NCBI GenBank assembly: GCA_026014585.1
Contig: JAOZIA010000024.1
Span: 434,001-498,000, forward strand
DNA: 64,000 nucleotides
From: Candidatus Bathyarchaeota archaeon
GTDB taxonomy: Archaea > Thermoproteota > Bathyarchaeia > Bathyarchaeales > Bathycorpusculaceae
Reading direction: 5' to 3'
Part shown: positions 1 to 64,000 of the stretch, piece after piece
How positions within the stretch are numbered: the first letter of the stretch is position 1
Layout of the letters: the number at the start of each line of letters is the position of its first letter
Notes under the pieces: generated by a model
What the model was told of the DNA's origin: nothing
What the model saw: only the letters and a program-made list of their open reading frames with translations
Database searches by the model: none
Position numbers and translations under genes: made by a program

Positions 1-208
1 CTAAGGCGTTACCTTTGATTTCACGTTTTTCAGCTTTGCCACCGTTGTTTTTTGTGTAACCAATAGTTACATCTGTGTCGGCTAGTTCTTCAATGCCTGC
101 AATGAAGGTCTTGTTTGCTTCGTTTTGGGAGTACACCATTGCCAAAAGCAAATCACGAACCATGTCTCCAAGAGTAACGTTTTCTAAAGCAGTTGACAGG
201 GTTGTCAC
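1..208 (-). CDS. DUF2589-like protein, partial (C-terminus outside window)
   Basis: A GTG at 206-208 directly follows the TAG of the upstream gene (209-211) and opens a frame that runs off the window. The 69 visible residues closely match the protein at 1242-1760: both share LLLAMV, then QN-AN, then FI-G, then YTK, then GNAL. They are therefore paralogs in one operon. The segment resembles the N-terminus of the DUF2589 family, small soluble proteins of unknown function that often occur as multiple copies. The function is unknown. The start is supported by the alignment with the paralog, not by an obvious ribosome site. Confidence 0.7.
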   Translation of the reverse strand, partial: MTTLSTALENVTLGDMVRDLLLAMVYSQNEANKTFIAGIEELADTDVTIGYTKNNGGKAEKREIKGNAL

Positions 209-964
209 CTAAGCGCGTGTTCTTTCTGTGATTATTTTAGCTGAATCGATCCAACGTTTAGTATTCTCAATTGACAGCTGATAGTTTTTGGGAACCTTGA
301 CTTTGCCCGATTTTATTGCGTTATCCATTATTTTTGTAAGTTCCTCAGGAGAATACTGGGCAAGTTTTTCTTTGGAGTCTATCTTGCTTGCAACAAGTAA
401 TTCTGCAACCTGTTCATCAACGCCTTCGACACCTGCAATGTCGCTTTTAACCATCAGTTTTGCCATGCTTATGAATTCAGCGGCTTTTGTTTGAGTCACA
501 TTTGCCTTAGCTAATTGTTCTGCAGAAGCAAGAGCTAGATCACTTATCGTCTCAATACCTATGGCGCGTAGTCTTTCCCCGATAACTGTGCCTATGCCTT
601 CGATTATTTCAACGGGTTTTCTATTGCTGGATGGTTTTACTTCTAACGGAATAGGTCGCAAAGTCAAGTTCACTGTGCTCATAAGGTTTGGGTCAAGTTC
701 ACCCTGTTTTGTTGGCAGAGCAAGCAGGGTTTTTTCGCCTTCTTGGGTTACAACAGCTTTTAGTTGTATTGTAAAGTCGGCAAGCACAAAAGTTGTAGAG
801 CGCTCCTGAGCCATTGCATAATCATGGACACGTAGCAGGTCTTTTTGAAGAGAGGTTATCAAGGTTGCGGAGTCTACTTTTGAAGTAAACACTTTGGGGT
901 CTACTATTTTTTCGGCGGTTACGCTTGGATTGACAATTTTTTTAATATTTTCATTACCTGACAT
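209..964 (-). CDS. Trypco2-like domain fused to helix-hairpin-helix (DUF4332-like) tail
   Basis: This is a 251-residue soluble protein. Residues about 35-110 form a beta-rich segment ending in VNLTLRPIP. It matches the pattern of the small protein at 973-1236 (F-x-hydrophobic...K...V-LTL-P) and of Trypsin-co-occurring domain 2. From about residue 118 there are two helix-hairpin-helix units: EIIEGIGTVIGERLRAIGI, and a second one around GVEGVDEQVAELL. This arrangement resembles DUF4332 or the Rad51 N-terminal domain and suggests DNA or protein binding. It sits 8 bases after the 973-1236 gene and abuts the next gene. Known facts: HhH units often bind DNA non-specifically. The biological role is not known. 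Confidence 0.65.
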   Translation of the reverse strand: MSGNENIKKIVNPSVTAEKIVDPKVFTSKVDSATLITSLQKDLLRVHDYAMAQERSTTFVLADFTIQLKAVVTQEGEKTLLALPTKQGELDPNLMSTVNLTLRPIPLEVKPSSNRKPVEIIEGIGTVIGERLRAIGIETISDLALASAEQLAKANVTQTKAAEFISMAKLMVKSDIAGVEGVDEQVAELLVASKIDSKEKLAQYSPEELTKIMDNAIKSGKVKVPKNYQLSIENTKRWIDSAKIITERTRA

Positions 965-972
965 AACTTCAC

Positions 973-1236
973 CTAATTTTGTTTTGGTTTAAGTTTGAAT
1001 GTTAGTTTGATTGTGCTTTCCCCTTTTTTGCCAAAATAGTTGAGTGTTTGGGCGTCTGAGGAAACAATTTTTAATTCACTATCTTTGATGACAAAGCATT
1101 TTATATCCATTTCAATTTGGGGGATAACAAATTGGGAAGGCTGGTCTTTGCTGGCGTCCAATGCCTGATTTAAACCAACGTTTGCTTCGCTTATTACTCC
1201 AGAGATTAATGAAAAAAAAGAAAGAAAGGTGGTCAT
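973..1236 (-). CDS. Small Trypco2-like protein
   Basis: This is an 87-residue protein: a short N-terminal helix (SLISGVISEANVGLNQAL), then a beta-rich half with FVIPQIEMDIKCFV and a final IKLTFKLKP strand. This helix-then-sheet plan ending in a K/T-L-P strand is what the Trypsin-co-occurring domain 2 family looks like. It also matches the N-terminal half of the next gene (209-964), which adds an HhH tail. Only 5 bases separate it from the 1242-1760 gene, so the two are almost certainly co-transcribed. The family assignment comes from pattern recognition only and the function is unknown. Confidence 0.55.
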   Translation of the reverse strand: MTTFLSFFSLISGVISEANVGLNQALDASKDQPSQFVIPQIEMDIKCFVIKDSELKIVSSDAQTLNYFGKKGESTIKLTFKLKPKQN

Positions 1237-1241
1237 GTTGA

Positions 1242-1760
1242 TTACGCTGGTGTTGCTGGTGTAGCTTCAGGTTGGGGTGTTGTGTCTTCGGTGATTTTTT
1301 CGATAGCTTTCATCAACGGGGCTGGTGGGGGGGCTGGCGCAACTTTTATTTCAAGAAAGCTGGAAGCTTCAACAGAGTATGAGTATTTGCTTGAGTATTT
1401 TGCGTCCACGGATGCTGAGAAGAAGGCCCAACCGCCTTTAGCATGCATCTTGACTTCTGCTTCTCTTGTTTTCTGCATTGTTATGACCATCTTGATTTGG
1501 ATGGTGCCGCTTTGGATTTGTAGCAGTGTGGGGAGAATTCCGAAGGCTAATGCGTTGCCGCTGATGGTTGTTTTTGTGCTGGATGAATCGCCTGCTTTTG
1601 TGTAGCTGAGGTTGATGGGGGTTTCAACTAGGTCTTGTACGCCGTTTATGAATGATGTGTTTGCGTCGTTTTGTGCTTCGACCATTGCTAATAGCAAGTT
1701 TCGTATCATCTGGTCAAATGGCACGCTTGCCAGTTCAGTTCCAATAGAAAGGGCTGACAT
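1242..1760 (-). CDS. DUF2589-like protein
   Basis: This 172-residue protein is first in its operon. Its ATG (1758-1760) has a GAGG ribosome site at 1768-1771. Residues 15-40 (LLLAMVEAQNDANTSFINGV), the following PINLSYTKAG strand and the ISGNALAFGILPTLLQI stretch match the DUF2589 plan of an N-terminal amphipathic helix followed by a beta domain. The C-terminus is Pro/Ala-rich and probably disordered. There are no signal peptide or membrane segments. A clear paralog starts at 208. DUF2589 proteins have no established biochemical role. Confidence 0.65.
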   Translation of the reverse strand: MSALSIGTELASVPFDQMIRNLLLAMVEAQNDANTSFINGVQDLVETPINLSYTKAGDSSSTKTTISGNALAFGILPTLLQIQSGTIQIKMVITMQKTREAEVKMHAKGGWAFFSASVDAKYSSKYSYSVEASSFLEIKVAPAPPPAPLMKAIEKITEDTTPQPEATPATPA

Positions 1761-1795
1761 GATGTTTCCTCAATTTTCATAAGTCAACAGTCTTA

Positions 1796-1806
1796 CTATT
1801 TAAGAG
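1796..1806 (-). promoter_or_regulatory. Probable TATA box of the DUF2589-like operon
   Basis: Read on the minus strand this is CTCTTAAATAG. It lies about 36 bases before the ATG at 1760, which puts the expected transcript start around 1773, just upstream of the GAGG ribosome site. The call rests on position and composition only. Confidence 0.4.
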
Positions 1807-2047
1807 TTGAGAAAATTGTCGCCAAAAGAACACTCGTAGAACAAACAGGCAGATACAGCACCCCAAACCACACACAAACAACAAAATTGAACCTAAAAAC
1901 AAACCATTACACAAACCTACCGCACAAAACCAATCAAAAAGCCAACTCTAATCAATAATTGAAACATTGAACAAAAACACGTAGAACAAAAAATATTTGA
2001 GGCAACCGAGTAAATACAACACTCACTAAATTAAAAGAAAAAGGTAC

Positions 2048-2266
2048 TTATCGCCAGTTTTCTCTTCGCCTAGACCAAACGTTTTTTTCACTCTCTACAT
2101 CACGGGGTCGGGTTTGCACTTGTTTTGCGAATCCAGTTCTGGCGGTACGGTGTTTACCTAAACACTCATTACAATAGACAGGTTTACCTTCAGCGGGTTT
2201 AAAAGGAACAGTGGTAATTTTACCGCAGTCACTGCATTTTATTTCAGTTGATACTCGTTCAGACAT
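2048..2266 (-). CDS. CxxC-x17-CxxC zinc-ribbon protein
   Basis: This is a 72-residue protein with Cys11-x2-Cys14 and Cys32-x2-Cys35 separated by exactly 17 residues. That is the signature of the CxxC-x17-CxxC zinc-binding domain family. The conserved VPFKPxxGKPVYCxECL stretch between the pairs is present. The C-terminus is basic (SRRRENWR). Family members are proposed nucleic-acid binders, common in archaea and Chloroflexi, without a proven role. An AGGA ribosome site lies about 8 bases before the ATG. It is transcribed alone from a nearby TATA-like element. Confidence 0.8.
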   Translation of the reverse strand: MSERVSTEIKCSDCGKITTVPFKPAEGKPVYCNECLGKHRTARTGFAKQVQTRPRDVESEKNVWSRRRENWR

Positions 2267-2292
2267 TTGTTATATCCTGTTAATTTTTAAAA

Positions 2293-2304
2293 GCTATAAA
2301 AAAT
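2293..2304 (-). promoter_or_regulatory. TATA-like element of the zinc-ribbon gene
   Basis: The minus strand reads ATTTTTTATAGC about 27-38 bases before the ATG at 2266. The predicted start of transcription is close to the start codon, so the leader would be very short. Confidence 0.35.
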
Positions 2305-2344
2305 AGCGGTAAACTAACGTTGGGGAATTAAACTGTAAAGTAAC

Positions 2345-2458
2345 TTAAAGGTTTGCGTTTAAGAGGGCAAATTTGCCATTTGGAGTGTAATGCAAAAATT
2401 GCCTAGTTACAGTTAAAGTGTTTCCGCACTCTGTGCATTTCAGAATTATGCTTTTCAG
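2345..2458 (-). other. Possible remnant or micro-gene with a CxxC knuckle, after aIF1A
   Basis: A frame opens in the aIF1A tail and ends with TAA at 2345-2347. It reads ILKCTECGNTLTVTR, then HYTPNGKFALLNANL, which looks protein-like, with a CxxC-G knuckle like the neighbouring zinc-ribbon protein. No ATG, GTG or TTG precedes the CxxC within the open frame (2345-2473). A CTG at 2456-2458 is the first conceivable start. It is either a micro-gene with a non-standard start, translated by coupling from aIF1A, or a decayed fragment. Confidence 0.35.
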
Positions 2459-2465
2459 GTCTTCG

Positions 2466-2771
2466 CTACATGGTCAGGTAATTGTGTTTCCTTAGCCAGT
2501 CAGATTGGTTTTGTCGGTATCGCCAGAAAATGTCGCCTCTTGTATCACTTTGGAAATCCCATGGAGAAACTAGTACAATATCTCCTTCACGTATCCAAAC
2601 GCGCTTTTTTAGTTTCCCTCGAACACGGCACATCCGTTCTTTCCCATCCTGACATTTTACTAGTATTCTTTCTGCACCAAGCATTTTAACGGCTAAGCCT
2701 AAAACATCATTGGAGGAAGGTAAAACCATTTTATTGAGGTCACTCTCATGCGTAATTTTTTTTCTACCCAT
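2466..2771 (-). CDS. eif1A: Translation initiation factor 1A (aIF1A)
   Basis: This protein of about 101 residues has the S1-type OB fold of eIF1A. Key features are the basic N-terminus (MGRKK), the LGAERILVKCQDGKERMCRVRG core, then KKRVWIREGDIVLVSPWDFQ and a basic C-terminal tail. The protein promotes initiator tRNA and mRNA placement on the 30S subunit. The open frame extends to a TTG at 2783, but the ATG at 2769-2771 gives the usual MGRKK start and has GGGTG just upstream. It is complete and of normal length. Confidence 0.95.
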   Translation of the reverse strand: MGRKKITHESDLNKMVLPSSNDVLGLAVKMLGAERILVKCQDGKERMCRVRGKLKKRVWIREGDIVLVSPWDFQSDTRGDIFWRYRQNQSDWLRKHNYLTM

Positions 2772-2798
2772 AAATACACCCAAATAGGGATTTTCAAC

Positions 2799-2808
2799 TT
2801 TTTAAATC
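2799..2808 (-). promoter_or_regulatory. TATA box of aIF1A gene
   Basis: The minus strand reads GATTTAAAAA about 28 bases before the ATG at 2771. That spacing predicts a nearly leaderless transcript, common in archaea. Confidence 0.45.
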
Positions 2809-3109
2809 AGAACAAGTCTAAAGAAAAAGATAGCTTTCTTGCTTTTCCTCTAAATAAATTCCAACCCTTAATTAAAAGGGTCAACAACATATTAAAGGTA
2901 TGCAATAAAACAGATTTTTCACCCAAATAAAAACCAGAAAAATTTTGAGTAATAAAAACTTGATTTATTTTTTGGAAGACATTAGTGAGTAAATCGCACT
3001 TACCTCAGCTTACTGCTGAAATCATGCTCATTTAACATTTGGAAAACAAACTAACTTATCAACGATTTTTACCAAAATTCGCTTTGATGCAGTCCCTCAT
3101 AAGTTTTGC
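2809..3109. other. Intergenic region, no gene seen
   Basis: About 300 bases of A+T-rich sequence between the aIF1A promoter and a downstream-facing gene end. No convincing reading frame, RNA fold or repeat was recognised. It probably holds the 3' end of the 3110-3496 transcript. Confidence 0.5.
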
Positions 3110-3496
3110 TTATGCTTTTATTTTGCGTGGTTGAAAAGTTTTTTTGCATCGACTACGTTTGACCAAATTAATTTGTTTGGGGTCAATAAGTTTAAGACGC
3201 CTCTTTAATTCGGTTTTAACTGCAACATCGCTTTCACGTTTTAGGGCATCATTTATCAGGTCCATAGCAAAACCTAAACTTTTATCGCCAAAAAGTGTGT
3301 TAAATACAGGTCCGCCATTATTTTTTCCTTGAGATAGCTTAACGGGCAGCATGCAAACAAAATTTGCAGGATAAGTGGATTTATTGCGGTTCACAACTGC
3401 GAAACGGTAAACAGAACCTGTCCCCCCAGTGGATTCATACTTAAAAACTTGTAATCTGCAATCCATACAACCAACACTAAAAAATGGAGAAGGCAA
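3110..3496 (-). CDS. Conserved-looking hypothetical protein
   Basis: This 128-residue protein is not recognised. It has a CxxC pair near the N-terminus (Cys10, Cys13), isolated cysteines near 48 and 116, a Gly/Thr-rich turn, a helical middle (LGFAMDLINDALKRE) and a very basic C-terminus (KRSRCKKTFQPRKIKA). There are no membrane segments. The composition suggests a small metal- and nucleic-acid-binding protein, but that is inference. The gene at 4082-3513 ends 16 bases upstream, so the two may be co-transcribed. Confidence 0.6.
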   Translation of the reverse strand: MPSPFFSVGCMDCRLQVFKYESTGGTGSVYRFAVVNRNKSTYPANFVCMLPVKLSQGKNNGGPVFNTLFGDKSLGFAMDLINDALKRESDVAVKTELKRRLKLIDPKQINLVKRSRCKKTFQPRKIKA

Positions 3497-3512
3497 CTAA
3501 TATCAGTATGCT

Positions 3513-4082
3513 TTAATGCAGTTTCCTATTGTAAACCGCTAACACCAACAAACAATTAATCATCACCAAATACGCTGGAAAGGCTATTCCACTAAAAGCC
3601 CAATTAGGCACTGCAGCAAAACTGGTCAGCGGACTGAAAACACCAACAAGATAAGGCCACACAGACTCGGTTTCAGGATTGCTCCATGCCTTCCGCAAAG
3701 TGGGCAGGGCAGCAAACGCGTCACTGGCAATAGCCAGAATTATGCCCGAGTTTGCATTCATGGTAATGTACCATACTACAAGCGCCAAACCAGACAGCAC
3801 CCCACATAAGTAATCTATTTTTGATAGCTTCCAGTACGATTTTTTAACAAAAAATGAAGCACAAAAAACCAGCAAAGGACAAAACCCTGCCATAAACACG
3901 GGCAAAACTGCCCAACCCACACCGCTGTAAACCTCCGCCGCCGTGCCAATCAGGGGCACAATACTCCACATTAACCAGGTAACCCTGTTAGGTTTGGTGC
4001 CGCTTGTAAACATTGAACGAATATACGCCAAAGCAGCTATCAGAGAGGCAAAGGCTGCGGCAAACACGAGGTATTCTATCAT
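3513..4082 (-). CDS. Multi-pass membrane protein, PQ-loop/SWEET-like
   Basis: This 189-residue protein has about seven hydrophobic segments. Two similar halves each carry a P/W-rich loop: SGTKPNRVTWLMWSIVPLIG near residue 30, and TLRKAWSNPETESVWPYLVG near residue 135. Such internal repeats recall the PQ-loop/SWEET fold of small solute transporters. No substrate can be inferred. The ATG at 4080-4082 opens directly into the first membrane helix (MIEYLVFAAAFASLIAALAYI). Confidence 0.55.
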   Translation of the reverse strand: MIEYLVFAAAFASLIAALAYIRSMFTSGTKPNRVTWLMWSIVPLIGTAAEVYSGVGWAVLPVFMAGFCPLLVFCASFFVKKSYWKLSKIDYLCGVLSGLALVVWYITMNANSGIILAIASDAFAALPTLRKAWSNPETESVWPYLVGVFSPLTSFAAVPNWAFSGIAFPAYLVMINCLLVLAVYNRKLH

Positions 4083-4267
4083 GAATTGTTACTGTGCGGC
4101 GGGTGTATTTATTTAATCACAGCTTATTTAAGAAAAACATCATGTCAGTGATTTGTTGCTAGCAGGGGTTGCCAACTAGTGTTTTTTAACGGTTAAGCGG
4201 AGAGTTAATTGAGGGTCGTGCCCTGTTTAATTATGGCAAACCAACAATTCTGATTATAGACGATGAT

Positions 4268-4594
4268 TTGGGTATTCTTGGAACTTTTAGGAGACTGTTT
4301 CAAAGCAGAGGCTTCAACGTTGCATTAGCAGAAAACGGCAAACAAGCCATCGAAAAAATAAACCACACACATTTTGACGTCGCCCTAATTGACTTATGCC
4401 TACCCGACATGGAAGGCACCCAGCTTTTCCCCTACATCCGAAAAACAAATCCCCACGCCATCAAAATAATGCTCTCAGGAAAAAGCCTGCAGGATATACA
4501 GGGAGCAGATGTTTTGCTTTCAAAACCAGTCCAAGCAACAAAGTTGCTAAGCATAATTGATAGTAAACTGAAAGATGCAGAAGCTACATTTTAG
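4268..4594 (+). CDS. Stand-alone response-regulator receiver domain, start codon damaged
   Basis: The frame encodes a CheY-like receiver: acidic triad DDD (codons 4259-4267), phospho-acceptor Asp in ALIDLCLPDMEG, and the conserved Lys in LLSKPV. There is no output domain. The TTG at 4268 would remove the first strand and the acidic triad, so it cannot be the true start. The same frame is open from 4190 and reads NYGKPTILIIDDD, but has no ATG, GTG or TTG there. An ATG at 4233 lies one base out of frame. One extra G would give ATG GGC AAA CCA. Either a base is missing (error or mutation) or a rare start codon is used. Its 3' end overlaps the ABC ATPase gene tail by 11 bases. Confidence 0.75.
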   Translation: MGILGTFRRLFQSRGFNVALAENGKQAIEKINHTHFDVALIDLCLPDMEGTQLFPYIRKTNPHAIKIMLSGKSLQDIQGADVLLSKPVQATKLLSIIDSKLKDAEATF

Positions 4595-5255
4595 AAAGCA
4601 CGCCATCTTTGAGCATAAAATCGCAAACGGTAGGCAGCTTATCGTAGAGGTCTGTTGAAGTCACCACAACCGCAACCCCTTTTTCCTTGCATATTTTACC
4701 CAAAAGCTCGTTTAGCAACTCTGCATTCTCATCATCAAGGCTGGAGGTTGGTTCATCAGCCAAGAGGAATTTAGGGTTATTAACTAAAGCACGGATGATA
4801 GCGACTCTTTGACGTTCTCCCCCACTCAAATTTTCAGGATACCGCTCAGCAAGACGCGCCAAATCAAAATATTCCAAAAGCTCCATTGCCCTGTCTATGC
4901 GAGCGGGTTTTTTTGTTCCTGCCAATGCCATGGGCAACTCAATATTTTCCTGCACAGTGAGTGTGGGTAGCAAGTTGAAGAACTGGAAAATTAGACCGAT
5001 TTGGCTGAGTCGAAGCTGGGTTTTCTGGTCATCACTTAAGGGTGCAGTGTCTTTACCGAACAGATTTACAGCGCCGTAGTCGGGTTTTTGGAGTAAACCC
5101 ATGATTTTGAAGAGATTGGTTTTGCCTGCGCCTGATTTGCCTCGTATTGAGATGTAGTCGCCCTGTTTGATGGATAGGTTGACGCCTTTTAGTATTGGTG
5201 TTGTGCCGTAGCTTTTGTGCACATCAATTATTTCTATGACTTTATCGTTTGACAT
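4584..5255 (-). CDS. ABC transporter ATP-binding protein (LolD/MacB type)
   Basis: This is a 223-residue nucleotide-binding subunit with Walker A GKSGAGKT (39-46), a Q-loop (FQFFNLLPT), the LSGGERQR signature and Walker B FLLADEPTSSLD. The usual H-loop histidine (VTHD) is replaced: the sequence reads VVVTSTD with Ser at about 200. It would pair with the FtsX-type permeases encoded upstream (6849-9163) in a MacB/LolCDE-like mechanotransmission complex, which typically acts on extracytoplasmic proteins or lipids. It overlaps the 5242-6852 gene by 14 bases, so it is the last gene of that operon. Confidence 0.9.
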   Translation of the reverse strand: MSNDKVIEIIDVHKSYGTTPILKGVNLSIKQGDYISIRGKSGAGKTNLFKIMGLLQKPDYGAVNLFGKDTAPLSDDQKTQLRLSQIGLIFQFFNLLPTLTVQENIELPMALAGTKKPARIDRAMELLEYFDLARLAERYPENLSGGERQRVAIIRALVNNPKFLLADEPTSSLDDENAELLNELLGKICKEKGVAVVVTSTDLYDKLPTVCDFMLKDGVLSKM

Positions 5256-6852
5256 AGATGCTTACCTCACTGTTAACATAAACACAATTGTAACCTGACA
5301 GTTTATCTGTCCAATTAGAGGGTAAAGTCACAGGTGAACTCTGGTAGAGAACGTACCCGTTCTGGTTCATCTGATCATAAACGTAGAGTACAGATGGTGG
5401 TTCACCGTCCCCACCCAAGTAGCTATAACCAGCCATCACATCAACACGCCCATTAAAGTAACCATCAATCAGATATTGCACCTTAACATCGCTAGCCACA
5501 GTTTGATTACCGCCATTTTGAGTCACCCACTCAGATGCCTTAAACTCGGAAGGTTCATACCGCCAAAAGTACCCAAGATAGGATTCTTGAAGCGAAACCG
5601 CCGCATACACACCATAAACACTCAAAGCAATCATGGAAAAAACCAGCACCAAAACCCCCGCTTTTGCCCAAACCCGTGCGCTTAGTTTAGGGATTTTGTA
5701 AAACTTGTATAAACCAAACGCGGCAAGAATTGCTAATGGAGCAAGCAGAAAGTTGAGCGTACGGTAAACGTAACTGACCCCACTAATAGAGTTACTAAAC
5801 AAAGCATAACCACCAAACACAAGCAACACAACAAACCAAACGATTGGAAAAAGCAAAGAGCCCTGTTTCTTGTCAGAGCCCGTGACTGCAAACACCATAA
5901 GAGGAGTTGCCAAAATAAAGGGGAGAGCAAACACCAGATATGATGAGGGAATAATGGGTGCATTAGGCAAGATTGAAGTTGCAGTTATCAAAACCAACAT
6001 TAAACACACAAAACCCAAGCCTACAACTTGCCCAAGAATACCTGATTTTTTTGATTGCCGTTTGGGTTTTAAGGCAAAGTACAACACAACTAAAAGTCCC
6101 ACAATTTGATAGGCTCCAACAGACAGTAAATCGCTCCCTGAGAGAGCAAACTGGAAAGCAGGCAACGCGTACAGCACAAAATAGGCACAAGTTACCCCTG
6201 AAAAAAGCACAAGCAAAAACATGTTGGATTTGAACGAATTATCTAACTGCGGGTTCTTTTTGGTGACCAGCGATGCAACCGTCAACCCCAGTAGTATGCC
6301 TATTGTTAGAAAAGCGGTTAGGTGATGGGACAAAACAAGCGCAACGGAGGCTACGGTGAAGAGAAGGGTAGTTTTCCAGTTCTGCTTTAGCAAAAATAAC
6401 AGCATAACTGATAGGTAAATTGGGCTTGCAAAGGTTTCCTTTGTTACTCCCGCCATAAAAAGTGCGTAAGGAAAAGCTGTAGAAAAAATTGCAGTAGCCA
6501 TTAATGCGAGGTCACCGTTTCCAGTTAGCCGCTTCACCAAAAAATAAAAAATGGGAACCGCCAAAGCAGCCACTATGGGCATTCCCAATGCCATAGCAGT
6601 AATAGGAGATAACCCCAAAATTTGAGAAAACACCACACCAAACAATTGGTTTGCGGGCCAAAAATTATTGTAACCGTCAAAGAGTCCGCTGCTAAGCGAA
6701 ACTGGTGTGTTTTGCAGTAGCAACTCTGTGTTTCGTATAAGTGGCCAAGCATCAGTTGAGAAGGGCATTTCGCTGATTATGGTGGGGTAGAGGCGTACTG
6801 CAAAAGTAACAAACAATATCAGCACGATGGTTATGGCAGTGTTTGTTTTCAT
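5242..6852 (-). CDS. Large polytopic membrane protein, probable GT-C type glycosyltransferase
   Basis: This 536-residue protein has about 12 membrane helices and a C-terminal external domain of about 110 residues. After helix 1 comes an acidic loop (PFSTDAWPLIRNTE) in the place of the catalytic Asp loop of GT-C enzymes that use polyprenyl-phosphate sugars (PMT/ArnT/AglB group). No WWDYG motif is present, so it is not AglB. Its ATG overlaps the TGA of the upstream permease gene (ATGA). Its place between ABC permease and ATPase genes implies a shared envelope process. Fold class is moderately sure; donor and acceptor are unknown. Confidence 0.65.
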   Translation of the reverse strand: MKTNTAITIVLILFVTFAVRLYPTIISEMPFSTDAWPLIRNTELLLQNTPVSLSSGLFDGYNNFWPANQLFGVVFSQILGLSPITAMALGMPIVAALAVPIFYFLVKRLTGNGDLALMATAIFSTAFPYALFMAGVTKETFASPIYLSVMLLFLLKQNWKTTLLFTVASVALVLSHHLTAFLTIGILLGLTVASLVTKKNPQLDNSFKSNMFLLVLFSGVTCAYFVLYALPAFQFALSGSDLLSVGAYQIVGLLVVLYFALKPKRQSKKSGILGQVVGLGFVCLMLVLITATSILPNAPIIPSSYLVFALPFILATPLMVFAVTGSDKKQGSLLFPIVWFVVLLVFGGYALFSNSISGVSYVYRTLNFLLAPLAILAAFGLYKFYKIPKLSARVWAKAGVLVLVFSMIALSVYGVYAAVSLQESYLGYFWRYEPSEFKASEWVTQNGGNQTVASDVKVQYLIDGYFNGRVDVMAGYSYLGGDGEPPSVLYVYDQMNQNGYVLYQSSPVTLPSNWTDKLSGYNCVYVNSEVSIYVKR

Positions 6853-8042
6853 TGTTTAAGCTCCATACGTGCCATGTTTATACCAATTATAAGAAAGAGA
6901 AGCATGAAGTTAGCCACCACTATTACAGGGTTGAACTGGAAAGTAATGATGTGAGAAAGTACCTGCAAGTATCCTGTGCTCTGGAAAAGCATGATTACCA
7001 CCACGCTGACAGCAGTACCCAGCAGTGTTGCCAGCAGAGCCCAAAAAATCATTTTCAAAGTTAGGTCCACACGCATCTTTCTTTCTGTTGCCCCAATGGA
7101 ACGAAGAACCGCAATGTTTGCCGTGTGCTGCCTAACAAAAAGGGTAATTGCACAGGTGGAGACCCCGCTGGCAAAAACAAACACTGACATAGATAAAACA
7201 ATCAATGCATCCTTACTGATGCCGTAACGGTCAAGATAATTTTGCATAAACGTCTGCGACTGCTCAACACCGATTACACCCACATCCACGTTTGCTCGAA
7301 GGAGCGGCAGGATAGCTTGGAGGGACTGTTGGGTTGAACTGGGGGAAGCTGAGGGCGAGGGGGTTGTTTGGGGTTTGTTTTGGCTGGTTAGTTCCTGGTA
7401 CAGTTGGGTGGTGGTGATTTGGTTGAGGTCTAGTTTTGCCCGTATTAGGGTAGCATAGTTATAGCTTAAGCCGCGTAACCATTGTCCCGCATAAATTGGA
7501 ACCAGTACCTCATCATTTAGAGCTGAATCAGACTGAAAAACCCCTAAAACCTGCAGTTCAAGATAATGCTTTGATAACACACCAAAAACCAAAAGCCGGT
7601 CTCCAACCTGCAGACGCAGACGGTCAGCCAAATTTTTGCCTACAAGGGCAGAGTTTGTATCAGTTAAGGATAGGTTTTGCCCAGTTAGGATTGTTAGTTG
7701 GTTTAGGTTTTTGAGTTGTTCAGGTATTATGCCACGTACAAACACTGATTGTTCAGTTATTGTGCAAGGCGCTATGACTTCCGGGCTAACAGTCACCACG
7801 CCGTTAACTGCGCTTATGTTGTCTGCCAAAGAGAGGGGCATTATGCCAGTAAACGGTGTGCTACCTACTTTGCTGTAGACAGCGACAACATCATCTTCTT
7901 CGCCTACATAATTTGTAAAACCGTTGTAGAACCCTAAAAAACTATAAGCAGTCACTGAAAAAAGCACCGAAGCCAACGTCAAAATAACGATTAAAGCAAA
8001 CACGCGTTTTCTGCTCAAATACCTAAAATTAATCATGCTCAT
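6849..8042 (-). CDS. FtsX/MacB-type ABC transporter permease
   Basis: A membrane helix follows MSMINFRYLSRKRV. Then comes a large external domain (about residues 40-270) with a Pro/Ser/Gln-rich linker, then three membrane helices in the FtsX domain, with the typical LRSIGATERKM coupling motif. The frame extends to 8093, but the ATG at 8040-8042 has GGAG eight bases upstream and overlaps the TGA of the preceding permease (ATGA), so it is chosen. With the 8039-9163 permease it likely forms a heterodimer driven by the 4584-5255 ATPase. Confidence 0.85.
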   Translation of the reverse strand: MSMINFRYLSRKRVFALIVILTLASVLFSVTAYSFLGFYNGFTNYVGEEDDVVAVYSKVGSTPFTGIMPLSLADNISAVNGVVTVSPEVIAPCTITEQSVFVRGIIPEQLKNLNQLTILTGQNLSLTDTNSALVGKNLADRLRLQVGDRLLVFGVLSKHYLELQVLGVFQSDSALNDEVLVPIYAGQWLRGLSYNYATLIRAKLDLNQITTTQLYQELTSQNKPQTTPSPSASPSSTQQSLQAILPLLRANVDVGVIGVEQSQTFMQNYLDRYGISKDALIVLSMSVFVFASGVSTCAITLFVRQHTANIAVLRSIGATERKMRVDLTLKMIFWALLATLLGTAVSVVVIMLFQSTGYLQVLSHIITFQFNPVIVVANFMLLFLIIGINMARMELKQ

Positions 8043-9163
8043 TGCTGAAGCTCCTGCAAAGTTTGTGCACCTTTCAAGGCAGGATAAACACAACCGATAA
8101 ACGATGCCAAAAACGCAAGCAACAAAATCATCAATGCTTGATTCACTTCAAGAAAGGGTGCAAGCAAAGAACCACTACCAATCCACCGTAAAAGTGATGA
8201 CCCCACCTGAGTGCCCACAACACCTAAAGACACCCCAACAACCGAGCCGACAACTGCAACAGATAACGTGTAAAATAGAACAGAGTTGAAAACAAATTTC
8301 TTTTTTGCCCCAAGCATCCTAAGCATTGAAAGCTCATATTGCGCTTCATTCACTATACGAGTTGAAATAACATAAGATGCCGCAACCACAACAGCATAAA
8401 TAGCAAGTGACCACAAATCTATGAAAGCAACAGTTTGATTATTAACGTCCTCAACAAAAGTACCCACTTGCTGCAAACTGATTATATGAACATTGGAAGG
8501 CAAAATTTGGGTGAGACTGCTTATGGTTTTGTTGGCTTGGCTTGTGTCTTTGACAGAAAACTCGATGAATGAAGCGTGGGTTGTTTGGGTGATGTTTTGC
8601 AGGGTTGATAGGGGCAGGATGATTTCACTGTCACTTTGCTCTTGAGATTGCACAATTCCTGAAACTTTAAGTTGAAGTGGCTGATTGTTTACTGAAAAAT
8701 TCAACAAATCACCTCTATTGATTGATGTGAGTTTTGAGAGGATTGTTCCCAAGTTGACTTGGTTCTCTTTACAAACTGAACCGCTAACCCACGCATGACG
8801 ATCACCAAAAAATGCCGCCACATCATCAACACCCCTAATAGTAACCGAGTATTGCCCACTGTTTGCTGACAGGTTTGCTTGTGACAATTGGTGGCAGGTG
8901 GCGTATTGGATTTGGGAGTTGTTTTTGAATTGATTAATTAATAGGGGGTTTATTTGGCTGTCAGTTAGGCAGGTTGAATTTTTGCTGGTTATAAGGTAGG
9001 CTTCGCCGGCGGTGGCTAATTTTGCGATAGCTGATGTTTGTGCATTAATGTTGTTTACTATACCATTTACAGAGGCTACTAAAGCAACAAGCAAAGCCAC
9101 CGCTATAATGGCGGATATTGTGCCTTTTCTTTGAAATAGCAGTTTGAAGGTTAAAGACTGCAT
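8039..9163 (-). CDS. FtsX/MacB-type ABC transporter permease
   Basis: This 374-residue permease has an N-terminal helix (GTISAIIAVALLVALVASV), a periplasm-like external domain and three C-terminal helices with the FtsX coupling motif LSMLRMLGAKKKF. It is a partner, not a duplicate, of 6849-8042: the external domains differ. It starts 22 bases after the stop of the 9186-10148 gene. Such permease pairs carry force rather than substrate across the membrane and act with external proteins. Here the likely external partners are the neighbouring Ig-like proteins (inference). Confidence 0.85.
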   Translation of the reverse strand: MQSLTFKLLFQRKGTISAIIAVALLVALVASVNGIVNNINAQTSAIAKLATAGEAYLITSKNSTCLTDSQINPLLINQFKNNSQIQYATCHQLSQANLSANSGQYSVTIRGVDDVAAFFGDRHAWVSGSVCKENQVNLGTILSKLTSINRGDLLNFSVNNQPLQLKVSGIVQSQEQSDSEIILPLSTLQNITQTTHASFIEFSVKDTSQANKTISSLTQILPSNVHIISLQQVGTFVEDVNNQTVAFIDLWSLAIYAVVVAASYVISTRIVNEAQYELSMLRMLGAKKKFVFNSVLFYTLSVAVVGSVVGVSLGVVGTQVGSSLLRWIGSGSLLAPFLEVNQALMILLLAFLASFIGCVYPALKGAQTLQELQQ

Positions 9164-9185
9164 TTCTGAGACCTCATTTTACTAA

Positions 9186-10148
9186 TTAGCTGGCAGGAGC
9201 AACTATGTTAAGCCAAAGTTGTCCCCATCGTTGATGATACTGAGTTTGCTGAGTGGTTGCGTTGTAGAGCCAGAGTTCAAAGATAATTCGCTGACTATCC
9301 CCCACCGTGGTTAAGGAAATATCAATTGGAAAGATCCAACTTTGATTATGTGCCAACACTTGACTGTACTGCTGAATTGACGTAACTGCGGCAGGGTTCA
9401 CTTGCGTGTCATTGTTTCCAAGTTTGACCATAACCGTGTAATACTGTGGCTGCCCCATGCGGTTCCCCACGTAACCGTAAAAATGAACCGTTTGACCTAC
9501 AATAATTTCAGAAGGATAATCCTCAAGCTGTAGGTTAGAACCCAAAATACCCAATTCAGAAAAAGGCTCGCCCTGCTCATTAGTAAACAGTCCAGAAACA
9601 GATACGGCCGCAATAAGTATTGTTAAAACTAAAAATACAGCACATACTTGTTCAAAAGTCACTATTAAATCTGCTTTGGAGGCACCATTTATTTTTTTAA
9701 AGTTCACACGATAATTCCTTCTGAGGTGTAACCATGATGCCCAAAAAAATTTTGGACCAAAAAAATAAACAATAACACCCACAGCTATAACCAAAATAGC
9801 GGCAACAACTGGGAGGATAGGCAGTATGGAAAGTGTTGACTGGTCTGCGGCGTTTGCTTGTTGTGTTACATTTTGGGTTAATAAATGGGCTTGATTGAGG
9901 TAGATTGCTGCTTGTTGAGGATCACTGGAGGCTATTTTTTTAGATTGTTCAGTTAGGTTTATGGCTTGATTTAACTGGCTTATCAGATGGCTTGTGTCGG
10001 CCCCTGTAGCGGTTGCTTTGACAATTGCGTTGTAAGCGTCAGTTATTGAGTTTTGTGTAACTTCGAGGTTTGATTGTGCCCAGACGAAGGAAGGGGTGAG
10101 TACCAAAACTATTAAATAAGCGACAAGCAGTGCTGTTTTAGTAACCAT
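9186..10148 (-). CDS. Secreted/membrane protein with DUF1616-type C-terminal domain
   Basis: The ATG at 10148 gives a clean signal peptide (TKTALLVAYLIVLVLTPSFVWAQ). The open frame extends to 10286 but only adds an implausible leader. Next is a Gln/Asn-rich helical segment, two membrane helices, and an external beta domain beginning LEDYPSEIIVGQTVHFYGYVGN, which matches the C-terminal Ig-like part of DUF1616 proteins. The membrane half of DUF1616 is encoded by the divergent gene at 10233, so the family appears split between two genes. First gene of the ABC operon. Function unknown, envelope-related. Confidence 0.65.
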   Translation of the reverse strand: MVTKTALLVAYLIVLVLTPSFVWAQSNLEVTQNSITDAYNAIVKATATGADTSHLISQLNQAINLTEQSKKIASSDPQQAAIYLNQAHLLTQNVTQQANAADQSTLSILPILPVVAAILVIAVGVIVYFFGPKFFWASWLHLRRNYRVNFKKINGASKADLIVTFEQVCAVFLVLTILIAAVSVSGLFTNEQGEPFSELGILGSNLQLEDYPSEIIVGQTVHFYGYVGNRMGQPQYYTVMVKLGNNDTQVNPAAVTSIQQYSQVLAHNQSWIFPIDISLTTVGDSQRIIFELWLYNATTQQTQYHQRWGQLWLNIVAPAS

Positions 10149-10232
10149 ATGTCTGCCATGCATGAAACTAAACCATGCATTAGATGTATATAAAAAATTC
10201 CACAGAAACCGAATAAAACGGAGTGTTAAAGG

Positions 10233-10808
10233 TTGAACATAAACCTCCAAGACATAGTACTGGAAACATCTAAAACTCTTAGCCAACCCACGCTCTCTGA
10301 ACTCGTCAACAGCCTAGTAAAAAAAGGCATCCAACCCAAAGACGCAACCAAAGCAGTCTACATTGAATGGAAAAAAGGAACCCTAAACCTAACAGAAAAC
10401 AACCCCCCAACAAACTTGGCAAGCTACATGTTTAATTTAGAAAACCTCTGGCTCTGGGCAATCACAAGCGTAGTAGCCATAACAATGCTGGTTGTTTTCA
10501 CAGCTAACGCTTCCGCACTCCTCTACGTCAGGTACGCCTTAGGCGGCATTTTTGTTTTGTTCCTTCCAGGTTTTCTGCTTCTTTCAGCACTCTACCCTCG
10601 AGGCGGAGAGGTTGATAGCCTTGAAAAAGTAGCGTTATCCATTGGGCTTAGCCTTGCTATTGTTCCTCTTGTAGGGCTTGTGCTCAATTATACGCCGTGG
10701 GGAATCAGGCTTGAACCTATCATGGTTTCGTTGGCGTTGTTTGTGGAAGTTATGGCTGTTGTATGTGTTGTGAGACGGTTTAGGTATTTCCAGCTTAGCC
10801 TCAGGTAA
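10233..10808 (+). CDS. DUF1616 membrane-domain protein
   Basis: This 191-residue protein has a cytoplasmic helical N-terminus of about 60 residues (including TLSELVNSLVKKGIQP, a winged-helix-like look) and four membrane helices. The block LRYxLGxxFVLFLPGF, then EKVALSIGLSLAIVPLVGL, then NYTPWGIRLEP is the core of the DUF1616 family. The start is TTG at 10233 with GGAG about 10 bases upstream. The Ig-like half typical of the family is missing here and appears in the divergent gene. It leads the plus-strand MoxR/DUF58-type operon. Confidence 0.75.
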   Translation: MNINLQDIVLETSKTLSQPTLSELVNSLVKKGIQPKDATKAVYIEWKKGTLNLTENNPPTNLASYMFNLENLWLWAITSVVAITMLVVFTANASALLYVRYALGGIFVLFLPGFLLLSALYPRGGEVDSLEKVALSIGLSLAIVPLVGLVLNYTPWGIRLEPIMVSLALFVEVMAVVCVVRRFRYFQLSLR

Positions 10809-10847
10809 TTGCAGGTCACTATTCGAGTTAGTTGGTAAACGTTAAAT

Positions 10848-11645
10848 ATGAAATCCGTGAAACCCCCAGCAAAAAACAAAATCGCAGAAGTGAACACAAT
10901 ATTATTCACGAATGATTACAAAATACTTGCGGCAAGCCTATCATTAATAGGAGTATTGCTCTCGTTTTTCTCATACACAATACTATACTCCACACCATTA
11001 ACTGCACTAGGAATATCCACAGTTATAATCAGCGCCGCCGCATTTGCCATAGCCAAAGGTCAACCCAAAATTCCCCCCGAAGCCAGCGCCGTCTTACTCC
11101 AAGCAAGCGTAGAAAATATTTCATCAATAGTAGAAGAAATAGGACTCAAATCCAAGGCAATCTATCTGCCCTCAACTATAACAGGCGATAAACCCAAAGC
11201 ACTCATCCCGCTGGATACACAAGCAATTTTGGGCAACAAACAGTTACCGAAAAGGTTAATTGTCAAATACGGCAAAAACCCCCAAGATGTTGGCCTACTA
11301 ATCATAACACCTGGCTCCACAGTAAGCAACATTATTGAGCATAAACCAGATAGCTCCGCTCAAGACCTAGAATCCGCAATTTCACAGGTTCTTTTGAACA
11401 CAGTAAATTTAGCAGATAACGTCAGGGTAATGATGGATGCTGAGAAGGTGTTAGTGGAAGTCACGAATCCGCGACTTGAGAACAGCAACATGTGGATTTA
11501 CCAGATAATAGGCACACCTGTAGCTTCCATAATTGCTTCCGTAACCGCACAAGTTTTAGAAAAACAGGTTCAAATAAAAAACGAACAAGCCAGCAAAGGC
11601 AAAGTTCTTGTTGAAATAGAAAGATTGGGGGAACGGAGTGTGTGA
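10848..11645 (+). CDS. Uncharacterised membrane-anchored protein
   Basis: This 265-residue protein has two membrane helices near residues 27-70 and a long cytoplasmic alpha/beta domain. The domain contains YLPSTITGDKPKALIPLD, the LIITPGSTV turn and a final helix rich in Lys/Glu. I do not recognise the family. Its position after DUF1616 and before the DUF4129/DUF4350/MoxR/DUF58 genes, with a 4-base overlap into the next gene, places it in the same envelope-related operon. Confidence 0.65.
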   Translation: MKSVKPPAKNKIAEVNTILFTNDYKILAASLSLIGVLLSFFSYTILYSTPLTALGISTVIISAAAFAIAKGQPKIPPEASAVLLQASVENISSIVEEIGLKSKAIYLPSTITGDKPKALIPLDTQAILGNKQLPKRLIVKYGKNPQDVGLLIITPGSTVSNIIEHKPDSSAQDLESAISQVLLNTVNLADNVRVMMDAEKVLVEVTNPRLENSNMWIYQIIGTPVASIIASVTAQVLEKQVQIKNEQASKGKVLVEIERLGERSV

Positions 11646-11899
11646 AAACAACCGACCGATACCTTTTCTCGTTAACTCTCACTTACACATTCACCACGTT
11701 TTTTATTTCTTTTTTTAGCGGTAACACTTTGGACTTATACATATCAGTTTACATTGTTGAATACTTCATCATAACCTTACTACATGGCCAGTTTAACCCC
11801 CGAAATCAAAAAATCATTAACATAACAGGTTATGCACTTTTTTCAATTTTCCTTCTTATCGTGGCATTTAAAGTGCTTGAAATATTGGGCGGAGGCTAA
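11642..11899 (+). CDS. Small three-helix membrane protein
   Basis: This 85-residue protein has about three hydrophobic segments, starting at a GTG (11642) that overlaps the TGA of the previous gene (GTGA). The stop is one base before the next ATG. It is unrecognised. The coupling suggests it is a subunit or accessory of the membrane complex encoded here. Confidence 0.6.
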   Translation: MKTTDRYLFSLTLTYTFTTFFISFFSGNTLDLYISVYIVEYFIITLLHGQFNPRNQKIINITGYALFSIFLLIVAFKVLEILGGG

Positions 11900-11900
11900 A

Positions 11901-13856
11901 ATGAAAAAGCAGCCATTCTTTTTAATTATTTTATTAGTAACGGCAACTTTTATGCCATGTCTAACAGTCAACGCCCAACCAAAAAACACACCACATGAAG
12001 ACCCAGATGCAAGTCAAAGCACAATCGATGCATATACGTTCCTGGTACAATACGCTCAGGTTTTTGCGTTAATGTCAAACAGGGACTACACAAACGCCAG
12101 CATATTAAGCGAGGAAATAACCCACATCAGCATACCGCCAGACTTGAGCTACATCATAAACAGATACAACAACATGACACAACAGCTTATAAACACCCTC
12201 AAAGACCTACAAAACACATTAGACAAAGCTTCAACCCTGTTAGACCAATACAGACTCACAGAATCCAAGCAAGTTTTAGACCAAGCAGCGATTCTAGTTG
12301 CGCAAGCCCAAATTCTGATAAGCGACCTTGAAAGCGCAACCACAACATTAAGTCAACGTTTAGGAGTCTTTGCAGCTTCAGCCCAAGACAAAGCCAAACA
12401 GGCATACAACCAACTCCAAAACATGCTACAACAACTAAAATACCTAATTGACAGATACCATAAACTTCTCCAAGAAGCCAACCAGAAAGTCAAAGAAATT
12501 GAAACAGAAAACCTCAAACAAACAACTTTGAGTTTAACCTTGAACACAACAAAATGTTTTGTCGGCGAATACCTAAAAGCAACAGGAAAATTAACCACTC
12601 AAGGATCGATTTTGGCAAATCGAGATTTAAACCTATTTTTAGACGACTATAAAGTTGCAGAAACAAAAACACTGGAAGACGGAACGTATAGTGTAATAAT
12701 AAAAATGCCCTACAAGTACGTTAACTCTGTATCAATTAATGCGGTTTATACTCCGTCTGGTAGCGATGTAGGGGTATATTTAGCGGCTCTTAGTTCCACA
12801 ATCACTGTTCAAGTTCAATATTACAAAACAGTACTTGAAATTTCCGCGCCAAACACTGTAAGACCAGGAACCACAATAACAGTCAAAGGAAACATCACAA
12901 CAGAAGACGGAACCACGCCAAACCAAAGACAAATCACCATATACCTTGACAGCAACAAAGTAAACCAAGTAAAATCAAGCCAAAACGGAACCTTTGAAAC
13001 CAAAGTCACAATTGACCCCCAGACTACACTGGGCACACACACCCTAGAAGGTACAGTTGACCCCACAGGTCGATACGATGGCACAAGCGTCCAAAAAATG
13101 TTAACAGTACAAGAAATATCAACCAACCTAAAAATTCATGCACCATCATTTGTTGTGCTTCCATCACAAATGCAAGTCAGCGGCACAGTAGAATCAAGCT
13201 CACAACCACTGCAAGGCACCACAGTGCTAATACAATTTGGAAACACATCGGTAAGCACTAAAACATCAAACGATGGAAGATTCAACTACACAATCAACAT
13301 GCCATTAAGCACGTTTCTAGCAGGCTATCAAGAACTCACAGTACAAGCACAACCTACAGAACCCTGGCAAGCCACTGCACAAGCAAAAACTAGCGTTTTT
13401 GTTTTAAGTTCAATCAGCATTGGTCTTGCAGTTTTGTGTTCATCAACTGTTTTCTTGTTGTCTTTCCTCAAATTTACAAAAACAAACAATAAAAACAAAA
13501 AAACAATCAATGAAACAGCAACAACAAGTTTACCCCAAAACACACCCTCGCCACCAACCACAACAACTATTCAATTAAAAATATCAGGCAACCAAGGAGC
13601 TGTTCTTGAGGCATATATTGAAGCATTAAATAGGGTCCAACAAAAAACAGGCGAACAGTTAATGTCGGATATGACCCTGCGTGAGTACTTACAGAAAACT
13701 CAGCTAAAAATCTTCAAAGCCGCGGGTCCATTTGGAAAATTAACAATGATTGCGGAAAGAAGCTTGTATTCGCCTTATCAGCCACAACCAGAGGATATAG
13801 AAAAAGCCCAGAACTGGGTCGATGAAATTAGGAGGGAAATAAATGCAACCGCGTAA
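11901..13856 (+). CDS. Secreted Ig-repeat protein with C-terminal DUF4129-type domain
   Basis: GGAGG (11891-11895) precedes the ATG at 11901; the frame is open further upstream but that start has no ribosome site. There is a signal peptide (FFLIILLVTATFMPCLTVNA), a long coiled-coil region (about 40-220), then three Ig-like repeats of the bacterial surface type (YLKATGKLTTQG, TITVKGNITTEDG, MQVSGTVESSSQPLQG). A single membrane helix near 540 leads to a cytoplasmic tail whose end (YIEALNRVQQKTG, LREYLQK, LYSPYQPQPEDIEKA) matches the DUF4129 C-terminus. DUF4129 proteins accompany MoxR, DUF58 and transglutaminase genes. It overlaps the next gene by 14 bases. Confidence 0.75.
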   Translation: MKKQPFFLIILLVTATFMPCLTVNAQPKNTPHEDPDASQSTIDAYTFLVQYAQVFALMSNRDYTNASILSEEITHISIPPDLSYIINRYNNMTQQLINTLKDLQNTLDKASTLLDQYRLTESKQVLDQAAILVAQAQILISDLESATTTLSQRLGVFAASAQDKAKQAYNQLQNMLQQLKYLIDRYHKLLQEANQKVKEIETENLKQTTLSLTLNTTKCFVGEYLKATGKLTTQGSILANRDLNLFLDDYKVAETKTLEDGTYSVIIKMPYKYVNSVSINAVYTPSGSDVGVYLAALSSTITVQVQYYKTVLEISAPNTVRPGTTITVKGNITTEDGTTPNQRQITIYLDSNKVNQVKSSQNGTFETKVTIDPQTTLGTHTLEGTVDPTGRYDGTSVQKMLTVQEISTNLKIHAPSFVVLPSQMQVSGTVESSSQPLQGTTVLIQFGNTSVSTKTSNDGRFNYTINMPLSTFLAGYQELTVQAQPTEPWQATAQAKTSVFVLSSISIGLAVLCSSTVFLLSFLKFTKTNNKNKKTINETATTSLPQNTPSPPTTTTIQLKISGNQGAVLEAYIEALNRVQQKTGEQLMSDMTLREYLQKTQLKIFKAAGPFGKLTMIAERSLYSPYQPQPEDIEKAQNWVDEIRREINATA

Positions 13857-14745
13857 ACTTTTGCCGCTGCTAATTTTAAGTGTAACGCTCCTGTTTGCGG
13901 TGATAATTTGGTTTTATCCGCCCTCAAGTGACTTCACAGTTGGCAATCCTTTCTGGAATGGGCTGCAAACATTTAGCAGTCAAACCAAAACTACAACACT
14001 AACCTCTTATGACAACCTGCCCACAAACCCAAAAGGAACAACAACAATCGTAATACCCTACGAACCGTTCACAACCACTGAACTTTCACAACTACAAAAA
14101 TACATTTCAAACGGCGGAACCCTGCTGCTCCTTGACGATTACGGGTATGGAAATCAAGTTCTCAACAGCTTAGGATTAAATGTACGCTTCACAGGCACGC
14201 CGCTTTTAGACCCTTTATATGATTATAACAATAAATGGCTACCAAAAATAACCGACTTCAAAGCCACATCAGTTGGTGGCAACCTAAGCAGCATCGTGCT
14301 CAACCACGCAACCAGCCTAAACCAAACCACAGGCACAACAGTGATAGCACAATCCTCAGTCTTCAGCTTCTTAGACTTAAACAGTAATGGAGAATGGGAC
14401 ACAGATGAACCTAACGGACCATTTCCAGAGATGGCATACACCAAAGTTGGCCAAGGATACATCGTACTAGTAGCAGATCCCAGCATACTAATCAACAGTA
14501 TGATAAACCTTGACGACAACCAACAATTCATAACAAATGCCATCAACATCCAAACTACAAACTCACAAGTCTACATAGACCAAAAACATCTACCAGCCAC
14601 ATCCCTTGATGAAGCAAAAACCACGCTCACCATTGTCTATAACGTTATTGCTTCACCAGCGGGCACAATTTGTTTGATAGCCGTTTTGTTAACAGTAACA
14701 TTTTATCCAATTTTAAGAGTGAAAAAATATGACACAACTACTTGA
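13843..14745 (+). CDS. DUF4350 domain membrane protein
   Basis: This 300-residue protein has N- and C-terminal membrane helices bracketing a GATase-like external domain. The stretch YISNGGTLLLLDDYGYGN and the later GQGYIVLVADPSIL are the DUF4350 hallmarks. The ribosome site AGGAGG lies just before the ATG, inside the previous gene. DUF4350 proteins typically sit beside MoxR and DUF58 genes, as here, and have no known reaction. It overlaps the MoxR gene by 17 bases. Confidence 0.8.
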   Translation: MQPRKLLPLLILSVTLLFAVIIWFYPPSSDFTVGNPFWNGLQTFSSQTKTTTLTSYDNLPTNPKGTTTIVIPYEPFTTTELSQLQKYISNGGTLLLLDDYGYGNQVLNSLGLNVRFTGTPLLDPLYDYNNKWLPKITDFKATSVGGNLSSIVLNHATSLNQTTGTTVIAQSSVFSFLDLNSNGEWDTDEPNGPFPEMAYTKVGQGYIVLVADPSILINSMINLDDNQQFITNAINIQTTNSQVYIDQKHLPATSLDEAKTTLTIVYNVIASPAGTICLIAVLLTVTFYPILRVKKYDTTT

Positions 14746-15361
14746 AAAACAAACAACACTTGAAACCCCAAACAAGATACTCAATGAAATAGCAAAAATC
14801 GTAATCGACAAACAAGACATCCAAGAAATGCTACTAGTTGCACTCCTAAGCGAAGGGCATATACTAATCGAAGGCTTACCAGGAACCGCCAAAACCTTAC
14901 TAGCAAAAACCTTCGCCCAGGTCATCGGAGGACAATTCAAAAGAATACAATTCACGCCTGACATGCTTCCCGCTGACGTTACAGGCTTCTACCTCTACAC
15001 TCCAGACGGCAAAAACCGACTAATCGAAGGACCAATATTTGCAAACATTATCCTTGCAGATGAACTCAACAGAACCACCCCAAGAACACAAGCAGCACTA
15101 ATCGAAGCCATGCAAGAAAAACAGGCTACCATAGAAGGAGAAACACGATACCTACCCAAGCCCTTCATGATCATAGCCAGCCAACTACCACACGGTTCCG
15201 AAGGAACATACCCGTTAACCGAAGTGCAAGCAGACAGATTCATGTTCAGAGTATGGAGCGACAACCTAAGCAGAGAATACGAAGAGCAAGTTCTTTCAAA
15301 AATAGACTACATTGAACAACCCGACATTCATGCAGTTATAACTTTAAACGAAATCATGTAA
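14729..15361 (+). CDS. MoxR family AAA+ ATPase, truncated by in-frame stop
   Basis: The core AAA+ domain is intact: Walker A GLPGTAKT (49-56), Walker B IILADELNRT (Asp111, Glu112) and the sensor region LTEVQADRFMFRV. The frame ends at TAA 15359-15361, right after VITLNEIM. MoxR proteins run about 310-330 residues and continue here with a helical lid. That lid is fully encoded in the same frame beyond the stop (15362-15682). AAA to TAA is a single change. MoxR ATPases act as chaperones with DUF58/von Willebrand A partners. The stop is either a sequencing error, a mutation or readthrough. Confidence 0.85.
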   Translation: MTQLLEKQTTLETPNKILNEIAKIVIDKQDIQEMLLVALLSEGHILIEGLPGTAKTLLAKTFAQVIGGQFKRIQFTPDMLPADVTGFYLYTPDGKNRLIEGPIFANIILADELNRTTPRTQAALIEAMQEKQATIEGETRYLPKPFMIIASQLPHGSEGTYPLTEVQADRFMFRVWSDNLSREYEEQVLSKIDYIEQPDIHAVITLNEIM

Positions 15362-15682
15362 ATACAACAAGACATTAAAGAAATCTACGTCTCAGAAAAA
15401 GTAAAACAATACATAATCGCCCTAATAATCAAAGCCCGCCAAGACCCCGACGTTCTGACAGGTCCCAGCACAAGAGCAAGCATAGCCCTATTCAAAGGCT
15501 CAAGAAGCCTCGCGTACCTGCAAGACAGAGACTATGTAATACCAGACGACGTAAAAAAACTAATCCAACCAGTTTTTGCCCACAGACTAAAAGTAAAAAC
15601 AGAAGCAGAAATGGAAGACATAACCCCAAACACAATTATCGACCGCTTAATCAAAGAGGTCCCCGTTCCAAAAATAGACTAA
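15362..15682 (+). pseudogene. MoxR lid domain, in-frame continuation after premature TAA
   Basis: In the same frame as 14729-15361 this reads IQQDIKEIYVSEKVKQYI, GPSTRASIALFKGSRSLAYL, RDYVIPDDVKKLIQPVFAHRL, which is the standard AAA lid of MoxR including the sensor-2 Arg region. It ends with TAA at 15680-15682, 15 bases before the DUF58 gene. There is no internal ATG, GTG or TTG near its start, so it is unlikely to be made separately. Codons show no decay, which suggests a very recent lesion or an assembly error. Confidence 0.8.
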
Positions 15683-15697
15683 CAAAAAGGAACAAAA

Positions 15698-17230
15698 ATG
15701 CCCAAATTAACCCTAAAAACAATCATCAAAGCATACCTCATAGTAATACTCTTACTGGGCATCTTAATTTCGCCTCTGCCACAATTCGCATTAGCACTAA
15801 CACTTCTGGCACTTCAACTCTACACAACCTACAGACCACCCAACCCAAAAATGAACTTAGCAATAATCTTTGGCACACTCACTCTTACCCCATTAACCCT
15901 GACACCGCTAGCCGGAACCACATTCTCGGTCTTATTCATAACGCCAACTATCTATCTATTAGACCAAAACCTGCAGGAAAACGCCCAAGACCAAACATCG
16001 ACACATTCAAAAAACGCAAGAACACCAACAATAACTCTAAAAATACTCTCAACAGCTTTATCCATCGTATTTTTAGCAACCCTCATTACACTTAACATAA
16101 CACTTCTACTATCAACAACCATTCTCATAGTGTATCTTACAGCAATTTTAGGGCACAATTTAATAAAAATCCCCAAAAACCCACTCAAAGAAACAAAAAC
16201 ATGGAACAGAACCTTAGCAGGCAACCCATCAAACAACACAATCGAAATCACCACAACCTCAAAACTACACCTCCACACCACATTAACAGCAACCGAATCA
16301 TGGATACAAATAACCCCCACGAAATACACAACAACCAACACGTCTCAAACAGTAAAAATAACATACACACCACCCCTCGCCGGACCCACAAAACTGCAAC
16401 TCCACGCCACAACCATCGGTCCAAGAGGCTTAATCCCAACTAACCAAACACTCCAACCAGTTGACCTACACATCATCCCCAAAGCCAAATACGCACAGTG
16501 GCTAGCCAAAAAATACCTTGAACAAACCGCTACAGGAACAGCCTCAGCATTAACAACGTCCCCACCACGAACAACAACGGCAGCAAAATACGGCTTGGAA
16601 TACTATGGCAGTCGCCTCTACCAGCCAGGAGACAGACTAAAAGAGGTAGACTGGAAACATACCTTCACCCTTGGTGAACTAGTCGTAAAAGAGTATTCAG
16701 GTGCCCACGGACAACCCACAATTATAGCAGCAGACTTAACCGCCAAAGATACGCAAGATGCTGACAAACTCGCATACAACCTGATAATAGTGGCGTTGAC
16801 CTCAGCCAGAGAATCTTTGCCATCTGCACTAGCAGTCTATAACCAAAAAGAAAGCATTGCATCAACAGCACTTAATAACCCGCGAGAAACACTGAAAGAA
16901 ACACTGAAAATAACTGAAAAAATAACTATAGTTGATCAAGCAGCTAAAGCTTTGCAACCGACAGAAATACGGAGACTCAAAAAGTTTAAAGAAGAAGTTG
17001 AAAAAACACAAAAAATCCTTGCAAAAATTCTGGATTTTGAGGTTGAAGCAAAACAAGCGATCACCAAACAACACCCCGCAACTCAAACACTCAATAGATG
17101 CATTGATAAAACACCGCCTCCAGCAATTATAACAGTCGCCTCATCCATGACACAGGATATGGAAGTATTATCGTTGACTTTAGAAAAACTCAAAACACAA
17201 GGGTATACAATCGTACTGATGCCCAATTAA
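15698..17230 (+). CDS. DUF58 domain protein
   Basis: This 510-residue protein has two pairs of N-terminal membrane helices, then a Thr-rich beta domain (about 165-270). The DUF58 core is YYGSRLYQPGDRLKEVDWK, then LVVKEYSG, followed by a von Willebrand A-like half (PTIIAADLT...). DUF58 proteins are the usual partners of MoxR ATPases. An AAGGA ribosome site precedes the ATG. It is the last gene of the plus-strand operon. The coding strand is strikingly rich in A and C compared with genes downstream. Confidence 0.85.
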   Translation: MPKLTLKTIIKAYLIVILLLGILISPLPQFALALTLLALQLYTTYRPPNPKMNLAIIFGTLTLTPLTLTPLAGTTFSVLFITPTIYLLDQNLQENAQDQTSTHSKNARTPTITLKILSTALSIVFLATLITLNITLLLSTTILIVYLTAILGHNLIKIPKNPLKETKTWNRTLAGNPSNNTIEITTTSKLHLHTTLTATESWIQITPTKYTTTNTSQTVKITYTPPLAGPTKLQLHATTIGPRGLIPTNQTLQPVDLHIIPKAKYAQWLAKKYLEQTATGTASALTTSPPRTTTAAKYGLEYYGSRLYQPGDRLKEVDWKHTFTLGELVVKEYSGAHGQPTIIAADLTAKDTQDADKLAYNLIIVALTSARESLPSALAVYNQKESIASTALNNPRETLKETLKITEKITIVDQAAKALQPTEIRRLKKFKEEVEKTQKILAKILDFEVEAKQAITKQHPATQTLNRCIDKTPPPAIITVASSMTQDMEVLSLTLEKLKTQGYTIVLMPN

Positions 17231-17286
17231 ACTAATTGGAAAAACATAGAATATTAAGAAAAGAAGGAAAGCTTTCTGTTGAAAGG

Positions 17287-17985
17287 TTAGATACGTATCG
17301 CTTTCCAAACAAGCATTTCGTTCATAAAAATTAAGGGTTTACGCTTTGTCATCATGCTAAAAAATAACCATGAATACTGGAGCAGACGGATCAAGCGGGT
17401 GTAATAAAATTGTGGCTGACCAATAATCCAGTAGTTAACTGAATACGCGGATTCTTTCAAAGTTTTGTTTAAAGTTAACGGGGAAAAACGGTTATGTCGA
17501 TGACCATAGTATTCACCTGAAAATTTCATAACCAACGGGGCAGCAATTGAGGGCAGATTTGTGTCAATCCATAATAGAGGATTTAAAACATTCGTTGTGC
17601 AGCCGACAAAGAAACCGGCTTTTTTAGTTATCCTTGAAAATTCGCGAAACACTCCTTTCTTGTCGTCTATATGCTCAATAACGTTTATGCACATAATACC
17701 ATCAAACACATCTGCCTTAAAGGGCAAATTGCTCAAATCAGCAAGCACAAATGCAGAAGCACGATTTTGTCGACGACACGCACGCAAATTTGAACACAGT
17801 AAGTCAACTGCAATACGTTGAGCATTATTTACGGCTTTTTCCATGTTGACACTAACACGTTCTCCGCCACATCCAGCATCTAAAAGCAGAAAGCCTTCAC
17901 GAGATAGTTGCTTTGTTAAGGTAGCTAACGCTTTTGCGTAGAACCCATAGTAGATATATTTTACCAATTTAATATTTTCAGACAT
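17287..17985 (-). CDS. Class I SAM-dependent methyltransferase
   Basis: This is a 232-residue Methyltransf_11-type protein: motif I LLDAGCGGERV, the acidic end of strand 2 (VDLL), ADLSNLPF and the INVIEHIDDK motif. A C-terminal extension (YGHRHNRFSPLTLNKTL) is typical of enzymes that act on sugars or lipid-linked saccharides. Last gene of the minus-strand glycan cluster. The substrate cannot be inferred. Confidence 0.8.
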   Translation of the reverse strand: MSENIKLVKYIYYGFYAKALATLTKQLSREGFLLLDAGCGGERVSVNMEKAVNNAQRIAVDLLCSNLRACRRQNRASAFVLADLSNLPFKADVFDGIMCINVIEHIDDKKGVFREFSRITKKAGFFVGCTTNVLNPLLWIDTNLPSIAAPLVMKFSGEYYGHRHNRFSPLTLNKTLKESAYSVNYWIIGQPQFYYTRLIRLLQYSWLFFSMMTKRKPLIFMNEMLVWKAIRI

Positions 17986-18026
17986 TTTTTAACTCACCAA
18001 ACATAACCAAAATGAACTGAGCAAAC

Positions 18027-19616
18027 TCAATTTTTTCCTGCTAACTGCAGGATATGATACTGATAGAGTATCATTGGCTTAGCGAGTACCCTAAGTAATG
18101 GTACACCTTGAATGACGCGCCCAAGCACTGAAAGCTCGGATTTGCCTACAACATTAAGCAAGGGAATTAATGTAATGTAAACTAACAGGAAAAAAGTGGT
18201 TCCTAAAACCAGAGTTATAATTGATGGAAAGGAAGTTCGCAGTAAAAAGACCAACGGAAGAGGACAAGAAAGCAATGTAGCTAAGTAGATGCGGCTAGTA
18301 TGAGCGAAATCAAATTTTATCTTAAGCTGTTTTGTTGCAATGTAGGCGCCATAGATGGTAGCTAAGGCTCCCGCGATAAGATGCGCAACTATCACACCTA
18401 TTATGCCATAAATTTGCGCTAAAAACGGTGATAGAATAATTGTAACAGAGAAATATATTGAAGTGAACTTTAAGGTCAATCTAGTTTTACCTATACCGTT
18501 AAACAAGCTTGTTAAACCCAGAAAACCCGCACCTACAAGATAATAAATTAAAACGCTAGCAGTCAAATATAGAGCAGCAGAACTGTAACTTGGACTAGTA
18601 TAGATTAATTCAACAATCTGCTTAGAAAAAATCGCAACCAAAGTTGTTGCAGGAAGCATCAATAAACAGGAATACTTGTTTGCTTTACTGAAGAATTCAC
18701 TGACCTGCACTGGACTTGATTCCAATTTGGAAAATGCTGGTAGAAGAGTAGTTGTAATTGCAGTTGGAATAACAGTTAAAAGAGTTACAAAATTGCTTGC
18801 TGCCTTAAAATTGCCAATTGCAGCATCAGTCGTGAAAAAAGCAAGAACCACCTGTTGATACAGCGGAAACAAACCAAGCATAACAACAGAAAAGTACAAA
18901 GGCAAACCATATTTTGTCAGAACTTTAAGAGTCTGAAGCGATTCTTCCTTTTCAAATCTTATACTTGAAACTACTGGTTTAGGTTTCAAAAATTTAGAAA
19001 AAAGGATAACTGCACCAAGAACAGAGGCTACTGCAAATCCTCCAATATAACCTATCAGTACACCTGTTAAGCTAAAACTAAAAATCAGCAAGATTATCTG
19101 AAAAACAGTCTTCATTATAGCTTGAATATTGTTTGATAACGCACTATACTGAGCTTGGTCAAGACCTACAAACGCAGAATTAGTTGTCGTAAAAATCACT
19201 TGAAAGACAACTGATAATGAAGCTATCTGAATGTAGAAAGCGCTGTCAGGTCGGTTAATAATTAAGCTGAAATAGTTAGCAAATACAATACTAAAAATAG
19301 ATAAGGCTATAGCGATGCTTAACCTGAAGAGCAAGCCTTGACGGATGATGACGGGAACACGCTCTTCCTGCCCTTTGGCACGAAGGCTTGCAACAAACTT
19401 TGTGACACCAGCATTTATCCCAAAGTCTGTGAACAGAAGCAAGAGGGAAGGAATAACAAGAACAAGGGTGTACTGACCATATAATGAAGGTCCTAAGATG
19501 TTTCCTATCAGAATAGCAGAAATAGCCATAACAGCTGTTGCCACGGTTGCCCCTGAAAAAAGGAAAAAACCACCCCTAGCGGATTCTGTAGTAACTTTGG
19601 TTAGCTCATCGGTCAA
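18027..19616 (-). CDS. Polysaccharide/oligosaccharide flippase (Wzx-like, MOP superfamily)
   Basis: This 529-residue protein has about 14 membrane helices. It has the typical N-terminal GGFFLFSGATVATAVMAISA and LVIPSLLLLFTDFGINAGVTKFVA signatures of oligosaccharide flippases. It likely moves lipid-linked sugars made by this cluster across the membrane. The start codon is TTG at 19616. It lies 6 bases after the upstream methyltransferase gene. Confidence 0.85.
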   Translation of the reverse strand: MTDELTKVTTESARGGFFLFSGATVATAVMAISAILIGNILGPSLYGQYTLVLVIPSLLLLFTDFGINAGVTKFVASLRAKGQEERVPVIIRQGLLFRLSIAIALSIFSIVFANYFSLIINRPDSAFYIQIASLSVVFQVIFTTTNSAFVGLDQAQYSALSNNIQAIMKTVFQIILLIFSFSLTGVLIGYIGGFAVASVLGAVILFSKFLKPKPVVSSIRFEKEESLQTLKVLTKYGLPLYFSVVMLGLFPLYQQVVLAFFTTDAAIGNFKAASNFVTLLTVIPTAITTTLLPAFSKLESSPVQVSEFFSKANKYSCLLMLPATTLVAIFSKQIVELIYTSPSYSSAALYLTASVLIYYLVGAGFLGLTSLFNGIGKTRLTLKFTSIYFSVTIILSPFLAQIYGIIGVIVAHLIAGALATIYGAYIATKQLKIKFDFAHTSRIYLATLLSCPLPLVFLLRTSFPSIITLVLGTTFFLLVYITLIPLLNVVGKSELSVLGRVIQGVPLLRVLAKPMILYQYHILQLAGKN

Positions 19617-19622
19617 GCATTT

Positions 19623-20444
19623 TCAACGCGTTTTATATTCTATAGGCTGGAACGTTTTTCTGCAAAAAAACACCACTTCATCAGGGTTTAATGCAAATCT
19701 GTTGGTTGAATAATCAGTTAATTTTATCTCTTCAACTATAAACCCTACAGATTGCAAACGTTTAACGTAATCATTTTTACTGTAGATTCGAACATGACCT
19801 GATTGACCAAACACTCGCTCGCATTCCTCACCCGAAATAACAGAAGAATCCTCAAATGTTTCTGCCAACATTGGCGAATAAGGAATCTGTAAAACAGCCC
19901 AACCGTCTGCCTTCAAAACCCGGTATAACTCTTTCATTGCTGATATATCGTCAATTATATGTTCAAAAACATGATTGCAGATAATAGCATCAAAGGAGTT
20001 GGAGGAAAAACTGTTTTTTCGAAGGTCAATTTTTATTTTTGCTAAAGGACTACTCAAGTCAGCAGGTAAATAGGTTATTTCTTGTTTTTCCAAAATCTTT
20101 TTTAATACTCTTTCTGGCGCAACATGAAGCAGAGTTATTTTTTTATTTATCAATTGATGGGTTGTTAGAAACAGGTAAACAAGTCGTTCACGGTCTCCTG
20201 ACAAACAGTAGGGACAAATGGCGTTCAACCGATAACCCCCACCGACAATTTTTTTCTCTTTCAAAACAGGCAAGTCCAACCCAGTAGGCAAGAATTTTCT
20301 AAAAGAACGCGAACAAAAAGGGCAAGTAAACTTATTTCCCAGATAAAAAAGGGAACATATTGACCGTATTGCTAATGAAGCAAAATTTCTTAAAGCAATG
20401 CTATGAGTTCTCGGCAATATTCTGTTGACTTGTTTTATTTTCAA
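19623..20444 (-). CDS. SAM-dependent methyltransferase with N-terminal zinc ribbon
   Basis: The TTG start overlaps the TGA of the upstream fusion gene (TTGA). Residues about 40-85 carry two Cys pairs (CPFCSRSFRKFLP and CPYCLSGDRERL), a ribbon seen in a family of glycan-cluster methyltransferases. The Rossmann part shows FDAIICNHVFEHI and MKELYRVLKADGWAVLQIPY. Motif I is weak (TLLHVAPERVLKKIL). It is probably a sugar or nucleotide-sugar methyltransferase; no closer call is possible. Confidence 0.75.
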   Translation of the reverse strand: MKIKQVNRILPRTHSIALRNFASLAIRSICSLFYLGNKFTCPFCSRSFRKFLPTGLDLPVLKEKKIVGGGYRLNAICPYCLSGDRERLVYLFLTTHQLINKKITLLHVAPERVLKKILEKQEITYLPADLSSPLAKIKIDLRKNSFSSNSFDAIICNHVFEHIIDDISAMKELYRVLKADGWAVLQIPYSPMLAETFEDSSVISGEECERVFGQSGHVRIYSKNDYVKRLQSVGFIVEEIKLTDYSTNRFALNPDEVVFFCRKTFQPIEYKTR

Positions 20445-22984
20445 AGTACACCTTTTTTCGTTGGTTGCATAATGTTCTGAACATGAGAAAAAACACTTTG
20501 TTCTTTCTGGATGTTTGCCGTTGTGCAGCTGATTTTTTTGGTTTCAAAATTGCAGGTACTGAGCATTTGTTGGAGTTTTTCGTTTATTTTTTCCGAGTGT
20601 ACTGTTTTTCGGACATCAAAAAAGAAGTCCATCTGATTAAAGCGTTGCATTAACTCTTCATATTTTATGGCCCACCCGAGGACCAAAGCAGGCACCCCAT
20701 TTTTGTAGGCATGGATTATGGCATGATAACGGGAAGCTATAATGAAATCAAATTGTTTTATCACATATTCTAATTCGAAAGAATTCAGATCATCCACAAT
20801 AACTTGCACATTTTTGTCATCTGAGAAGTGACTCTTGATTTTATTGGTAACCTCCAAGTCTTCAGACGAGTGCCTTAGCAAATAAACTGTTTTCTTAGCT
20901 GACAATAAGGTAGCTATCATTTGGAAATAAAGTAAGTAAATTTCTTTAGAATTTGCGTGTTCAATAACTCTAAGGTTAGGAATGATACCCACGGAATCAG
21001 GGTCAACATGGATAAGTTTTAGCTGAACATGCCCTGAATATACGCGTAAAGGATCACAACTGTTTTGAAGCACAATATCATAGCCTTTTTCTGCATTTTT
21101 ACTAAAAATTCTTGCATAACGTAACCCTTCTTGTTCTCTTGCAAATATTTTTTGTGGATATTTCAGATATGTTGACAATAATGGGGTTAGCATGAATTTG
21201 AATTTTAAAGGATAGCTAAATGGACCTATTGACTGAGGAAAAATATAGTAGGGAACAGAATGTTTTTTGGCAGCAGCTATATTTAACAAGTAACTGATAT
21301 TTCGTAGCAAACCCCATTGTGAAGATAAAGCAAATCCACTGATATCTATAAAACAGCAAGAATCGTCTACAACACTATTTAGTAAACTATGCAACAACTT
21401 ATGCTTGCTTTTGTTAACGAATAATTTGCCGTTGAATGCGGAAAACCAAAGTCTAGTTTCAATATCCCAAGGAAGTATTCTAAAACTGTAACGCATCTTT
21501 TCCAATTCATCCCGGTCATAATCCGATGCTGAAAGCATTATGATTTTTTTGTCAGGATATCTTTGCTTCACTTGGTCAACCACAGTAAAAGTCATTGCTT
21601 GGGCCCCTTTATTGAACAAATCAGCACCAACAATGATTACGTTCTGACCGCTGTGATTTTTCAATCTTGACCCTCGAGTTAAAACATCAGTGCCCACTAT
21701 AGATGCAAAACCGACTCCTAACTCTAAAATTTTCTTTGCTTTAAACAGATTTTGAGAAACATTACTCAAAAATATTGCAGACTTTATTTTGACAACATTA
21801 TAAGTCATGCCCCACATAATTTCTTTAGGGGTTCCAAAAAAAATGTTTTTTACTTCAGGAGTTTTTAGGTCCTCACCATATTTTGCTATTAAAAACTGTA
21901 TATTAGTGATGTTTTTGGTTTTTTCTTGGATAACTTGAGATTTCTCAACTGAAGCCATAGAAGATTTTTCTACTGTGAAAAACTTGGAGTACCTTTCAAA
22001 AATGCTCTTGCCTTTTTCAGTTCTAATTATGACACTTGATTTTCCACAGTAATCATCTTTCCCTTTTATATAGCAGTCGCCCACGGAAATATCAGCATAT
22101 TTGTTTAGTTTATTAATACAAAACCGGCACCGGTTCAGTTGAAAAAAATCTTGGAGATTTATTCTTACGTTTCTATGTATGATTTTTTGTCTTCCTGAAT
22201 CAAACACCATCTTTGTGTGTCCAGGCCAACCACTTTTTTCTTTGGTTCGATATTCAAACTTTACAATCTGCTCATCACCTGTTTTGTATGTGTCTTCAAC
22301 AAAGCGCAGAAAGTTGAAGTTCAGATTTTTATCACAAAAAAGCCCAATTAAGAAAAGATTCTCTTTATTGATTCCAAATTTTTGTATGAAATGGGTAATT
22401 CCCCAGATTTGGCAGGATGTACCCACGATTACGTATTTTTTGTCTTCCCTACGTTTCAACACTTTTATAACATTATATACCGAAGCAGGAACATACTTGG
22501 ATTTTGCACATCTCATCACCTCGGCAACGTCGGTTGCAACTGTTAATCGAGCGGGTTTACCTTCAAACTTGTCAAAGTCTAAAACAAAAGCAGCATCAAA
22601 CTCTTTGTTTTTTAGTAACTCAACAATTAAAGTCGTAACTAATCCGCCACTAGTCGAATTCAGCCGCACGTCAGGGTTATTGCTGTATGCAGTATAGCAG
22701 CCTAAACAATTGCCCATCATAGCAGATACTGTATTCTTTTTTCCAATTGCATCTACAACATCAAGATTGATGCCAGGACAAAACTCCAAACAGAGTCCAC
22801 AACGTGCACATTTTTTATCATTGACTTTTGGTAGGAACTGACCGAACTTATTTTCCATTATGATTGCGTTTTTTGGGCAGACGGCTGCACAGATTTCACA
22901 TGACACACATAAATGGTGGTTTCTTGTTTTTGTCACGTTCGATTCCGAGAAGTTAATCGAGCTGGTTAGGACTTGCTTACTCAT
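20441..22984 (-). CDS. FrhB-like iron-sulfur protein fused to polysaccharide pyruvyl transferase
   Basis: The ATG at 22984 gives an 847-residue protein; the open frame reaches 23044, inside the upstream gene. Residues about 25-75 hold two 4Fe-4S motifs (CVSCEICAAVCP, CARCGLCLEFCPG). Next comes the F420-hydrogenase/dehydrogenase beta-subunit fold (SGGLVTTLIVELL, VGTSCQIWG, CRFCINKLNKYADISVGDC). From about residue 450 a CsaB/WcaK-type pyruvyl transferase follows, with NVIIVGADLFNKGAQAM and the C-terminal SRYHAIIHAYKNGVPALVLGW. The same two domains occur as separate adjacent genes at 25930-28479. It probably modifies a glycan; the redox role is unknown. Confidence 0.85.
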   Translation of the reverse strand: MSKQVLTSSINFSESNVTKTRNHHLCVSCEICAAVCPKNAIIMENKFGQFLPKVNDKKCARCGLCLEFCPGINLDVVDAIGKKNTVSAMMGNCLGCYTAYSNNPDVRLNSTSGGLVTTLIVELLKNKEFDAAFVLDFDKFEGKPARLTVATDVAEVMRCAKSKYVPASVYNVIKVLKRREDKKYVIVGTSCQIWGITHFIQKFGINKENLFLIGLFCDKNLNFNFLRFVEDTYKTGDEQIVKFEYRTKEKSGWPGHTKMVFDSGRQKIIHRNVRINLQDFFQLNRCRFCINKLNKYADISVGDCYIKGKDDYCGKSSVIIRTEKGKSIFERYSKFFTVEKSSMASVEKSQVIQEKTKNITNIQFLIAKYGEDLKTPEVKNIFFGTPKEIMWGMTYNVVKIKSAIFLSNVSQNLFKAKKILELGVGFASIVGTDVLTRGSRLKNHSGQNVIIVGADLFNKGAQAMTFTVVDQVKQRYPDKKIIMLSASDYDRDELEKMRYSFRILPWDIETRLWFSAFNGKLFVNKSKHKLLHSLLNSVVDDSCCFIDISGFALSSQWGLLRNISYLLNIAAAKKHSVPYYIFPQSIGPFSYPLKFKFMLTPLLSTYLKYPQKIFAREQEGLRYARIFSKNAEKGYDIVLQNSCDPLRVYSGHVQLKLIHVDPDSVGIIPNLRVIEHANSKEIYLLYFQMIATLLSAKKTVYLLRHSSEDLEVTNKIKSHFSDDKNVQVIVDDLNSFELEYVIKQFDFIIASRYHAIIHAYKNGVPALVLGWAIKYEELMQRFNQMDFFFDVRKTVHSEKINEKLQQMLSTCNFETKKISCTTANIQKEQSVFSHVQNIMQPTKKGVL

Positions 22985-24698
22985 ATATGAGGTCATAACC
23001 ATTGTTGTATACAAGATTGAAGAGGTCAGGTAACTCTGCAACATATTTTTCTGCGGTTATGTCACTTACGCCTCCGACGGTGGTATAACTCAGGGTTGCA
23101 GAACTAATTATGATTGCATCTGAAGAGTATTCAAAGTTGTTATCGTTAATTTTGTTGTTGAAGTCCCGTGAAAAACTTACAAGGTTAGGCCAAGCAAATA
23201 ATTTAACAATTCCACCAAAACGTAAATCACCATTAAAGGATTGTTCATCAACACTATGTTGCGAAGCAAAAACAGCTGTGTCTACGTTTGCATCGTTAAA
23301 ACATGAATAATACATAATTGAGTAAGAGGAAGCATTAGTTATCGGCGAGATGGCAATTGCACCAACAAAAAGCACCATTATTAAGCCATAAACAAACTTG
23401 TTATGTCTCAGCTTCCAACAAATCACAAATACACTAATTGAAGTCAGCAAAATGAGGAATTTGTCAAAAATAAATAGAAAACGTTCACTAAAGCCAATAG
23501 GGACACCAACCCCTAATGCAAACCAGATTGCACCAGTAGTCAAAGCTACTGAAGCAAGAAGCAGTATACGTATATACTGAACATCGAGTCTCTTCTTAAC
23601 AAACAGGTATAATGCCCACAACAAAACAGGAACAACCACTGCCAACGGGAGAAAGAAACGAATAAACTTGCCCAACTGCGACATTACCGCAAGCTGATCT
23701 GCAATTTCAGGAATCAAAGGAGAGGTAGCAAATGCACCGCGAGCAACAGGCGTTATTTCGCCAATAACCATGCTTTCTAACGTGAATACAGAGGTTCTGA
23801 ATACAAATAATGAAGAGTAAAGCCACCAACAAATTGTACTAACCAGCAAAATCAGAGCAACTGACAGGTATTTTCTGAAGGGAAAGGAAAAAATTTCTAT
23901 GGAGAAACGCGAGAAAAATTTATAGCTACACACTATGACCAGCAGTAATAGCCCTAAAGTAAGTGGGAGGTAAGCGTGGTATGCAATGCTTACAGCGCCT
24001 ATGAAGAAGGATAGAAGTAGGAATCCTTGTTTATGAGTGAATAATCCGTAAAAAAATATGAACAGCGAAATAAGAATCAAAGAAAGTGTTATAGTGAAAG
24101 GTGAATAGTGTATTGATTTTGGCTCAACCAAAATGAGTAGCACAATAGAAAGTATACCTGCACGTGGTCCAAAGAATCTCTTGATAAAAACAAAGGACAC
24201 AAAAACTAAGAGACCTTGAACAATTATCGCAAGAATGCTAGTGCTTAACGGAAAAATTGTGCCAGTGACTTGTTCAAAAACGTCTGTAAGCAAAAATGTG
24301 TTGGGCCAGTAAAGGTAGCCACTGGCTTGTATTCCTTGAGACGCAAGGACGTTAACGTTTAGATAATGGGTAAATATATCGTAGTGCACTAGCCCGTTAA
24401 AAAGGTAATAGGGAAAAATTATTTTTATAGAGAAAGCGCTTATGGCGATGAAAAATGCAGCTAAGTAGTAGTAAATGCTTTTTTTGATTTTAGGTAAAAG
24501 CAAAAACACTGAAAGTCCTGCAAACCCTAACACAACATTGAGCCAAGGGAAGTTAAGCCAAAAATTTAGCGGACCACTGTAGGCAGTTAGCGTCAAACTT
24601 TTGTCAGCAGTTATGAACAGTATAGCAGTTAATAGTATGAAAACAAGAATTAACGGGACTACTGCAAGCTGCTGCTTAAATGAGGTTATCTTATTCAA
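22977..24698 (-). CDS. Polytopic membrane protein, probable GT-C type glycosyltransferase or polymerase
   Basis: This 573-residue protein has about 12 membrane helices and a C-terminal soluble tail of about 90 residues. A large first loop, VHYDIFTHYLNVNVLASQG then YLYWPNTFLLTDVF, has the acidic character of GT-C active sites. The TTG start overlaps the end of the upstream glycosyltransferase by 8 bases; its own 3' end overlaps the FrhB fusion. It could be a sugar transferase or glycan polymerase; the sequence cannot separate these. Confidence 0.6.
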   Translation of the reverse strand: MNKITSFKQQLAVVPLILVFILLTAILFITADKSLTLTAYSGPLNFWLNFPWLNVVLGFAGLSVFLLLPKIKKSIYYYLAAFFIAISAFSIKIIFPYYLFNGLVHYDIFTHYLNVNVLASQGIQASGYLYWPNTFLLTDVFEQVTGTIFPLSTSILAIIVQGLLVFVSFVFIKRFFGPRAGILSIVLLILVEPKSIHYSPFTITLSLILISLFIFFYGLFTHKQGFLLLSFFIGAVSIAYHAYLPLTLGLLLLVIVCSYKFFSRFSIEIFSFPFRKYLSVALILLVSTICWWLYSSLFVFRTSVFTLESMVIGEITPVARGAFATSPLIPEIADQLAVMSQLGKFIRFFLPLAVVVPVLLWALYLFVKKRLDVQYIRILLLASVALTTGAIWFALGVGVPIGFSERFLFIFDKFLILLTSISVFVICWKLRHNKFVYGLIMVLFVGAIAISPITNASSYSIMYYSCFNDANVDTAVFASQHSVDEQSFNGDLRFGGIVKLFAWPNLVSFSRDFNNKINDNNFEYSSDAIIISSATLSYTTVGGVSDITAEKYVAELPDLFNLVYNNGYDLIYE

Positions 24699-25899
24699 AC
24701 GCTCGTTTATTTATTGATGAAAGCATCTGTTCAGCCACTACCTCTGGCTTATGAGAAACAACGTACACATTTAAATGCTCAGAAACCGTTTTAACTATCT
24801 TAAACCTCAAATCATCATCAACAAGCAGTCTCTGAATTTTTGAAGCCCAACTCTGAGGCTCATTTTCATCAACAACCATGTATTCTTCTACCCCAGTTCC
24901 AGACAACAAATCAGTTATTGCATCCGTTTTAGTTGCGACAATGGGCACATTGGCTACTACTGCTTCCACAAACTTCATCGGAACCACATTATTTAGCAGT
25001 TTTGACCGCGGAATTAAAAGTAAATCTAACGAGTTGTAAATCGCAGGCATCTCTTTCTCCGGAACACGCAAAATCAAAGAGCCTTTTACATTTAAACGCT
25101 TCATCAACTTGCTTACCCGTGCTTCATCGCGTAAATCGCCGGTACCCACTATGAGCAGTTGAGAATTAGACACGACTTTTTGAACCAAACTCATTGCCTC
25201 AACTACGACATCAACCGAGTGAACCGGTGAAAGGTTACCCACATAACCAACTACATACTCCTTTTTAGGCAATGATGAAATAGGAGTAGGTCTACTGAAA
25301 AGTTCAAAAGAAACAGGTTGCGGTAACACAACAATGTGATTATCGTTTCCTCTTATTTTTGCAATTACATTAACAAATCCTGGAATTGAAAAGATTGTAT
25401 CAGCGTTTTTAATAAGGTATTTTTCCAAAGACCAACCCATATTTGTGGCAATTCTCTTAAAGAGGCTTTTCTTTCCAGCATAAAGGTGATCAGATGAAAT
25501 AGAGGCAATCTTTACTGCAACAGGACCTAAAATCTTTCGCAGTGTAACAAAACCAAAAGCTAACCAGGTTCCCCTAATATATATCACGTCAAAAGACCGC
25601 GTTAATTTCAGGAAGACAGCAATTGAAGATAACAGAAAACCATAGATTACCAGTTGTAGCATATAAAAAAATGGACAAGGCGCAGGTATTCTTGGAAGAG
25701 TTATTGTATCCATTTTTTCAGTGTTAACTGGTTCTCTTGGCTGCATTATACTTTGAATGGTACTAATGGCAATAACCGATACGTGCTCTACTCGCTTGTG
25801 AGAAGCAAGACTGGTTGCAATACGCCGTTCATTAACAGCATTTCCCACAAGACCATGAAAACCTTCCAAAATCATCAGTACCTTAACCAATTTGCTCAC
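24691..25899 (-). CDS. Glycosyltransferase family 4 protein
   Basis: This 402-residue GT-B protein has an N-terminal MILEGFHGLVGNAVNERR, a middle hydrophobic helix (FYMLQLVIYGFLLSSIAVFL) and a C-terminal half with VVGYVGNLSPVHSVDVVVEAM, LLIVGTGD and LLIPRSKLLNNVVPMKFVEAV. The usual E-x7-E motif reads KFVEAVVANVPIVAT with one clear Glu. GTG start at 25899. It is part of the glycan cluster; donor unknown. Confidence 0.85.
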   Translation of the reverse strand: MSKLVKVLMILEGFHGLVGNAVNERRIATSLASHKRVEHVSVIAISTIQSIMQPREPVNTEKMDTITLPRIPAPCPFFYMLQLVIYGFLLSSIAVFLKLTRSFDVIYIRGTWLAFGFVTLRKILGPVAVKIASISSDHLYAGKKSLFKRIATNMGWSLEKYLIKNADTIFSIPGFVNVIAKIRGNDNHIVVLPQPVSFELFSRPTPISSLPKKEYVVGYVGNLSPVHSVDVVVEAMSLVQKVVSNSQLLIVGTGDLRDEARVSKLMKRLNVKGSLILRVPEKEMPAIYNSLDLLLIPRSKLLNNVVPMKFVEAVVANVPIVATKTDAITDLLSGTGVEEYMVVDENEPQSWASKIQRLLVDDDLRFKIVKTVSEHLNVYVVSHKPEVVAEQMLSSINKRAFE

Positions 25900-25929
25900 C
25901 TACTTTAACGCGTGATATTCTGCCGTTTG

Positions 25930-27234
25930 TTATTGTTTCTTTTTCAGGGTGTTTGCAGCCAAGTTTAGCGAGATTGCCAGCACATCTAAAAATCGCCACA
26001 AAAACCGCTTTTGAGCTAGAAATATTTGCAGGTATGTTATTATAGCATCAATATAAGCTGAAGGTGTACCTGTTGGTAATGATTGGTTATAAAAGGGGGT
26101 TTTCTTACCTAAGAGTTTGAAGATCTCAATGCGTGCGCTTATATAATTTCGTTTACGGATTAAAGCGCCTTTCTTGGATGCAATTACTTCGCTACTTTTT
26201 GTTTTTGTTAGGTCTATTCTGTTGTCTGCCAGTGCATTTGCTATCAAGTTTTCCGCAGATGCCGTTCTGGATATAAGTATGGAGCTACCAACAGACTCTT
26301 TTTGGTAATTGGGCATCCAGTTGTCCCCAAAGGAGATATCGGCTAATTCAGCTGTATGATCAAGACACATAGTGCAGCGGGGTAAATATAAAAAAGACCG
26401 TAACCATTTATTGTAGTATTGAGTGTAAGGTACCGAGATTTTTTGCCCATTTTTTAGTTTAACACACAGGTAACCCAAGTAACCTTGTCCTCGATAGTCT
26501 AAAACAGCTACATCGTCTTTTTTTATACATAATTTTTTTAGTATATACTCGGTCGCCAGAAAATTTCGATTGTAAGAGCACATAAGACCAAAAGTGAAAA
26601 GTATTCGCTCACCTATTTTTTTATTAACAGATATAGCTTTTTTAACGCCCTGTATATGACAAGGCAAACCAACTATAGCAAAACGCCCATCTGTTTTAAG
26701 AACTTCTTTTAACACAACATTTGTTGGCACAGGACAATATTTGGACTTAGATGCTGCCACAATTTCTTCTTTTGTCTTCGCTAAGACAATTTCGGGACGC
26801 AGAGGATTTTGATCACTCATCCTTGTCACTATTGCACCATCGATAATCCGCTTTTCTAGGGCATAAATCAACAATTCAGTGATTAATCCACCAGAAGAAG
26901 AATTGTACCGTATCTCATAATTAGTTGAATTACTAACGTAAAAATCAAGGAAATTGCCCACCAGAAAATCCGCAGGCTCTTTCCCAAACAGTTCCAGATT
27001 TAACTGTTTAAAGTCAACAGATTCGCCAGGGCAACAACGGAGACAGACCCCACAGTTAATACATTTTTGAAAGTTTATCCGCGGAAAAAAATTGCCTCTA
27101 TTTTTATCTTCATACATTTTAATGGCTGATTGTGGACATACACCCTCACAAGTCCCGCATGCTGTACAAAGACCAGCGGTAACTGTCCTACTGATTGTCT
27201 GTCTATTTTTGTCTTGTAGAAGTGCTTGTGTCAT
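25930..27234 (-). CDS. FrhB-like iron-sulfur flavoprotein family member
   Basis: This 434-residue protein carries CTACGTCEGVCPQSAI and CINCGVCLRCCPG 4Fe-4S motifs at the N-terminus. It then has the FrhB N/C domains (SSGGLITELLIYAL, VGLPCHIQGVKKA, CTMCLDHTAELADISFGD). True FrhB reduces F420 with FrhA/FrhG, which are absent here. Glycan-cluster members of this family have unknown reactions. It pairs with the pyruvyl transferase gene ending 18 bases upstream, and the same pair is fused at 20441-22984. Confidence 0.85.
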   Translation of the reverse strand: MTQALLQDKNRQTISRTVTAGLCTACGTCEGVCPQSAIKMYEDKNRGNFFPRINFQKCINCGVCLRCCPGESVDFKQLNLELFGKEPADFLVGNFLDFYVSNSTNYEIRYNSSSGGLITELLIYALEKRIIDGAIVTRMSDQNPLRPEIVLAKTKEEIVAASKSKYCPVPTNVVLKEVLKTDGRFAIVGLPCHIQGVKKAISVNKKIGERILFTFGLMCSYNRNFLATEYILKKLCIKKDDVAVLDYRGQGYLGYLCVKLKNGQKISVPYTQYYNKWLRSFLYLPRCTMCLDHTAELADISFGDNWMPNYQKESVGSSILISRTASAENLIANALADNRIDLTKTKSSEVIASKKGALIRKRNYISARIEIFKLLGKKTPFYNQSLPTGTPSAYIDAIITYLQIFLAQKRFLWRFLDVLAISLNLAANTLKKKQ

Positions 27235-27252
27235 ATTCTCAAGACAGCTGCC

Positions 27253-28479
27253 TTAAAAATTGTCGATAACGTCACAAATACCCCAAACTTGCTTTTTCAG
27301 CTCTTCTGCTTTAATGGATAATTTATTTTGTATTTCAACTCGTGCGGATATCATGGTGTTTATTTTTAAAATCAAATCCTCACAGGTTAGTGTCCTAAAA
27401 TGACTAACAAATTCATCCAGACCCACCATCCGCATTATTCCGGGGGTTTTTTGGCTGTACGCTATTCCAATAGTCGGAACACCCATTGATAACGCAGCAA
27501 TTATCGAATGTGTTCTTGAACCAATAAACAAGTCACACTGACCAATTATTGCTTTTAAGATATCAGCTTCAGACTCGTCAGTGACTGGAATTATGTTTTG
27601 TTTTTTAGTTACTTGCGAGTACACCTTGCGTACTGCATCAAGGTCGTCTCCGCCGATTTTTGCTGAGTGAGAAGGGGGGTCACTTATTTTCTTTAACTGT
27701 ATTTCATGCGGAATAAGAAGGACTGTAGCGTGCAAGTTAGTGACCAAATAATCCGCGGTTTTTGCAAGTATTTCGGTGTATTTCTCTGATTCAGAACTTA
27801 TCAATTGTGAAGCACCGATGCCCACTATGAGACTTTTACTTTTTAATTTGGAAAAATATTCAATAGATTTAGGTGATGCCTCCTGTACAATAAAAGCGAC
27901 ATCTGGAACGTCAAATATGATGTTCTTGTTTATGCCAGCAGCTAAAAGGTACTTTTTAGAAAGCGGTTCTCTAACCATCACGGCTCTGGCCCTGTTTAGG
28001 AGATTTTTAACGAAGAATCTGTCAAAGCTCCGGTTAAATGGACCCAGAGAGGATGGGAAAATAAGCAATGGTTTTCCAGTCGCGTCGATTAGAAGGAGCT
28101 TAACGATAAAATCGAGATAAAACTTTGAAAGAAGCACAGAATTTTGTAGTTGGTTTCTACCAGTAAAGCCATCACCATACACTCCTACAATCAGGTCTGC
28201 CTTGAAGTATTCAGAAAGAAGAACGGGAATAGCCGCAAAGAAAGATTGTTTTTGTTTTGTTATTTTTACATCAAAATTAAGCTTACGGCACTGCTCATGT
28301 TCCTCTTTTGGATGAGCAGAAACTATGCAAAGTTTTGCGTCTGGTGCATATTTCTTAAGTAACATGAAAGCACCGATGCCCATTTCGCGGGTGCCCAAGC
28401 TACGATGAGTAAAACTGGCGCCGTCAACAAATATTCTCTTTGGCTTAGTTGAACTGTTAGTGTCTTCTTTAAAAACCAT
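27253..28479 (-). CDS. Polysaccharide pyruvyl transferase family protein
   Basis: This 408-residue CsaB-type protein has a two-Rossmann GT-B-like plan. N-terminal: LGTREMGIGAFMLLKKY and DLIVGVYGDGFTG. Middle: FPSSLGPFNRSFDRF. C-terminal: LFIGSRTHSIIAALSMGVPTIGIAY, with the conserved R-x-H. The family adds pyruvate ketals from PEP to sugars. It is co-transcribed with the FrhB-like gene and starts one or two bases from the upstream GT4 gene. The acceptor sugar is unknown. Confidence 0.85.
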   Translation of the reverse strand: MVFKEDTNSSTKPKRIFVDGASFTHRSLGTREMGIGAFMLLKKYAPDAKLCIVSAHPKEEHEQCRKLNFDVKITKQKQSFFAAIPVLLSEYFKADLIVGVYGDGFTGRNQLQNSVLLSKFYLDFIVKLLLIDATGKPLLIFPSSLGPFNRSFDRFFVKNLLNRARAVMVREPLSKKYLLAAGINKNIIFDVPDVAFIVQEASPKSIEYFSKLKSKSLIVGIGASQLISSESEKYTEILAKTADYLVTNLHATVLLIPHEIQLKKISDPPSHSAKIGGDDLDAVRKVYSQVTKKQNIIPVTDESEADILKAIIGQCDLFIGSRTHSIIAALSMGVPTIGIAYSQKTPGIMRMVGLDEFVSHFRTLTCEDLILKINTMISARVEIQNKLSIKAEELKKQVWGICDVIDNF

Positions 28480-28481
28480 AT

Positions 28482-29669
28482 CTAAACCAAGTTTTTGTAA
28501 ACTTCAAGATATTGTCCAGTAATTTTCTCGATACAGTATGCATTTCTGGCAAAGGCACGAATATCATTGCTGAACTGAGGTAACAAATGTGAGTTTTTCA
28601 GGGTTATTACTTGATTGGTTAGGTCCACCATTCCGTCACCCAGTATACCATATTTCCCTTCTTGAGTTAGTTCAGAGGAGAAAGGTAATTTTAGCATCAG
28701 GGGGATCTTTCCTAAACACATACCTTCCAAAAGGGTCATCGGGCAAGCTTCATAAAAACTGGGAATTAACACAAATTTGCAGCTTTTTAGGCTCTTTATT
28801 AGTTCCCGTTTTGAAGTGAACCCTTTTAGCTGGACATTTGTTAATCCCAAAGCTTTAATGCTTTGCTGCATTTTGCCAAAAAGAGGACCAGTACCATGAA
28901 CAATTATTTTGAAGTTAGTATTCCTCTTTTGCAGCAAGTAAGCCATCCTAATCACGTTTGAAGCACCTTTTCGCCAGTACAAACGACCAGCGAATAGAAT
29001 TTTTTCCTCTGATTCGTCAATGCCGTCTGTGTTTTCGCAGTAGTCCTTATCAAGCGATTGCAAGTCAACACCGTTATGTATAGATTGGATTTTGTTTTCG
29101 TATTTTTTGCCCATTTCGATCAGGATTTCAGATTTCAAAGCTTTTGATACGGTTATTACAGCGTTAGAGTATTGAAGTTCCTTTTTGTAACTCATGTGCC
29201 AAGCAGGGTAGCCCAAGAAGAATTTTGAGAAGTCATCGATTGTTCCACCACGAAAAATTGATTGTGAACTTGCAATCTTGTCAAAAAGGGCGCTTCCATG
29301 AAAGGTAACAAGCACGGGAGCATTCTTATTTAGATTTTTTACTAAAGGATAAGTACAACCTGACTGCCCGTGGATAACGTCAACGTCTAAGCTTTGGATT
29401 ATTTTTGATATTCTCTTAAAGTTCCAAGCTTGAAAAATTGTATGCCTAGGCGGAATGCTTGGGTACGGAAGTCTAATAACATCCACAGCATTTTCCATTA
29501 CCCGTTGAAAACGCGTAGTTCCAATGGAAGAGATGTCTTCGGGATGACCAGTTATAACATGAACATTGACTCCTCTATGTGAGAGCCCTTTTGCCAACTC
29601 AAAAGCGAAATTGCCAATTCCTCCAAAAATGATAGGAGGGTAATCGTGAGTAATCAAAGCAATATCCAA
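28482..29669 (-). CDS. Glycosyltransferase family 4 protein
   Basis: This is a 395-residue GT-B enzyme. N-terminal: HDYPPIIFGGIGNFAFELAKGL. Middle: DVIHGQSGCTYPL and LVTFHGSALF. C-terminal: ILFAGRLYWRKGASNVI, IIVHGTGP and the donor-site FVLIPSFYEACPMTLLEGMCLGK with both Glu of E-x7-E. All hallmarks of retaining GT4 are present. Start TTG at 29669. The nucleotide sugar cannot be inferred. Confidence 0.9.
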   Translation of the reverse strand: MDIALITHDYPPIIFGGIGNFAFELAKGLSHRGVNVHVITGHPEDISSIGTTRFQRVMENAVDVIRLPYPSIPPRHTIFQAWNFKRISKIIQSLDVDVIHGQSGCTYPLVKNLNKNAPVLVTFHGSALFDKIASSQSIFRGGTIDDFSKFFLGYPAWHMSYKKELQYSNAVITVSKALKSEILIEMGKKYENKIQSIHNGVDLQSLDKDYCENTDGIDESEEKILFAGRLYWRKGASNVIRMAYLLQKRNTNFKIIVHGTGPLFGKMQQSIKALGLTNVQLKGFTSKRELIKSLKSCKFVLIPSFYEACPMTLLEGMCLGKIPLMLKLPFSSELTQEGKYGILGDGMVDLTNQVITLKNSHLLPQFSNDIRAFARNAYCIEKITGQYLEVYKNLV

Positions 29670-29686
29670 AGATTCACGCTTGATTT

Positions 29687-30463
29687 TTAAGTATAGATTA
29701 TGCCTATACCGAATCCTTTCTGATTGGAACTTGCAACAATCTCCTGATGCTTGTAGATAGGTTTTATTTCATTCCAAAACTTGCTAACACCACCTACTAA
29801 TTCCTGAGGACCAGCACAAATATCATGGAACGCTATTAAGCCGCCTTTTCGAACAAGCGGACTGTACGCATAAAAATCGTTCTTTACGCCTTCATAGGTG
29901 TGGTCAGCATCTATGAAAATAAAATCTAATTTTTGCTGGTTCAGCAGTGTTTTGATTAAATCAACAGTTGAACGAGCATGAGAATCCTTTCGAACTAGAT
30001 ACAGTTTCTGTTGATCTATTGCAAATGAACGGTAAAGCATCATTTTCCAGTTGGGATACCATACACCGCCGTATTCGCCTTGCGGCAGGTCAACGCTGAT
30101 TATAGTGGCATTAGGTTTTGCAATACGTGCCAACAGGAACAATGCGCCACCTCGTGCGGTTCCAAGTTCCAAAACATATTGTGGTTTATTTTTTTCCAAA
30201 ATTTTAAGAAGGCTGGCGAATTCTTTTTTGATTTGAAGAGGAGCGATATTTAACAAAATATATCTTGTGAATTTGAAGGCTAAATCAACAAATTCCTCTA
30301 TACTGGTGCACTGATCTGCCTCTTTCTTTAGGTGGTCTGCTGTATGCAAGGAGAGTGATTCGAAAAAACCTTGAAGGGCAGGCATGAAAAGAAAACGTAG
30401 AATAACTTTTCTTAACCATGGCCTGTTGACAAGAATTGTATCGTAATTATCAAGCAGGGCCAT
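29687..30463 (-). CDS. Class I SAM methyltransferase, CmcI/Methyltransf_24 type
   Basis: This 258-residue protein has motif I VLELGTARGGALFLLA, VDLPQGEYGG and the metal-binding-type block FIFIDADHTYEGVKNDF followed by GLIAFHDI. This is the cephalosporin-hydroxylase/Methyltransf_24 family, found in many surface-sugar clusters as an O-methyltransferase. ATG at 30463. It is likely to methylate a sugar of this glycan (inference). Confidence 0.85.
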   Translation of the reverse strand: MALLDNYDTILVNRPWLRKVILRFLFMPALQGFFESLSLHTADHLKKEADQCTSIEEFVDLAFKFTRYILLNIAPLQIKKEFASLLKILEKNKPQYVLELGTARGGALFLLARIAKPNATIISVDLPQGEYGGVWYPNWKMMLYRSFAIDQQKLYLVRKDSHARSTVDLIKTLLNQQKLDFIFIDADHTYEGVKNDFYAYSPLVRKGGLIAFHDICAGPQELVGGVSKFWNEIKPIYKHQEIVASSNQKGFGIGIIYT

Positions 30464-30497
30464 AACTTACCATTGATACTGAAAAGTGTAAGTGTAC

Positions 30498-31235
30498 TTA
30501 ATCATGCTTAACTTTTGCCACAATAATGAAACCGAAAGGGAGAATTTTGAAAAAGACATTTCTTAATGCAAGAAGATGCCCAGAAGCCTTAGAAGTTGGG
30601 ACGCCGTAGTTAACATTTTTTACAATAATGAAGCCACTTTTTGTTAATTCCTTTATTGTTTCATTTCTTGAAGGAACACTGACATAATCATAATAAAACA
30701 AGCCATGTAATCTGGACGGCAAATAGCCAACAAATGGAAGAAATGAATGGTGCTCGATAGGAAAATATCGGTTAGGCAATTGTATGATGAAAAGACCATC
30801 TTTTTTCAATATTGCTTTTACTTCTTCAAAAAATTGTTTCCGATAGTCTTCAGGTATGTGTTCTATCAAACTAAAAGCGCTGCAGAAACGAAAAGATTGC
30901 CCTTTGAAAGGCAACATACAACTGCTACCTACTATGTAGGGTGCTTTATCCTTGGCGCTAAAAAGGTTAGTTATATCAATACCAACTGTGTTGAGGTCAT
31001 ATATTTCAATGATTTTTTCCGTTAAGCTACCTGTCCCGCAGCCAATGTCAAGCAAGCAGGGTTCTAATGAAGCAGTATTACTGGATAGGTTAAGTTCTTG
31101 CTCCACGTTTTCCAGCATATTAGCGAGAAAGAGGTCTCTTCTGGGGGAAAGGGTAGCTGCAAAAGTGGTCCATATTTGATGTTTAACGTATTTGTACATG
31201 CCACGCCAAAACAAGTTCGCTCTCAAATAGACCAT
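30498..31235 (-). CDS. Class I SAM-dependent methyltransferase
   Basis: This 245-residue Methyltransf_11/25 protein has motif I LLDIGCGTGSLTEKI, VGIDIT, FCSAFSLIEHIPEDYR and KKDGLFIIQLPNRYFPIEHH. The C-terminus has a hydrophobic patch that may touch the membrane. One of four methyltransferases in the cluster, implying a heavily methylated glycan. ATG at 31235. Confidence 0.85.
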   Translation of the reverse strand: MVYLRANLFWRGMYKYVKHQIWTTFAATLSPRRDLFLANMLENVEQELNLSSNTASLEPCLLDIGCGTGSLTEKIIEIYDLNTVGIDITNLFSAKDKAPYIVGSSCMLPFKGQSFRFCSAFSLIEHIPEDYRKQFFEEVKAILKKDGLFIIQLPNRYFPIEHHSFLPFVGYLPSRLHGLFYYDYVSVPSRNETIKELTKSGFIIVKNVNYGVPTSKASGHLLALRNVFFKILPFGFIIVAKVKHD

Positions 31236-31256
31236 CTAAAGACTGTATAGGTAAGA

Positions 31257-32462
31257 TTAGTCAGCGTGATGGCCATTGGAGAAATTATGGAATGATTTTG
31301 CGCAGACTTCAACCATACCATCTACTGAGTAGCCAATTTTGTATTTCTCATATACTTGCTGTTTCATCTGATTGAGTTTATCAGTGTCTATTTTTTCAAT
31401 CTTTTTTATTATTTTGGCAAGATTCCCAGAGGTTTTATTAAAATATAGTGCGCCTATTCCGGCTACTTCCCTGTTAAATGAAACATCTAGAGCAATTATT
31501 AAGTTATGACAACTCAAAGCTTCGACGAGCGTCGGGTTAGTTCCTCCTACTTCGTGACCATGTATGTATACAAAACAATTATGTCTCAGCATCCTTTGCA
31601 CTTTAGGCTCGTATATGCCGCCTAAAAAGAAAACCCTATCAGATTTTGACTTCAAAAGTTTTTTAACATATGTGGTTTTTTTTAATGGACCAACGATAAC
31701 CAGTTTTTTGTCTGAATTTGATTTTAGGTATTCCTCAATTATTATGTCAATATTGTTTTCGGGCTCTAGTCGAGCTATTACTAGATAGTATTGATTCTTC
31801 TCAAGATTATATTTCTTTAAGAAGGTTGAATCCAAAGGGGGGATTTCACGGGTGCCGTATGGTATGTAGACTGTGGGAGCCTTGTATGCCTTCTGGTAGT
31901 AAGTACAAAGGACTTTTGAGTCGACAACAATATAATGGGCTATTTTTAGGGTAAGAACCTCAAATGATCGAAGCAAGAATCTTAATGCATAACTGTATTT
32001 TCGTCTCTTCCATTCTAAACCGTCAGGATTCACAACAACAACTTTACCAAAAAGCCTAGGCAAAATTAGAACGGGTACAGAAGTGTATGCTAACATGTAT
32101 ATTATATCTGCATTAAAAGTTGCCCAAAAAACTGAAAGTGCATCATAAACTGCAGGTTCAGAAAGATTTCTCAAAGAAGTGATAACTGGAAAATACATCA
32201 AGTTAACATCTTTGTATGTTCCATGTTTTATTGTAAAATCTTTAGATTCACAGGTTACCGATACTTTGAAGCCTTTCTGAACCAACCCCAGACTTAACTC
32301 TTGAGTTATCGTTTCATATCCACCATATTCAGCTGGAATCCCCCGGGAACCCAAGATCGCAACCCTAATCTTTTTTTGGTGCTCCTTTGCGTTTAGATCA
32401 CTGGAGCTTGAATTAGAAAAAACAGTAGACAGATTTAAAAATTTGAATAGACGCAATTTCAA
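31257..32462 (-). CDS. DUF1972 family glycosyltransferase (rhamnosyltransferase-like)
   Basis: This 401-residue GT-B protein begins its domain with IRVAILGSRGIPAEYGGYE, the defining block of DUF1972 enzymes. Later blocks are VVVNPDGLEWKRRKY, YLVIARLEPENNI and the donor site HEVGGTNPTLVEALSCHN. Characterised relatives add rhamnose or similar sugars. The TTG start overlaps the TGA of the AglJ-like gene (TTGA). About 30 N-terminal residues are extra and low-complexity. Confidence 0.9.
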   Translation of the reverse strand: MKLRLFKFLNLSTVFSNSSSSDLNAKEHQKKIRVAILGSRGIPAEYGGYETITQELSLGLVQKGFKVSVTCESKDFTIKHGTYKDVNLMYFPVITSLRNLSEPAVYDALSVFWATFNADIIYMLAYTSVPVLILPRLFGKVVVVNPDGLEWKRRKYSYALRFLLRSFEVLTLKIAHYIVVDSKVLCTYYQKAYKAPTVYIPYGTREIPPLDSTFLKKYNLEKNQYYLVIARLEPENNIDIIIEEYLKSNSDKKLVIVGPLKKTTYVKKLLKSKSDRVFFLGGIYEPKVQRMLRHNCFVYIHGHEVGGTNPTLVEALSCHNLIIALDVSFNREVAGIGALYFNKTSGNLAKIIKKIEKIDTDKLNQMKQQVYEKYKIGYSVDGMVEVCAKSFHNFSNGHHAD

Positions 32463-33424
32463 TTAAGGAAGCCTTTTTTGGCTAGGCGCTGAGTGATTCT
32501 TTGTTCCATCCGTTTTATCAAAGCAGATGTGGCTGCAACTGCAATAGCTTGCGCTGCAAAAAGTAGTAAAAGGACACCCACTAGTGCCCAGCCGCTATGC
32601 CAGATGCCTACAGTGGATTGACGAAAGATAACCCAGCCAAGTATACCTGTTGCTGGTATAATTGCTGTGCTGGCAAGAGCGGAGAATAGTAAGACGGGAT
32701 TATGTTTCCAAGACAATTTAACTAATGCACTAAGAATCCCAAAGCCATTCCAAGTAGAGAGTTTACCTTTACCTATCCGTTGTCTATATCCAATAGGAAC
32801 TTCTGTTATATTGTATCGTGCAGCGGTTTGAGCAGCGATCTCCACTTCAGTTATGAAGCCTTTGGAGCTAAGTTCAAGCTGCCGTGCTACTTCAGTATTT
32901 AGAAGATACATACCTGAGCATACATCGGAAAGGTTTGCGCTAAACAGCAGATTGAAGGCTTGTGTGATTACTTTATTCCCAAATCTGTGGATATAACTGA
33001 TATTTTTTCTGTCACGTACACCTATTACCTGAGAGTATATGTGGCAGTGTGCAAGCAGTTTCCAGATGTCTTTAGCTGGGTAGGTGAAGTCTCCGTCAAT
33101 AACAAGCATGTAGGGTGTTGCGACGTTGTCTATGGCGGTTTTTACTGCACCTGTTTTGCCTCTGCCATGCTGGTGAATGAATTGTACGCCACTTTTTTCT
33201 TTTATGATGTTTAGGGTGTTGTCGGTTGAGTACCCATCAATGACCAGAATGTTCTGGTAGCCTTCTGACAGTAGTTCATCTATTACTTTGCTGATGGCTA
33301 ATTCTTCGTTTTTAACAGGGATAACTATGGTTACTTGGTCTTTCCTGATGGGCGTGCAGTTAGATGTGAAAACGTTTTGGGTCACAGCAGAATTGTTAGT
33401 TGCAGAGTCTTGGGTTAAAACCAC
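32459..33424 (-). CDS. GT2 polyprenyl-phosphate sugar synthase, AglJ/DPM1-like
   Basis: This 321-residue protein has a GT-A domain with VTIVIPVKNEELAISKVI, the DGYSTDNT turn, the metal-binding Asp in VIDGDFTYP and the acceptor loop GFITEVEIAAQ. Two C-terminal membrane helices follow. This is the plan of archaeal AglJ, which charges dolichol phosphate with the first sugar of the N-glycan. GTG start at 33424. First gene of the 16-kb minus-strand cluster, consistent with a priming role. Confidence 0.85.
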   Translation of the reverse strand: MVLTQDSATNNSAVTQNVFTSNCTPIRKDQVTIVIPVKNEELAISKVIDELLSEGYQNILVIDGYSTDNTLNIIKEKSGVQFIHQHGRGKTGAVKTAIDNVATPYMLVIDGDFTYPAKDIWKLLAHCHIYSQVIGVRDRKNISYIHRFGNKVITQAFNLLFSANLSDVCSGMYLLNTEVARQLELSSKGFITEVEIAAQTAARYNITEVPIGYRQRIGKGKLSTWNGFGILSALVKLSWKHNPVLLFSALASTAIIPATGILGWVIFRQSTVGIWHSGWALVGVLLLLFAAQAIAVAATSALIKRMEQRITQRLAKKGFLN

Positions 33425-33553
33425 TTTTTTCAGGGCGAAAAATTTTTTGAGACAGCATTTTTTGGCATCTTTATTGTTTGTTGCTGGTGGTTTTGTGGGG
33501 TTTCATCACGACAAGGGAAAGGAGAATGAAAGTAAGTTTACCGCTCAACCCTT

Positions 33554-34027
33554 TCACACCGTAACTGCAAGTTTTCTGCTTGCTTGATACATTGGCAGAT
33601 TGTTGACTTCGGTTACTGTGAGGTATCTGACGAAGCCTTCATCATTTGCCCATTTGTGAGATAGTTTGTTTCCCCAGACGTGGGCTATGCTGCTTATTTT
33701 TTGGGCAAGTGGAAACCCGTAGCTTATCATGCCGGATCGTATTTTGCCTATGAAAGCGGGCAAGCCACCGATGGCGCAAAGCAATTTCTCTGATAGTTCA
33801 GTCATAAGTTTTAGAAGCAAAGAGCTTTGGATCCGGTCAACAGTTTGGATCACAGCTTCGATAAATCTTCGTTTCTCTAAACTTAGGACTTTGAACCAAG
33901 AATTGTTGCTTCGGATTGCCTTCTGTTTAAGTTTAATCAAAAATTGTCTACCGCCAGTTTTAACCATGCTGCCTATATTTTGAGTACGCCCTGTTTGATT
34001 TGTCTTACCAAAAATTTCGCGTTTCAT
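33554..34027 (-). CDS. Hypothetical protein
   Basis: This 157-residue basic helical protein is not recognised. It has no membrane segment or cysteine cluster. The ATG at 34027 overlaps the TGA of the zinc-finger gene (ATGA), so the two are translated together. The core FKVLSLEKRRFIEAVIQTVDRI looks structured. Position between a tRNA and the glycan cluster gives no functional hint. Confidence 0.6.
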   Translation of the reverse strand: MKREIFGKTNQTGRTQNIGSMVKTGGRQFLIKLKQKAIRSNNSWFKVLSLEKRRFIEAVIQTVDRIQSSLLLKLMTELSEKLLCAIGGLPAFIGKIRSGMISYGFPLAQKISSIAHVWGNKLSHKWANDEGFVRYLTVTEVNNLPMYQASRKLAVTV

Positions 34028-34365
34028 TGATGAACCTCACTTTTTTTTCTTGCTTTTTTTGGATGCTTTTGAAAACTAGGCGTCACGGAGGTTTTTTTCT
34101 GGTTGAGGATATTTTTTGGGGGTTTTTGTGGTGAGGATGATTCTTGGTTTTCTTGTTGCTGTAGGTAGTCTAGAATGCTTATGCAAACTCGTAAGCAGTC
34201 TTCGCACAAAGTGAAACCGTATTTTAAAAAAAGAAGCGGTTTTGTTTCCTTGCAGATTGGGCACTTACCAGTTTTTATTCCAACAAATGACAGATGTTTG
34301 AATAACGGTTCTGTTTCTTGCTGGGTTTCTTTTGGTTGAGTTCGGGGGCTCATCATACAATTCAC
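34024..34365 (-). CDS. Small zinc-finger protein
   Basis: This 113-residue protein has one clear four-Cys site: GKCPICKET (Cys35, Cys38) and TLCEDCLRVC (Cys54, Cys57). It then has a helix and a long Lys/Pro/Ser-rich disordered tail. The likely start is the ATG at 34365 or the Met five codons later. It is probably regulatory or nucleic-acid binding (inference). It is coupled to the next gene by an ATGA overlap. Confidence 0.6.
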   Translation of the reverse strand: MNCMMSPRTQPKETQQETEPLFKHLSFVGIKTGKCPICKETKPLLFLKYGFTLCEDCLRVCISILDYLQQQENQESSSPQKPPKNILNQKKTSVTPSFQKHPKKARKKSEVHQ

Positions 34366-34485
34366 TTGGCAGACAAACGGTGATTGTATGTCTTACAAGT
34401 GGTATATATCTTTTGCCCGTTTTCTGAAGTGATAAAAAAGGCTTTGAAAAAACAGCAAAACAACTAAAGCATTTAAATCAGCCAT

Positions 34486-34499
34486 AAACCTTTAAATTC
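34486..34499 (+). promoter_or_regulatory. Possible TATA box of tRNA-Ser
   Basis: The sequence AACCTTTAAATT lies about 55 bases before the tRNA, with a similar ATTTAAAT 20 bases earlier. Either would put the start of transcription a few tens of bases before the mature 5' end. The call is based on composition and distance only. Confidence 0.35.
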
Positions 34500-34548
34500 A
34501 GCTTAACTAAAGAGTGTTGAAAACCAAAGCAACATAAAAGACTGCTAT

Positions 34549-34664
34549 GCCGAGGTCTCCTAGCCAGGCAGGGAGCAAGCCTGGAGATGCACTCTTTTCA
34601 GGGTGCACCAATCAGCTTGTGGCCTCTCGGGGCCACGGGGGTTCAAATCCCCCTCTCGGCGCCA
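34549..34664 (+). tRNA. tRNA-Ser(GGA), intron-containing, CCA encoded
   Basis: Acceptor stem GCCGAGG pairs with TCTCGGC. Discriminator G (34661) is followed by encoded CCA. D-stem TCC/GGA; anticodon stem CAAGC/GCTTG; long variable arm TGGCC/GGCCA (class II); T-arm GGGGG-TTCAAAT-CCCCC. The anticodon loop reads C-T-GGA-G then, after a 27-nt intron, A. Anticodon GGA is at 34583-34585, reading UCC/UCU. Class II shape plus discriminator G points to serine, not leucine. Mature tRNA is 34549-34586 joined to 34614-34664. Confidence 0.93.
34587..34613 (+). other. tRNA intron, 27 nt, at position 37/38
   Basis: The intron folds as TGCACTC paired with GGGTGCA around a six-base loop. Flanking three-base bulges (AGA and TCA) and a short helix TGG/CCA with one C-A mismatch give a slightly relaxed bulge-helix-bulge, the substrate of archaeal splicing endonuclease. 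Removing it restores a seven-base anticodon loop. Confidence 0.85.
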
Positions 34665-34675
34665 CCATTAATCCA

Positions 34676-35707
34676 TTATTTGGCATTTTTTGGTTTACCC
34701 ATCGGCACTAAACCAGCCGAGATAGCCAGTATGGGACCAACAATTAAGCCAGCCCACATAAACAAAGCCACTATACCCATAACCACAAAAGAGACACGCT
34801 TTTTAATTGTGACTCTCGGGCTGCTTTTAAGAGAAAGGTGAAGAACCAATACCCCAAGAAGGAAGGGTATAAGTGCAAAGATCATTGTGACTATGGCTTC
34901 TGCACCTGCATTTACTTGCAATGCTGCAAAGATTAACTGGTAAAGTGTTGTTGCTGCTGTTCCAATAAAGGTAATTCCTGCTATTGCACCCAGCCAAGCC
35001 ATTAAATTTGTGAGACTGTTTTGTTTTTTTAGTTTCCAAGCAACCAAAATTCCACCCACTACAAGAGATGCAAGCATGGGTGCAAAAATTATGGCGAGAC
35101 TTTGTCCTTCCCACTGATAAATGCTGATTAGGCTAAACGGTATTAAAATCCACTCTTCAACAGTGTATATTTCTAGGTCACCCACTGTTAAGCCATAATT
35201 TCCACCTTTGGGTTCATCAGATTGCTCAAAAACTACAAGATAATACTTTCCCGGTGCAGGATTTTCCAACGTGAAATCGGCTAACTCTACAAATACGCTT
35301 GGAGAAAAGGGTTCAAAGGTGGGTTTTTGTTCTGTGTTATTTATGAGTTGGGCACCATATTCAGAGGGCACTGTAATTTCTTCTGGAATATTGCCATCGG
35401 AGGATATTTGTGGTCCCATCAGAATTATTCGCGGATTGAAGTTTTCGTCTTCAACTCTTATGGATTTGTAGAGTAAGGTGTGTATGTTTTGTCCAGCAGT
35501 TATGTTAAAAGTGTAGTATTGGGCATCGCCGTCTTTGTTTAGTGTTGAGTATATTGCCCAAGATTTGGCGGGGTCAGGAATAACTGTAGCGGTATCGATT
35601 GATTCGTTATTGTCTGTTTCTAATGGAGAATGAGCTATAACTATTGGAACAAAAAAAGCCATCAGCAAAGCAAAAGGTATTGTTACGGTTAGGATTTTTC
35701 TGTTCAA
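34676..35707 (-). CDS. Uncharacterised secreted-domain membrane protein
   Basis: This 343-residue protein has an N-terminal signal helix, then an external beta domain (about 30-190) with AIYSTLNKDGDAQYYTFNIT and GKYYLVVFEQSDEPKGGNYGL, resembling pre-peptidase C-terminal sandwich domains. Four membrane helices follow. TTG start at 35707 supported by the signal peptide. No enzyme motif was found. The stop lies 12 bases from the tRNA 3' end, convergent with it. Confidence 0.6.
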   Translation of the reverse strand: MNRKILTVTIPFALLMAFFVPIVIAHSPLETDNNESIDTATVIPDPAKSWAIYSTLNKDGDAQYYTFNITAGQNIHTLLYKSIRVEDENFNPRIILMGPQISSDGNIPEEITVPSEYGAQLINNTEQKPTFEPFSPSVFVELADFTLENPAPGKYYLVVFEQSDEPKGGNYGLTVGDLEIYTVEEWILIPFSLISIYQWEGQSLAIIFAPMLASLVVGGILVAWKLKKQNSLTNLMAWLGAIAGITFIGTAATTLYQLIFAALQVNAGAEAIVTMIFALIPFLLGVLVLHLSLKSSPRVTIKKRVSFVVMGIVALFMWAGLIVGPILAISAGLVPMGKPKNAK

Positions 35708-35858
35708 ACTCTAACCCCAATCAATATTTTCTTACTTGTAACTAATAAATCTCTGTCAATTGCTCAATTGAGATAACATCTGCTGATCTTACGTGTTAAG
35801 TGTAACTTAGATAAAGAATAAATGTGTGGTTTTGTAACTTTTTAATGAGGTTTTTGTT

Positions 35859-38261
35859 ATGACTACTTTACCAGCAGAAAAACTTAGGCGAGCCTGTGAT
35901 GCTAATTTTATGCACTGTGAATCCACCAAAGATTTAACTCCAATAAGCGAAATCATTGGTCAAGAAAGAGCCGTCAGAGCCTTACAGTTTGGATTAAACA
36001 TCAAAAACCACGGGTTCAACATTTACGTGGCAGGCTACTCGGGGACAGGAAGAAAAACAGCAGTTAAAAATTTTGTTGAAGAGCTAGCTCAAAAACAGCC
36101 CGTGCCTTCAGATTGGTGTTATGTGAACAATTTTGGTAATCAATATGAGCCTAAAGCCATCAGGTTGCCAGCGGGTAAAGGCAAAGAGTTCAAGGATTCG
36201 ATGAAGAGTTTTATTGACAGTATAAAATCGGCGTTACCTAAAGCTTTTGAAAGTGAAGATTATGCATCCAAAAGAGCTGCAACCGTTAAAGAACTGGAAC
36301 GGCAAAGAGCCGCCCTTATTGACCAGTTAAACTCAAAAGCCCAAGCGGAAGGCTTTGTTATTCAAACCACCCCAATTGGTTTACTTCTTATTCCAATTGT
36401 AAATGGGAAGCCGTTAAATGAGGAAGAAATCGCAGCACTGCCTCAAAACATCAAAGAAAAGCTTCAAGAAAAACGTGACAAGCTAGAAGGCGATTTACGT
36501 AACACCATGCGGCAACTCATTGACATGGAGCGAAAAATCCGTGAAGCACTCAAAAAGCTCAACCGCGAAGTTGCCCTCTACGCGATTGGAACCCAAATCG
36601 ACAGCATGCTTGAAAAGTACACAGAAACTGATGAGGTTACAGAGTATCTAAAAGAAGTTCAAAAAGATATTTTGGATAATTTACAGCAGTTTACCAAGCA
36701 AAATGAGCCCAAGCAGCAATTTCCATTTGCTATACCGTGGATGAAAGAAGAACCCTACAAAAAATATGAAGTAAACGTGGTTATTGACAATTCTGAAACC
36801 AAAGGCGCGCCAGTTATTATGGAAACAAACCCTACATACCACAACCTTCTGGGAAGAACCGAAAAAGAAGCCCAGTTTGGCGCGTTGACAACAGATTTTA
36901 ATATGATACGTGCAGGAGCCGTCCATAAGGCCAATGGCGGATACCTCATTGTGCCCGTTGAGGATTTGCTACGTAGCCCATTTGCTTATGATGGCCTTAA
37001 ACGGGATATCAGGGACCAAAAAATGTACATTGAAGAACCAGAAGAACGCTACGGGTTCATCAGTGTTAAAACCCTAAAACCTCAACCAATTCCCATGGCA
37101 ACTAAAGTGATTTTGATTGGCAACCCCGAAATTTACCAGTTAATGTTTAGCATGGACCAAGATTTCCGAGAACTCTTCAAGGTTAAAGCCGAATTTGACA
37201 CAACAATGCCTAGAACAACTGAAAATGAGCAGCAATACGGCGCTTTTGTGTGTGCTCTTTGTGAAAAAGAGAAACTAAAACATCTTAATGGGGCAGCATT
37301 GGCTAAACTTATTGAGTACAGTTCAAGACTAGCTCAAGACCAATACAAGCTAACCACGCATTTCTCCGCCATCGCTGACGTCATCAGAGAAGCAAACTTT
37401 TATGCGGAACAAGACAAAACCGACCTGATTATAGGAGTCCAGGTAAAGAAAGCTATTGAAGAAAAAATTTACCGCTCAAAACTAATCCAAGAAAAAATTC
37501 AAGAAATGATAAAACGTGGCTTCTTTTTGATTGACACCGTTGACCAGAAAACTGGACAGGTTAATGGTTTAGCGGTTTCAGGATTGGGAGACTTCATGTT
37601 CGGCACGCCCTCTCGCGTGACAGCAAGCATCGGTTTAGGCAAGGAAGGCGTGATTGATATTGAAAGAGAAGCAAAAACAGGCGGTCCAATCCACACCAAA
37701 GGCGTCCTTATCCTAAGCGGCTACATCAACGACAAGTACACCAAAGACAAGCCACTGAGTCTCTCAGCGCGGCTGGTTTTTGAACAGAACTACGGCGGAG
37801 TAGAAGGTGACAGCGCATCAAGCACGGAACTCTATGCTATGCTCTCAGCTCTTAGCGGGTTACCCATTAAGCAAAATATTGCTGTAACGGGCTCGGTTAA
37901 CCAGAAAGGTGAGGTTCAGGCAATTGGCGGTGTGAACGAGAAAATTGAGGGTTTCTTTGAAGTTTGTAGAGCTAAAGGCTTCACAGGTAAGCAGGGCGTG
38001 ATGATTCCAGACAGTAACATTCAAAATCTTATGCTTAAAGAAGAAATAATTGAAGCAGTGAAAGCAGGGCAATTCAGCATTTACTCAGCTAAAACTATTG
38101 ATGAAGGCATTGAAATTCTCACAGGCACCAAAGCTGGCGAACGTGAAGCAGATGGAACCTTTGAGGAAGGCACCGTGAATTATCTTGTAGATAAGCAGCT
38201 TAAGGCTATGGCAGATAAACTCAAAGAGTTCCCCCTCTTTGAAACCCAGAAAAGAGCATAA
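35859..38261 (+). CDS. Lon-like ATP-dependent protease, AAA_32 type
   Basis: This 800-residue protein starts at an ATG preceded by GAGG. N-terminal: DLTPISEIIGQERAVRALQFG. Atypical Walker A is AGYSGTGRKTAV, with Arg in the usual Lys position as is common in this family. A long coiled insertion (about 140-270) follows, then AVHKANGGYLIVPVEDLL as the Walker B region. The S16 peptidase domain has the nucleophile in GVEGDSASSTEL and the Lys in GGVNEKIEGFF. There are no membrane helices, unlike archaeal LonB, so this is the bacterial-type soluble branch. Role: ATP-dependent proteolysis. Confidence 0.9.
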   Translation: MTTLPAEKLRRACDANFMHCESTKDLTPISEIIGQERAVRALQFGLNIKNHGFNIYVAGYSGTGRKTAVKNFVEELAQKQPVPSDWCYVNNFGNQYEPKAIRLPAGKGKEFKDSMKSFIDSIKSALPKAFESEDYASKRAATVKELERQRAALIDQLNSKAQAEGFVIQTTPIGLLLIPIVNGKPLNEEEIAALPQNIKEKLQEKRDKLEGDLRNTMRQLIDMERKIREALKKLNREVALYAIGTQIDSMLEKYTETDEVTEYLKEVQKDILDNLQQFTKQNEPKQQFPFAIPWMKEEPYKKYEVNVVIDNSETKGAPVIMETNPTYHNLLGRTEKEAQFGALTTDFNMIRAGAVHKANGGYLIVPVEDLLRSPFAYDGLKRDIRDQKMYIEEPEERYGFISVKTLKPQPIPMATKVILIGNPEIYQLMFSMDQDFRELFKVKAEFDTTMPRTTENEQQYGAFVCALCEKEKLKHLNGAALAKLIEYSSRLAQDQYKLTTHFSAIADVIREANFYAEQDKTDLIIGVQVKKAIEEKIYRSKLIQEKIQEMIKRGFFLIDTVDQKTGQVNGLAVSGLGDFMFGTPSRVTASIGLGKEGVIDIEREAKTGGPIHTKGVLILSGYINDKYTKDKPLSLSARLVFEQNYGGVEGDSASSTELYAMLSALSGLPIKQNIAVTGSVNQKGEVQAIGGVNEKIEGFFEVCRAKGFTGKQGVMIPDSNIQNLMLKEEIIEAVKAGQFSIYSAKTIDEGIEILTGTKAGEREADGTFEEGTVNYLVDKQLKAMADKLKEFPLFETQKRA

Positions 38262-38456
38262 AACTAAAAACGCTCTTTCCCCACACATTTTTAATGCAGT
38301 TTTGTATCATGAATTGGCGTTTTAAGGCAAAAACGCTTGATAAAATGCTTGTTTTGTAGCGCTTTGTTGTTGCAAATGCACAACCACAACGCCATTTATA
38401 CCAGCTTAGGTTTGTTTATTGTGCGAGAGAAATAGCCATCCAAGAGATACACCCAT

Positions 38457-38553
38457 CTTGGCGGGTCAGCAGGTTAAACAGGCTGGCGGTCAGGGTCTAT
38501 TGCTCGGGGCGAATTTTTTGACCCCTCCTGAATAACAGTGGCGGCCCGCTAAG
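38457..38553 (+). ncRNA. Candidate structured RNA in 38262-38626 gap (strand uncertain)
   Basis: In an otherwise A+T-rich gap of 365 bases lies a G+C-rich block. CTTGGCGGGTC (38457-38467) can pair over 11 positions with GGCCCGCTAAG (38543-38553), including two G-U pairs. Inside, TCAGG (38490-38494) pairs with CCTGA (38527-38531) and GTC with GAC. A T-run follows at about 38557. It does not match tRNA, SRP, RNase P or 5S signatures that I know. It might be an unassigned small RNA or a long 5' leader element. Confidence 0.4.
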
Positions 38554-38626
38554 CTCCTTTTTGGATCAAGCTCGCATAAAATTATCACCGTTATTGTAAA
38601 TAGTGTTTATTAACCGTTAACCATAC

Positions 38627-39007
38627 TTGCATGCTCAAGGGTTAACTTTGAGTTACAAACGTCACATGCATCCAACAGTTAGCAAAGCAGAAATAGACGT
38701 GTTCAAAGCACTCAGCGCACAAGGCTTAACAGGCGGCATGCTAACCCAAAAACCCATCATCCTAAAAAGCACCATACCCGATTTTTGCTGGCCTGAAAAG
38801 AAAAAAGTGGTCTATCTTGATGGCATACCAGTGCACAAAAAAGACAAACAACTTGAACATGACGAGGAAGTAACAGATTTGCTTGAACTGCAAGGCTGGG
38901 ATGTGCTGCGAATCCGCTACGACCCGCCGTTGACAGAGAAGGAATGCGCAAAAGTTATTGCTCAAATTAAGAAGTTCATCAATTTTGATGAAGAAGAAAT
39001 AGAGTAG
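38627..39007 (+). CDS. PD-(D/E)XK endonuclease-like protein (DUF559/Vsr-like)
   Basis: A 126-residue small nuclease-fold protein. The motif order STIPDFCWPEKKKVVYLDG then QLEHDEEVTDLLELQGWDVLRIRYDPPL matches DUF559/Vsr-like enzymes: Asp in PDF, a strand with (V)YLDG, then Q/H-x3-E and the GW-VLRI strand. The second acidic plus Lys of a strict motif is imperfect, so catalysis is uncertain. The start is TTG at 38627 or 38648, or ATG at 38666; none has a strong ribosome site. The role is unknown; not linked to a restriction system here. Confidence 0.7.
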   Translation: MHAQGLTLSYKRHMHPTVSKAEIDVFKALSAQGLTGGMLTQKPIILKSTIPDFCWPEKKKVVYLDGIPVHKKDKQLEHDEEVTDLLELQGWDVLRIRYDPPLTEKECAKVIAQIKKFINFDEEEIE

Positions 39008-39053
39008 ACCCCTCTATCGTTTCTGCATTGTATTTCTAATAGGCTCCAAATAG
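39007..39053 (+). repeat. Dispersed repeat, copy 1
   Basis: It begins GACCCCTCTATCGTTTCTGC and ends CTAATAGGCTCCAAATAG. It is imperfectly repeated in tandem at 39060-39108 and inverted at 51966-52016. It begins in the stop codon of the nuclease-like gene. Confidence 0.75.
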
Positions 39054-39059
39054 AGCTTT

Positions 39060-39108
39060 GACCTCTCTCTATGTTTTCTGCATACCTTGACTAATAGGCA
39101 CCAAATAG
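39060..39108 (+). repeat. Dispersed repeat, copy 2
   Basis: It begins GACCTCTCTCTATGTTTTCT and ends CTAATAGGCACCAAATAG, the same head and tail as copy 1 with a variable middle. It lies about 90 bases before the rubrerythrin ATG. Confidence 0.75.
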
Positions 39109-39196
39109 GCAATAGTGTTAATTGAAAAGGCCTTAACTGTATGGAATGGTTTTTATTTTTCTGTTTAGCATGATATACGCTAAGGAAGTTTTAATT

Positions 39197-39769
39197 ATGG
39201 ATTTTAAGGGTAGCCAAACAGAAAAAAACCTCCTCGCATCCTTTGCAGGAGAATCCCAAGCAAGAAACCGTTATACATTCTTTGCCAGCGTAGCCAAAAA
39301 AGAGGGTTACGAGCAGATTTCAGCCATCTTTGAAGAAACCGCAGCCAACGAAAAAGAGCATGCCAAACTGTTCTTTAAACATCTACAGGGAGGCGTTGCA
39401 ACCATTACTGCTGAGTATCCCGCAGGCGTAATTGCCTCAACAGCTGACAACCTCAAAGCTGCAGCAGAAGGCGAAAAACTGGAATGGACCACACTATACC
39501 CAGATTTTGCTGCTGTTGCTGAGAAAGAGGGCTTTTTGGATGTAGCGAACACTTTTAGGATGGTTGCGCAGGCAGAAACCGCTCATGAACGCCGCTACAA
39601 CAAACTGCTTGAAAACATCAACACAGGCAAAGTCTTCAAGAAAGACGCACCGATTAAGTGGAAGTGCCGAAACTGCGGCATGGTCGTTGAAGGCACAGAA
39701 GCACCAGACAAGTGCCCAACATGTGCACATCCGCAATCATTCTTTGAAGTTTGGGTAGAAAACTACTAA
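39197..39769 (+). CDS. Rubrerythrin
   Basis: The ATG at 39197 (AAGGAAG upstream) gives a 190-residue protein; an open frame from 39146 adds only a hydrophobic leader and is rejected. The ferritin-like diiron domain has EETAANEKEHAKLF and AQAETAHERRYNKLL. The C-terminal rubredoxin-like domain has CRNCG and CPTCAH. Function: peroxide reduction in the cytoplasm using rubredoxin-type electrons, typical of anaerobes. Monocistronic. Confidence 0.95.
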   Translation: MDFKGSQTEKNLLASFAGESQARNRYTFFASVAKKEGYEQISAIFEETAANEKEHAKLFFKHLQGGVATITAEYPAGVIASTADNLKAAAEGEKLEWTTLYPDFAAVAEKEGFLDVANTFRMVAQAETAHERRYNKLLENINTGKVFKKDAPIKWKCRNCGMVVEGTEAPDKCPTCAHPQSFFEVWVENY

Positions 39770-39783
39770 CCAACTTTTCTTTT

Positions 39784-40224
39784 TTATCTACTATAAAGTC
39801 CTAATAGTTCGGCTTTTGCGATTACGTGTCCTTGCAGGGCAGCCTCCAAATCCTGCTTATTCGATTTCTTGCTTAGGGCGAGTTCGCAGTCCAGCGCGTA
39901 GATTTTAAAGACGTAACGATGCGTTCCATATGGCGGACACGGTGGAGTGTAACCTATTTCGCCGCCACTGTTTAAGCCCTCAACACCCGGTGCGGTGTCC
40001 TCATTGATTTCGCTTGTTTGCGGCGGGATGTTCCATATTATCCAGTGCACAAACGTTCCTGACGGCGCGTCGGGGTCATCCATTATCAGCGTCAGTGACT
40101 TGGAGGTTTTGGGTACGCCAGATATTGACAGCGGGGGGCTGGTGCCGGTTTGGTCGCAGGTGTATTTTGGCGGAATTTGTTTGCCATGCTCGAAGGCTTT
40201 GCTTTTTACTGTTAAGGCTTCCAT
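39784..40224 (-). CDS. PEBP / YbhB-YbcL family protein
   Basis: The ATG at 40224 has GGAG eight bases upstream; a TTG at 40239 is a weaker alternative. About 146 residues with the ligand-site signatures LTLIMDDPDAPSGTFVHWIIWNI and TPPCPPYGTHRYVFKIYAL. The phosphatidylethanolamine-binding fold is secure. Prokaryotic members have no firm role. Convergent with the rubrerythrin gene. Confidence 0.92.
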   Translation of the reverse strand: MEALTVKSKAFEHGKQIPPKYTCDQTGTSPPLSISGVPKTSKSLTLIMDDPDAPSGTFVHWIIWNIPPQTSEINEDTAPGVEGLNSGGEIGYTPPCPPYGTHRYVFKIYALDCELALSKKSNKQDLEAALQGHVIAKAELLGLYSR

Positions 40225-40288
40225 AATTTTGGTCTCCAAAAATCATTTAAAATGTGGGTTGGGCGGGATAAAAATTTATGCTGGATGT

Positions 40289-42007
40289 TTAGGTTTCGGC
40301 TTTTCTTATCAGTTCCTCTGCACTGCCAATGTCTATTTTGTAGAAAACTCCAGTTATCACTGATGCGATTACGCCGCTGATTATTAGTGGAAGCACCAAT
40401 GAGAAGTCAAAGTTGAAAATTAAAGTGCCTGTGGTGCCTACGGAGAAGAGTGCGCTTATCACTGCTGGGGCAAAGGGCGCCAAGATTGCCAAACCTGCCA
40501 AGCCGCATCCGATTATGGATATGAAAGCCCATTCGGTACGTATCATTCTGGCACGTCTAGATACACTAAAATCTGCACCTCTAAAGCCCATGCAAAGTGA
40601 AATTGACGCTACCGCCACGCTTAAGAATACGCCTTCTACTAACGCGAACACTATAAAGCCTGGGTCTGGTTTGTAGAAGAAGATTCCGACAACTGCACTT
40701 ATTACCATAATGATTAATGAGAATAGAACGTTAAATGCCAGTTTGCTTTTAACCAAGTTTTTGGGCGAAATCGGCGAGGCATAAATTCTCCAGACGGATT
40801 GTCCCTCTTCTCCGATTAGCATGTTACCAAGAGCCATTGCCATTACAGCTGCAGGCAACAGGAACATCATCAGAGAGAAAATCATTGATAATTCTGCTGG
40901 GGGCGATGAACCCGAGGCGCTACCACCGGTGATGCCTAAAGATTGCATGAGGAATACTAGTATGAAAACGATTGGGACAATGAAGGTTTGCATTAGTTCG
41001 CGTCGTCTGGTGAATGCTCGCAGGTCTTTTCGGATTAGGGCTGCTTCAGCTGTTGAGAACCCGATTTTGCCAAGAAAACCTGTTTTTGGCGTGTAGACGC
41101 CGCTTTTCTGTACTTTGATTGCTGGTGGCTCGTAGAGTCCAAATTTGACGTTTAATGTTACTGCAAGGTAGTATATGCCTGCGATGAAAAGAACGGATAA
41201 ACCAAGAAAGAGTAGTCCTTCAAGATACATTCCACTGGCAAGGTAGAAGACGGTTGTTGCTGGCCAAACGAAGGGGATGTACCATGCGCTGCTTTGAAAT
41301 GCGGTTAATCCTTGGAAGAAATCATAGAAGCCTTGCGTTATTGTGAAGTATATGACGTAGAATATGATGAAAAAGACAAGTGTGCCGATGAATCTTACCC
41401 AGACTGCTCCTCTGCCGCTGGATTTGTAAACGGCTCCTGTGAAGCGTATTTGCAGGATTCGGATGATTTCGGTTATGGAGCTTGCAAGAAACGCTGAAGC
41501 AAACATTGCCAATGATACTAGCAGTGCAGGTATTATTATGCCGTTGAAGGCTGAGAAAGCTATTACTCCTGCAGCCATTCCTAAAACGATGCCCATTGGG
41601 AACCCAAACAGGTTTGCTAGAATGGATGCTGCAGTGTGTTCCTGCCATGTTACAGGTAGCCAGTAAATCATTTGTGAGGCTGCTTTTAGGCCTGCAAGCT
41701 GAAACTGCTGAAGCATCGTTAGAACAACAGCAAAAATTAACACTATTGTGGGTAGAATGACAAAGATACTTACGGCTCCGTCTTGGACATTTGGAAGGTC
41801 AGGGATTTCATTGGTTAAACTTGGGTAAACAGAGGCAACAACAAAGTTAGCAAATATTCCCGCTACTACACCGATGACTATTGCTGTCCAGTAAGGCCAG
41901 TAAGCGATAAAGCTGTTTTCTTTATAGCGAGTTGTTTTTTTTCCCCTCAGCAGTCTACCTGATTTACGTTCAACCTGCATGAGGAGAAGGATGTTTTTCC
42001 AATTCAT
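40289..42007 (-). CDS. ABC-2 type exporter permease
   Basis: This 572-residue protein has about 12 membrane helices, i.e. two six-helix halves in one chain. It has a cytoplasmic loop with GKIGFSTAEAALIRKDLRAFTRRRELMQ, the typical coupling region, and NMLIGEEGQSVWRIYASPISPKNLVKSK. The ATG overlaps the TGA of the ATPase gene (ATGA), which fixes the pairing. Substrate unknown. Confidence 0.85.
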   Translation of the reverse strand: MNWKNILLLMQVERKSGRLLRGKKTTRYKENSFIAYWPYWTAIVIGVVAGIFANFVVASVYPSLTNEIPDLPNVQDGAVSIFVILPTIVLIFAVVLTMLQQFQLAGLKAASQMIYWLPVTWQEHTAASILANLFGFPMGIVLGMAAGVIAFSAFNGIIIPALLVSLAMFASAFLASSITEIIRILQIRFTGAVYKSSGRGAVWVRFIGTLVFFIIFYVIYFTITQGFYDFFQGLTAFQSSAWYIPFVWPATTVFYLASGMYLEGLLFLGLSVLFIAGIYYLAVTLNVKFGLYEPPAIKVQKSGVYTPKTGFLGKIGFSTAEAALIRKDLRAFTRRRELMQTFIVPIVFILVFLMQSLGITGGSASGSSPPAELSMIFSLMMFLLPAAVMAMALGNMLIGEEGQSVWRIYASPISPKNLVKSKLAFNVLFSLIIMVISAVVGIFFYKPDPGFIVFALVEGVFLSVAVASISLCMGFRGADFSVSRRARMIRTEWAFISIIGCGLAGLAILAPFAPAVISALFSVGTTGTLIFNFDFSLVLPLIISGVIASVITGVFYKIDIGSAEELIRKAET

Positions 42008-42774
42008 TTGACAAGTTCCTCGACAACTGCGCGTAAGTCCTCGGTTCCTGTAAGTTTGAGGAATATGTCTTCAAGACCTGAACTTGGCAAGCTTGCCCGT
42101 TCACGCAGCTCAGTCATGTTGCCCAGTGCGAGTATGTTCCCTTTGTACATTATGGCTATGCGGTCGCATACTGCCTCAGCGATTTCTAGCACATGAGTTG
42201 AGAGGATTGTGGTTACCCCTTGACGTTTAAGCTCGTTTATGAAATCTTTGACTATACGTGCGCTTCTTGGGTCCAGCGCGTTTAAGGGTTCGTCAAGGAT
42301 AAGAAGTTTGGGTTTATGTAAAAAAGCTGAGATGAGGCTGATTTTCTTTTTCATGCCGTCACTGTAACTGTTAATCATGTCGCCTTCTCTGCCTTCCAAT
42401 TGCAGGGCTTTTAGGTACTCGGTGATGCGCTGCTGTTTCTCATCTGCCTGCATGCCGTAAATGTCACCGATAAAATCCAAATACTCAAGTCCCGTCAAAA
42501 ACTCATAGATTGCGGGGGATTCAGGAACATACCCGACAAGCTTTTTTACTTCTACAGAGTCCCGCTGGGGGTCTAAACCTAAAACTACAACAGAGCCGCC
42601 ATCCGCTTTCACTAGTCCCATAAGCATTTTCAGGGTAGTTGATTTTCCTGAACCGTTAGGACCTAAAAGTGCAAAAATTTCGCCTTTGTTAATGGTTAGG
42701 TTGATGTTGTTTACTGCAACCAATTCATTATAGCGTTTGGTGACGCCTTTCAATTCAACAGCAGGTGCGCTCAT
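42004..42774 (-). CDS. ABC transporter ATP-binding protein
   Basis: The ATG at 42774 gives 256 residues (MSAPAVELKGVTKRYN); the eight extra codons upstream have no support. Walker A GPNGSGKST, degenerate signature YSDGMKKKISL, Walker B LLILDEPLNALD, H-loop STHVLEIAE. It energises the adjacent ABC-2 permease, probably for export. Pairs by overlap with 40289-42007. Confidence 0.92.
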   Translation of the reverse strand: MSAPAVELKGVTKRYNELVAVNNINLTINKGEIFALLGPNGSGKSTTLKMLMGLVKADGGSVVVLGLDPQRDSVEVKKLVGYVPESPAIYEFLTGLEYLDFIGDIYGMQADEKQQRITEYLKALQLEGREGDMINSYSDGMKKKISLISAFLHKPKLLILDEPLNALDPRSARIVKDFINELKRQGVTTILSTHVLEIAEAVCDRIAIMYKGNILALGNMTELRERASLPSSGLEDIFLKLTGTEDLRAVVEELVK

Positions 42775-42907
42775 GCTTACCGATACCCCAGCATGCAATA
42801 GAAAGCTATCAATATTTAAATTTAATGTGCAAACACCCAGCCCCGTCTCTATAGTCTATGTATTAATCAACTGCACTTAGCCAGTTAACCGCCCTGTTTT
42901 GTGGCTG

Positions 42908-43345
42908 TTACTTAAAGTTTAACTCAAAACTGATTGGCACTGCCTCACCCCAAGACTGCCGAATCGGACAAATCTTCTGTGCCATGCCATAAACCATAGT
43001 TGCTTTTTTGCGTTCATGCTCGCCATCTTTCTCCAAGCCCACATCCATAACAAAGTGCACATCAGTGAAAATCAATTTCTCCATGCCCTCCACATGCATC
43101 TTCAACTTAGCCTTAGTTTCCAAACTTTTCAGTCCCAACTGCGAATTTTTAGCTATCAACAAAAACAGCGTGTTCATACAGGACGCGAGTGCGGCGGCGA
43201 ATACATCTTCGGGGCTACAGTAGCCTTCTTTTCCTCCAAACGATGGCGGCGGGCTTACTGTGGCTATTTGTTTTCCTTTCACGGATAGGCTGCATTCGGT
43301 GCCGCTTTCCCAAGTGGCTACTCCTTCAAAATTCATTTCAGGCAA
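42908..43345 (-). CDS. OsmC family peroxiredoxin-like protein
   Basis: A 145-residue protein with the two OsmC cysteines, in AALASCMNTLFLL (Cys56) and AQKICPIRQSW (about Cys126). The fold swaps between monomers and reduces organic hydroperoxides. The start is either TTG at 43345, with GAGG ten bases upstream, or ATG at 43336. Monocistronic. Confidence 0.88.
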   Translation of the reverse strand: MPEMNFEGVATWESGTECSLSVKGKQIATVSPPPSFGGKEGYCSPEDVFAAALASCMNTLFLLIAKNSQLGLKSLETKAKLKMHVEGMEKLIFTDVHFVMDVGLEKDGEHERKKATMVYGMAQKICPIRQSWGEAVPISFELNFK

Positions 43346-43417
43346 AACAAATCATCCTCTAAGTATTTGTGGGGAAAAGTGTAATTTAATGTTTACGAAG
43401 CAGCACGTGCGAGCGTG

Positions 43418-43717
43418 TTAGTGTTGTTTTTCTTGTTCTTTTTTTAGTCTTTGATATTCTTCCTCGGTCATGCGGTCATAATATCCTAAGTACGTAAACG
43501 AGGTCATGTAATGTGCTGCAAGCCCGATGCCCCAAAACACCAGTGGAAACAAAAACCATGGAAACGTACTTAATCCGCCTGTAAAGAACCATATAAGAAA
43601 CAGCAACGTGTTCACAGCCGCATAAACGGCGGCATGGATGTAGAATGAGAGTTTAGCACCTGCTCGCTCTCGCGCTTTTTGCCGTAATTGTTCATCTGAA
43701 CTCAATGCTTTCACCAA
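43418..43717 (-). CDS. 2TM domain protein
   Basis: This 99-residue protein has the 2TM-domain layout: charged N-terminus, two membrane helices (FYIHAAVYAAVNTLLFLIWF and FPWFLFPLVFWGIGLAAHY), then an acidic/basic tail ending in a helical EEEYQRLKKEQEK. GTG start. Such domains are common as small stand-alone proteins or on histidine kinases; no function is known. Confidence 0.8.
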   Translation of the reverse strand: MVKALSSDEQLRQKARERAGAKLSFYIHAAVYAAVNTLLFLIWFFTGGLSTFPWFLFPLVFWGIGLAAHYMTSFTYLGYYDRMTEEEYQRLKKEQEKQH

Positions 43718-43854
43718 AACCCATTCACTGTGTAGGTAACAGGTGATATTTAAAACCAGTTATTACGTGGCATCTCTGTTTTATGCGCTTTCCTCTTTTG
43801 TTGGTGAATAACCTTAAATCGCCCAGCGTTCCACTCCTAAAAGAAGTACGCCTT

Positions 43855-44844
43855 ATGCCCTATACAATCCAAACCCGTCAACTCACCAAAATCTACAACG
43901 CTTTTAATGCAGTTGACCAATTAGACATCGAAGTGGAAACAGGCGAAATTTTTGGATTACTTGGACCCAACGGTGCAGGCAAAACCACCACTATCAGCAT
44001 GCTCTGCACGATTCTAAAACCAACCTCGGGTTCAGCAACAGTAAACGGGTTTGACATTGTACGGGAAGCTAACAAAGTCCGCAAGTCCATCGGCATAGTC
44101 TTTCAAGACCCAAGTGTCGACGACCGCCTAACAGGACGGGAGAACCTGTATATGCACGCAAACCTCTACGGCGTACTTCCATCTGAGCAGAAAGAACGCA
44201 TAGGGCGCATCCTTAAACTTGTGGAGCTTGAGGATAGGGCTGATGATTTGTTGCGGACGTATTCAGGTGGTATGCGTAGGCGATTAGAGCTTGGACGCGG
44301 CTTAATCCATTACCCCAAAGTGCTATTTCTGGATGAGCCAACCGTGGGTTTGGACCCTCAAACGCGCGACCACATCTGGAAATACATCAAAGAACTAAAA
44401 GAAGCCCACGACATCACCGTAGTGCTAACCACACATTACATGGATGAAGCTGACAGGCTCAGCGACCGCATAGCCATCATGGACAAAGGAAAAATCGTGG
44501 TGCTAGACACGCCTTCTAAACTTAAAGAAGCTCTTGAAGGTGACGTAGTGATTGTAAGGGCAAACCAGCCTGAAAAGTTATCGGCGTTGGCTTCTAAATG
44601 GCTGGGTTTTTCACAATCCAGCATAATTGATGGCGCTGTCGAGTTTACTGTGCACAATGGCAAAGCAGCCATGCCTAGAATCATGGAGTTGGCAAGTCAA
44701 AACGGCATTTACGTGGAATACCTTTTGCTTCGTGAACCCAACTTGGAAGATGTGTTTTTGCATTACACGGGCAGAACCATAAGGCAAGACACAGCTAAGG
44801 AACTGCACGGATTCGCCGCGGCAAGACGGAGGAGTATTAAATGA
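43855..44844 (+). CDS. ABC transporter ATP-binding protein, DrrA type
   Basis: The ATG at 43855 gives 329 residues (MPYTIQTRQLTKIYN); the frame is open from 43783 without support. Walker A GPNGAGKTT, signature YSGGMRRRLELG, Walker B VLFLDEPTVGLD, H-loop TTHYMDEAD. The C-terminal extension of about 90 residues (REPNLEDVFLHYTGRTIR) is typical of daunorubicin-resistance-type exporters. Overlaps the permease gene by 4 bases. Confidence 0.93.
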   Translation: MPYTIQTRQLTKIYNAFNAVDQLDIEVETGEIFGLLGPNGAGKTTTISMLCTILKPTSGSATVNGFDIVREANKVRKSIGIVFQDPSVDDRLTGRENLYMHANLYGVLPSEQKERIGRILKLVELEDRADDLLRTYSGGMRRRLELGRGLIHYPKVLFLDEPTVGLDPQTRDHIWKYIKELKEAHDITVVLTTHYMDEADRLSDRIAIMDKGKIVVLDTPSKLKEALEGDVVIVRANQPEKLSALASKWLGFSQSSIIDGAVEFTVHNGKAAMPRIMELASQNGIYVEYLLLREPNLEDVFLHYTGRTIRQDTAKELHGFAAARRRSIK

Positions 44845-45611
44845 GTGAAATCCGCGGATTTTACACGCTTTGGCTGCGGGAAGTCAAACGCTTTATCCGT
44901 GACAGAACCCGCCTCATAACCAGTTTTGTTCAGCCGCTGCTTTGGCTGGTGATTTTCAGCGCTGCCTTCAACGCAAGATTCACTCTGCCTGAAGGTTTAA
45001 GTTATCAGCAAGTGATTTTGCCCGGTATTGTGGGTCAAACCCTGCTTTTCACGGCTATGTTTATGGGTATTAACGTGATTTGGGATCGAGAATTTGGTTT
45101 CATGAAGGAAATCCTTGTTGCGCCTGTGTCGCGGTTGACGCTGTTTTTGGGCAAGATGGTTGGTGACAGCACAGATGCAATGTTTCAAGGCTTAATCGTC
45201 TTTGTAATCGGCATAGCCATCGGAGTCCCCATTAACCCCATAGCAATCCTCTACGCATTACCCATCATGATACTGGTCACCTTTGGCATGGTCAGCATCG
45301 GCTTAACAATCGCCAGCTTCATGGGCAACCTCGAAGGCTTTGGCGCAATCCAAACATTCGTAAACTTGCCCATCTTCTTTTTGAGCGGTGCACTGTTCCC
45401 TCTAAAAGGCGGGAATCTACCCGAATGGTTAACCACAATCGCCGCAGGCAACCCCCTCACTTACGGCGTAGATGCATTAAGACAGGTGGTTTTGGGTGAT
45501 GCTTGGATGCCGCTTGCGATTCAGCCCTTGTGGGTGGATTTAGGCGTGGTTGCCCTCTTTGATTTGGTTATGATTGGCATTGGCACTTGGGCATTTTCAA
45601 AAATGAAATAA
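44841..45611 (+). CDS. ABC-2 type permease, DrrB type
   Basis: This 256-residue protein has six membrane helices. N-terminal: LWLREVKRFIRDRTRLITSFVQP. Middle: IWDREFGFMKEILVAPVSR. The late block PIFFLSGALFPLKGGNLPEWL is the ABC-2 family hallmark. The ATGA start overlap couples it to the DrrA-like ATPase. Likely exports a hydrophobic compound; substrate unknown. Confidence 0.92.
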   Translation: MSEIRGFYTLWLREVKRFIRDRTRLITSFVQPLLWLVIFSAAFNARFTLPEGLSYQQVILPGIVGQTLLFTAMFMGINVIWDREFGFMKEILVAPVSRLTLFLGKMVGDSTDAMFQGLIVFVIGIAIGVPINPIAILYALPIMILVTFGMVSIGLTIASFMGNLEGFGAIQTFVNLPIFFLSGALFPLKGGNLPEWLTTIAAGNPLTYGVDALRQVVLGDAWMPLAIQPLWVDLGVVALFDLVMIGIGTWAFSKMK

Positions 45612-45632
45612 ACCGTTTTACAAAAATAGCGT

Positions 45633-45929
45633 TTATTCTTTGTTTGTCATATCGTTAATCTGCTGCTCCATTACGTGTCCACGGCAGAAAACCTGAACCT
45701 TCTTTAACCCCTCAACCGTGACTGCGGCGGCTTTGAGGTCTTTGGCAAGCTTAAACGCAATAGGGCAGAACGGGCTGGTGGGCACGAACTCTACGGAGAC
45801 TTCGCCGGGCGCGGTTTCTTTGACGCTGTGAATCATCTGCATTTCCTCAAAAGTTTGCCCAGTTTCGGGGTCTTGCACGTTACCTACGGCTTGCCGCACT
45901 TTAGTTTCAAGCTCGGTCATAAGGTTCAC
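45633..45929 (-). CDS. DUF59/MIP18-type metal-sulfur cluster assembly protein
   Basis: A 98-residue protein with the DUF59 plan: LETKVRQAVGNVQDPETGQ..., then VSVEFVPTSPFCPIAFKLAKDL carrying the conserved Cys, and a C-terminal VQVFCRGH. Relatives (SufT, Paad, MIP18) help mature iron-sulfur proteins. GTG at 45929 or ATG at 45920 is the start. Confidence 0.85.
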   Translation of the reverse strand: MNLMTELETKVRQAVGNVQDPETGQTFEEMQMIHSVKETAPGEVSVEFVPTSPFCPIAFKLAKDLKAAAVTVEGLKKVQVFCRGHVMEQQINDMTNKE

Positions 45930-45993
45930 TTAGCATTATTTGAGTGGCAGAACTTATAAACTGATTGATACATGAAATAACTGAGGCACAAGC

Positions 45994-46947
45994 ATGAAAA
46001 CTGACCAATCCTGCATATTTTGCAAAATTGTGAAAAGCGAAATCCCGTCCAGCAAAGTCTACGAAACCGACACCGTTCTGGTCTTCATGGATATCAGGCC
46101 CTTAAGCGCTGGACACACACTGGTCATCCCCAAAGAGCACTGCGTTGACCTCTTTGACATCCCAAACAAGCTCCTATGCGACGTGTACAATGCAACAAAA
46201 ATGGTTGCCGCCGCCGTCAAAGAAACCACAAACGCCGACGGAATCAGTATCATTCAGCAGAACGGTAAAGCCGCAGGACAAGACATCTTCCACCTCCACG
46301 TCCACATTGTTCCTCGACATGATGGACAGAAACTGCCGCCGTTTAGCGATTTGCAGATGGCACCGCGTGAACAGCTTGAGGAATTGGCTAATAAAATCCG
46401 CCAAAACCTGTACTCGCGCTTTTTCAATAATACTTTTCCTTTGACCTTGATTGGTGAAGTTATGAAAGCAGCACACGTAATTCGGGACATGCAAAATGCC
46501 CACAAAAACGCAGAACAAGCCTTCAACACTGGCAACTATCAAGGCTGCATCGACAACTACAACAAAGCCCTAAAACTTTCCCAATTACTCCCAGACAAAG
46601 AAGGATTTGATAAACGCAGATTTGAAGCTTCAATACACGCTGGCTTATCAGGAGCGCTGGGACGATTGGGCAAGCACATGGAAAGCTTCGCGGCAGCAAA
46701 CATGGCACTTGTTTTCTATGAGGTATGCGGCGAAAACTACCCAGCGGACACGGGCAGATGGCTTATGGCACAGGTAAATCAGGGCACCGCGTTGGCGTCG
46801 CTTGGATGCTTACCTGCAGCATTAGAGGCGCTTTTGAAGGCAAAACAAATCTTTTCCGACAAGGGCTTGGATGCTACCCAGAATAAGGGTTGGCTGGAAA
46901 TGGTTGACGGCAACATTGTAGCCATAAATGCTCAGTTGAAAAAGTAA
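45994..46947 (+). CDS. HIT family hydrolase fused to TPR-like C-terminal domain
   Basis: Residues 1-140 are a complete HIT domain: CIFCKIVKSEIPSSKVYE, DIRPLSAGHTLVIPK and the catalytic triad region HLHVHIVPRH. From about 165 the protein continues with helical pairs (AFNTGNYQGCIDNYNKAL, ALGRLGKHMESFAAANMAL, GTALASLGCLPAALEALLKA) that look like three or four TPR units. Ordinary HIT proteins end near 140, so this is a fusion. Nucleotidyl hydrolase/transferase activity is likely; the TPR may recruit partners. Confidence 0.88.
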   Translation: MKTDQSCIFCKIVKSEIPSSKVYETDTVLVFMDIRPLSAGHTLVIPKEHCVDLFDIPNKLLCDVYNATKMVAAAVKETTNADGISIIQQNGKAAGQDIFHLHVHIVPRHDGQKLPPFSDLQMAPREQLEELANKIRQNLYSRFFNNTFPLTLIGEVMKAAHVIRDMQNAHKNAEQAFNTGNYQGCIDNYNKALKLSQLLPDKEGFDKRRFEASIHAGLSGALGRLGKHMESFAAANMALVFYEVCGENYPADTGRWLMAQVNQGTALASLGCLPAALEALLKAKQIFSDKGLDATQNKGWLEMVDGNIVAINAQLKK

Positions 46948-46994
46948 GAGTGATAAGTTATACTTTTAACGTTGAAGTAAGTGTATCTCCGTAA

Positions 46995-47783
46995 GTGAAC
47001 TGTATGGATACTTGGCGTTATCTTCCCCTGCAAATCTGCACCCCACAGATGAACATGGCAATCGACGAAGCCATCCTAAACGCCCGCGTCGCCGACAAAA
47101 TCCCAAACACACTACGGTTTTACCGCTGGCAACCCAGCGCCGTGAGCATCGGCAAAAACCAAAACCCAACCGAGCAAGTCTACCTTGAAAATTGCAAAAA
47201 ATTGGGCGTGGACGTTGTTAGGCGTATCAGCGGCGGCGGAGCAGTCTATCACGATTTTGAGGGCGAAGTCACCTACAGTGTGGTTGCCAAGGTGTCTGAT
47301 TTAGGCTCAGCCGATGTCACCAGTGTTTACACTAAAATTTATGGTGCCGTTTATGATGCATTGCGGCTTTTGGGGGTTCCTGCAGACTACAGCAGCGGAG
47401 ACGCAAAAAACTGCCCCAACCTTGCCGTAGATGGCAAAAAAATCAGCGGCAGCAGTCAAGTCATCACCCGCGGCGTCGTCCTTCAGCACGGCACGCTACT
47501 GCGCAGCGTGGACATAGATAAAATGTTTCAGCTTCTCCAACTCAAAGGCGCCTCCTGCACCTTAGCATCAGACATTGGCAGGCGCAAAATCACCAGCATC
47601 CAAAACGAACTCGCCCACAAAATTTCACCCGACACTGTTGCAAACGCGATGGCTCAGGGTTTTAAGGCAATCCTGAAAATCCAGCTCCGCGAAGATGAAC
47701 TCACATCCGAAGAGACCTCGTCAGCGGAGAAACTCAAAGAAAAGTATACGTCTGAAAAGTGGACTGTTGAAGGGAAAGTTTAG
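46995..47783 (+). CDS. lplA: Lipoate-protein ligase A family
   Basis: This 262-residue protein has the lipoate ligase signatures RFYRWQPSAVSIGKNQ, VVRRISGGGAVYHDFEGEVTYS, CPNLAVDGKKISGSSQVI (catalytic Lys) and QHGTLLRSVD. It has a short C-terminal tail instead of a full accessory domain; archaeal LplA often works with a separate LplB, which is not seen here. It activates lipoate to lipoyl-AMP and loads acceptor lysines. Start GTG 46995 or ATG 47004. Confidence 0.88.
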   Translation: MNCMDTWRYLPLQICTPQMNMAIDEAILNARVADKIPNTLRFYRWQPSAVSIGKNQNPTEQVYLENCKKLGVDVVRRISGGGAVYHDFEGEVTYSVVAKVSDLGSADVTSVYTKIYGAVYDALRLLGVPADYSSGDAKNCPNLAVDGKKISGSSQVITRGVVLQHGTLLRSVDIDKMFQLLQLKGASCTLASDIGRRKITSIQNELAHKISPDTVANAMAQGFKAILKIQLREDELTSEETSSAEKLKEKYTSEKWTVEGKV

Positions 47784-47785
47784 GC

Positions 47786-49201
47786 TTACTCTTTGTGCCA
47801 CCTTACGCCTTGTGCAGTGTCTTCGAGTACGATGCCCATGGCTTTGAGTTGTGCGCGGATTGCGTCGGCTTCTTTCCAGTTTTTGCTTTTGCGGGCTTCC
47901 TCACGCTTCTGCACCAGTGCATCTATGTCACTTGGCAATGCTTCGACCTCAATTTTGCCAATTACGCCCAGCACCGAATCAAACCGCATCATTAACTCAA
48001 CAACTTCTGTGGCTTCTGCCTTGCTAACTTTTCCCGCATCCATGAGCAAGTTAATTTCCCGCACATAATCAAACAACGACGCCAACGCAATGGCAATGTT
48101 GAGGTCATCATCCATAGCACCGCCAAAACACGCTAAAACTTTGCTGTTCTGCGTTGCAACTGCGCCGTCGCTACCCTTGCCGTCCGTGTCATGTAGGCGT
48201 CGCACAAAATTTCTTAGTCGCTCAACTGCGCCTTTGGCTGCTTCTAAGCCTTCGAAGGTGAAGTTGAATTGTTGGCGGTAATGTGTGGACATCAGGAGGT
48301 AGCGGATTGCGATGGGGTCATACCCTTTTGCGAGGAGGTCGCGCAGTGTGTAGAAGTTTCCGAAGCGTTTGCTCATTTTTTTACCCTCTACCTGCAAGTG
48401 CTCATTATGCATCCAATAATGCACAAAGGGTTTGCCCGTGGCGGCTTCGGACTGCGCAATTTCATTTTCGTGATGCGGAAACATGTTGTCGACTCCTCCG
48501 CAGTGAATGTCAAAGGTTTCACCCAGATACTTCATACTCATCGCCGAGCATTCAATGTGCCAGCCTGGTCTGCCCTTGCCCAACTCGGTTTCCCAATAAA
48601 CGTCGCCGTCGTCTGGTGTCCATGCTTTCCAGAGTGCGAAGTCTTGGGCTTCTTCTTTGGCGTACTCGTCTTGGCATACGCGGGCTCCTGCTTTGAGTTC
48701 GCAGACTTTAATGTGGCTTAGTTTACCGTACTCTGGGAATTTGCAGACACTAAAGTAAATGGAGTTATCCTCGCCCTTGTACGCGACGCCTTTTGCCAGC
48801 AGGGTCTTGATGAGTGTGACCATTTCGGGGATGTGGTCTGTGGCTCTGGGGTAAACGTCTGCGGGTTCAATGTTTAGCGCTTTTATATCTTCAAAAAACG
48901 CGTTCCCATACATCTCCGTAAACTGCCTAAGTGGGATACCCTGTTTCTGGCTGCCCTTAATTGTTTTGTCGTCTACATCGGTAAGGTTCATTACATGAAT
49001 GACTTTGAAGCCGCGGAACCTCAGCCAACGCTTCAGCAAGTCCTCAAAGAGGAAAGCGCGGAAGTTGCCGATGTGTGCGTAGTCGTAAACGGTTGGTCCA
49101 CAAGTGTACAGTTTAACTTTGCCTGTTTCTATGGGCGATAAGGCTTCTTTTGTGCGTGTTAAGGTGTTGAAAAGGCAGATGCTTGGTTGGGTGGAGGTCA
49201 C
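47786..49201 (-). CDS. cysS: Cysteinyl-tRNA synthetase
   Basis: A 471-residue class I enzyme. Signatures: [17 protein letters not shown] (Zn ligand and HIGH-type motif), [10 protein letters not shown] (Zn), [19 protein letters not shown], and KMSKRFGN (KMSKS-type). The tail is an anticodon-binding helix bundle ([21 protein letters not shown]). Normal length. Convergent with lplA with two bases between stops. Confidence 0.97.
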
Positions 49202-49319
49202 AATCTCAGCTCAGATATGGGTGCGTGACTAAATTATTTAAGCATTAACTTGGGTTTCTTTGGCGTTTAGATACGAGGACATGTATTGTGTTGGGTTTGT
49301 ACAAAATCTTATAATTTGG

Positions 49320-49331
49320 GTTATCGGTAAC
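49320..49331 (+). promoter_or_regulatory. Inverted repeat GTTA-N4-TAAC, probable operator, copy 1
   Basis: GTTATCGGTAAC lies 28 bases before the ATG at 49360, just after a TCTTATAAT TATA-like element. The same arrangement with identical spacing precedes the paralog at 50296, so it is conserved between the two promoters and fits a repressor site. Confidence 0.5.
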
Positions 49332-49359
49332 TTGTATCTCAAATAGGAATAGACTCCGT

Positions 49360-50184
49360 ATGCGTAAATCTGAGCTTGTGTCAATAATTTTAGTTGTAGC
49401 CTTAATCGCCTCAGTGATTACCAATGTCTACTTTGCAAACCAAAACCTAACCCTAAACAATCAAACCGCTGCACAGGCAAGAGTCGACATGACCACCACC
49501 TTAACACAAGCCCAAGTAAACATAACCGCAGAGTTAGAACACATTGGCACAAGTTTGGTTTATGCCTCAAACCAGCTATCCGCTGCAGGTTTAACGGGTG
49601 ACCAAACTGACGCAATTTTGTCTGACTTGGCATCTAACAGTTCCTTTATAATTAATGCGGCAACCGTGAATTTGGATAACACAATCGTGGCTGTTGCACC
49701 TGCCAACTGGAGCTACATAATAGGCAGAAACGTGGGCGAACAAACTTACTACTTAAATCCCGTTGGTGAAATTTCGCCTGTGATGACGCCAGTTGTAGCC
49801 GTACAGTCGGATTTGATGGCTAACATTGTTGCTGCTCCCATCTTTAACAATCAACAACAATTTATTGGCACAGTTTCTGTAATCTTTAATCCGCACGTTC
49901 TTATCGGTGCCTGTGCTTCTGATGCATTGGACGGTAAACCTTACGAGTTAATCGGTATGCAACTTGACGGCTTGATGATTTATGATTCCGACCCTGAGCA
50001 GCAGTGGCGCAACATGTTCACTGACCCTGCTTACGCCAACTTTACGGAGCTTTTAGCGCTTGGACACCGAGTCGTGGCTGCCCCGTCAGGGTATGGCACA
50101 TACAACTTCAACTTAATTGGCTCCACAGAGGTTGCTCACAAGGAATGTTACTGGACAACTGTTGCAGTTTTTGGGCAGCAATGA
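49360..50184 (+). CDS. Membrane-anchored Cache-type sensor domain protein
   Basis: This 274-residue protein has one N-terminal membrane helix (LVSIILVVALIASVITNVYF) and an external alpha/beta domain with a long first helix and a PVMTPVVAV, IVAAPIFNNQQQFIGTVSVIFNP core. This is the Cache (small-ligand) sensor look. There is no cytoplasmic signalling domain, so it can only signal through partners or serve as a binding protein. It is a tandem paralog of 50296-51132. Confidence 0.65.
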   Translation: MRKSELVSIILVVALIASVITNVYFANQNLTLNNQTAAQARVDMTTTLTQAQVNITAELEHIGTSLVYASNQLSAAGLTGDQTDAILSDLASNSSFIINAATVNLDNTIVAVAPANWSYIIGRNVGEQTYYLNPVGEISPVMTPVVAVQSDLMANIVAAPIFNNQQQFIGTVSVIFNPHVLIGACASDALDGKPYELIGMQLDGLMIYDSDPEQQWRNMFTDPAYANFTELLALGHRVVAAPSGYGTYNFNLIGSTEVAHKECYWTTVAVFGQQ

Positions 50185-50255
50185 CGGTTGGCTTTGAATC
50201 ATGCATTATAGATAAGTGATGTGGCTGGTTTTTGTTGTGAAAGTCTTATTATCAA

Positions 50256-50267
50256 GTTATCAATAAC
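50256..50267 (+). promoter_or_regulatory. Inverted repeat GTTA-N4-TAAC, probable operator, copy 2
   Basis: GTTATCAATAAC lies 28 bases before the ATG at 50296, followed by the shared ACTTGTATCT..AATAGGAA stretch. It matches copy 1 in sequence and spacing. Confidence 0.5.
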
Positions 50268-50295
50268 TTGTATCTTTAATAGGAAGAAACCAACG

Positions 50296-51132
50296 ATGAG
50301 TAAATTTAAACTTGTAGCAATAATTTTGGCTGTAGCACTAATTGCATCAGTAATTGCCAATGTTTATCTGGTAACTCAAACTTCGCCTAATCAATCAACA
50401 AACGATACAGTCAGAGTCGGAATGGTCGACACAATCAATCAAATACAAGTTCAAGCCGACGCAGAAATAGACCGCATGGGACAAAGCCTAATCTACGCAT
50501 CCGAACAACTTACCACATCAGGATTAACAGGTACCCAAGCAGACACAATCCTTAGCGCTTTAGCAGCAAATAGCACGTTTATTGTTGATGCAGGGACACA
50601 AAACTTAGACCGCATAATGGTCGCAGTACAACCCCCAGAATACAATAGCATAATAGGCATGGATGTCGGCGAACAAAAATGGTTAAACCCCAATCCTCTC
50701 AGTGCAATCACGCCAGTAATGACGCCAGTTATACCGATGGTTGAAAACTTTAGTGGTGTAGCAATAGCCGCGCCAGTCTTTGACAGCAACAGAGACCTAA
50801 TTGGCGTAGTAAGCGTAATCTTTGACCCACAAGTACTTCTAGATGCAGTAATCTCTGAGGTAACTCAAGACCCGCAATACGAATTCACAGTCATGCAACC
50901 AAACGGGTTAATGATGTTTGATTCAAACCCCGATGCACAAGGCAAAAACCTCTTCACAAACTCAGAATTCGCAGACAACACTGACATCATAAATGTAGGA
51001 CACCAAATCGCACAAGACAGCGCTGGATATAGCACATATGCAACTGGTGATGACCAGCAAAAACAGTGCTACTGGAACACAATTAGCAACTACGGCGGCG
51101 AATGGCGGCTGATAATCCACCATATCCTCTAA
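50296..51132 (+). CDS. Membrane-anchored Cache-type sensor domain protein, paralog
   Basis: The ATG at 50296 gives 278 residues; an open frame from 50221 runs through the promoter and is rejected. N-terminal helix VAIILAVALIASVIANVYLV, then a Cache-like domain with ITPVMTPVIPM and VAIAAPVFDSNRDLIGVVSVIFDPQ. It aligns along its whole length with 49360-50184, so it is a tandem duplication including the promoter. No signalling domain. Confidence 0.65.
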   Translation: MSKFKLVAIILAVALIASVIANVYLVTQTSPNQSTNDTVRVGMVDTINQIQVQADAEIDRMGQSLIYASEQLTTSGLTGTQADTILSALAANSTFIVDAGTQNLDRIMVAVQPPEYNSIIGMDVGEQKWLNPNPLSAITPVMTPVIPMVENFSGVAIAAPVFDSNRDLIGVVSVIFDPQVLLDAVISEVTQDPQYEFTVMQPNGLMMFDSNPDAQGKNLFTNSEFADNTDIINVGHQIAQDSAGYSTYATGDDQQKQCYWNTISNYGGEWRLIIHHIL

Positions 51133-51218
51133 CTCTTTTTCTAAAACCAACTATTTTTTTATTTTTGCCTTGTAACTCTTATTTCTTGTAAAAAAAATAA
51201 AAAGGAAAAATGGGTTGC

Positions 51219-51500
51219 CTACATCATATTGGGTCTGATTCTTGTTGCTGGCATGGTTGCAGTGTTGGTTACGCCGTCTAGTGTGCGTATTTTGTCGCCT
51301 ACAAAATGAACTGCGTTTTCATTGCTGTCTGCTTCAAACCAAATTGCGATGTCCCAGTCTCCAAAAACATTGTAGGATGCGCTGACTTTTACGCCTTCCA
51401 TTGGGTTCTCAGATATGCTGTTTAGGCCCTCAAAGAAAGCATTAGTTTTTGAAGGGTTCAGCTTCACTAAAACAAGGTATTTCTGCGAACGATTTTCCAT
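51219..51500 (-). CDS. Lrp/AsnC ligand-binding (RAM) domain protein
   Basis: The ATG at 51500 has GGTGAT seven bases upstream; the frame is open to 51572 but that start is unsupported. About 93 residues: KYLVLVKLNPSKTNAFFEG, VFGDWDIAIWFEADS, and LDGVTNTATMPATRI are the RAM fold. There is no DNA-binding half. Stand-alone RAM proteins are common in archaea and may bind amino acids or pair with full Lrp regulators. Confidence 0.8.
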   Translation of the reverse strand: MENRSQKYLVLVKLNPSKTNAFFEGLNSISENPMEGVKVSASYNVFGDWDIAIWFEADSNENAVHFVGDKIRTLDGVTNTATMPATRIRPNMM

Positions 51501-51578
51501 AAAATCACCATTAAGCCAATCCTTAAAGAGCAGTTTAAACCTGTGTGATTGTGAAATAGGTGCTACAGGCACTAAATT

Positions 51579-51869
51579 TTAAAGCAGCCTCAGAGTCTGC
51601 TTAATTTGTGCTTGGCACTGACGGCATTTTATCATGAACTGCTCTGATTCCAAGGGACCGTGAACATCGCAGACTATCCTTGAGCAGTTATCATACGAAA
51701 AACAGCAAACAGGAACCCTACTAGATTCTTTAAACGCGCCCTTAATGACTGCCAACTGTGCAGCAACATTTGATGATGCATGCTCATTGGGTTCAACACC
51801 TAAAGAAGACAACACATCTAAAACGTTGTCTAGTCTTTTTTTAATACTGGTAAACCCTTCTCCCCTCAC
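51579..51869 (-). CDS. Small Cys-rich hypothetical protein
   Basis: This 96-residue protein has an N-terminal helical part and a Cys-rich second half (PVCCFSYDNCSRIVCDV, then IKCRQCQAQI) suggesting a metal or disulfide site. GTG start. Unrecognised. It lies just before the RAM-domain gene and may be co-transcribed with it. Confidence 0.5.
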   Translation of the reverse strand: MRGEGFTSIKKRLDNVLDVLSSLGVEPNEHASSNVAAQLAVIKGAFKESSRVPVCCFSYDNCSRIVCDVHGPLESEQFMIKCRQCQAQIKQTLRLL

Positions 51870-51965
51870 TCAACTCAAAAAGCGAAACGGGCGCTTTTTA
51901 AAGTTGCTTAAAAAACAAAAGAAAAATCAGGCGAAAAGACAGGTGTGTTGCCCTTTTAAACCAGT

Positions 51966-52016
51966 CTATTTGGTTCCTATTAGAAACTCATTGCAGAAAC
52001 TACAGAGGGGAGGGTC
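51966..52016 (-). repeat. Dispersed repeat, copy 3 (inverted)
   Basis: On the minus strand it begins GACCCTCCCCTCTGTAGTTT and ends CTAATAGGAACCAAATAG, matching the copies at 39007-39053 and 39060-39108. It lies in the gap before the inositol-phosphate synthase gene. Confidence 0.75.
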
Positions 52017-52158
52017 CCTAATGATGTGTTTTCAAACCGAAAACTTATTTGTATTCCATAAAGACTCGGGCGGGCAATAGATGGGTGCGGGTTTGTTTGT
52101 ACCGTAGCTTTTTTATGGTAGTCACAGGTATCTCATTCTCTATTAGGAGCAAGATTAT

Positions 52159-53202
52159 ATGGCTCAAGTTAAAGTTGCATTAGTCGGCGTTGGAAACTGC
52201 GCTTCTGCGTTAGTGCAGGGACTGCAGTTTTATAGCAAAACCAGCGATTTCACAGGCTTACGAAATCCTACATTGGCAAATATGGCGCCAAGCGACATAG
52301 AAGTTGTCGCCGCCTTTGATGTGGATGAGAGAAAAGTTGGTTTAGACCTCTCTGAGGCAGTTTTCGCAGCACCCAACAATACCCCAAAAATCACCAGTAT
52401 CCCCAAACTCAACGTCCCAGTAAACAAGGGTCCACTTCTTGACGGAGTTGGCGATTCCACCAAACCCCTAATCAAAATCAGCCCAATCCCAGACGCAAAC
52501 ATAACAGAAATCCTAAAACAAACAGGCGCAGAAATCCTAATTAATCTGATTCCAAGCGGCGCCGCCAAAGCCACCGAATACTACGCGCAGGCAGCCTTGG
52601 ATGCTAAATGTGCTTTTGTTAACACTACACCAACCTTTATCGCAAGCAATCCTGAATGGGCGAAAAAGTTTGAAGACGCAAACCTGCCCCTTGTCGGCGA
52701 TGACCTTGTCGACCAAGTTGGCTCAACCGCGCTGCACAAAACCCTGCTTAAACTGCTAAGTGATAATGGAGTAAAAATCGTGGAAACCTACCAGCTTGAC
52801 GTTGGAGGCGGAACCGAATCCGTTGACACCATGGACCGCACACGCGACCAAAAACGCATCATCAAAACCGAATCCGTTGCCTCAGCGCTATCATACAAAA
52901 CCGAAGTAGTCGCAGGCTCAACAGATTATGTAGATTTTCTGCAAAACAAACGAGACAGCTACTTCTGGATAGTAGGCACTTACTTTGGCAATACACCAAT
53001 GAAAATTGACCTAAAATTCCAAACCGTAGACGCACCAAACGCGGGCTCAGTGCTTTTTGACGTGATTCGCGCGGTGAAACTGGCGTTAACCAAAAACGCA
53101 GGCGGCGCAATCGAAGCAGTTTGCGCATACGGGTTTAAGCGTCCACCAAAACTGGTTTCTATGCAGACTGCAGAAGCAGAATTTTCAAAGTTCGTAGATT
53201 AA
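52159..53202 (+). CDS. ino1: Inositol-3-phosphate synthase
   Basis: This 347-residue protein starts with an NAD-binding VALVGVGNCASALVQGLQF. It then has VVAAFDVDERKVG, LINLIPSGAAKATEYYA, GDDLVDQVGSTALHKTLL and SYFWIVGTYFGNTPMKIDLKF, the archaeal/bacterial Ino1 signatures. It converts glucose-6-phosphate to inositol-3-phosphate, for inositol phospholipids or osmolytes. An AGGAG ribosome site precedes the ATG. Monocistronic. Confidence 0.95.
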   Translation: MAQVKVALVGVGNCASALVQGLQFYSKTSDFTGLRNPTLANMAPSDIEVVAAFDVDERKVGLDLSEAVFAAPNNTPKITSIPKLNVPVNKGPLLDGVGDSTKPLIKISPIPDANITEILKQTGAEILINLIPSGAAKATEYYAQAALDAKCAFVNTTPTFIASNPEWAKKFEDANLPLVGDDLVDQVGSTALHKTLLKLLSDNGVKIVETYQLDVGGGTESVDTMDRTRDQKRIIKTESVASALSYKTEVVAGSTDYVDFLQNKRDSYFWIVGTYFGNTPMKIDLKFQTVDAPNAGSVLFDVIRAVKLALTKNAGGAIEAVCAYGFKRPPKLVSMQTAEAEFSKFVD

Positions 53203-53407
53203 ATCTACACCTTTTCCTTTTTTGCTCTGTATGTTGAACCTTCCGTTTTACAGGTGCCACAGGAATACAAATTAAGGCAACAGTACTTTTGGAGCGCAAC
53301 GTTTTTTGGTGTCGGTTGTAGATGTGACGAAATAATTTTCTGTATATCTGCAAAGGGTAAGGTAGATTAAGCAGAAGTTAGCAGGTGGCTAAAAAACAAG
53401 TTTAAAA

Positions 53408-56400
53408 TTAAGAATATCGTCTGACCCTTGTTGCCTGTGGACCAACCATGTTAAAAATTATGCCAAATGAAACTCGCTCTCCTCCGTGAAAAGTTCCCTC
53501 AATGTCCTGTCGTCTAACTTGTAGGGGACCACGATAGCCGTGTAATGAGGTACATTCAATTTTGCCATATTTCCCATATGTAGGAGGATCAATTAGAATC
53601 CCCAAAATTTCTTTTAGTTCCCCTCTTTCATTCCACCGATTTTCAGGACTCTGTGTTAATCTCATTGGGTGGTCTTTAGTGCGTTCTTCAAGTTCCTTAA
53701 ACAATGCTGAAGCCGTCTTGTAATCACTATTTTTAAAAGTACACATTGCAAGTTCGAAAGATAATGGGACATCAAATCTTTTATCGGCTAATCTAACATA
53801 ATCTTGTAAGGCGATTGATATTTTTTGATTATCTTCAGGGTTTTGTTTTTTAATTAAATAAACATTTAAACGAATTAGCCATAGTAAAGATGGATCTTCT
53901 TTCAGCCCTTTTGCCACATAAATGATTGCCTTTGGATAATTTTCAAGTCTGATTGCCTCTTCTGCAAGAAATGCAAAAGCAGCCCCTTTACCGACTTGAG
54001 CCCTTATCCTGCTAATTTTTTCCTCATCCAACTTCATTGAATAGAGTAGCTCTAAAACTTCTTTTTTTAGAGAGGATAACCCAAAATTCCTATTCACACC
54101 CAGATATTTTTCCGTATAAACACATTCTTGCATAGCTAGTAATAGGTAACACCATCGAGTTTCATCATCGTCAGCTATCTTTGCTTTGTTCACATAAGTC
54201 TTGCCTAAACCTTGATATGGATGTGGTGTCGCTGAAGGGCTTATTTGGGCATCATAGAAATAATTTTGAGCTTTTTCAAAATGGTCCCATGCTTTAGATT
54301 TATCTTTATCCTTGATGGCTACTTCGCCCAATTTGAGTTCTAATCTTCCTTTGACATCTATAACATGCTCTTCAGGCTCGTCAAAATCAGGGATATGGGC
54401 AGACATAGCTTCTCTCAAAGTTTCAGCCGCCAATTCTGGTTTATCGGAGCGTACCTGAAGCATAGCAAGATGAAGCAAAAGGGGTCTAGAACGTACTGTA
54501 CTGACTGCGTTTTTTAATAACTCTAATTTTTCTTGAGGCTTTAGGTGTGTTCCAAGTTCGCCTCGTAACCGCTCGGTTAATAGCAGGTGAAGTAAGGTCA
54601 TTTCCAATTTGTTTCCTAAATTGACTGACTTTACAATATTTCTCAAGGTGTTATATAGTTGATCTGAAGTTTTGAAAGTATGGCGAGCTATTATATCGGC
54701 AACAACTCTATTTGCAGTTACTATCTCATATTCCCCGGATCGATATTGTAAAACGCCACCTAAGCGCCCCTTTTCTAGCTCTGCATCTAACCAATCTTTA
54801 TTTTGTCGACTCGCTGATAATGTTAAACTTACTGGTGGCGTTAATATTTGAGATTGGAGTAAAGACACAATCGAATAGGTCACTCGAGAAGGTTCGTCCA
54901 AAGTTAATAACTCATCAGTAATTATGTCTTCTAGGGATTTTTGCACCCCTTTCACGGTAGTAAAAATTAAAGCAAAAAAGGATGTGTTTATGGTTTTATC
55001 AGCTAGATTTAATGACAACAATTCTCTATTCAAAACATCTAAATCACCGAAATGATTAATAAAATCACCCCATTCGTCACGCCTAACTGTATCATCAACT
55101 GACAAAATCAAGTCAACATTGGCTCTTTTTATTTTAGCAATTGAAAGATCGGTGATTCGAGTAACCAACAAAATATCAACGGGCTTACCAACCCCTTTTA
55201 AGTGACCACTTGTTTCTATGAGTTGTTCTAACAAAGCACCACAATCATCGGCAACTAAAAGAAATCTTAAAGGGGCAGGATTTGGGAGTTTAGTTTTTGT
55301 TATTTCACTTCGGTATTTTTCCCATATTTCATCAAGTAAACCATCTAGCGCAAGTTTATCAAGTGTTTGTGTTTCGGGGTCTATAAAAATCACCGGGTTT
55401 CCACTTCGATACCAATCAAATGCAATTCGATTAGCGACAACTGTTTTACCAGACCCAGCAGTACCCACTAATGAAACAACAATATTATGGGAGGAATTGC
55501 CATCTTGAGTACGTTTATTGAAAGTTTCCGTATCAAACTCTTTTAATTGGTTATTTGAAAAATCTGTTCTTTTTATTTTTCTTTTAAAATCCCAATTTGC
55601 CACAAAAGGATAAAAAGATTGGTCATGCCCTTCAAAGAAGTGTTTATAATCCTTGGAAAAAGGTTCGAGCATTGTTACGTCAAAGATTCTGAATTTTCGC
55701 CAAGTATTATCTACAGTTGCCCTGTCTAGTTGCATAGGAATATTATGAACGTTAAACTGATTTACTATTGAAGCAGCACTAACAGGTACAAGACCAAAAA
55801 TTGAAACTGCGGTTTTTACAAAATCTTCAACACTACCCTTAACCCAAGTGATTCCGAGCTTTTCCATTTTCTTTAAAACAGGTTCGTCTGGTTTGTCAGG
55901 CATTATTGCATAACTTTTCCAAGGTATTGCCTTTAAAACGAATCTCATTTCTTGCAACAGGTCAAAAACAAGATTATCTTTGAATGAGTAACCAAGATAA
56001 ATAATACTTCCTGAAGAAGAGAGGCTATGGAACATTTTAAAAAATATAGACCGCCTGTCAAATGCTATTTTGAGATCATTGGACGATAAGACCATCCAAC
56101 CGCCATGCGCGAAGGTATAATTGATGTCCCCAAGAAGTTTAAAGCAGTATAAGACATCTGGTTTGCTCGGATCTATTGGATAATCAACTTCTGGATTAAC
56201 AACTGGTACAATTAGCCGCCTAGCGTCTAAACTTTTTGTAATCAAATTTGGTAAATTGTCATAATTAGTAGTAATAACAGCCCGCCAAGGCATTGAAAAA
56301 AGATATTTGTGCATCTCCAGAGGAGAAATAAGAGATAAGCTCTGTTTTATTTTCGACTCTATTTCATTTCTATTAAAATTATCAAAATCAATAGTATCTT

Positions 56401-56581
56401 GCATAAAACTGAAGAAATCAGCAGCCTTACTTTCAACATACTGTTTTTTAAGGGCGGTTAATAATTGCTCGCCATTGGGGCCACCGCAACTTACACAAAC
56501 TCCAGCACCATAAAAAAGACTAGTTGGTTTCTTTTGCATCTCTCTAATAACTTCTGAAAGCTCCAACCCGATTACACCCAT
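53408..56581 (-). CDS. SIR2-STAND-TPR protein with C-terminal cold-shock-like domain (probable defence protein)
   Basis: A 1057-residue protein. Residues 1-265 are a SIR2 fold: GAGVCVSCG (25-33), TTNYD (104-108), IIYLGYSFKD near 193. The usual KLHGD reads KLLGD, so the catalytic His is Leu150. A linker is followed by a STAND-type NTPase: Walker A GTAGSGKT (373-380), Walker B FLLVADDCG (about 440-448). From about 690 helical TPR-like repeats run to about 990. The last 54 residues (KYGKIECTSLHGYRG, DIEGTFHGGERVSF, GPQATRV) look like a cold-shock OB domain. SIR2-STAND proteins (Avs5-type) sense phage proteins and deplete NAD. Flanked by ino1 and leuS; it looks A+T-richer than they do. Confidence 0.8.
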   Translation of the reverse strand: MGVIGLELSEVIREMQKKPTSLFYGAGVCVSCGGPNGEQLLTALKKQYVESKAADFFSFMQDTIDFDNFNRNEIESKIKQSLSLISPLEMHKYLFSMPWRAVITTNYDNLPNLITKSLDARRLIVPVVNPEVDYPIDPSKPDVLYCFKLLGDINYTFAHGGWMVLSSNDLKIAFDRRSIFFKMFHSLSSSGSIIYLGYSFKDNLVFDLLQEMRFVLKAIPWKSYAIMPDKPDEPVLKKMEKLGITWVKGSVEDFVKTAVSIFGLVPVSAASIVNQFNVHNIPMQLDRATVDNTWRKFRIFDVTMLEPFSKDYKHFFEGHDQSFYPFVANWDFKRKIKRTDFSNNQLKEFDTETFNKRTQDGNSSHNIVVSLVGTAGSGKTVVANRIAFDWYRSGNPVIFIDPETQTLDKLALDGLLDEIWEKYRSEITKTKLPNPAPLRFLLVADDCGALLEQLIETSGHLKGVGKPVDILLVTRITDLSIAKIKRANVDLILSVDDTVRRDEWGDFINHFGDLDVLNRELLSLNLADKTINTSFFALIFTTVKGVQKSLEDIITDELLTLDEPSRVTYSIVSLLQSQILTPPVSLTLSASRQNKDWLDAELEKGRLGGVLQYRSGEYEIVTANRVVADIIARHTFKTSDQLYNTLRNIVKSVNLGNKLEMTLLHLLLTERLRGELGTHLKPQEKLELLKNAVSTVRSRPLLLHLAMLQVRSDKPELAAETLREAMSAHIPDFDEPEEHVIDVKGRLELKLGEVAIKDKDKSKAWDHFEKAQNYFYDAQISPSATPHPYQGLGKTYVNKAKIADDDETRWCYLLLAMQECVYTEKYLGVNRNFGLSSLKKEVLELLYSMKLDEEKISRIRAQVGKGAAFAFLAEEAIRLENYPKAIIYVAKGLKEDPSLLWLIRLNVYLIKKQNPEDNQKISIALQDYVRLADKRFDVPLSFELAMCTFKNSDYKTASALFKELEERTKDHPMRLTQSPENRWNERGELKEILGILIDPPTYGKYGKIECTSLHGYRGPLQVRRQDIEGTFHGGERVSFGIIFNMVGPQATRVRRYS

Positions 56582-56724
56582 TACAGATTATGGATAAATT
56601 CTTTGTTATGTTTTTCGGTAATTAAAAAAATACAAAAATAGATTTAATAAGAAAAAGTCTTTTAGAACATTTAATGGTGCAATCAAGAATATATTACCAC
56701 AAATAGAAATAATCTGTTGTGGTT

Positions 56725-59607
56725 TTATTCTATGTAGATTGCTGGTTGATATGGCAACGCGTTCGCGGCGCGGTTTTTGGGGTCAAAGCGTTCAGCGTCG
56801 TTTTCAGCGTAAACTTGTACTTCAGCGTTAAATCTGTCTTTTAAGAAATCCGTTGCGCCTTGCACGGTTGCTTTTTGGTCGGCTAAGCCGATTTTGAGCA
56901 TGTTGGCTTTTCTTTCGCCTGAGAGTTTTGTTAAGCCCTTGATTACTTTGGGCACTAAGGCGGCAATGTTTTTCATGTGTGGCTTCAATGTGGGGTCTTG
57001 GCTGAATTCGCGCATGAGTTCGTTGATTTTAGCTTCTCCCGAGACGGTTTTTTCTACGATTTTGAGGTAAACTTGCCATTTCCAGTCTGCTGCGGTGTAG
57101 TAAACGATGGTTTTTGGTTCGATTTTCATGGCTTTTAGGATGTTTTGGGTATCATCCAGTATGTCCTGCACAAGGTTCTCGTGCTCTACTGCGGCAACAT
57201 CAACTTTCGCATCATCTAAGCTTGGCCAAGCGGCTGTGCTTATGAAGCCTTCCTCACCTGTTTGACTCCACAATTCCTCACACATAAACGGAGCAAAAGG
57301 CGCCAAAAGTTTCAGCCAATCCTTCACTGCATCCACCAAAACCTTGTTGTCTGTGCTGCCTTTGCGTTGAATATACCAGCGCAAATCATTCCAAACCTCA
57401 AAAAGCGCCACCTGCAAGGAAGTACGGGTTTTTAGTTCGCTTAAGTTGGTGGTTACTTCACCTATGCGATGCTGCATACGGCTAATTAGCCAGCGCTCCA
57501 AAACACCTTCTTCATCGTTTTTGGCGTTAGTGATTATTTGGCTGGCAAAACTCATCAATCCGCCAAACTTTATCTGCAAATCCTTAACGTTGTCAGCGCG
57601 CCAGTCAGGGTCATCCATACCCTCCGCACCCAACAACAAAGCGCACCTTGTAGCGTCTGCGCCATATTTTTCTACGGCGCCTTTCATGGTGATGAAGTTG
57701 CCTTTGCTCTTGTGCATGCCTTCACCCTCAACCATTAGCATACCGTTGACGCCGATAGCGCGGGGCCAGTGTTCGGGTGGGAAGAGTGCGGCGTGGTGGA
57801 AGACGCAGAAGGATAGGTGGTTGGGTACGAGTTCTTTGGCTGAATTTCGCAGGTCCAGTGGGTACCAGTAGAGGAATTCGCTACGCATTGCATCCAGCAA
57901 ATCCACAGAGATACCGCTGGTTTGGGCAAGAGCGGTTTTGTCGCCTTTTCCATAGAAAATGTAATCAAAAACCTCAGGCGTTAGGGATTCGGGTTGGATG
58001 TTGTTTTGGCGGATGTGCTTGTTTATGGTGTAGAATGCCATGTATACGGTGCTGTCGCTTAGGGTTTCAATTATCCAGCCTTTTCCCCAAGGCATAGGCG
58101 TTCCAAACCCAGTGGTTCGCGCACAAGCCCATTCCCGCAGCCAATCAATAACCGTGTTAAACCAGGGTTTTGCTACGTCGGGGTAAATGTTCATTTGGTT
58201 AATGGCTTGGTGGGCTTTTTGTTTCCAGCCCTCATCGGAGTAGTTGAGGAACCATTGGTCTGAGAGAATCTTGACTAAGCAGGGGGTCATGCAGCGGCAG
58301 ATGACGGGTTCAGGCAAATCGTACATGCGGTCAGCTACGCCTGCTTTTTTGAAGTCGGCGATTAGGATGTCTTTTATTTCTCGAACAGTTTTGCCTGCGT
58401 AAGGTCCACAGGTGTCTTTGAGTTTTCCGCTGTGGAACTCTTTTTTGTAGAGCGTGTTGGTTGCTTCGTCACCTTTCTTGTCATGCTGGTTAACTATGCC
58501 CATTTGCTCCACGATTTCAACTGCGGGGTAATCACCGTAACCGTCCACTTTAATGATGGAAACAGGCTTAATCGCCCTCACCATTTCAGGGTCAACACCA
58601 AAATCCTTGAGAACATCGGGTTTTTGCTGCAAATCCCGAAGAGCCAACCAGTCAAAAGGCGCATGCGCAGGAACACTGTAGACTACGCCTGTGGCGACTT
58701 TGGGGTCAACAAACCAGCCGGGCAGAATCGGGAAGGTGGCTTTGGTTATGGGGTTTTGGAAGGTTTTGCCGATGAGTTCTTTGCCTTTGAATTCGCGCTG
58801 GATTCGGATGGTTTTTTCTTGTTCTTTAAGTTTCTCAGAGGCTTCTTTGCTGATTATCCAAGTTTCCCCATTAACGTTGGCTTGTACGTAGGTGGCGTCG
58901 GGGTTTATCCAGATGTTAGTTATGCCGTAGATTGTTTCAGGCCGGAAGGTTGCCGCGGGCAAAAATGTACCATCAGCTAGCACGTACTTGATTAGGGTGT
59001 ATTCTTCAGGTGTTACGCCTTCGCCGCTTTGCCTGTCATGGTCGCCTGTTGGGCTGTTATCTTTGGGACACCAAACTACTGGGTGGGTGCCTTTGGTGAC
59101 GTAGCCTTTTTCTTTGAGGTTCTTGTATTGCCATTCAATGAATTTTTGGAAGGTAGGCCAAACTGTTGTGAATTCGCGGCGCCAATCCACCGAGAAACCA
59201 ATACTCTTAACCGCCAGGCGCCCTCCGTTAGTGTAATACTGAGCCATATAGAGAGGGTCAACAAACTTTTTAAGCTCTGATTCAGGGACCCCGTCAACTT
59301 CACGTAAAACTTTGATGTATGCTTGGTCTCCTCGGGCAACACGTTCGCTAGCGCCAAGCAATGGTTGTCCTGTCCAGTGCCAAGCCCATGGCCAGAGCAC
59401 ATTGCAGCCTTGCATGCGTTTAAAGCGTGCGTATGCGTCCACGCGGGAGGCAGTGAAGGTGTGTCCAACGTGTAGTGGACCGTTCATGTATGGAAATGGA
59501 AAAGTCACCATGACTTTTTGTCTTTGAGGGTCGGGGTCGGCTTCGAAAATGCGGGCGGTTTCCCATTTGGACTGCCATTTCTGTTCCATTTGCTTGGTTT
59601 GGCTCAT
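56725..59607 (-). CDS. leuS: Leucyl-tRNA synthetase, archaeal type
   Basis: A 960-residue class I enzyme. HIGH-type PYMNGPLHVGHTFTASR near 45, a CP1 editing domain (TFRPETIYGITNIWINPD, GTGVVYSVPAHAPFDWLAL), WALEHWPR-like region, KMSKS-type GMHKSKGNFIT, and a C-terminal anticodon/tail region. The editing domain position is that of archaeal/eukaryal LeuRS. ATG at 59607. Divergent from the polyprenyl synthetase gene. Normal length, complete. Confidence 0.96.
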   Translation of the reverse strand: MSQTKQMEQKWQSKWETARIFEADPDPQRQKVMVTFPFPYMNGPLHVGHTFTASRVDAYARFKRMQGCNVLWPWAWHWTGQPLLGASERVARGDQAYIKVLREVDGVPESELKKFVDPLYMAQYYTNGGRLAVKSIGFSVDWRREFTTVWPTFQKFIEWQYKNLKEKGYVTKGTHPVVWCPKDNSPTGDHDRQSGEGVTPEEYTLIKYVLADGTFLPAATFRPETIYGITNIWINPDATYVQANVNGETWIISKEASEKLKEQEKTIRIQREFKGKELIGKTFQNPITKATFPILPGWFVDPKVATGVVYSVPAHAPFDWLALRDLQQKPDVLKDFGVDPEMVRAIKPVSIIKVDGYGDYPAVEIVEQMGIVNQHDKKGDEATNTLYKKEFHSGKLKDTCGPYAGKTVREIKDILIADFKKAGVADRMYDLPEPVICRCMTPCLVKILSDQWFLNYSDEGWKQKAHQAINQMNIYPDVAKPWFNTVIDWLREWACARTTGFGTPMPWGKGWIIETLSDSTVYMAFYTINKHIRQNNIQPESLTPEVFDYIFYGKGDKTALAQTSGISVDLLDAMRSEFLYWYPLDLRNSAKELVPNHLSFCVFHHAALFPPEHWPRAIGVNGMLMVEGEGMHKSKGNFITMKGAVEKYGADATRCALLLGAEGMDDPDWRADNVKDLQIKFGGLMSFASQIITNAKNDEEGVLERWLISRMQHRIGEVTTNLSELKTRTSLQVALFEVWNDLRWYIQRKGSTDNKVLVDAVKDWLKLLAPFAPFMCEELWSQTGEEGFISTAAWPSLDDAKVDVAAVEHENLVQDILDDTQNILKAMKIEPKTIVYYTAADWKWQVYLKIVEKTVSGEAKINELMREFSQDPTLKPHMKNIAALVPKVIKGLTKLSGERKANMLKIGLADQKATVQGATDFLKDRFNAEVQVYAENDAERFDPKNRAANALPYQPAIYIE

Positions 59608-59712
59608 AAAACCCTTTCAAAGAGCCATCGGCTATTAAGAGTTTTGCTTTATACTTACAGGTTTATCTAAAAAGACAAATATCCAGCTAAGACAATAAAG
59701 AATTGACAAGCT

Positions 59713-60699
59713 ATGGCAACTGATAAAAAACTAGTGTTACAAACAAGAGACCTTTTGTTTGAACGTGGACAAAAAGGAGTGGATAAAGCAAGGCAGTTGA
59801 TGATGCAGGAAAAAATCCCTTATGCACCACTCAAGGTTGCAATAGATTACTTTATGGATTCCTGGAAGGATGTTGTGCATCCAGCTTTGCTTTCTCTTGC
59901 CTGCGAAGCAGTGGGAAAAAACCCAGAAACCACAGTGGACGTGGCGGCTGCATTTGTCCTTCTTGCAGGTGGCGCAGATTTACATGATGACATAATTGAT
60001 GAATCAGAAAGTAAAGATTCAGAACCAACTGTTTTTGGCAAATTTGGTCGAGCGTTTACAGTTCTTGCGGGGGATGCCTTGCTTTTCAAGGGAATTTACA
60101 CGTTACATGAAGCTTGTTCTGTTTTACCTGAAGCAAAAAAAGAGCAAATTTTGGACTTAACTAAGCAGGCTTTTTTTGGCATAAGTAGCGCAGAAGCAAA
60201 AGAAACTACGCTTAGAGAAAAATTAGACGTTTCAGAAGAATATTTAGAAATGATAAAAATGAAGTCCGCCGTTTCAGAAGCAACTATGAAAATTGGTGCC
60301 ATTCTTGGAGACGGGAGTGCTGAAGAAGTTAAGTTAATGGGAGATTTTGGGAAAAATTTTGGTGTTCTTTTTACTTTAAGGGATGAATTTATTGATATTT
60401 TAGATTTTAAAGAGCTTGAAACTCGCTGTAAAAAGGAATGCTGGCCTTTGCCAATTCAACTTGCTTTAAAGGATTCAAGTAAACAGATGGACATTTCAAG
60501 GGTAATTGGGCGGGTGCCATTAACAAAAGATGATGCCGAGCAATTATTTGATATGGTTATTGACTTAAAAGAGAACGTTAAATTGAAAAATGAAATGCAT
60601 GCTATTGTTAAAAGAACGAATAATGAAATAAAGCTTGCCAAGTTACATAAAAAGAACTGCTTAAAATTATTGATGAAATCTATGGTTGAGGACCTTTAA
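59713..60699 (+). CDS. Polyprenyl synthetase family protein (divergent)
   Basis: A 328-residue all-helical prenyl synthase. The first Asp-rich motif is LHDDIIDES (DDxxD). The second motif, usually DDxxD, reads LRDEFIDILDF. VFGKFGRAFTVLAGDALLFKG and MKSAVSEATMKIGAILG are other family blocks. It could make a geranylgeranyl-type chain or, given the altered second motif and the neighbouring transporter and radical SAM genes, act in a specialised pathway. ATG at 59713. Confidence 0.8.
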   Translation: MATDKKLVLQTRDLLFERGQKGVDKARQLMMQEKIPYAPLKVAIDYFMDSWKDVVHPALLSLACEAVGKNPETTVDVAAAFVLLAGGADLHDDIIDESESKDSEPTVFGKFGRAFTVLAGDALLFKGIYTLHEACSVLPEAKKEQILDLTKQAFFGISSAEAKETTLREKLDVSEEYLEMIKMKSAVSEATMKIGAILGDGSAEEVKLMGDFGKNFGVLFTLRDEFIDILDFKELETRCKKECWPLPIQLALKDSSKQMDISRVIGRVPLTKDDAEQLFDMVIDLKENVKLKNEMHAIVKRTNNEIKLAKLHKKNCLKLLMKSMVEDL

Positions 60700-61010
60700 A
60701 GGTTAATTGCAAAAAAAATAAAAAGGAAGAGGTGAAAATTTTATGACCAAAGTTGCCTAATTGGCCCTAATGGTCTTTTTGCTGATGCCTTCATCTTTCT
60801 CTCTCCTGTATTTATGTTCTACAGGTAGACTTAAAAATTTTGTGGTAAAATGAAAGATATCAACTTAAGTTCATCTTTATTATACACTTTAAAATGATAA
60901 AAAAATTAGAATTTCATTTTTTGTGTCAGCTATTGAAAGGAAATGTGGCTTCTGAATCCTTAATATTTATTTACACAGGCACGAATCAAAGTCTATACGT
61001 AGATGTCTAA
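60700..61010 (+). other. Gap with strong ribosome site and a candidate micro-ORF
   Basis: AGAGGTGA is followed by ATG at 60743, but that frame stops after MTKVA (TAA 60758-60760). The same frame reopens at ATG 60770 and encodes MVFLLMPSSFSLLYLC and on to LKNFVVK, stopping at 60851-60853 (27 residues). It may be a decayed small gene or leader peptide. An A+T-rich TTAATATTTATTTAC at about 60959 may be the MFS promoter. No other gene was seen. Confidence 0.3.
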
Positions 61011-62345
61011 ATGCTTTCACAAAAATTCGGAAAGATAACGAGAAAGTTAGTGATTAGCGTAGTGTTAATCACAAACGCGTTTGTCTGGTACTACTGCATT
61101 AGTGAGTTTTTAAAAGACATCATGAACACATTGACAATTGACCAGTACACGTCTATACTAATTTGGAGTGCACACTTTGGCGGAATTATTGGTTCTGCAA
61201 TTATAGGTGCCTTAATAATCAAAAAAATAAAAAGCAGAACAAATTTTCTGATTTTATGGATGGTTCTGGGAACTATTTCTTCAGTTACGTCAATGTTGGT
61301 TGACCTTACAAATATAGCGACCCTTTTTAGTGTAGCATTATTTTTGGGTATTTCTTTAGGAATAGGCATGCCTTGTTGCATGGGCTACTTTACTGAAAGC
61401 ATTGGAACCGAAAGGCGTGGACGAGTAGCGGGAATAATGCTACTTTTAACTGGTGTCTTCATGGTTGTTTTCGGATTGATCAGTGGAAGCATTATAAGCC
61501 AAATATTGATTTTTTCAGCTTGGAAAATTTTTGGTCTAATGTTTTTGCTCATCTTTAAAGGAACAAAAGAAGACGCACTAGAAAAAGTTGTAAAGCCAAA
61601 ATCATATCAGTCGTTGACTAATCAGCGTTCCTTTATACTATACCTTGTTCCATGGATCATGTTTTCTTTAATAACCTATTTGACTGCACCTATTCAGAAC
61701 GACAGCATCAGCAGTTCATATATTAGCTTTATGTTAATCACCGGAAATGCTTTAATCGCAATTTTTGGTGTAGTGGGCGGTTTTCTTTTAGATATTGTTG
61801 GACGAAAACGTATGTCTATATTAGGATTTGTTTTGCTTGGTCTGGGCTATGCCGCATTAGGACTTGACGTGTCAAACATGTTAAGTTGGTATTTCTACAC
61901 CATTGTTGATGGCATCGCCTGGGGAATTTTGTTTGTTATCTTTGTCGTAACAATATGGGGAGACCTAAGTTACAACAGACCCAGCGACATGTTTTACGCA
62001 ATCGGGGTAACACCTTTCTTTATTTCAAAATTTCTCCAACTTTCCATAGGCAGTCAAATAGCTGCAGATATCCCAGCGACATCAATTTTTTCGTTAACAG
62101 CATTTTTCTTGTTCCTTGCGGTTTTGCCGTTGGTTTATGCTCCTGAAACGTTACCTGAAAAAACAATGAAAGACCGCGAATTGAAAAACTACGTAGATAA
62201 GGCTCAGAAAATGGCACAGAAAGAAAACGATAAACGACAAAATAAAGAAAAAGAAAAACCAGCTAAAGAAGAGTCCCCTGAAAAGAAAAAGGAAAACGGC
62301 AAAGAATACGAAGAAGCCCGTGAATTGGCGGAAAAATACTATTAA
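61011..62345 (+). CDS. Major facilitator superfamily transporter
   Basis: A 444-residue protein with about 12 membrane helices. MFS loop motifs are visible: the 2-3 loop analogue ALIIKKIKSRTNFLI, TERRGRVAGIMLLLTGVF between helices 4 and 5, and DIVGRKRMSILGFVLLGLG at the 8-9 loop. A highly charged Lys/Glu tail of about 60 residues is unusual. Substrate unknown. It lies 25 bases before the radical SAM gene and is probably co-transcribed. Confidence 0.85.
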   Translation: MLSQKFGKITRKLVISVVLITNAFVWYYCISEFLKDIMNTLTIDQYTSILIWSAHFGGIIGSAIIGALIIKKIKSRTNFLILWMVLGTISSVTSMLVDLTNIATLFSVALFLGISLGIGMPCCMGYFTESIGTERRGRVAGIMLLLTGVFMVVFGLISGSIISQILIFSAWKIFGLMFLLIFKGTKEDALEKVVKPKSYQSLTNQRSFILYLVPWIMFSLITYLTAPIQNDSISSSYISFMLITGNALIAIFGVVGGFLLDIVGRKRMSILGFVLLGLGYAALGLDVSNMLSWYFYTIVDGIAWGILFVIFVVTIWGDLSYNRPSDMFYAIGVTPFFISKFLQLSIGSQIAADIPATSIFSLTAFFLFLAVLPLVYAPETLPEKTMKDRELKNYVDKAQKMAQKENDKRQNKEKEKPAKEESPEKKKENGKEYEEARELAEKYY

Positions 62346-62369
62346 CCAGAACTGCGTAGCTGTAGAGTC

Positions 62370-63500
62370 ATGTTCTTTCATGTAATGCTGACCAGCGAGT
62401 GCAATCTGCAATGCAAATACTGCTTTGGCGAAAGCTTGGAGGATTTTGATGAAGATTTCGGGGATGACATAGAAGTCGAGTATGCCTTGCCAAAAGAAGT
62501 CAGCTATAACATGGAGACTCTTGACAGGTTCTGCAAAAAAGATAACGATTGCACCTTAACCTTTTACGGTGGAGAACCACTGCTCTGCATAGACCAACTA
62601 AAACAGATAATGAAGAGTACTTCACCTAAGCGGTTTATGATTCAAACAAACGGGCTACTGCTGGACAGGTTAGAGCCCAAATACATTAACAAGTTTCACA
62701 CAATGCTTGTCTCAATTGACGGTGAAGAAACTTTAACCAATTATTATCGTGGAGCAGGAACATTCCGCAAAGTCATAAACAACCTAAAACTTATCAAACA
62801 AAACGGCTACACAGGCGAATTAATAGCGCGAATGACCATAATGGAACAAACCGACATTGAAAAACAGGTTAAATGGCTCCTAAACAACCAAGAATTTTCC
62901 TTCACCTCCGTGCATTGGCAGCTTAACGCGGGTTTTTGGGGGAACGACTTCCAAAGACGCAACTTCCAAGAATGGGTCCAAACCAGCTATAACCCCGGCA
63001 TCCGCGCTCTTGCAGAGTTCTGGGTTGACCAAATGGAACAAAGAGGCGTCGTGCTTAAGCTTTACCCGTTGCTGGGAATTGCGTACTCGTTTTTGCATGG
63101 TGAAAAAAATTGTCTTATGCGGTGTGGCGCGGGGTGGATAAACTATGCAATACAGACGGACGGCCATATTATTGCTTGTCCAACCATGTGGGGTATGGAA
63201 AAATATTATCTGGGGCACATCGCCGACACGGACCCAAACAATCTGAAGCAGATGTTTGTGGCTGATAAGCCATGTGTGGATTGTAAAATTTTAGGGATTT
63301 GCGGTGGGAGATGCCTCTATACCAACCTTGTTAAGCGTTGGAAAGATGAGGAATACGCTTTTGTGTGCCAAACTGTCGAGAATCTTGCCGATTCTGTTAA
63401 GGCGCAAATTCCAAGGATTCAGAGCTTGATTGAAAACAAAAAAATAAGCCTGTCACAATTTGACTACGTCAAGTATAACGGTGCCGAAATAATCCCCTAA
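62370..63500 (+). CDS. Radical SAM peptide-modifying enzyme, AF1577 family, with SPASM-like tail
   Basis: A 376-residue protein opening with MFFHVMLTSECNLQCKYCFG: the CxxxCxxC cluster motif at Cys11/Cys15/Cys18. LTFYGGEPLL follows. The C-terminal region has CGAGWINYAIQTDGHIIACP, CVDCKILGICGGRCLY, i.e. a SPASM-type set of cysteines for auxiliary clusters. The sequence resembles the AF1577 family described as putative peptide-modifying radical SAM enzymes. The substrate peptide is not identified; the upstream MFS gene may export a product. Confidence 0.9.
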   Translation: MFFHVMLTSECNLQCKYCFGESLEDFDEDFGDDIEVEYALPKEVSYNMETLDRFCKKDNDCTLTFYGGEPLLCIDQLKQIMKSTSPKRFMIQTNGLLLDRLEPKYINKFHTMLVSIDGEETLTNYYRGAGTFRKVINNLKLIKQNGYTGELIARMTIMEQTDIEKQVKWLLNNQEFSFTSVHWQLNAGFWGNDFQRRNFQEWVQTSYNPGIRALAEFWVDQMEQRGVVLKLYPLLGIAYSFLHGEKNCLMRCGAGWINYAIQTDGHIIACPTMWGMEKYYLGHIADTDPNNLKQMFVADKPCVDCKILGICGGRCLYTNLVKRWKDEEYAFVCQTVENLADSVKAQIPRIQSLIENKKISLSQFDYVKYNGAEIIP

Positions 63501-63522
63501 AATTTTCTTTTTCAGCAAGTAG

Positions 63523-64000
63523 TTATTCTGGAAAACGCAACTTTCTACCCCATTGACAAGGAAATTCAACTGAACGAGTAGTTTTATGCTGCTGTTGCCG
63601 CAGCCCCAACGCTAAATCAACAAATTCTTTGACCTTCACGTGCTCAAAATCCCAGTTTGGCGTTCCATAGCTCAAGCCGCTACACATTGTATCTGCATAA
63701 ACGTAAAGTTGGGCTTTGCCATAGTTGAATATCGCTTGTTTTTCTTTGCCATATTTTGGTTGAGAGAGAACTTTGAAGGGCCAGAGTTTACAGGCATCAG
63801 GCTTCATATCTTGTAACACACAAGAATAATTGAAGGCATTATTACGAAGAAAAGCACAACTGCCATCGCTACCTCGTTTAATAAAAAACCGATTTAGACC
63901 AGTCACAGTGTTTTCCACGCCAAAAGTTTGGCTGATTTTGAGCCATTCAGGAAAATTTAAAACTACGCCGTAGAGTTTGCAGCAGTAGCCGCATCCTTTG
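63523..64000 (-). CDS. YkgJ-type CxxC cluster protein, partial (N-terminus outside window)
   Basis: The frame continues through the window end. It reads KGCGYCCKLYGVV, then GSDGSCAFL, SCVLQDMKPDACKLWPFKV. This is the YkgJ/UPF0153 cysteine-cluster family, whose C-x2-CC...C...C-x-P-C pattern likely binds iron or zinc. The open frame from the GTG at 63918 is only a part of the gene. Convergent with the radical SAM gene. Confidence 0.85.
   Translation of the reverse strand, partial: KGCGYCCKLYGVVLNFPEWLKISQTFGVENTVTGLNRFFIKRGSDGSCAFLRNNAFNYSCVLQDMKPDACKLWPFKVLSQPKYGKEKQAIFNYGKAQLYVYADTMCSGLSYGTPNWDFEHVKVKEFVDLALGLRQQQHKTTRSVEFPCQWGRKLRFPE

What the first reader, a model, noticed from the sequence alone, without database searches (positions are those of the whole stretch)
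53408..56581. SIR2-STAND-TPR defence-like protein ending in a cold-shock domain, with the SIR2 catalytic His replaced
Seen: SIR2 motifs (GAGV, TTNYD) but KLLGD where defence SIR2 domains have KLHGD, an intact Walker A/B NTPase, a TPR-like region, and a last 54 residues matching the cold-shock pattern (GKI...GYRG...DIEGTF..GERVSF...GPQATRV). Known: Avs5-type SIR2-STAND proteins sense phage proteins through C-terminal repeats and deplete NAD. Inference: here the C-terminal OB domain may sense or bind RNA or single-stranded DNA, and the SIR2 domain may not hydrolyse NAD in the usual way. It stands alone between ino1 and leuS.
Basis: partly seen in the sequence, partly recalled or inferred. Interest (0 to 1): 0.8.

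Follow-up and report, generated by a model that had tools for sequence, protein, structure and literature searches.

The report
Archaeal SAMD9-like sensor with altered sirtuin
A rare bathyarchaeal protein is built like the core of the human antiviral protein SAMD9 and of bacterial phage-defence receptors (sirtuin, ATPase switch, helical repeats, cold-shock domain), but its small clade has swapped the sirtuin's catalytic histidine for a greasy residue while keeping the rest of the pocket, so what the sirtuin part does there is an open question.

Summary
Window 53408-56581 (-) encodes an intact 1057-aa protein: SIR2_2, STAND NTPase, TPR-like helices and a C-terminal cold-shock domain. The cold-shock call is firm: a family profile matches solved cold-shock proteins down to E 3.5e-11, the AlphaFold model of the C-terminus is a five-strand barrel (pLDDT 84) whose top PDB matches are Csp proteins, and a phage-borne relative passes Pfam's CSD cut-off.
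The SIR2 catalytic His is replaced by Leu150. A 40%-identical bathyarchaeal ortholog also has Leu and a more distant bathyarchaeal member Met; the three form one clade (support 100/99). Relatives in Mu-like and P4-like elements, plasmids and this genome's own paralog have His or Asn. His159 does not substitute: it is Gln in the ortholog. The other pocket residues are kept and the domain's constraint is not relaxed.
The architecture is the known SAMD9-family core (Mekhedov 2017) without AlbA/tRNase; Foldseek ranks Avs5 and human SAMD9 first. Solved Avs5 chains lack the cold-shock domain.
Best reading: a horizontally acquired STAND defence receptor whose SIR2 domain probably binds NAD or oligomerises rather than hydrolysing NAD in the usual way. 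Defence function, ligand and loss of NADase activity are inferred, not shown.

The parts
53408..56581 (-). Whole gene, 1057 aa: SIR2-STAND-TPR-CSD protein
   Evidence: full-length ortholog L003 40% identity
55787..56581 (-). SIR2_2 domain (aa 1-265)
   Evidence: Pfam E 4.9e-10; PADLOC ThsA E 1.7e-16; phmmer to solved SeThsA 7uxt E 1.2e-6
56132..56134 (-). Codon CTT = Leu150 in place of the catalytic His (KLLGD)
56258..56266 (-). Asn106, Tyr107, Asp108 (TTNYD) retained
   Evidence: N106 and D108 invariant in the family
54662..55501 (-). STAND NTPase region (aa 361-640)
   Evidence: nSTAND_NTPase5 E 7.7e-8; most bacterial relatives E 1e-20 to 1e-31
55442..55465 (-). Walker A (aa 373-380, GTAGSGKT)
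55244..55261 (-). Walker B (aa 441-446, LLVADD)
53627..54661 (-). TPR-like helical region (aa 641-985), putative sensor
   Evidence: AF2 helices; weak TPR hits
53411..53626 (-). Cold-shock (OB) domain (aa 986-1057; strands 992-1055)

Best explanation
This is a single-gene STAND-type immune receptor with the SAMD9-core architecture (SIR2-STAND-TPR-cold-shock), acquired horizontally by a few bathyarchaea. The TPR/cold-shock end would sense an infection cue, the intact ATPase would switch the protein to an oligomer, and the SIR2 domains would be brought together. In this clade the SIR2 pocket keeps its NAD-binding residues and Asn106/Asp108 but has Leu or Met where His or Asn is needed in tested relatives. 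It is therefore most likely not a normal NAD hydrolase; it probably binds NAD or a derivative, and/or serves as the oligomerisation platform. Shown: architecture, kinship, the clade-wide substitution and unrelaxed constraint. Inferred: defence role, ligand, oligomer, loss of NADase activity.
For: Domains. Foldseek of the full model: EfAvs5 (SIR2-STAND) E 3.2e-20, human SAMD9 E 1.6e-19, then DSR2 and ThsA. Relatives lie on mobile elements: Mu-like phage cargo (GemA, Mor; L066), a P4-like element between primase and integrase (L122), plasmids. The own-genome paralog L004 lies about 1.4 kb from a CAP12/Pycsar TIR effector. Patchy: 3 bathyarchaeal genomes of the 257 in the class search carry a member. 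GC 36.8% against 47-49% in the two neighbour genes. ino1-leuS adjacency not seen in relatives. His column: L, L, M in one clade (100/99), N in its neighbour clade, H in 12 bacterial rows. SIR2 identity ratio to the rest 1.36 for window/ortholog against 0.90-1.32 in His/Asn control pairs. PaAvs5: N153A and N153Q abolish defence, N153H only partly active (PMC12931631).
Against: No experiment on any family member was found. SIR2 domains can tolerate Asn at this position, so another mechanism cannot be excluded. Only three proteins carry L or M. The window and ortholog genes lie next to housekeeping genes, not in an obvious defence island. The full-length AF2 model is moderate (pLDDT 73.7, pTM 0.45) and is not a test of activity.
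Confidence: 0.58

Rival explanations
1. It is still an NAD hydrolase: Asn106/Asp108 and the acidic D202 do the chemistry and the His position is dispensable, as a natural extension of the NG variant of Avs5.
For: All other pocket residues are kept; about half of Avs5 homologs have NG, and the tested NG protein works; constraint on the domain is unchanged.
Against: In PaAvs5, Ala or Gln at this position abolishes defence; H206A or N163A in FAM118B prevents the activity of the FAM118A/B pair. Leu and Met side chains cannot do the hydrogen bonding of His or Asn.
Confidence: 0.25
2. The SIR2 domain is simply decaying and the gene is on its way to being a pseudogene.
For: A catalytic residue is lost; the gene is rare.
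Against: Intact reading frames in all three members; hydrophobic residue inherited in one clade; SIR2 is the most conserved domain between window and ortholog.
Confidence: 0.05
3. The His-less protein works as a subunit with an active SIR2 partner, such as the own-genome NG paralog, like the FAM118A/B pair.
For: The own genome has both an LG and an NG member; FAM118A and B need each other.
Against: The other two genomes with L/M members show only one SIR2_2 gene each (completeness 90% and 88%), and in FAM118 both partners need an intact His.
Confidence: 0.1

Closest known systems
SAMD9/SAMD9L family core (Mekhedov et al. 2017, PMC5445408)
   Same: Order variant SIR2 - STAND-like P-loop - TPR - C-terminal OB domain most similar to cold-shock proteins; second best Foldseek match to the full model (9zjw, E 1.6e-19).
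   Different: No AlbA/tRNase, SAM or kinase domain at the N-terminus; Walker A Lys intact (SAMD9 has GGT/S); archaeal host, which the paper does not report.
Avs5 (AVAST type 5, SIR2-STAND)
   Same: SIR2_2 + STAND + helical repeats; best Foldseek match (9jap, E 3.2e-20); Avs5 also tolerates loss of the catalytic His (NG).
   Different: Avs5 is described with nSTAND3 and a repeat C-terminus only; here nSTAND_NTPase5 and a cold-shock domain; Leu or Met, not Asn.
Plasmid- and phage-borne 'SIR2 family protein' of about 1035-1106 aa (e.g. WP_068039562.1; P4-like and Mu-like elements)
   Same: Same four-domain architecture throughout; direct homologs.
   Different: HG or NG motif; better kept cold-shock RNP motifs; function untested as far as found.
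ThsA (Thoeris), DSR2, KomC
   Same: Related SIR2 domain.
   Different: Different partner domains; catalytic His present.

Membership tests
SIR2_2 (PF13289) defence sirtuins | Pfam profile match above cut-off | tested here: met
   40.1 bits against 24.5
SIR2_2 (PF13289) defence sirtuins | Catalytic His (HG) or Asn (NG) | tested here: not met
   Leu150; ortholog Leu, L034 Met
SIR2_2 (PF13289) defence sirtuins | NAD hydrolysis | not testable with these tools
   needs an assay
STAND NTPases | Walker A, Walker B and sensor Arg intact, with effector and repeat domains | tested here: met
   motifs; nSTAND_NTPase5 E 7.7e-8 (just under cut-off), relatives above it
Avs5 | SIR2 + nSTAND3 + repeat C-terminus, without a cold-shock domain | tested here: not met
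   nSTAND3 E only 0.012; C-terminal CSD present
SAMD9 family | SIR2-STAND-TPR-OB core in this order | tested here: met
SAMD9 family | AlbA_2/tRNase upstream of SIR2 (lost in some members; kinase instead in many bacterial ones) | tested here: not met
   SIR2 starts at about residue 10; no AlbA hit
SAMD9 family | Walker A Lys replaced by Gly | tested here: not met
   Lys379 present
SAMD9 family | Groups with SAMD9 in a sequence tree | not tested
   SAMD9 sequences were not in the collected set
Cold-shock domain (PF00313) | Five-strand OB fold and profile kinship to Csp proteins | tested here: met
   (L064 E 9.5e-9)
Cold-shock domain (PF00313) | RNP1/RNP2 aromatic nucleic-acid-binding residues | tested here: not met
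   GKYGKIEC/PLQVRR against KGFGFI/VFVHF; better kept in relatives such as L049 and L064

The most novel reading that the evidence does not exclude
A clade of archaeal SAMD9-like receptors has turned its SIR2 domain from an NAD-destroying effector into something else (NAD/ADP-ribose-gated switch, filament scaffold, or a new reaction) by a His/Asn-to-Leu/Met change in an otherwise conserved pocket.
Probability: 0.45. Interest if true: 0.7.

Novelty: new variant of a known kind. Interest (0 to 1): 0.5.

Why it matters
SAMD9 is an important human antiviral and disease protein; the contribution of its SIR2 region is described as unclear and the functions of its bacterial relatives as hard to predict. 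This family gives simple prokaryotic versions of the same core with active-looking (HG, NG) and inactive-looking (LG, MG) SIR2 domains, so the role of each part can be tested. It also extends the architecture to archaea and to Mu-like and P4-like mobile elements, and the L/M clade is a natural test of whether the sirtuin His is needed at all in defence sirtuins.

Tried and rejected
Rejected: His159 as substitute (Gln in ortholog); chance match for the cold-shock domain; Avs5 membership (nSTAND3 and CSD tests); sequencing error (shared with ortholog); operon or partner gene (no shared neighbours between window, L003 and L034). The phylum search with the family profile gave many generic P-loop and TPR hits that were ignored.

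Full report
Observation. The gene at 53408-56581 (-) is an intact 1057-codon frame. Pfam finds SIR2_2 (E 4.9e-10, aa 101-245) and nSTAND_NTPase5 (E 7.7e-8); PADLOC's best match is ThsA (E 1.7e-16), and phmmer finds solved SeThsA. Motifs GAGVC, TTNYD, Walker A GTAGSGKT, Walker B LLVADD and a sensor Arg475 are present; the catalytic-His motif reads KLLGD.

Relatives. The only other full-length ortholog found is in another bathyarchaeal genome of the same genus (G019 = MAG FK_Sedi_B_Bin.165; 40% identity over the whole length). In the class, 15 of 257 genomes have a SIR2_2 gene, and only three genomes carry this architecture: the window's own genome (two copies, window and L004), G019 (L003) and G487 (L034). 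Bacterial relatives of the same length and layout occur on plasmids (Psychrobacter, Vibrio, Klebsiella, Methylobacterium, Acinetobacter) and in phage-like elements: L066 lies in a Mu-like phage (GemA, Mor, TniB-like ATPase) and L122 in a P4-like element between a Toprim primase and an integrase. L066 and the own-genome paralog L004 are 45% identical over their full length, so the family appears to move between bacteria and archaea on mobile elements (inference).

Cold-shock domain. Pfam misses it in the window protein but scores CSD E 9.5e-9 in L064, above the curated cut-off, and 5e-4 to 4e-3 in L113 and L048. A profile of family C-termini matches Csp proteins, and one built from the window, its ortholog and phage-borne rows matches solved cold-shock proteins at E 3.5e-11 to 1e-8; these test the family rather than the window protein alone. 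AlphaFold of aa 975-1057 gives five strands at pLDDT 84, and the top PDB matches are all cold-shock proteins (TM by target up to 0.79). The RNP motifs of the window clade are degenerate: GKYGKIEC for KGFGFI and PLQVRR for VFVHF, while relatives such as Klebsiella (IYVHY) and L064 (FGFI) keep more. Nucleic-acid sensing is therefore plausible for the family but weaker for this member.

The missing histidine. The column reads L (window, L003), M (L034), N (L004, L066, L050) and H (12 bacterial rows); the other sirtuins compared have H or N. On an IQ-TREE tree of 22 rows the L/L/M proteins form one clade (100/99) whose nearest neighbours are the N clade L004/L066 (86/87, not fully supported), and the state needs four changes. 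No histidine in the SIR2 domain is shared by window and ortholog; His159 is Gln in the ortholog. N106, D108, K148, G151 and G197 are kept in all 15 family rows compared, and D202 in all but the two N-type rows L004 and L066. Window and ortholog are 51% identical in SIR2 and 36-40% in the STAND, TPR and cold-shock regions; the ratio SIR2/rest (1.36) is at the top of, not below, the range of His- and Asn-bearing control pairs (0.90-1.32); comparisons of either with the distant L034 give 0.95 and 1.06. The domain is therefore not visibly decaying. In Avs5, NG occurs about as often as HG and the tested NG protein is active; Ala and Gln at that place abolish defence, and N110, D112 and E202 are essential (PMC12931631). 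Leu and Met have not been tested anywhere I found. Whether D202 here corresponds to Avs5 E202 was not tested.

Structure and closest known. The full-length model (pLDDT 73.7) matches EfAvs5 (E 3.2e-20) and human SAMD9 (E 1.6e-19) best, then DSR2 and ThsA; overall TM-scores are low (about 0.2), as expected if domain orientations differ. Mekhedov et al. (PMC5445408) described the SAMD9 core as AlbA - variant SIR2 - STAND - TPR - OB most similar to cold-shock proteins, in animals and bacteria; archaeal members are not mentioned. SAMD9's effector is the AlbA/tRNase (PMC12331169, PMC13245274), which is absent here, and its Walker A lacks the Lys that is present here.

Context. The gene is AT-rich (GC 36.8%, GC3 28%) against leuS (48.6%, 54%) and ino1 (47.2%, 46%); the ortholog shows the same contrast with its neighbour glyS. 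ino1 and leuS were not seen as neighbours in relatives, within the 1.5 kb of flank held. No neighbour is shared by window, L003 and L034. This fits independent horizontal acquisition of a stand-alone gene. The paralog L004 lies about 1.4 kb from a CAP12/Pycsar TIR effector.

Judgement. Architecture and kinship are shown. Horizontal mobility is well supported. A defence role is inferred from relatives. Loss of ordinary NAD hydrolysis is inferred from the residue and from published mutants of a relative. The finding is a new variant of a known kind; its interest lies in the SAMD9 connection and in the naturally His-less SIR2 clade.

Noticed in passing
L004:444-6126 (G000:C13, own genome): Own-genome paralog (1136 aa, KLNGS) with a CAP12/Pycsar TIR effector about 1.4 kb downstream and an ORF between them that looks integrase-like but has no Pfam hit; likely a defence island or integrated element.
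   Followed up: partly
window 56725-59607; L005:4192-5967; L034:1392-9305: All three L/M-clade genes lie near translation genes (leuS; glyS; ABCE1 and aIF2-alpha). May be chance; not tested statistically.
   Followed up: partly
L122, L123: HG members lie next to a phage integrase, in L122 with a Toprim primase on the other side (P4-like), a typical anti-phage cargo site; good candidates for a laboratory E. coli test.
   Followed up: partly
L114, L115, L116: Several plasmid copies (Pseudomonas, Acinetobacter, Klebsiella) are split into two or three annotated frames, so the gene seems to be broken repeatedly on plasmids.
   Followed up: no
window 49360-51132: Two adjacent, similar proteins (274 and 303 aa) with an N-terminal membrane segment and a Cache-like look, apparently a tandem duplication.
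   Followed up: no
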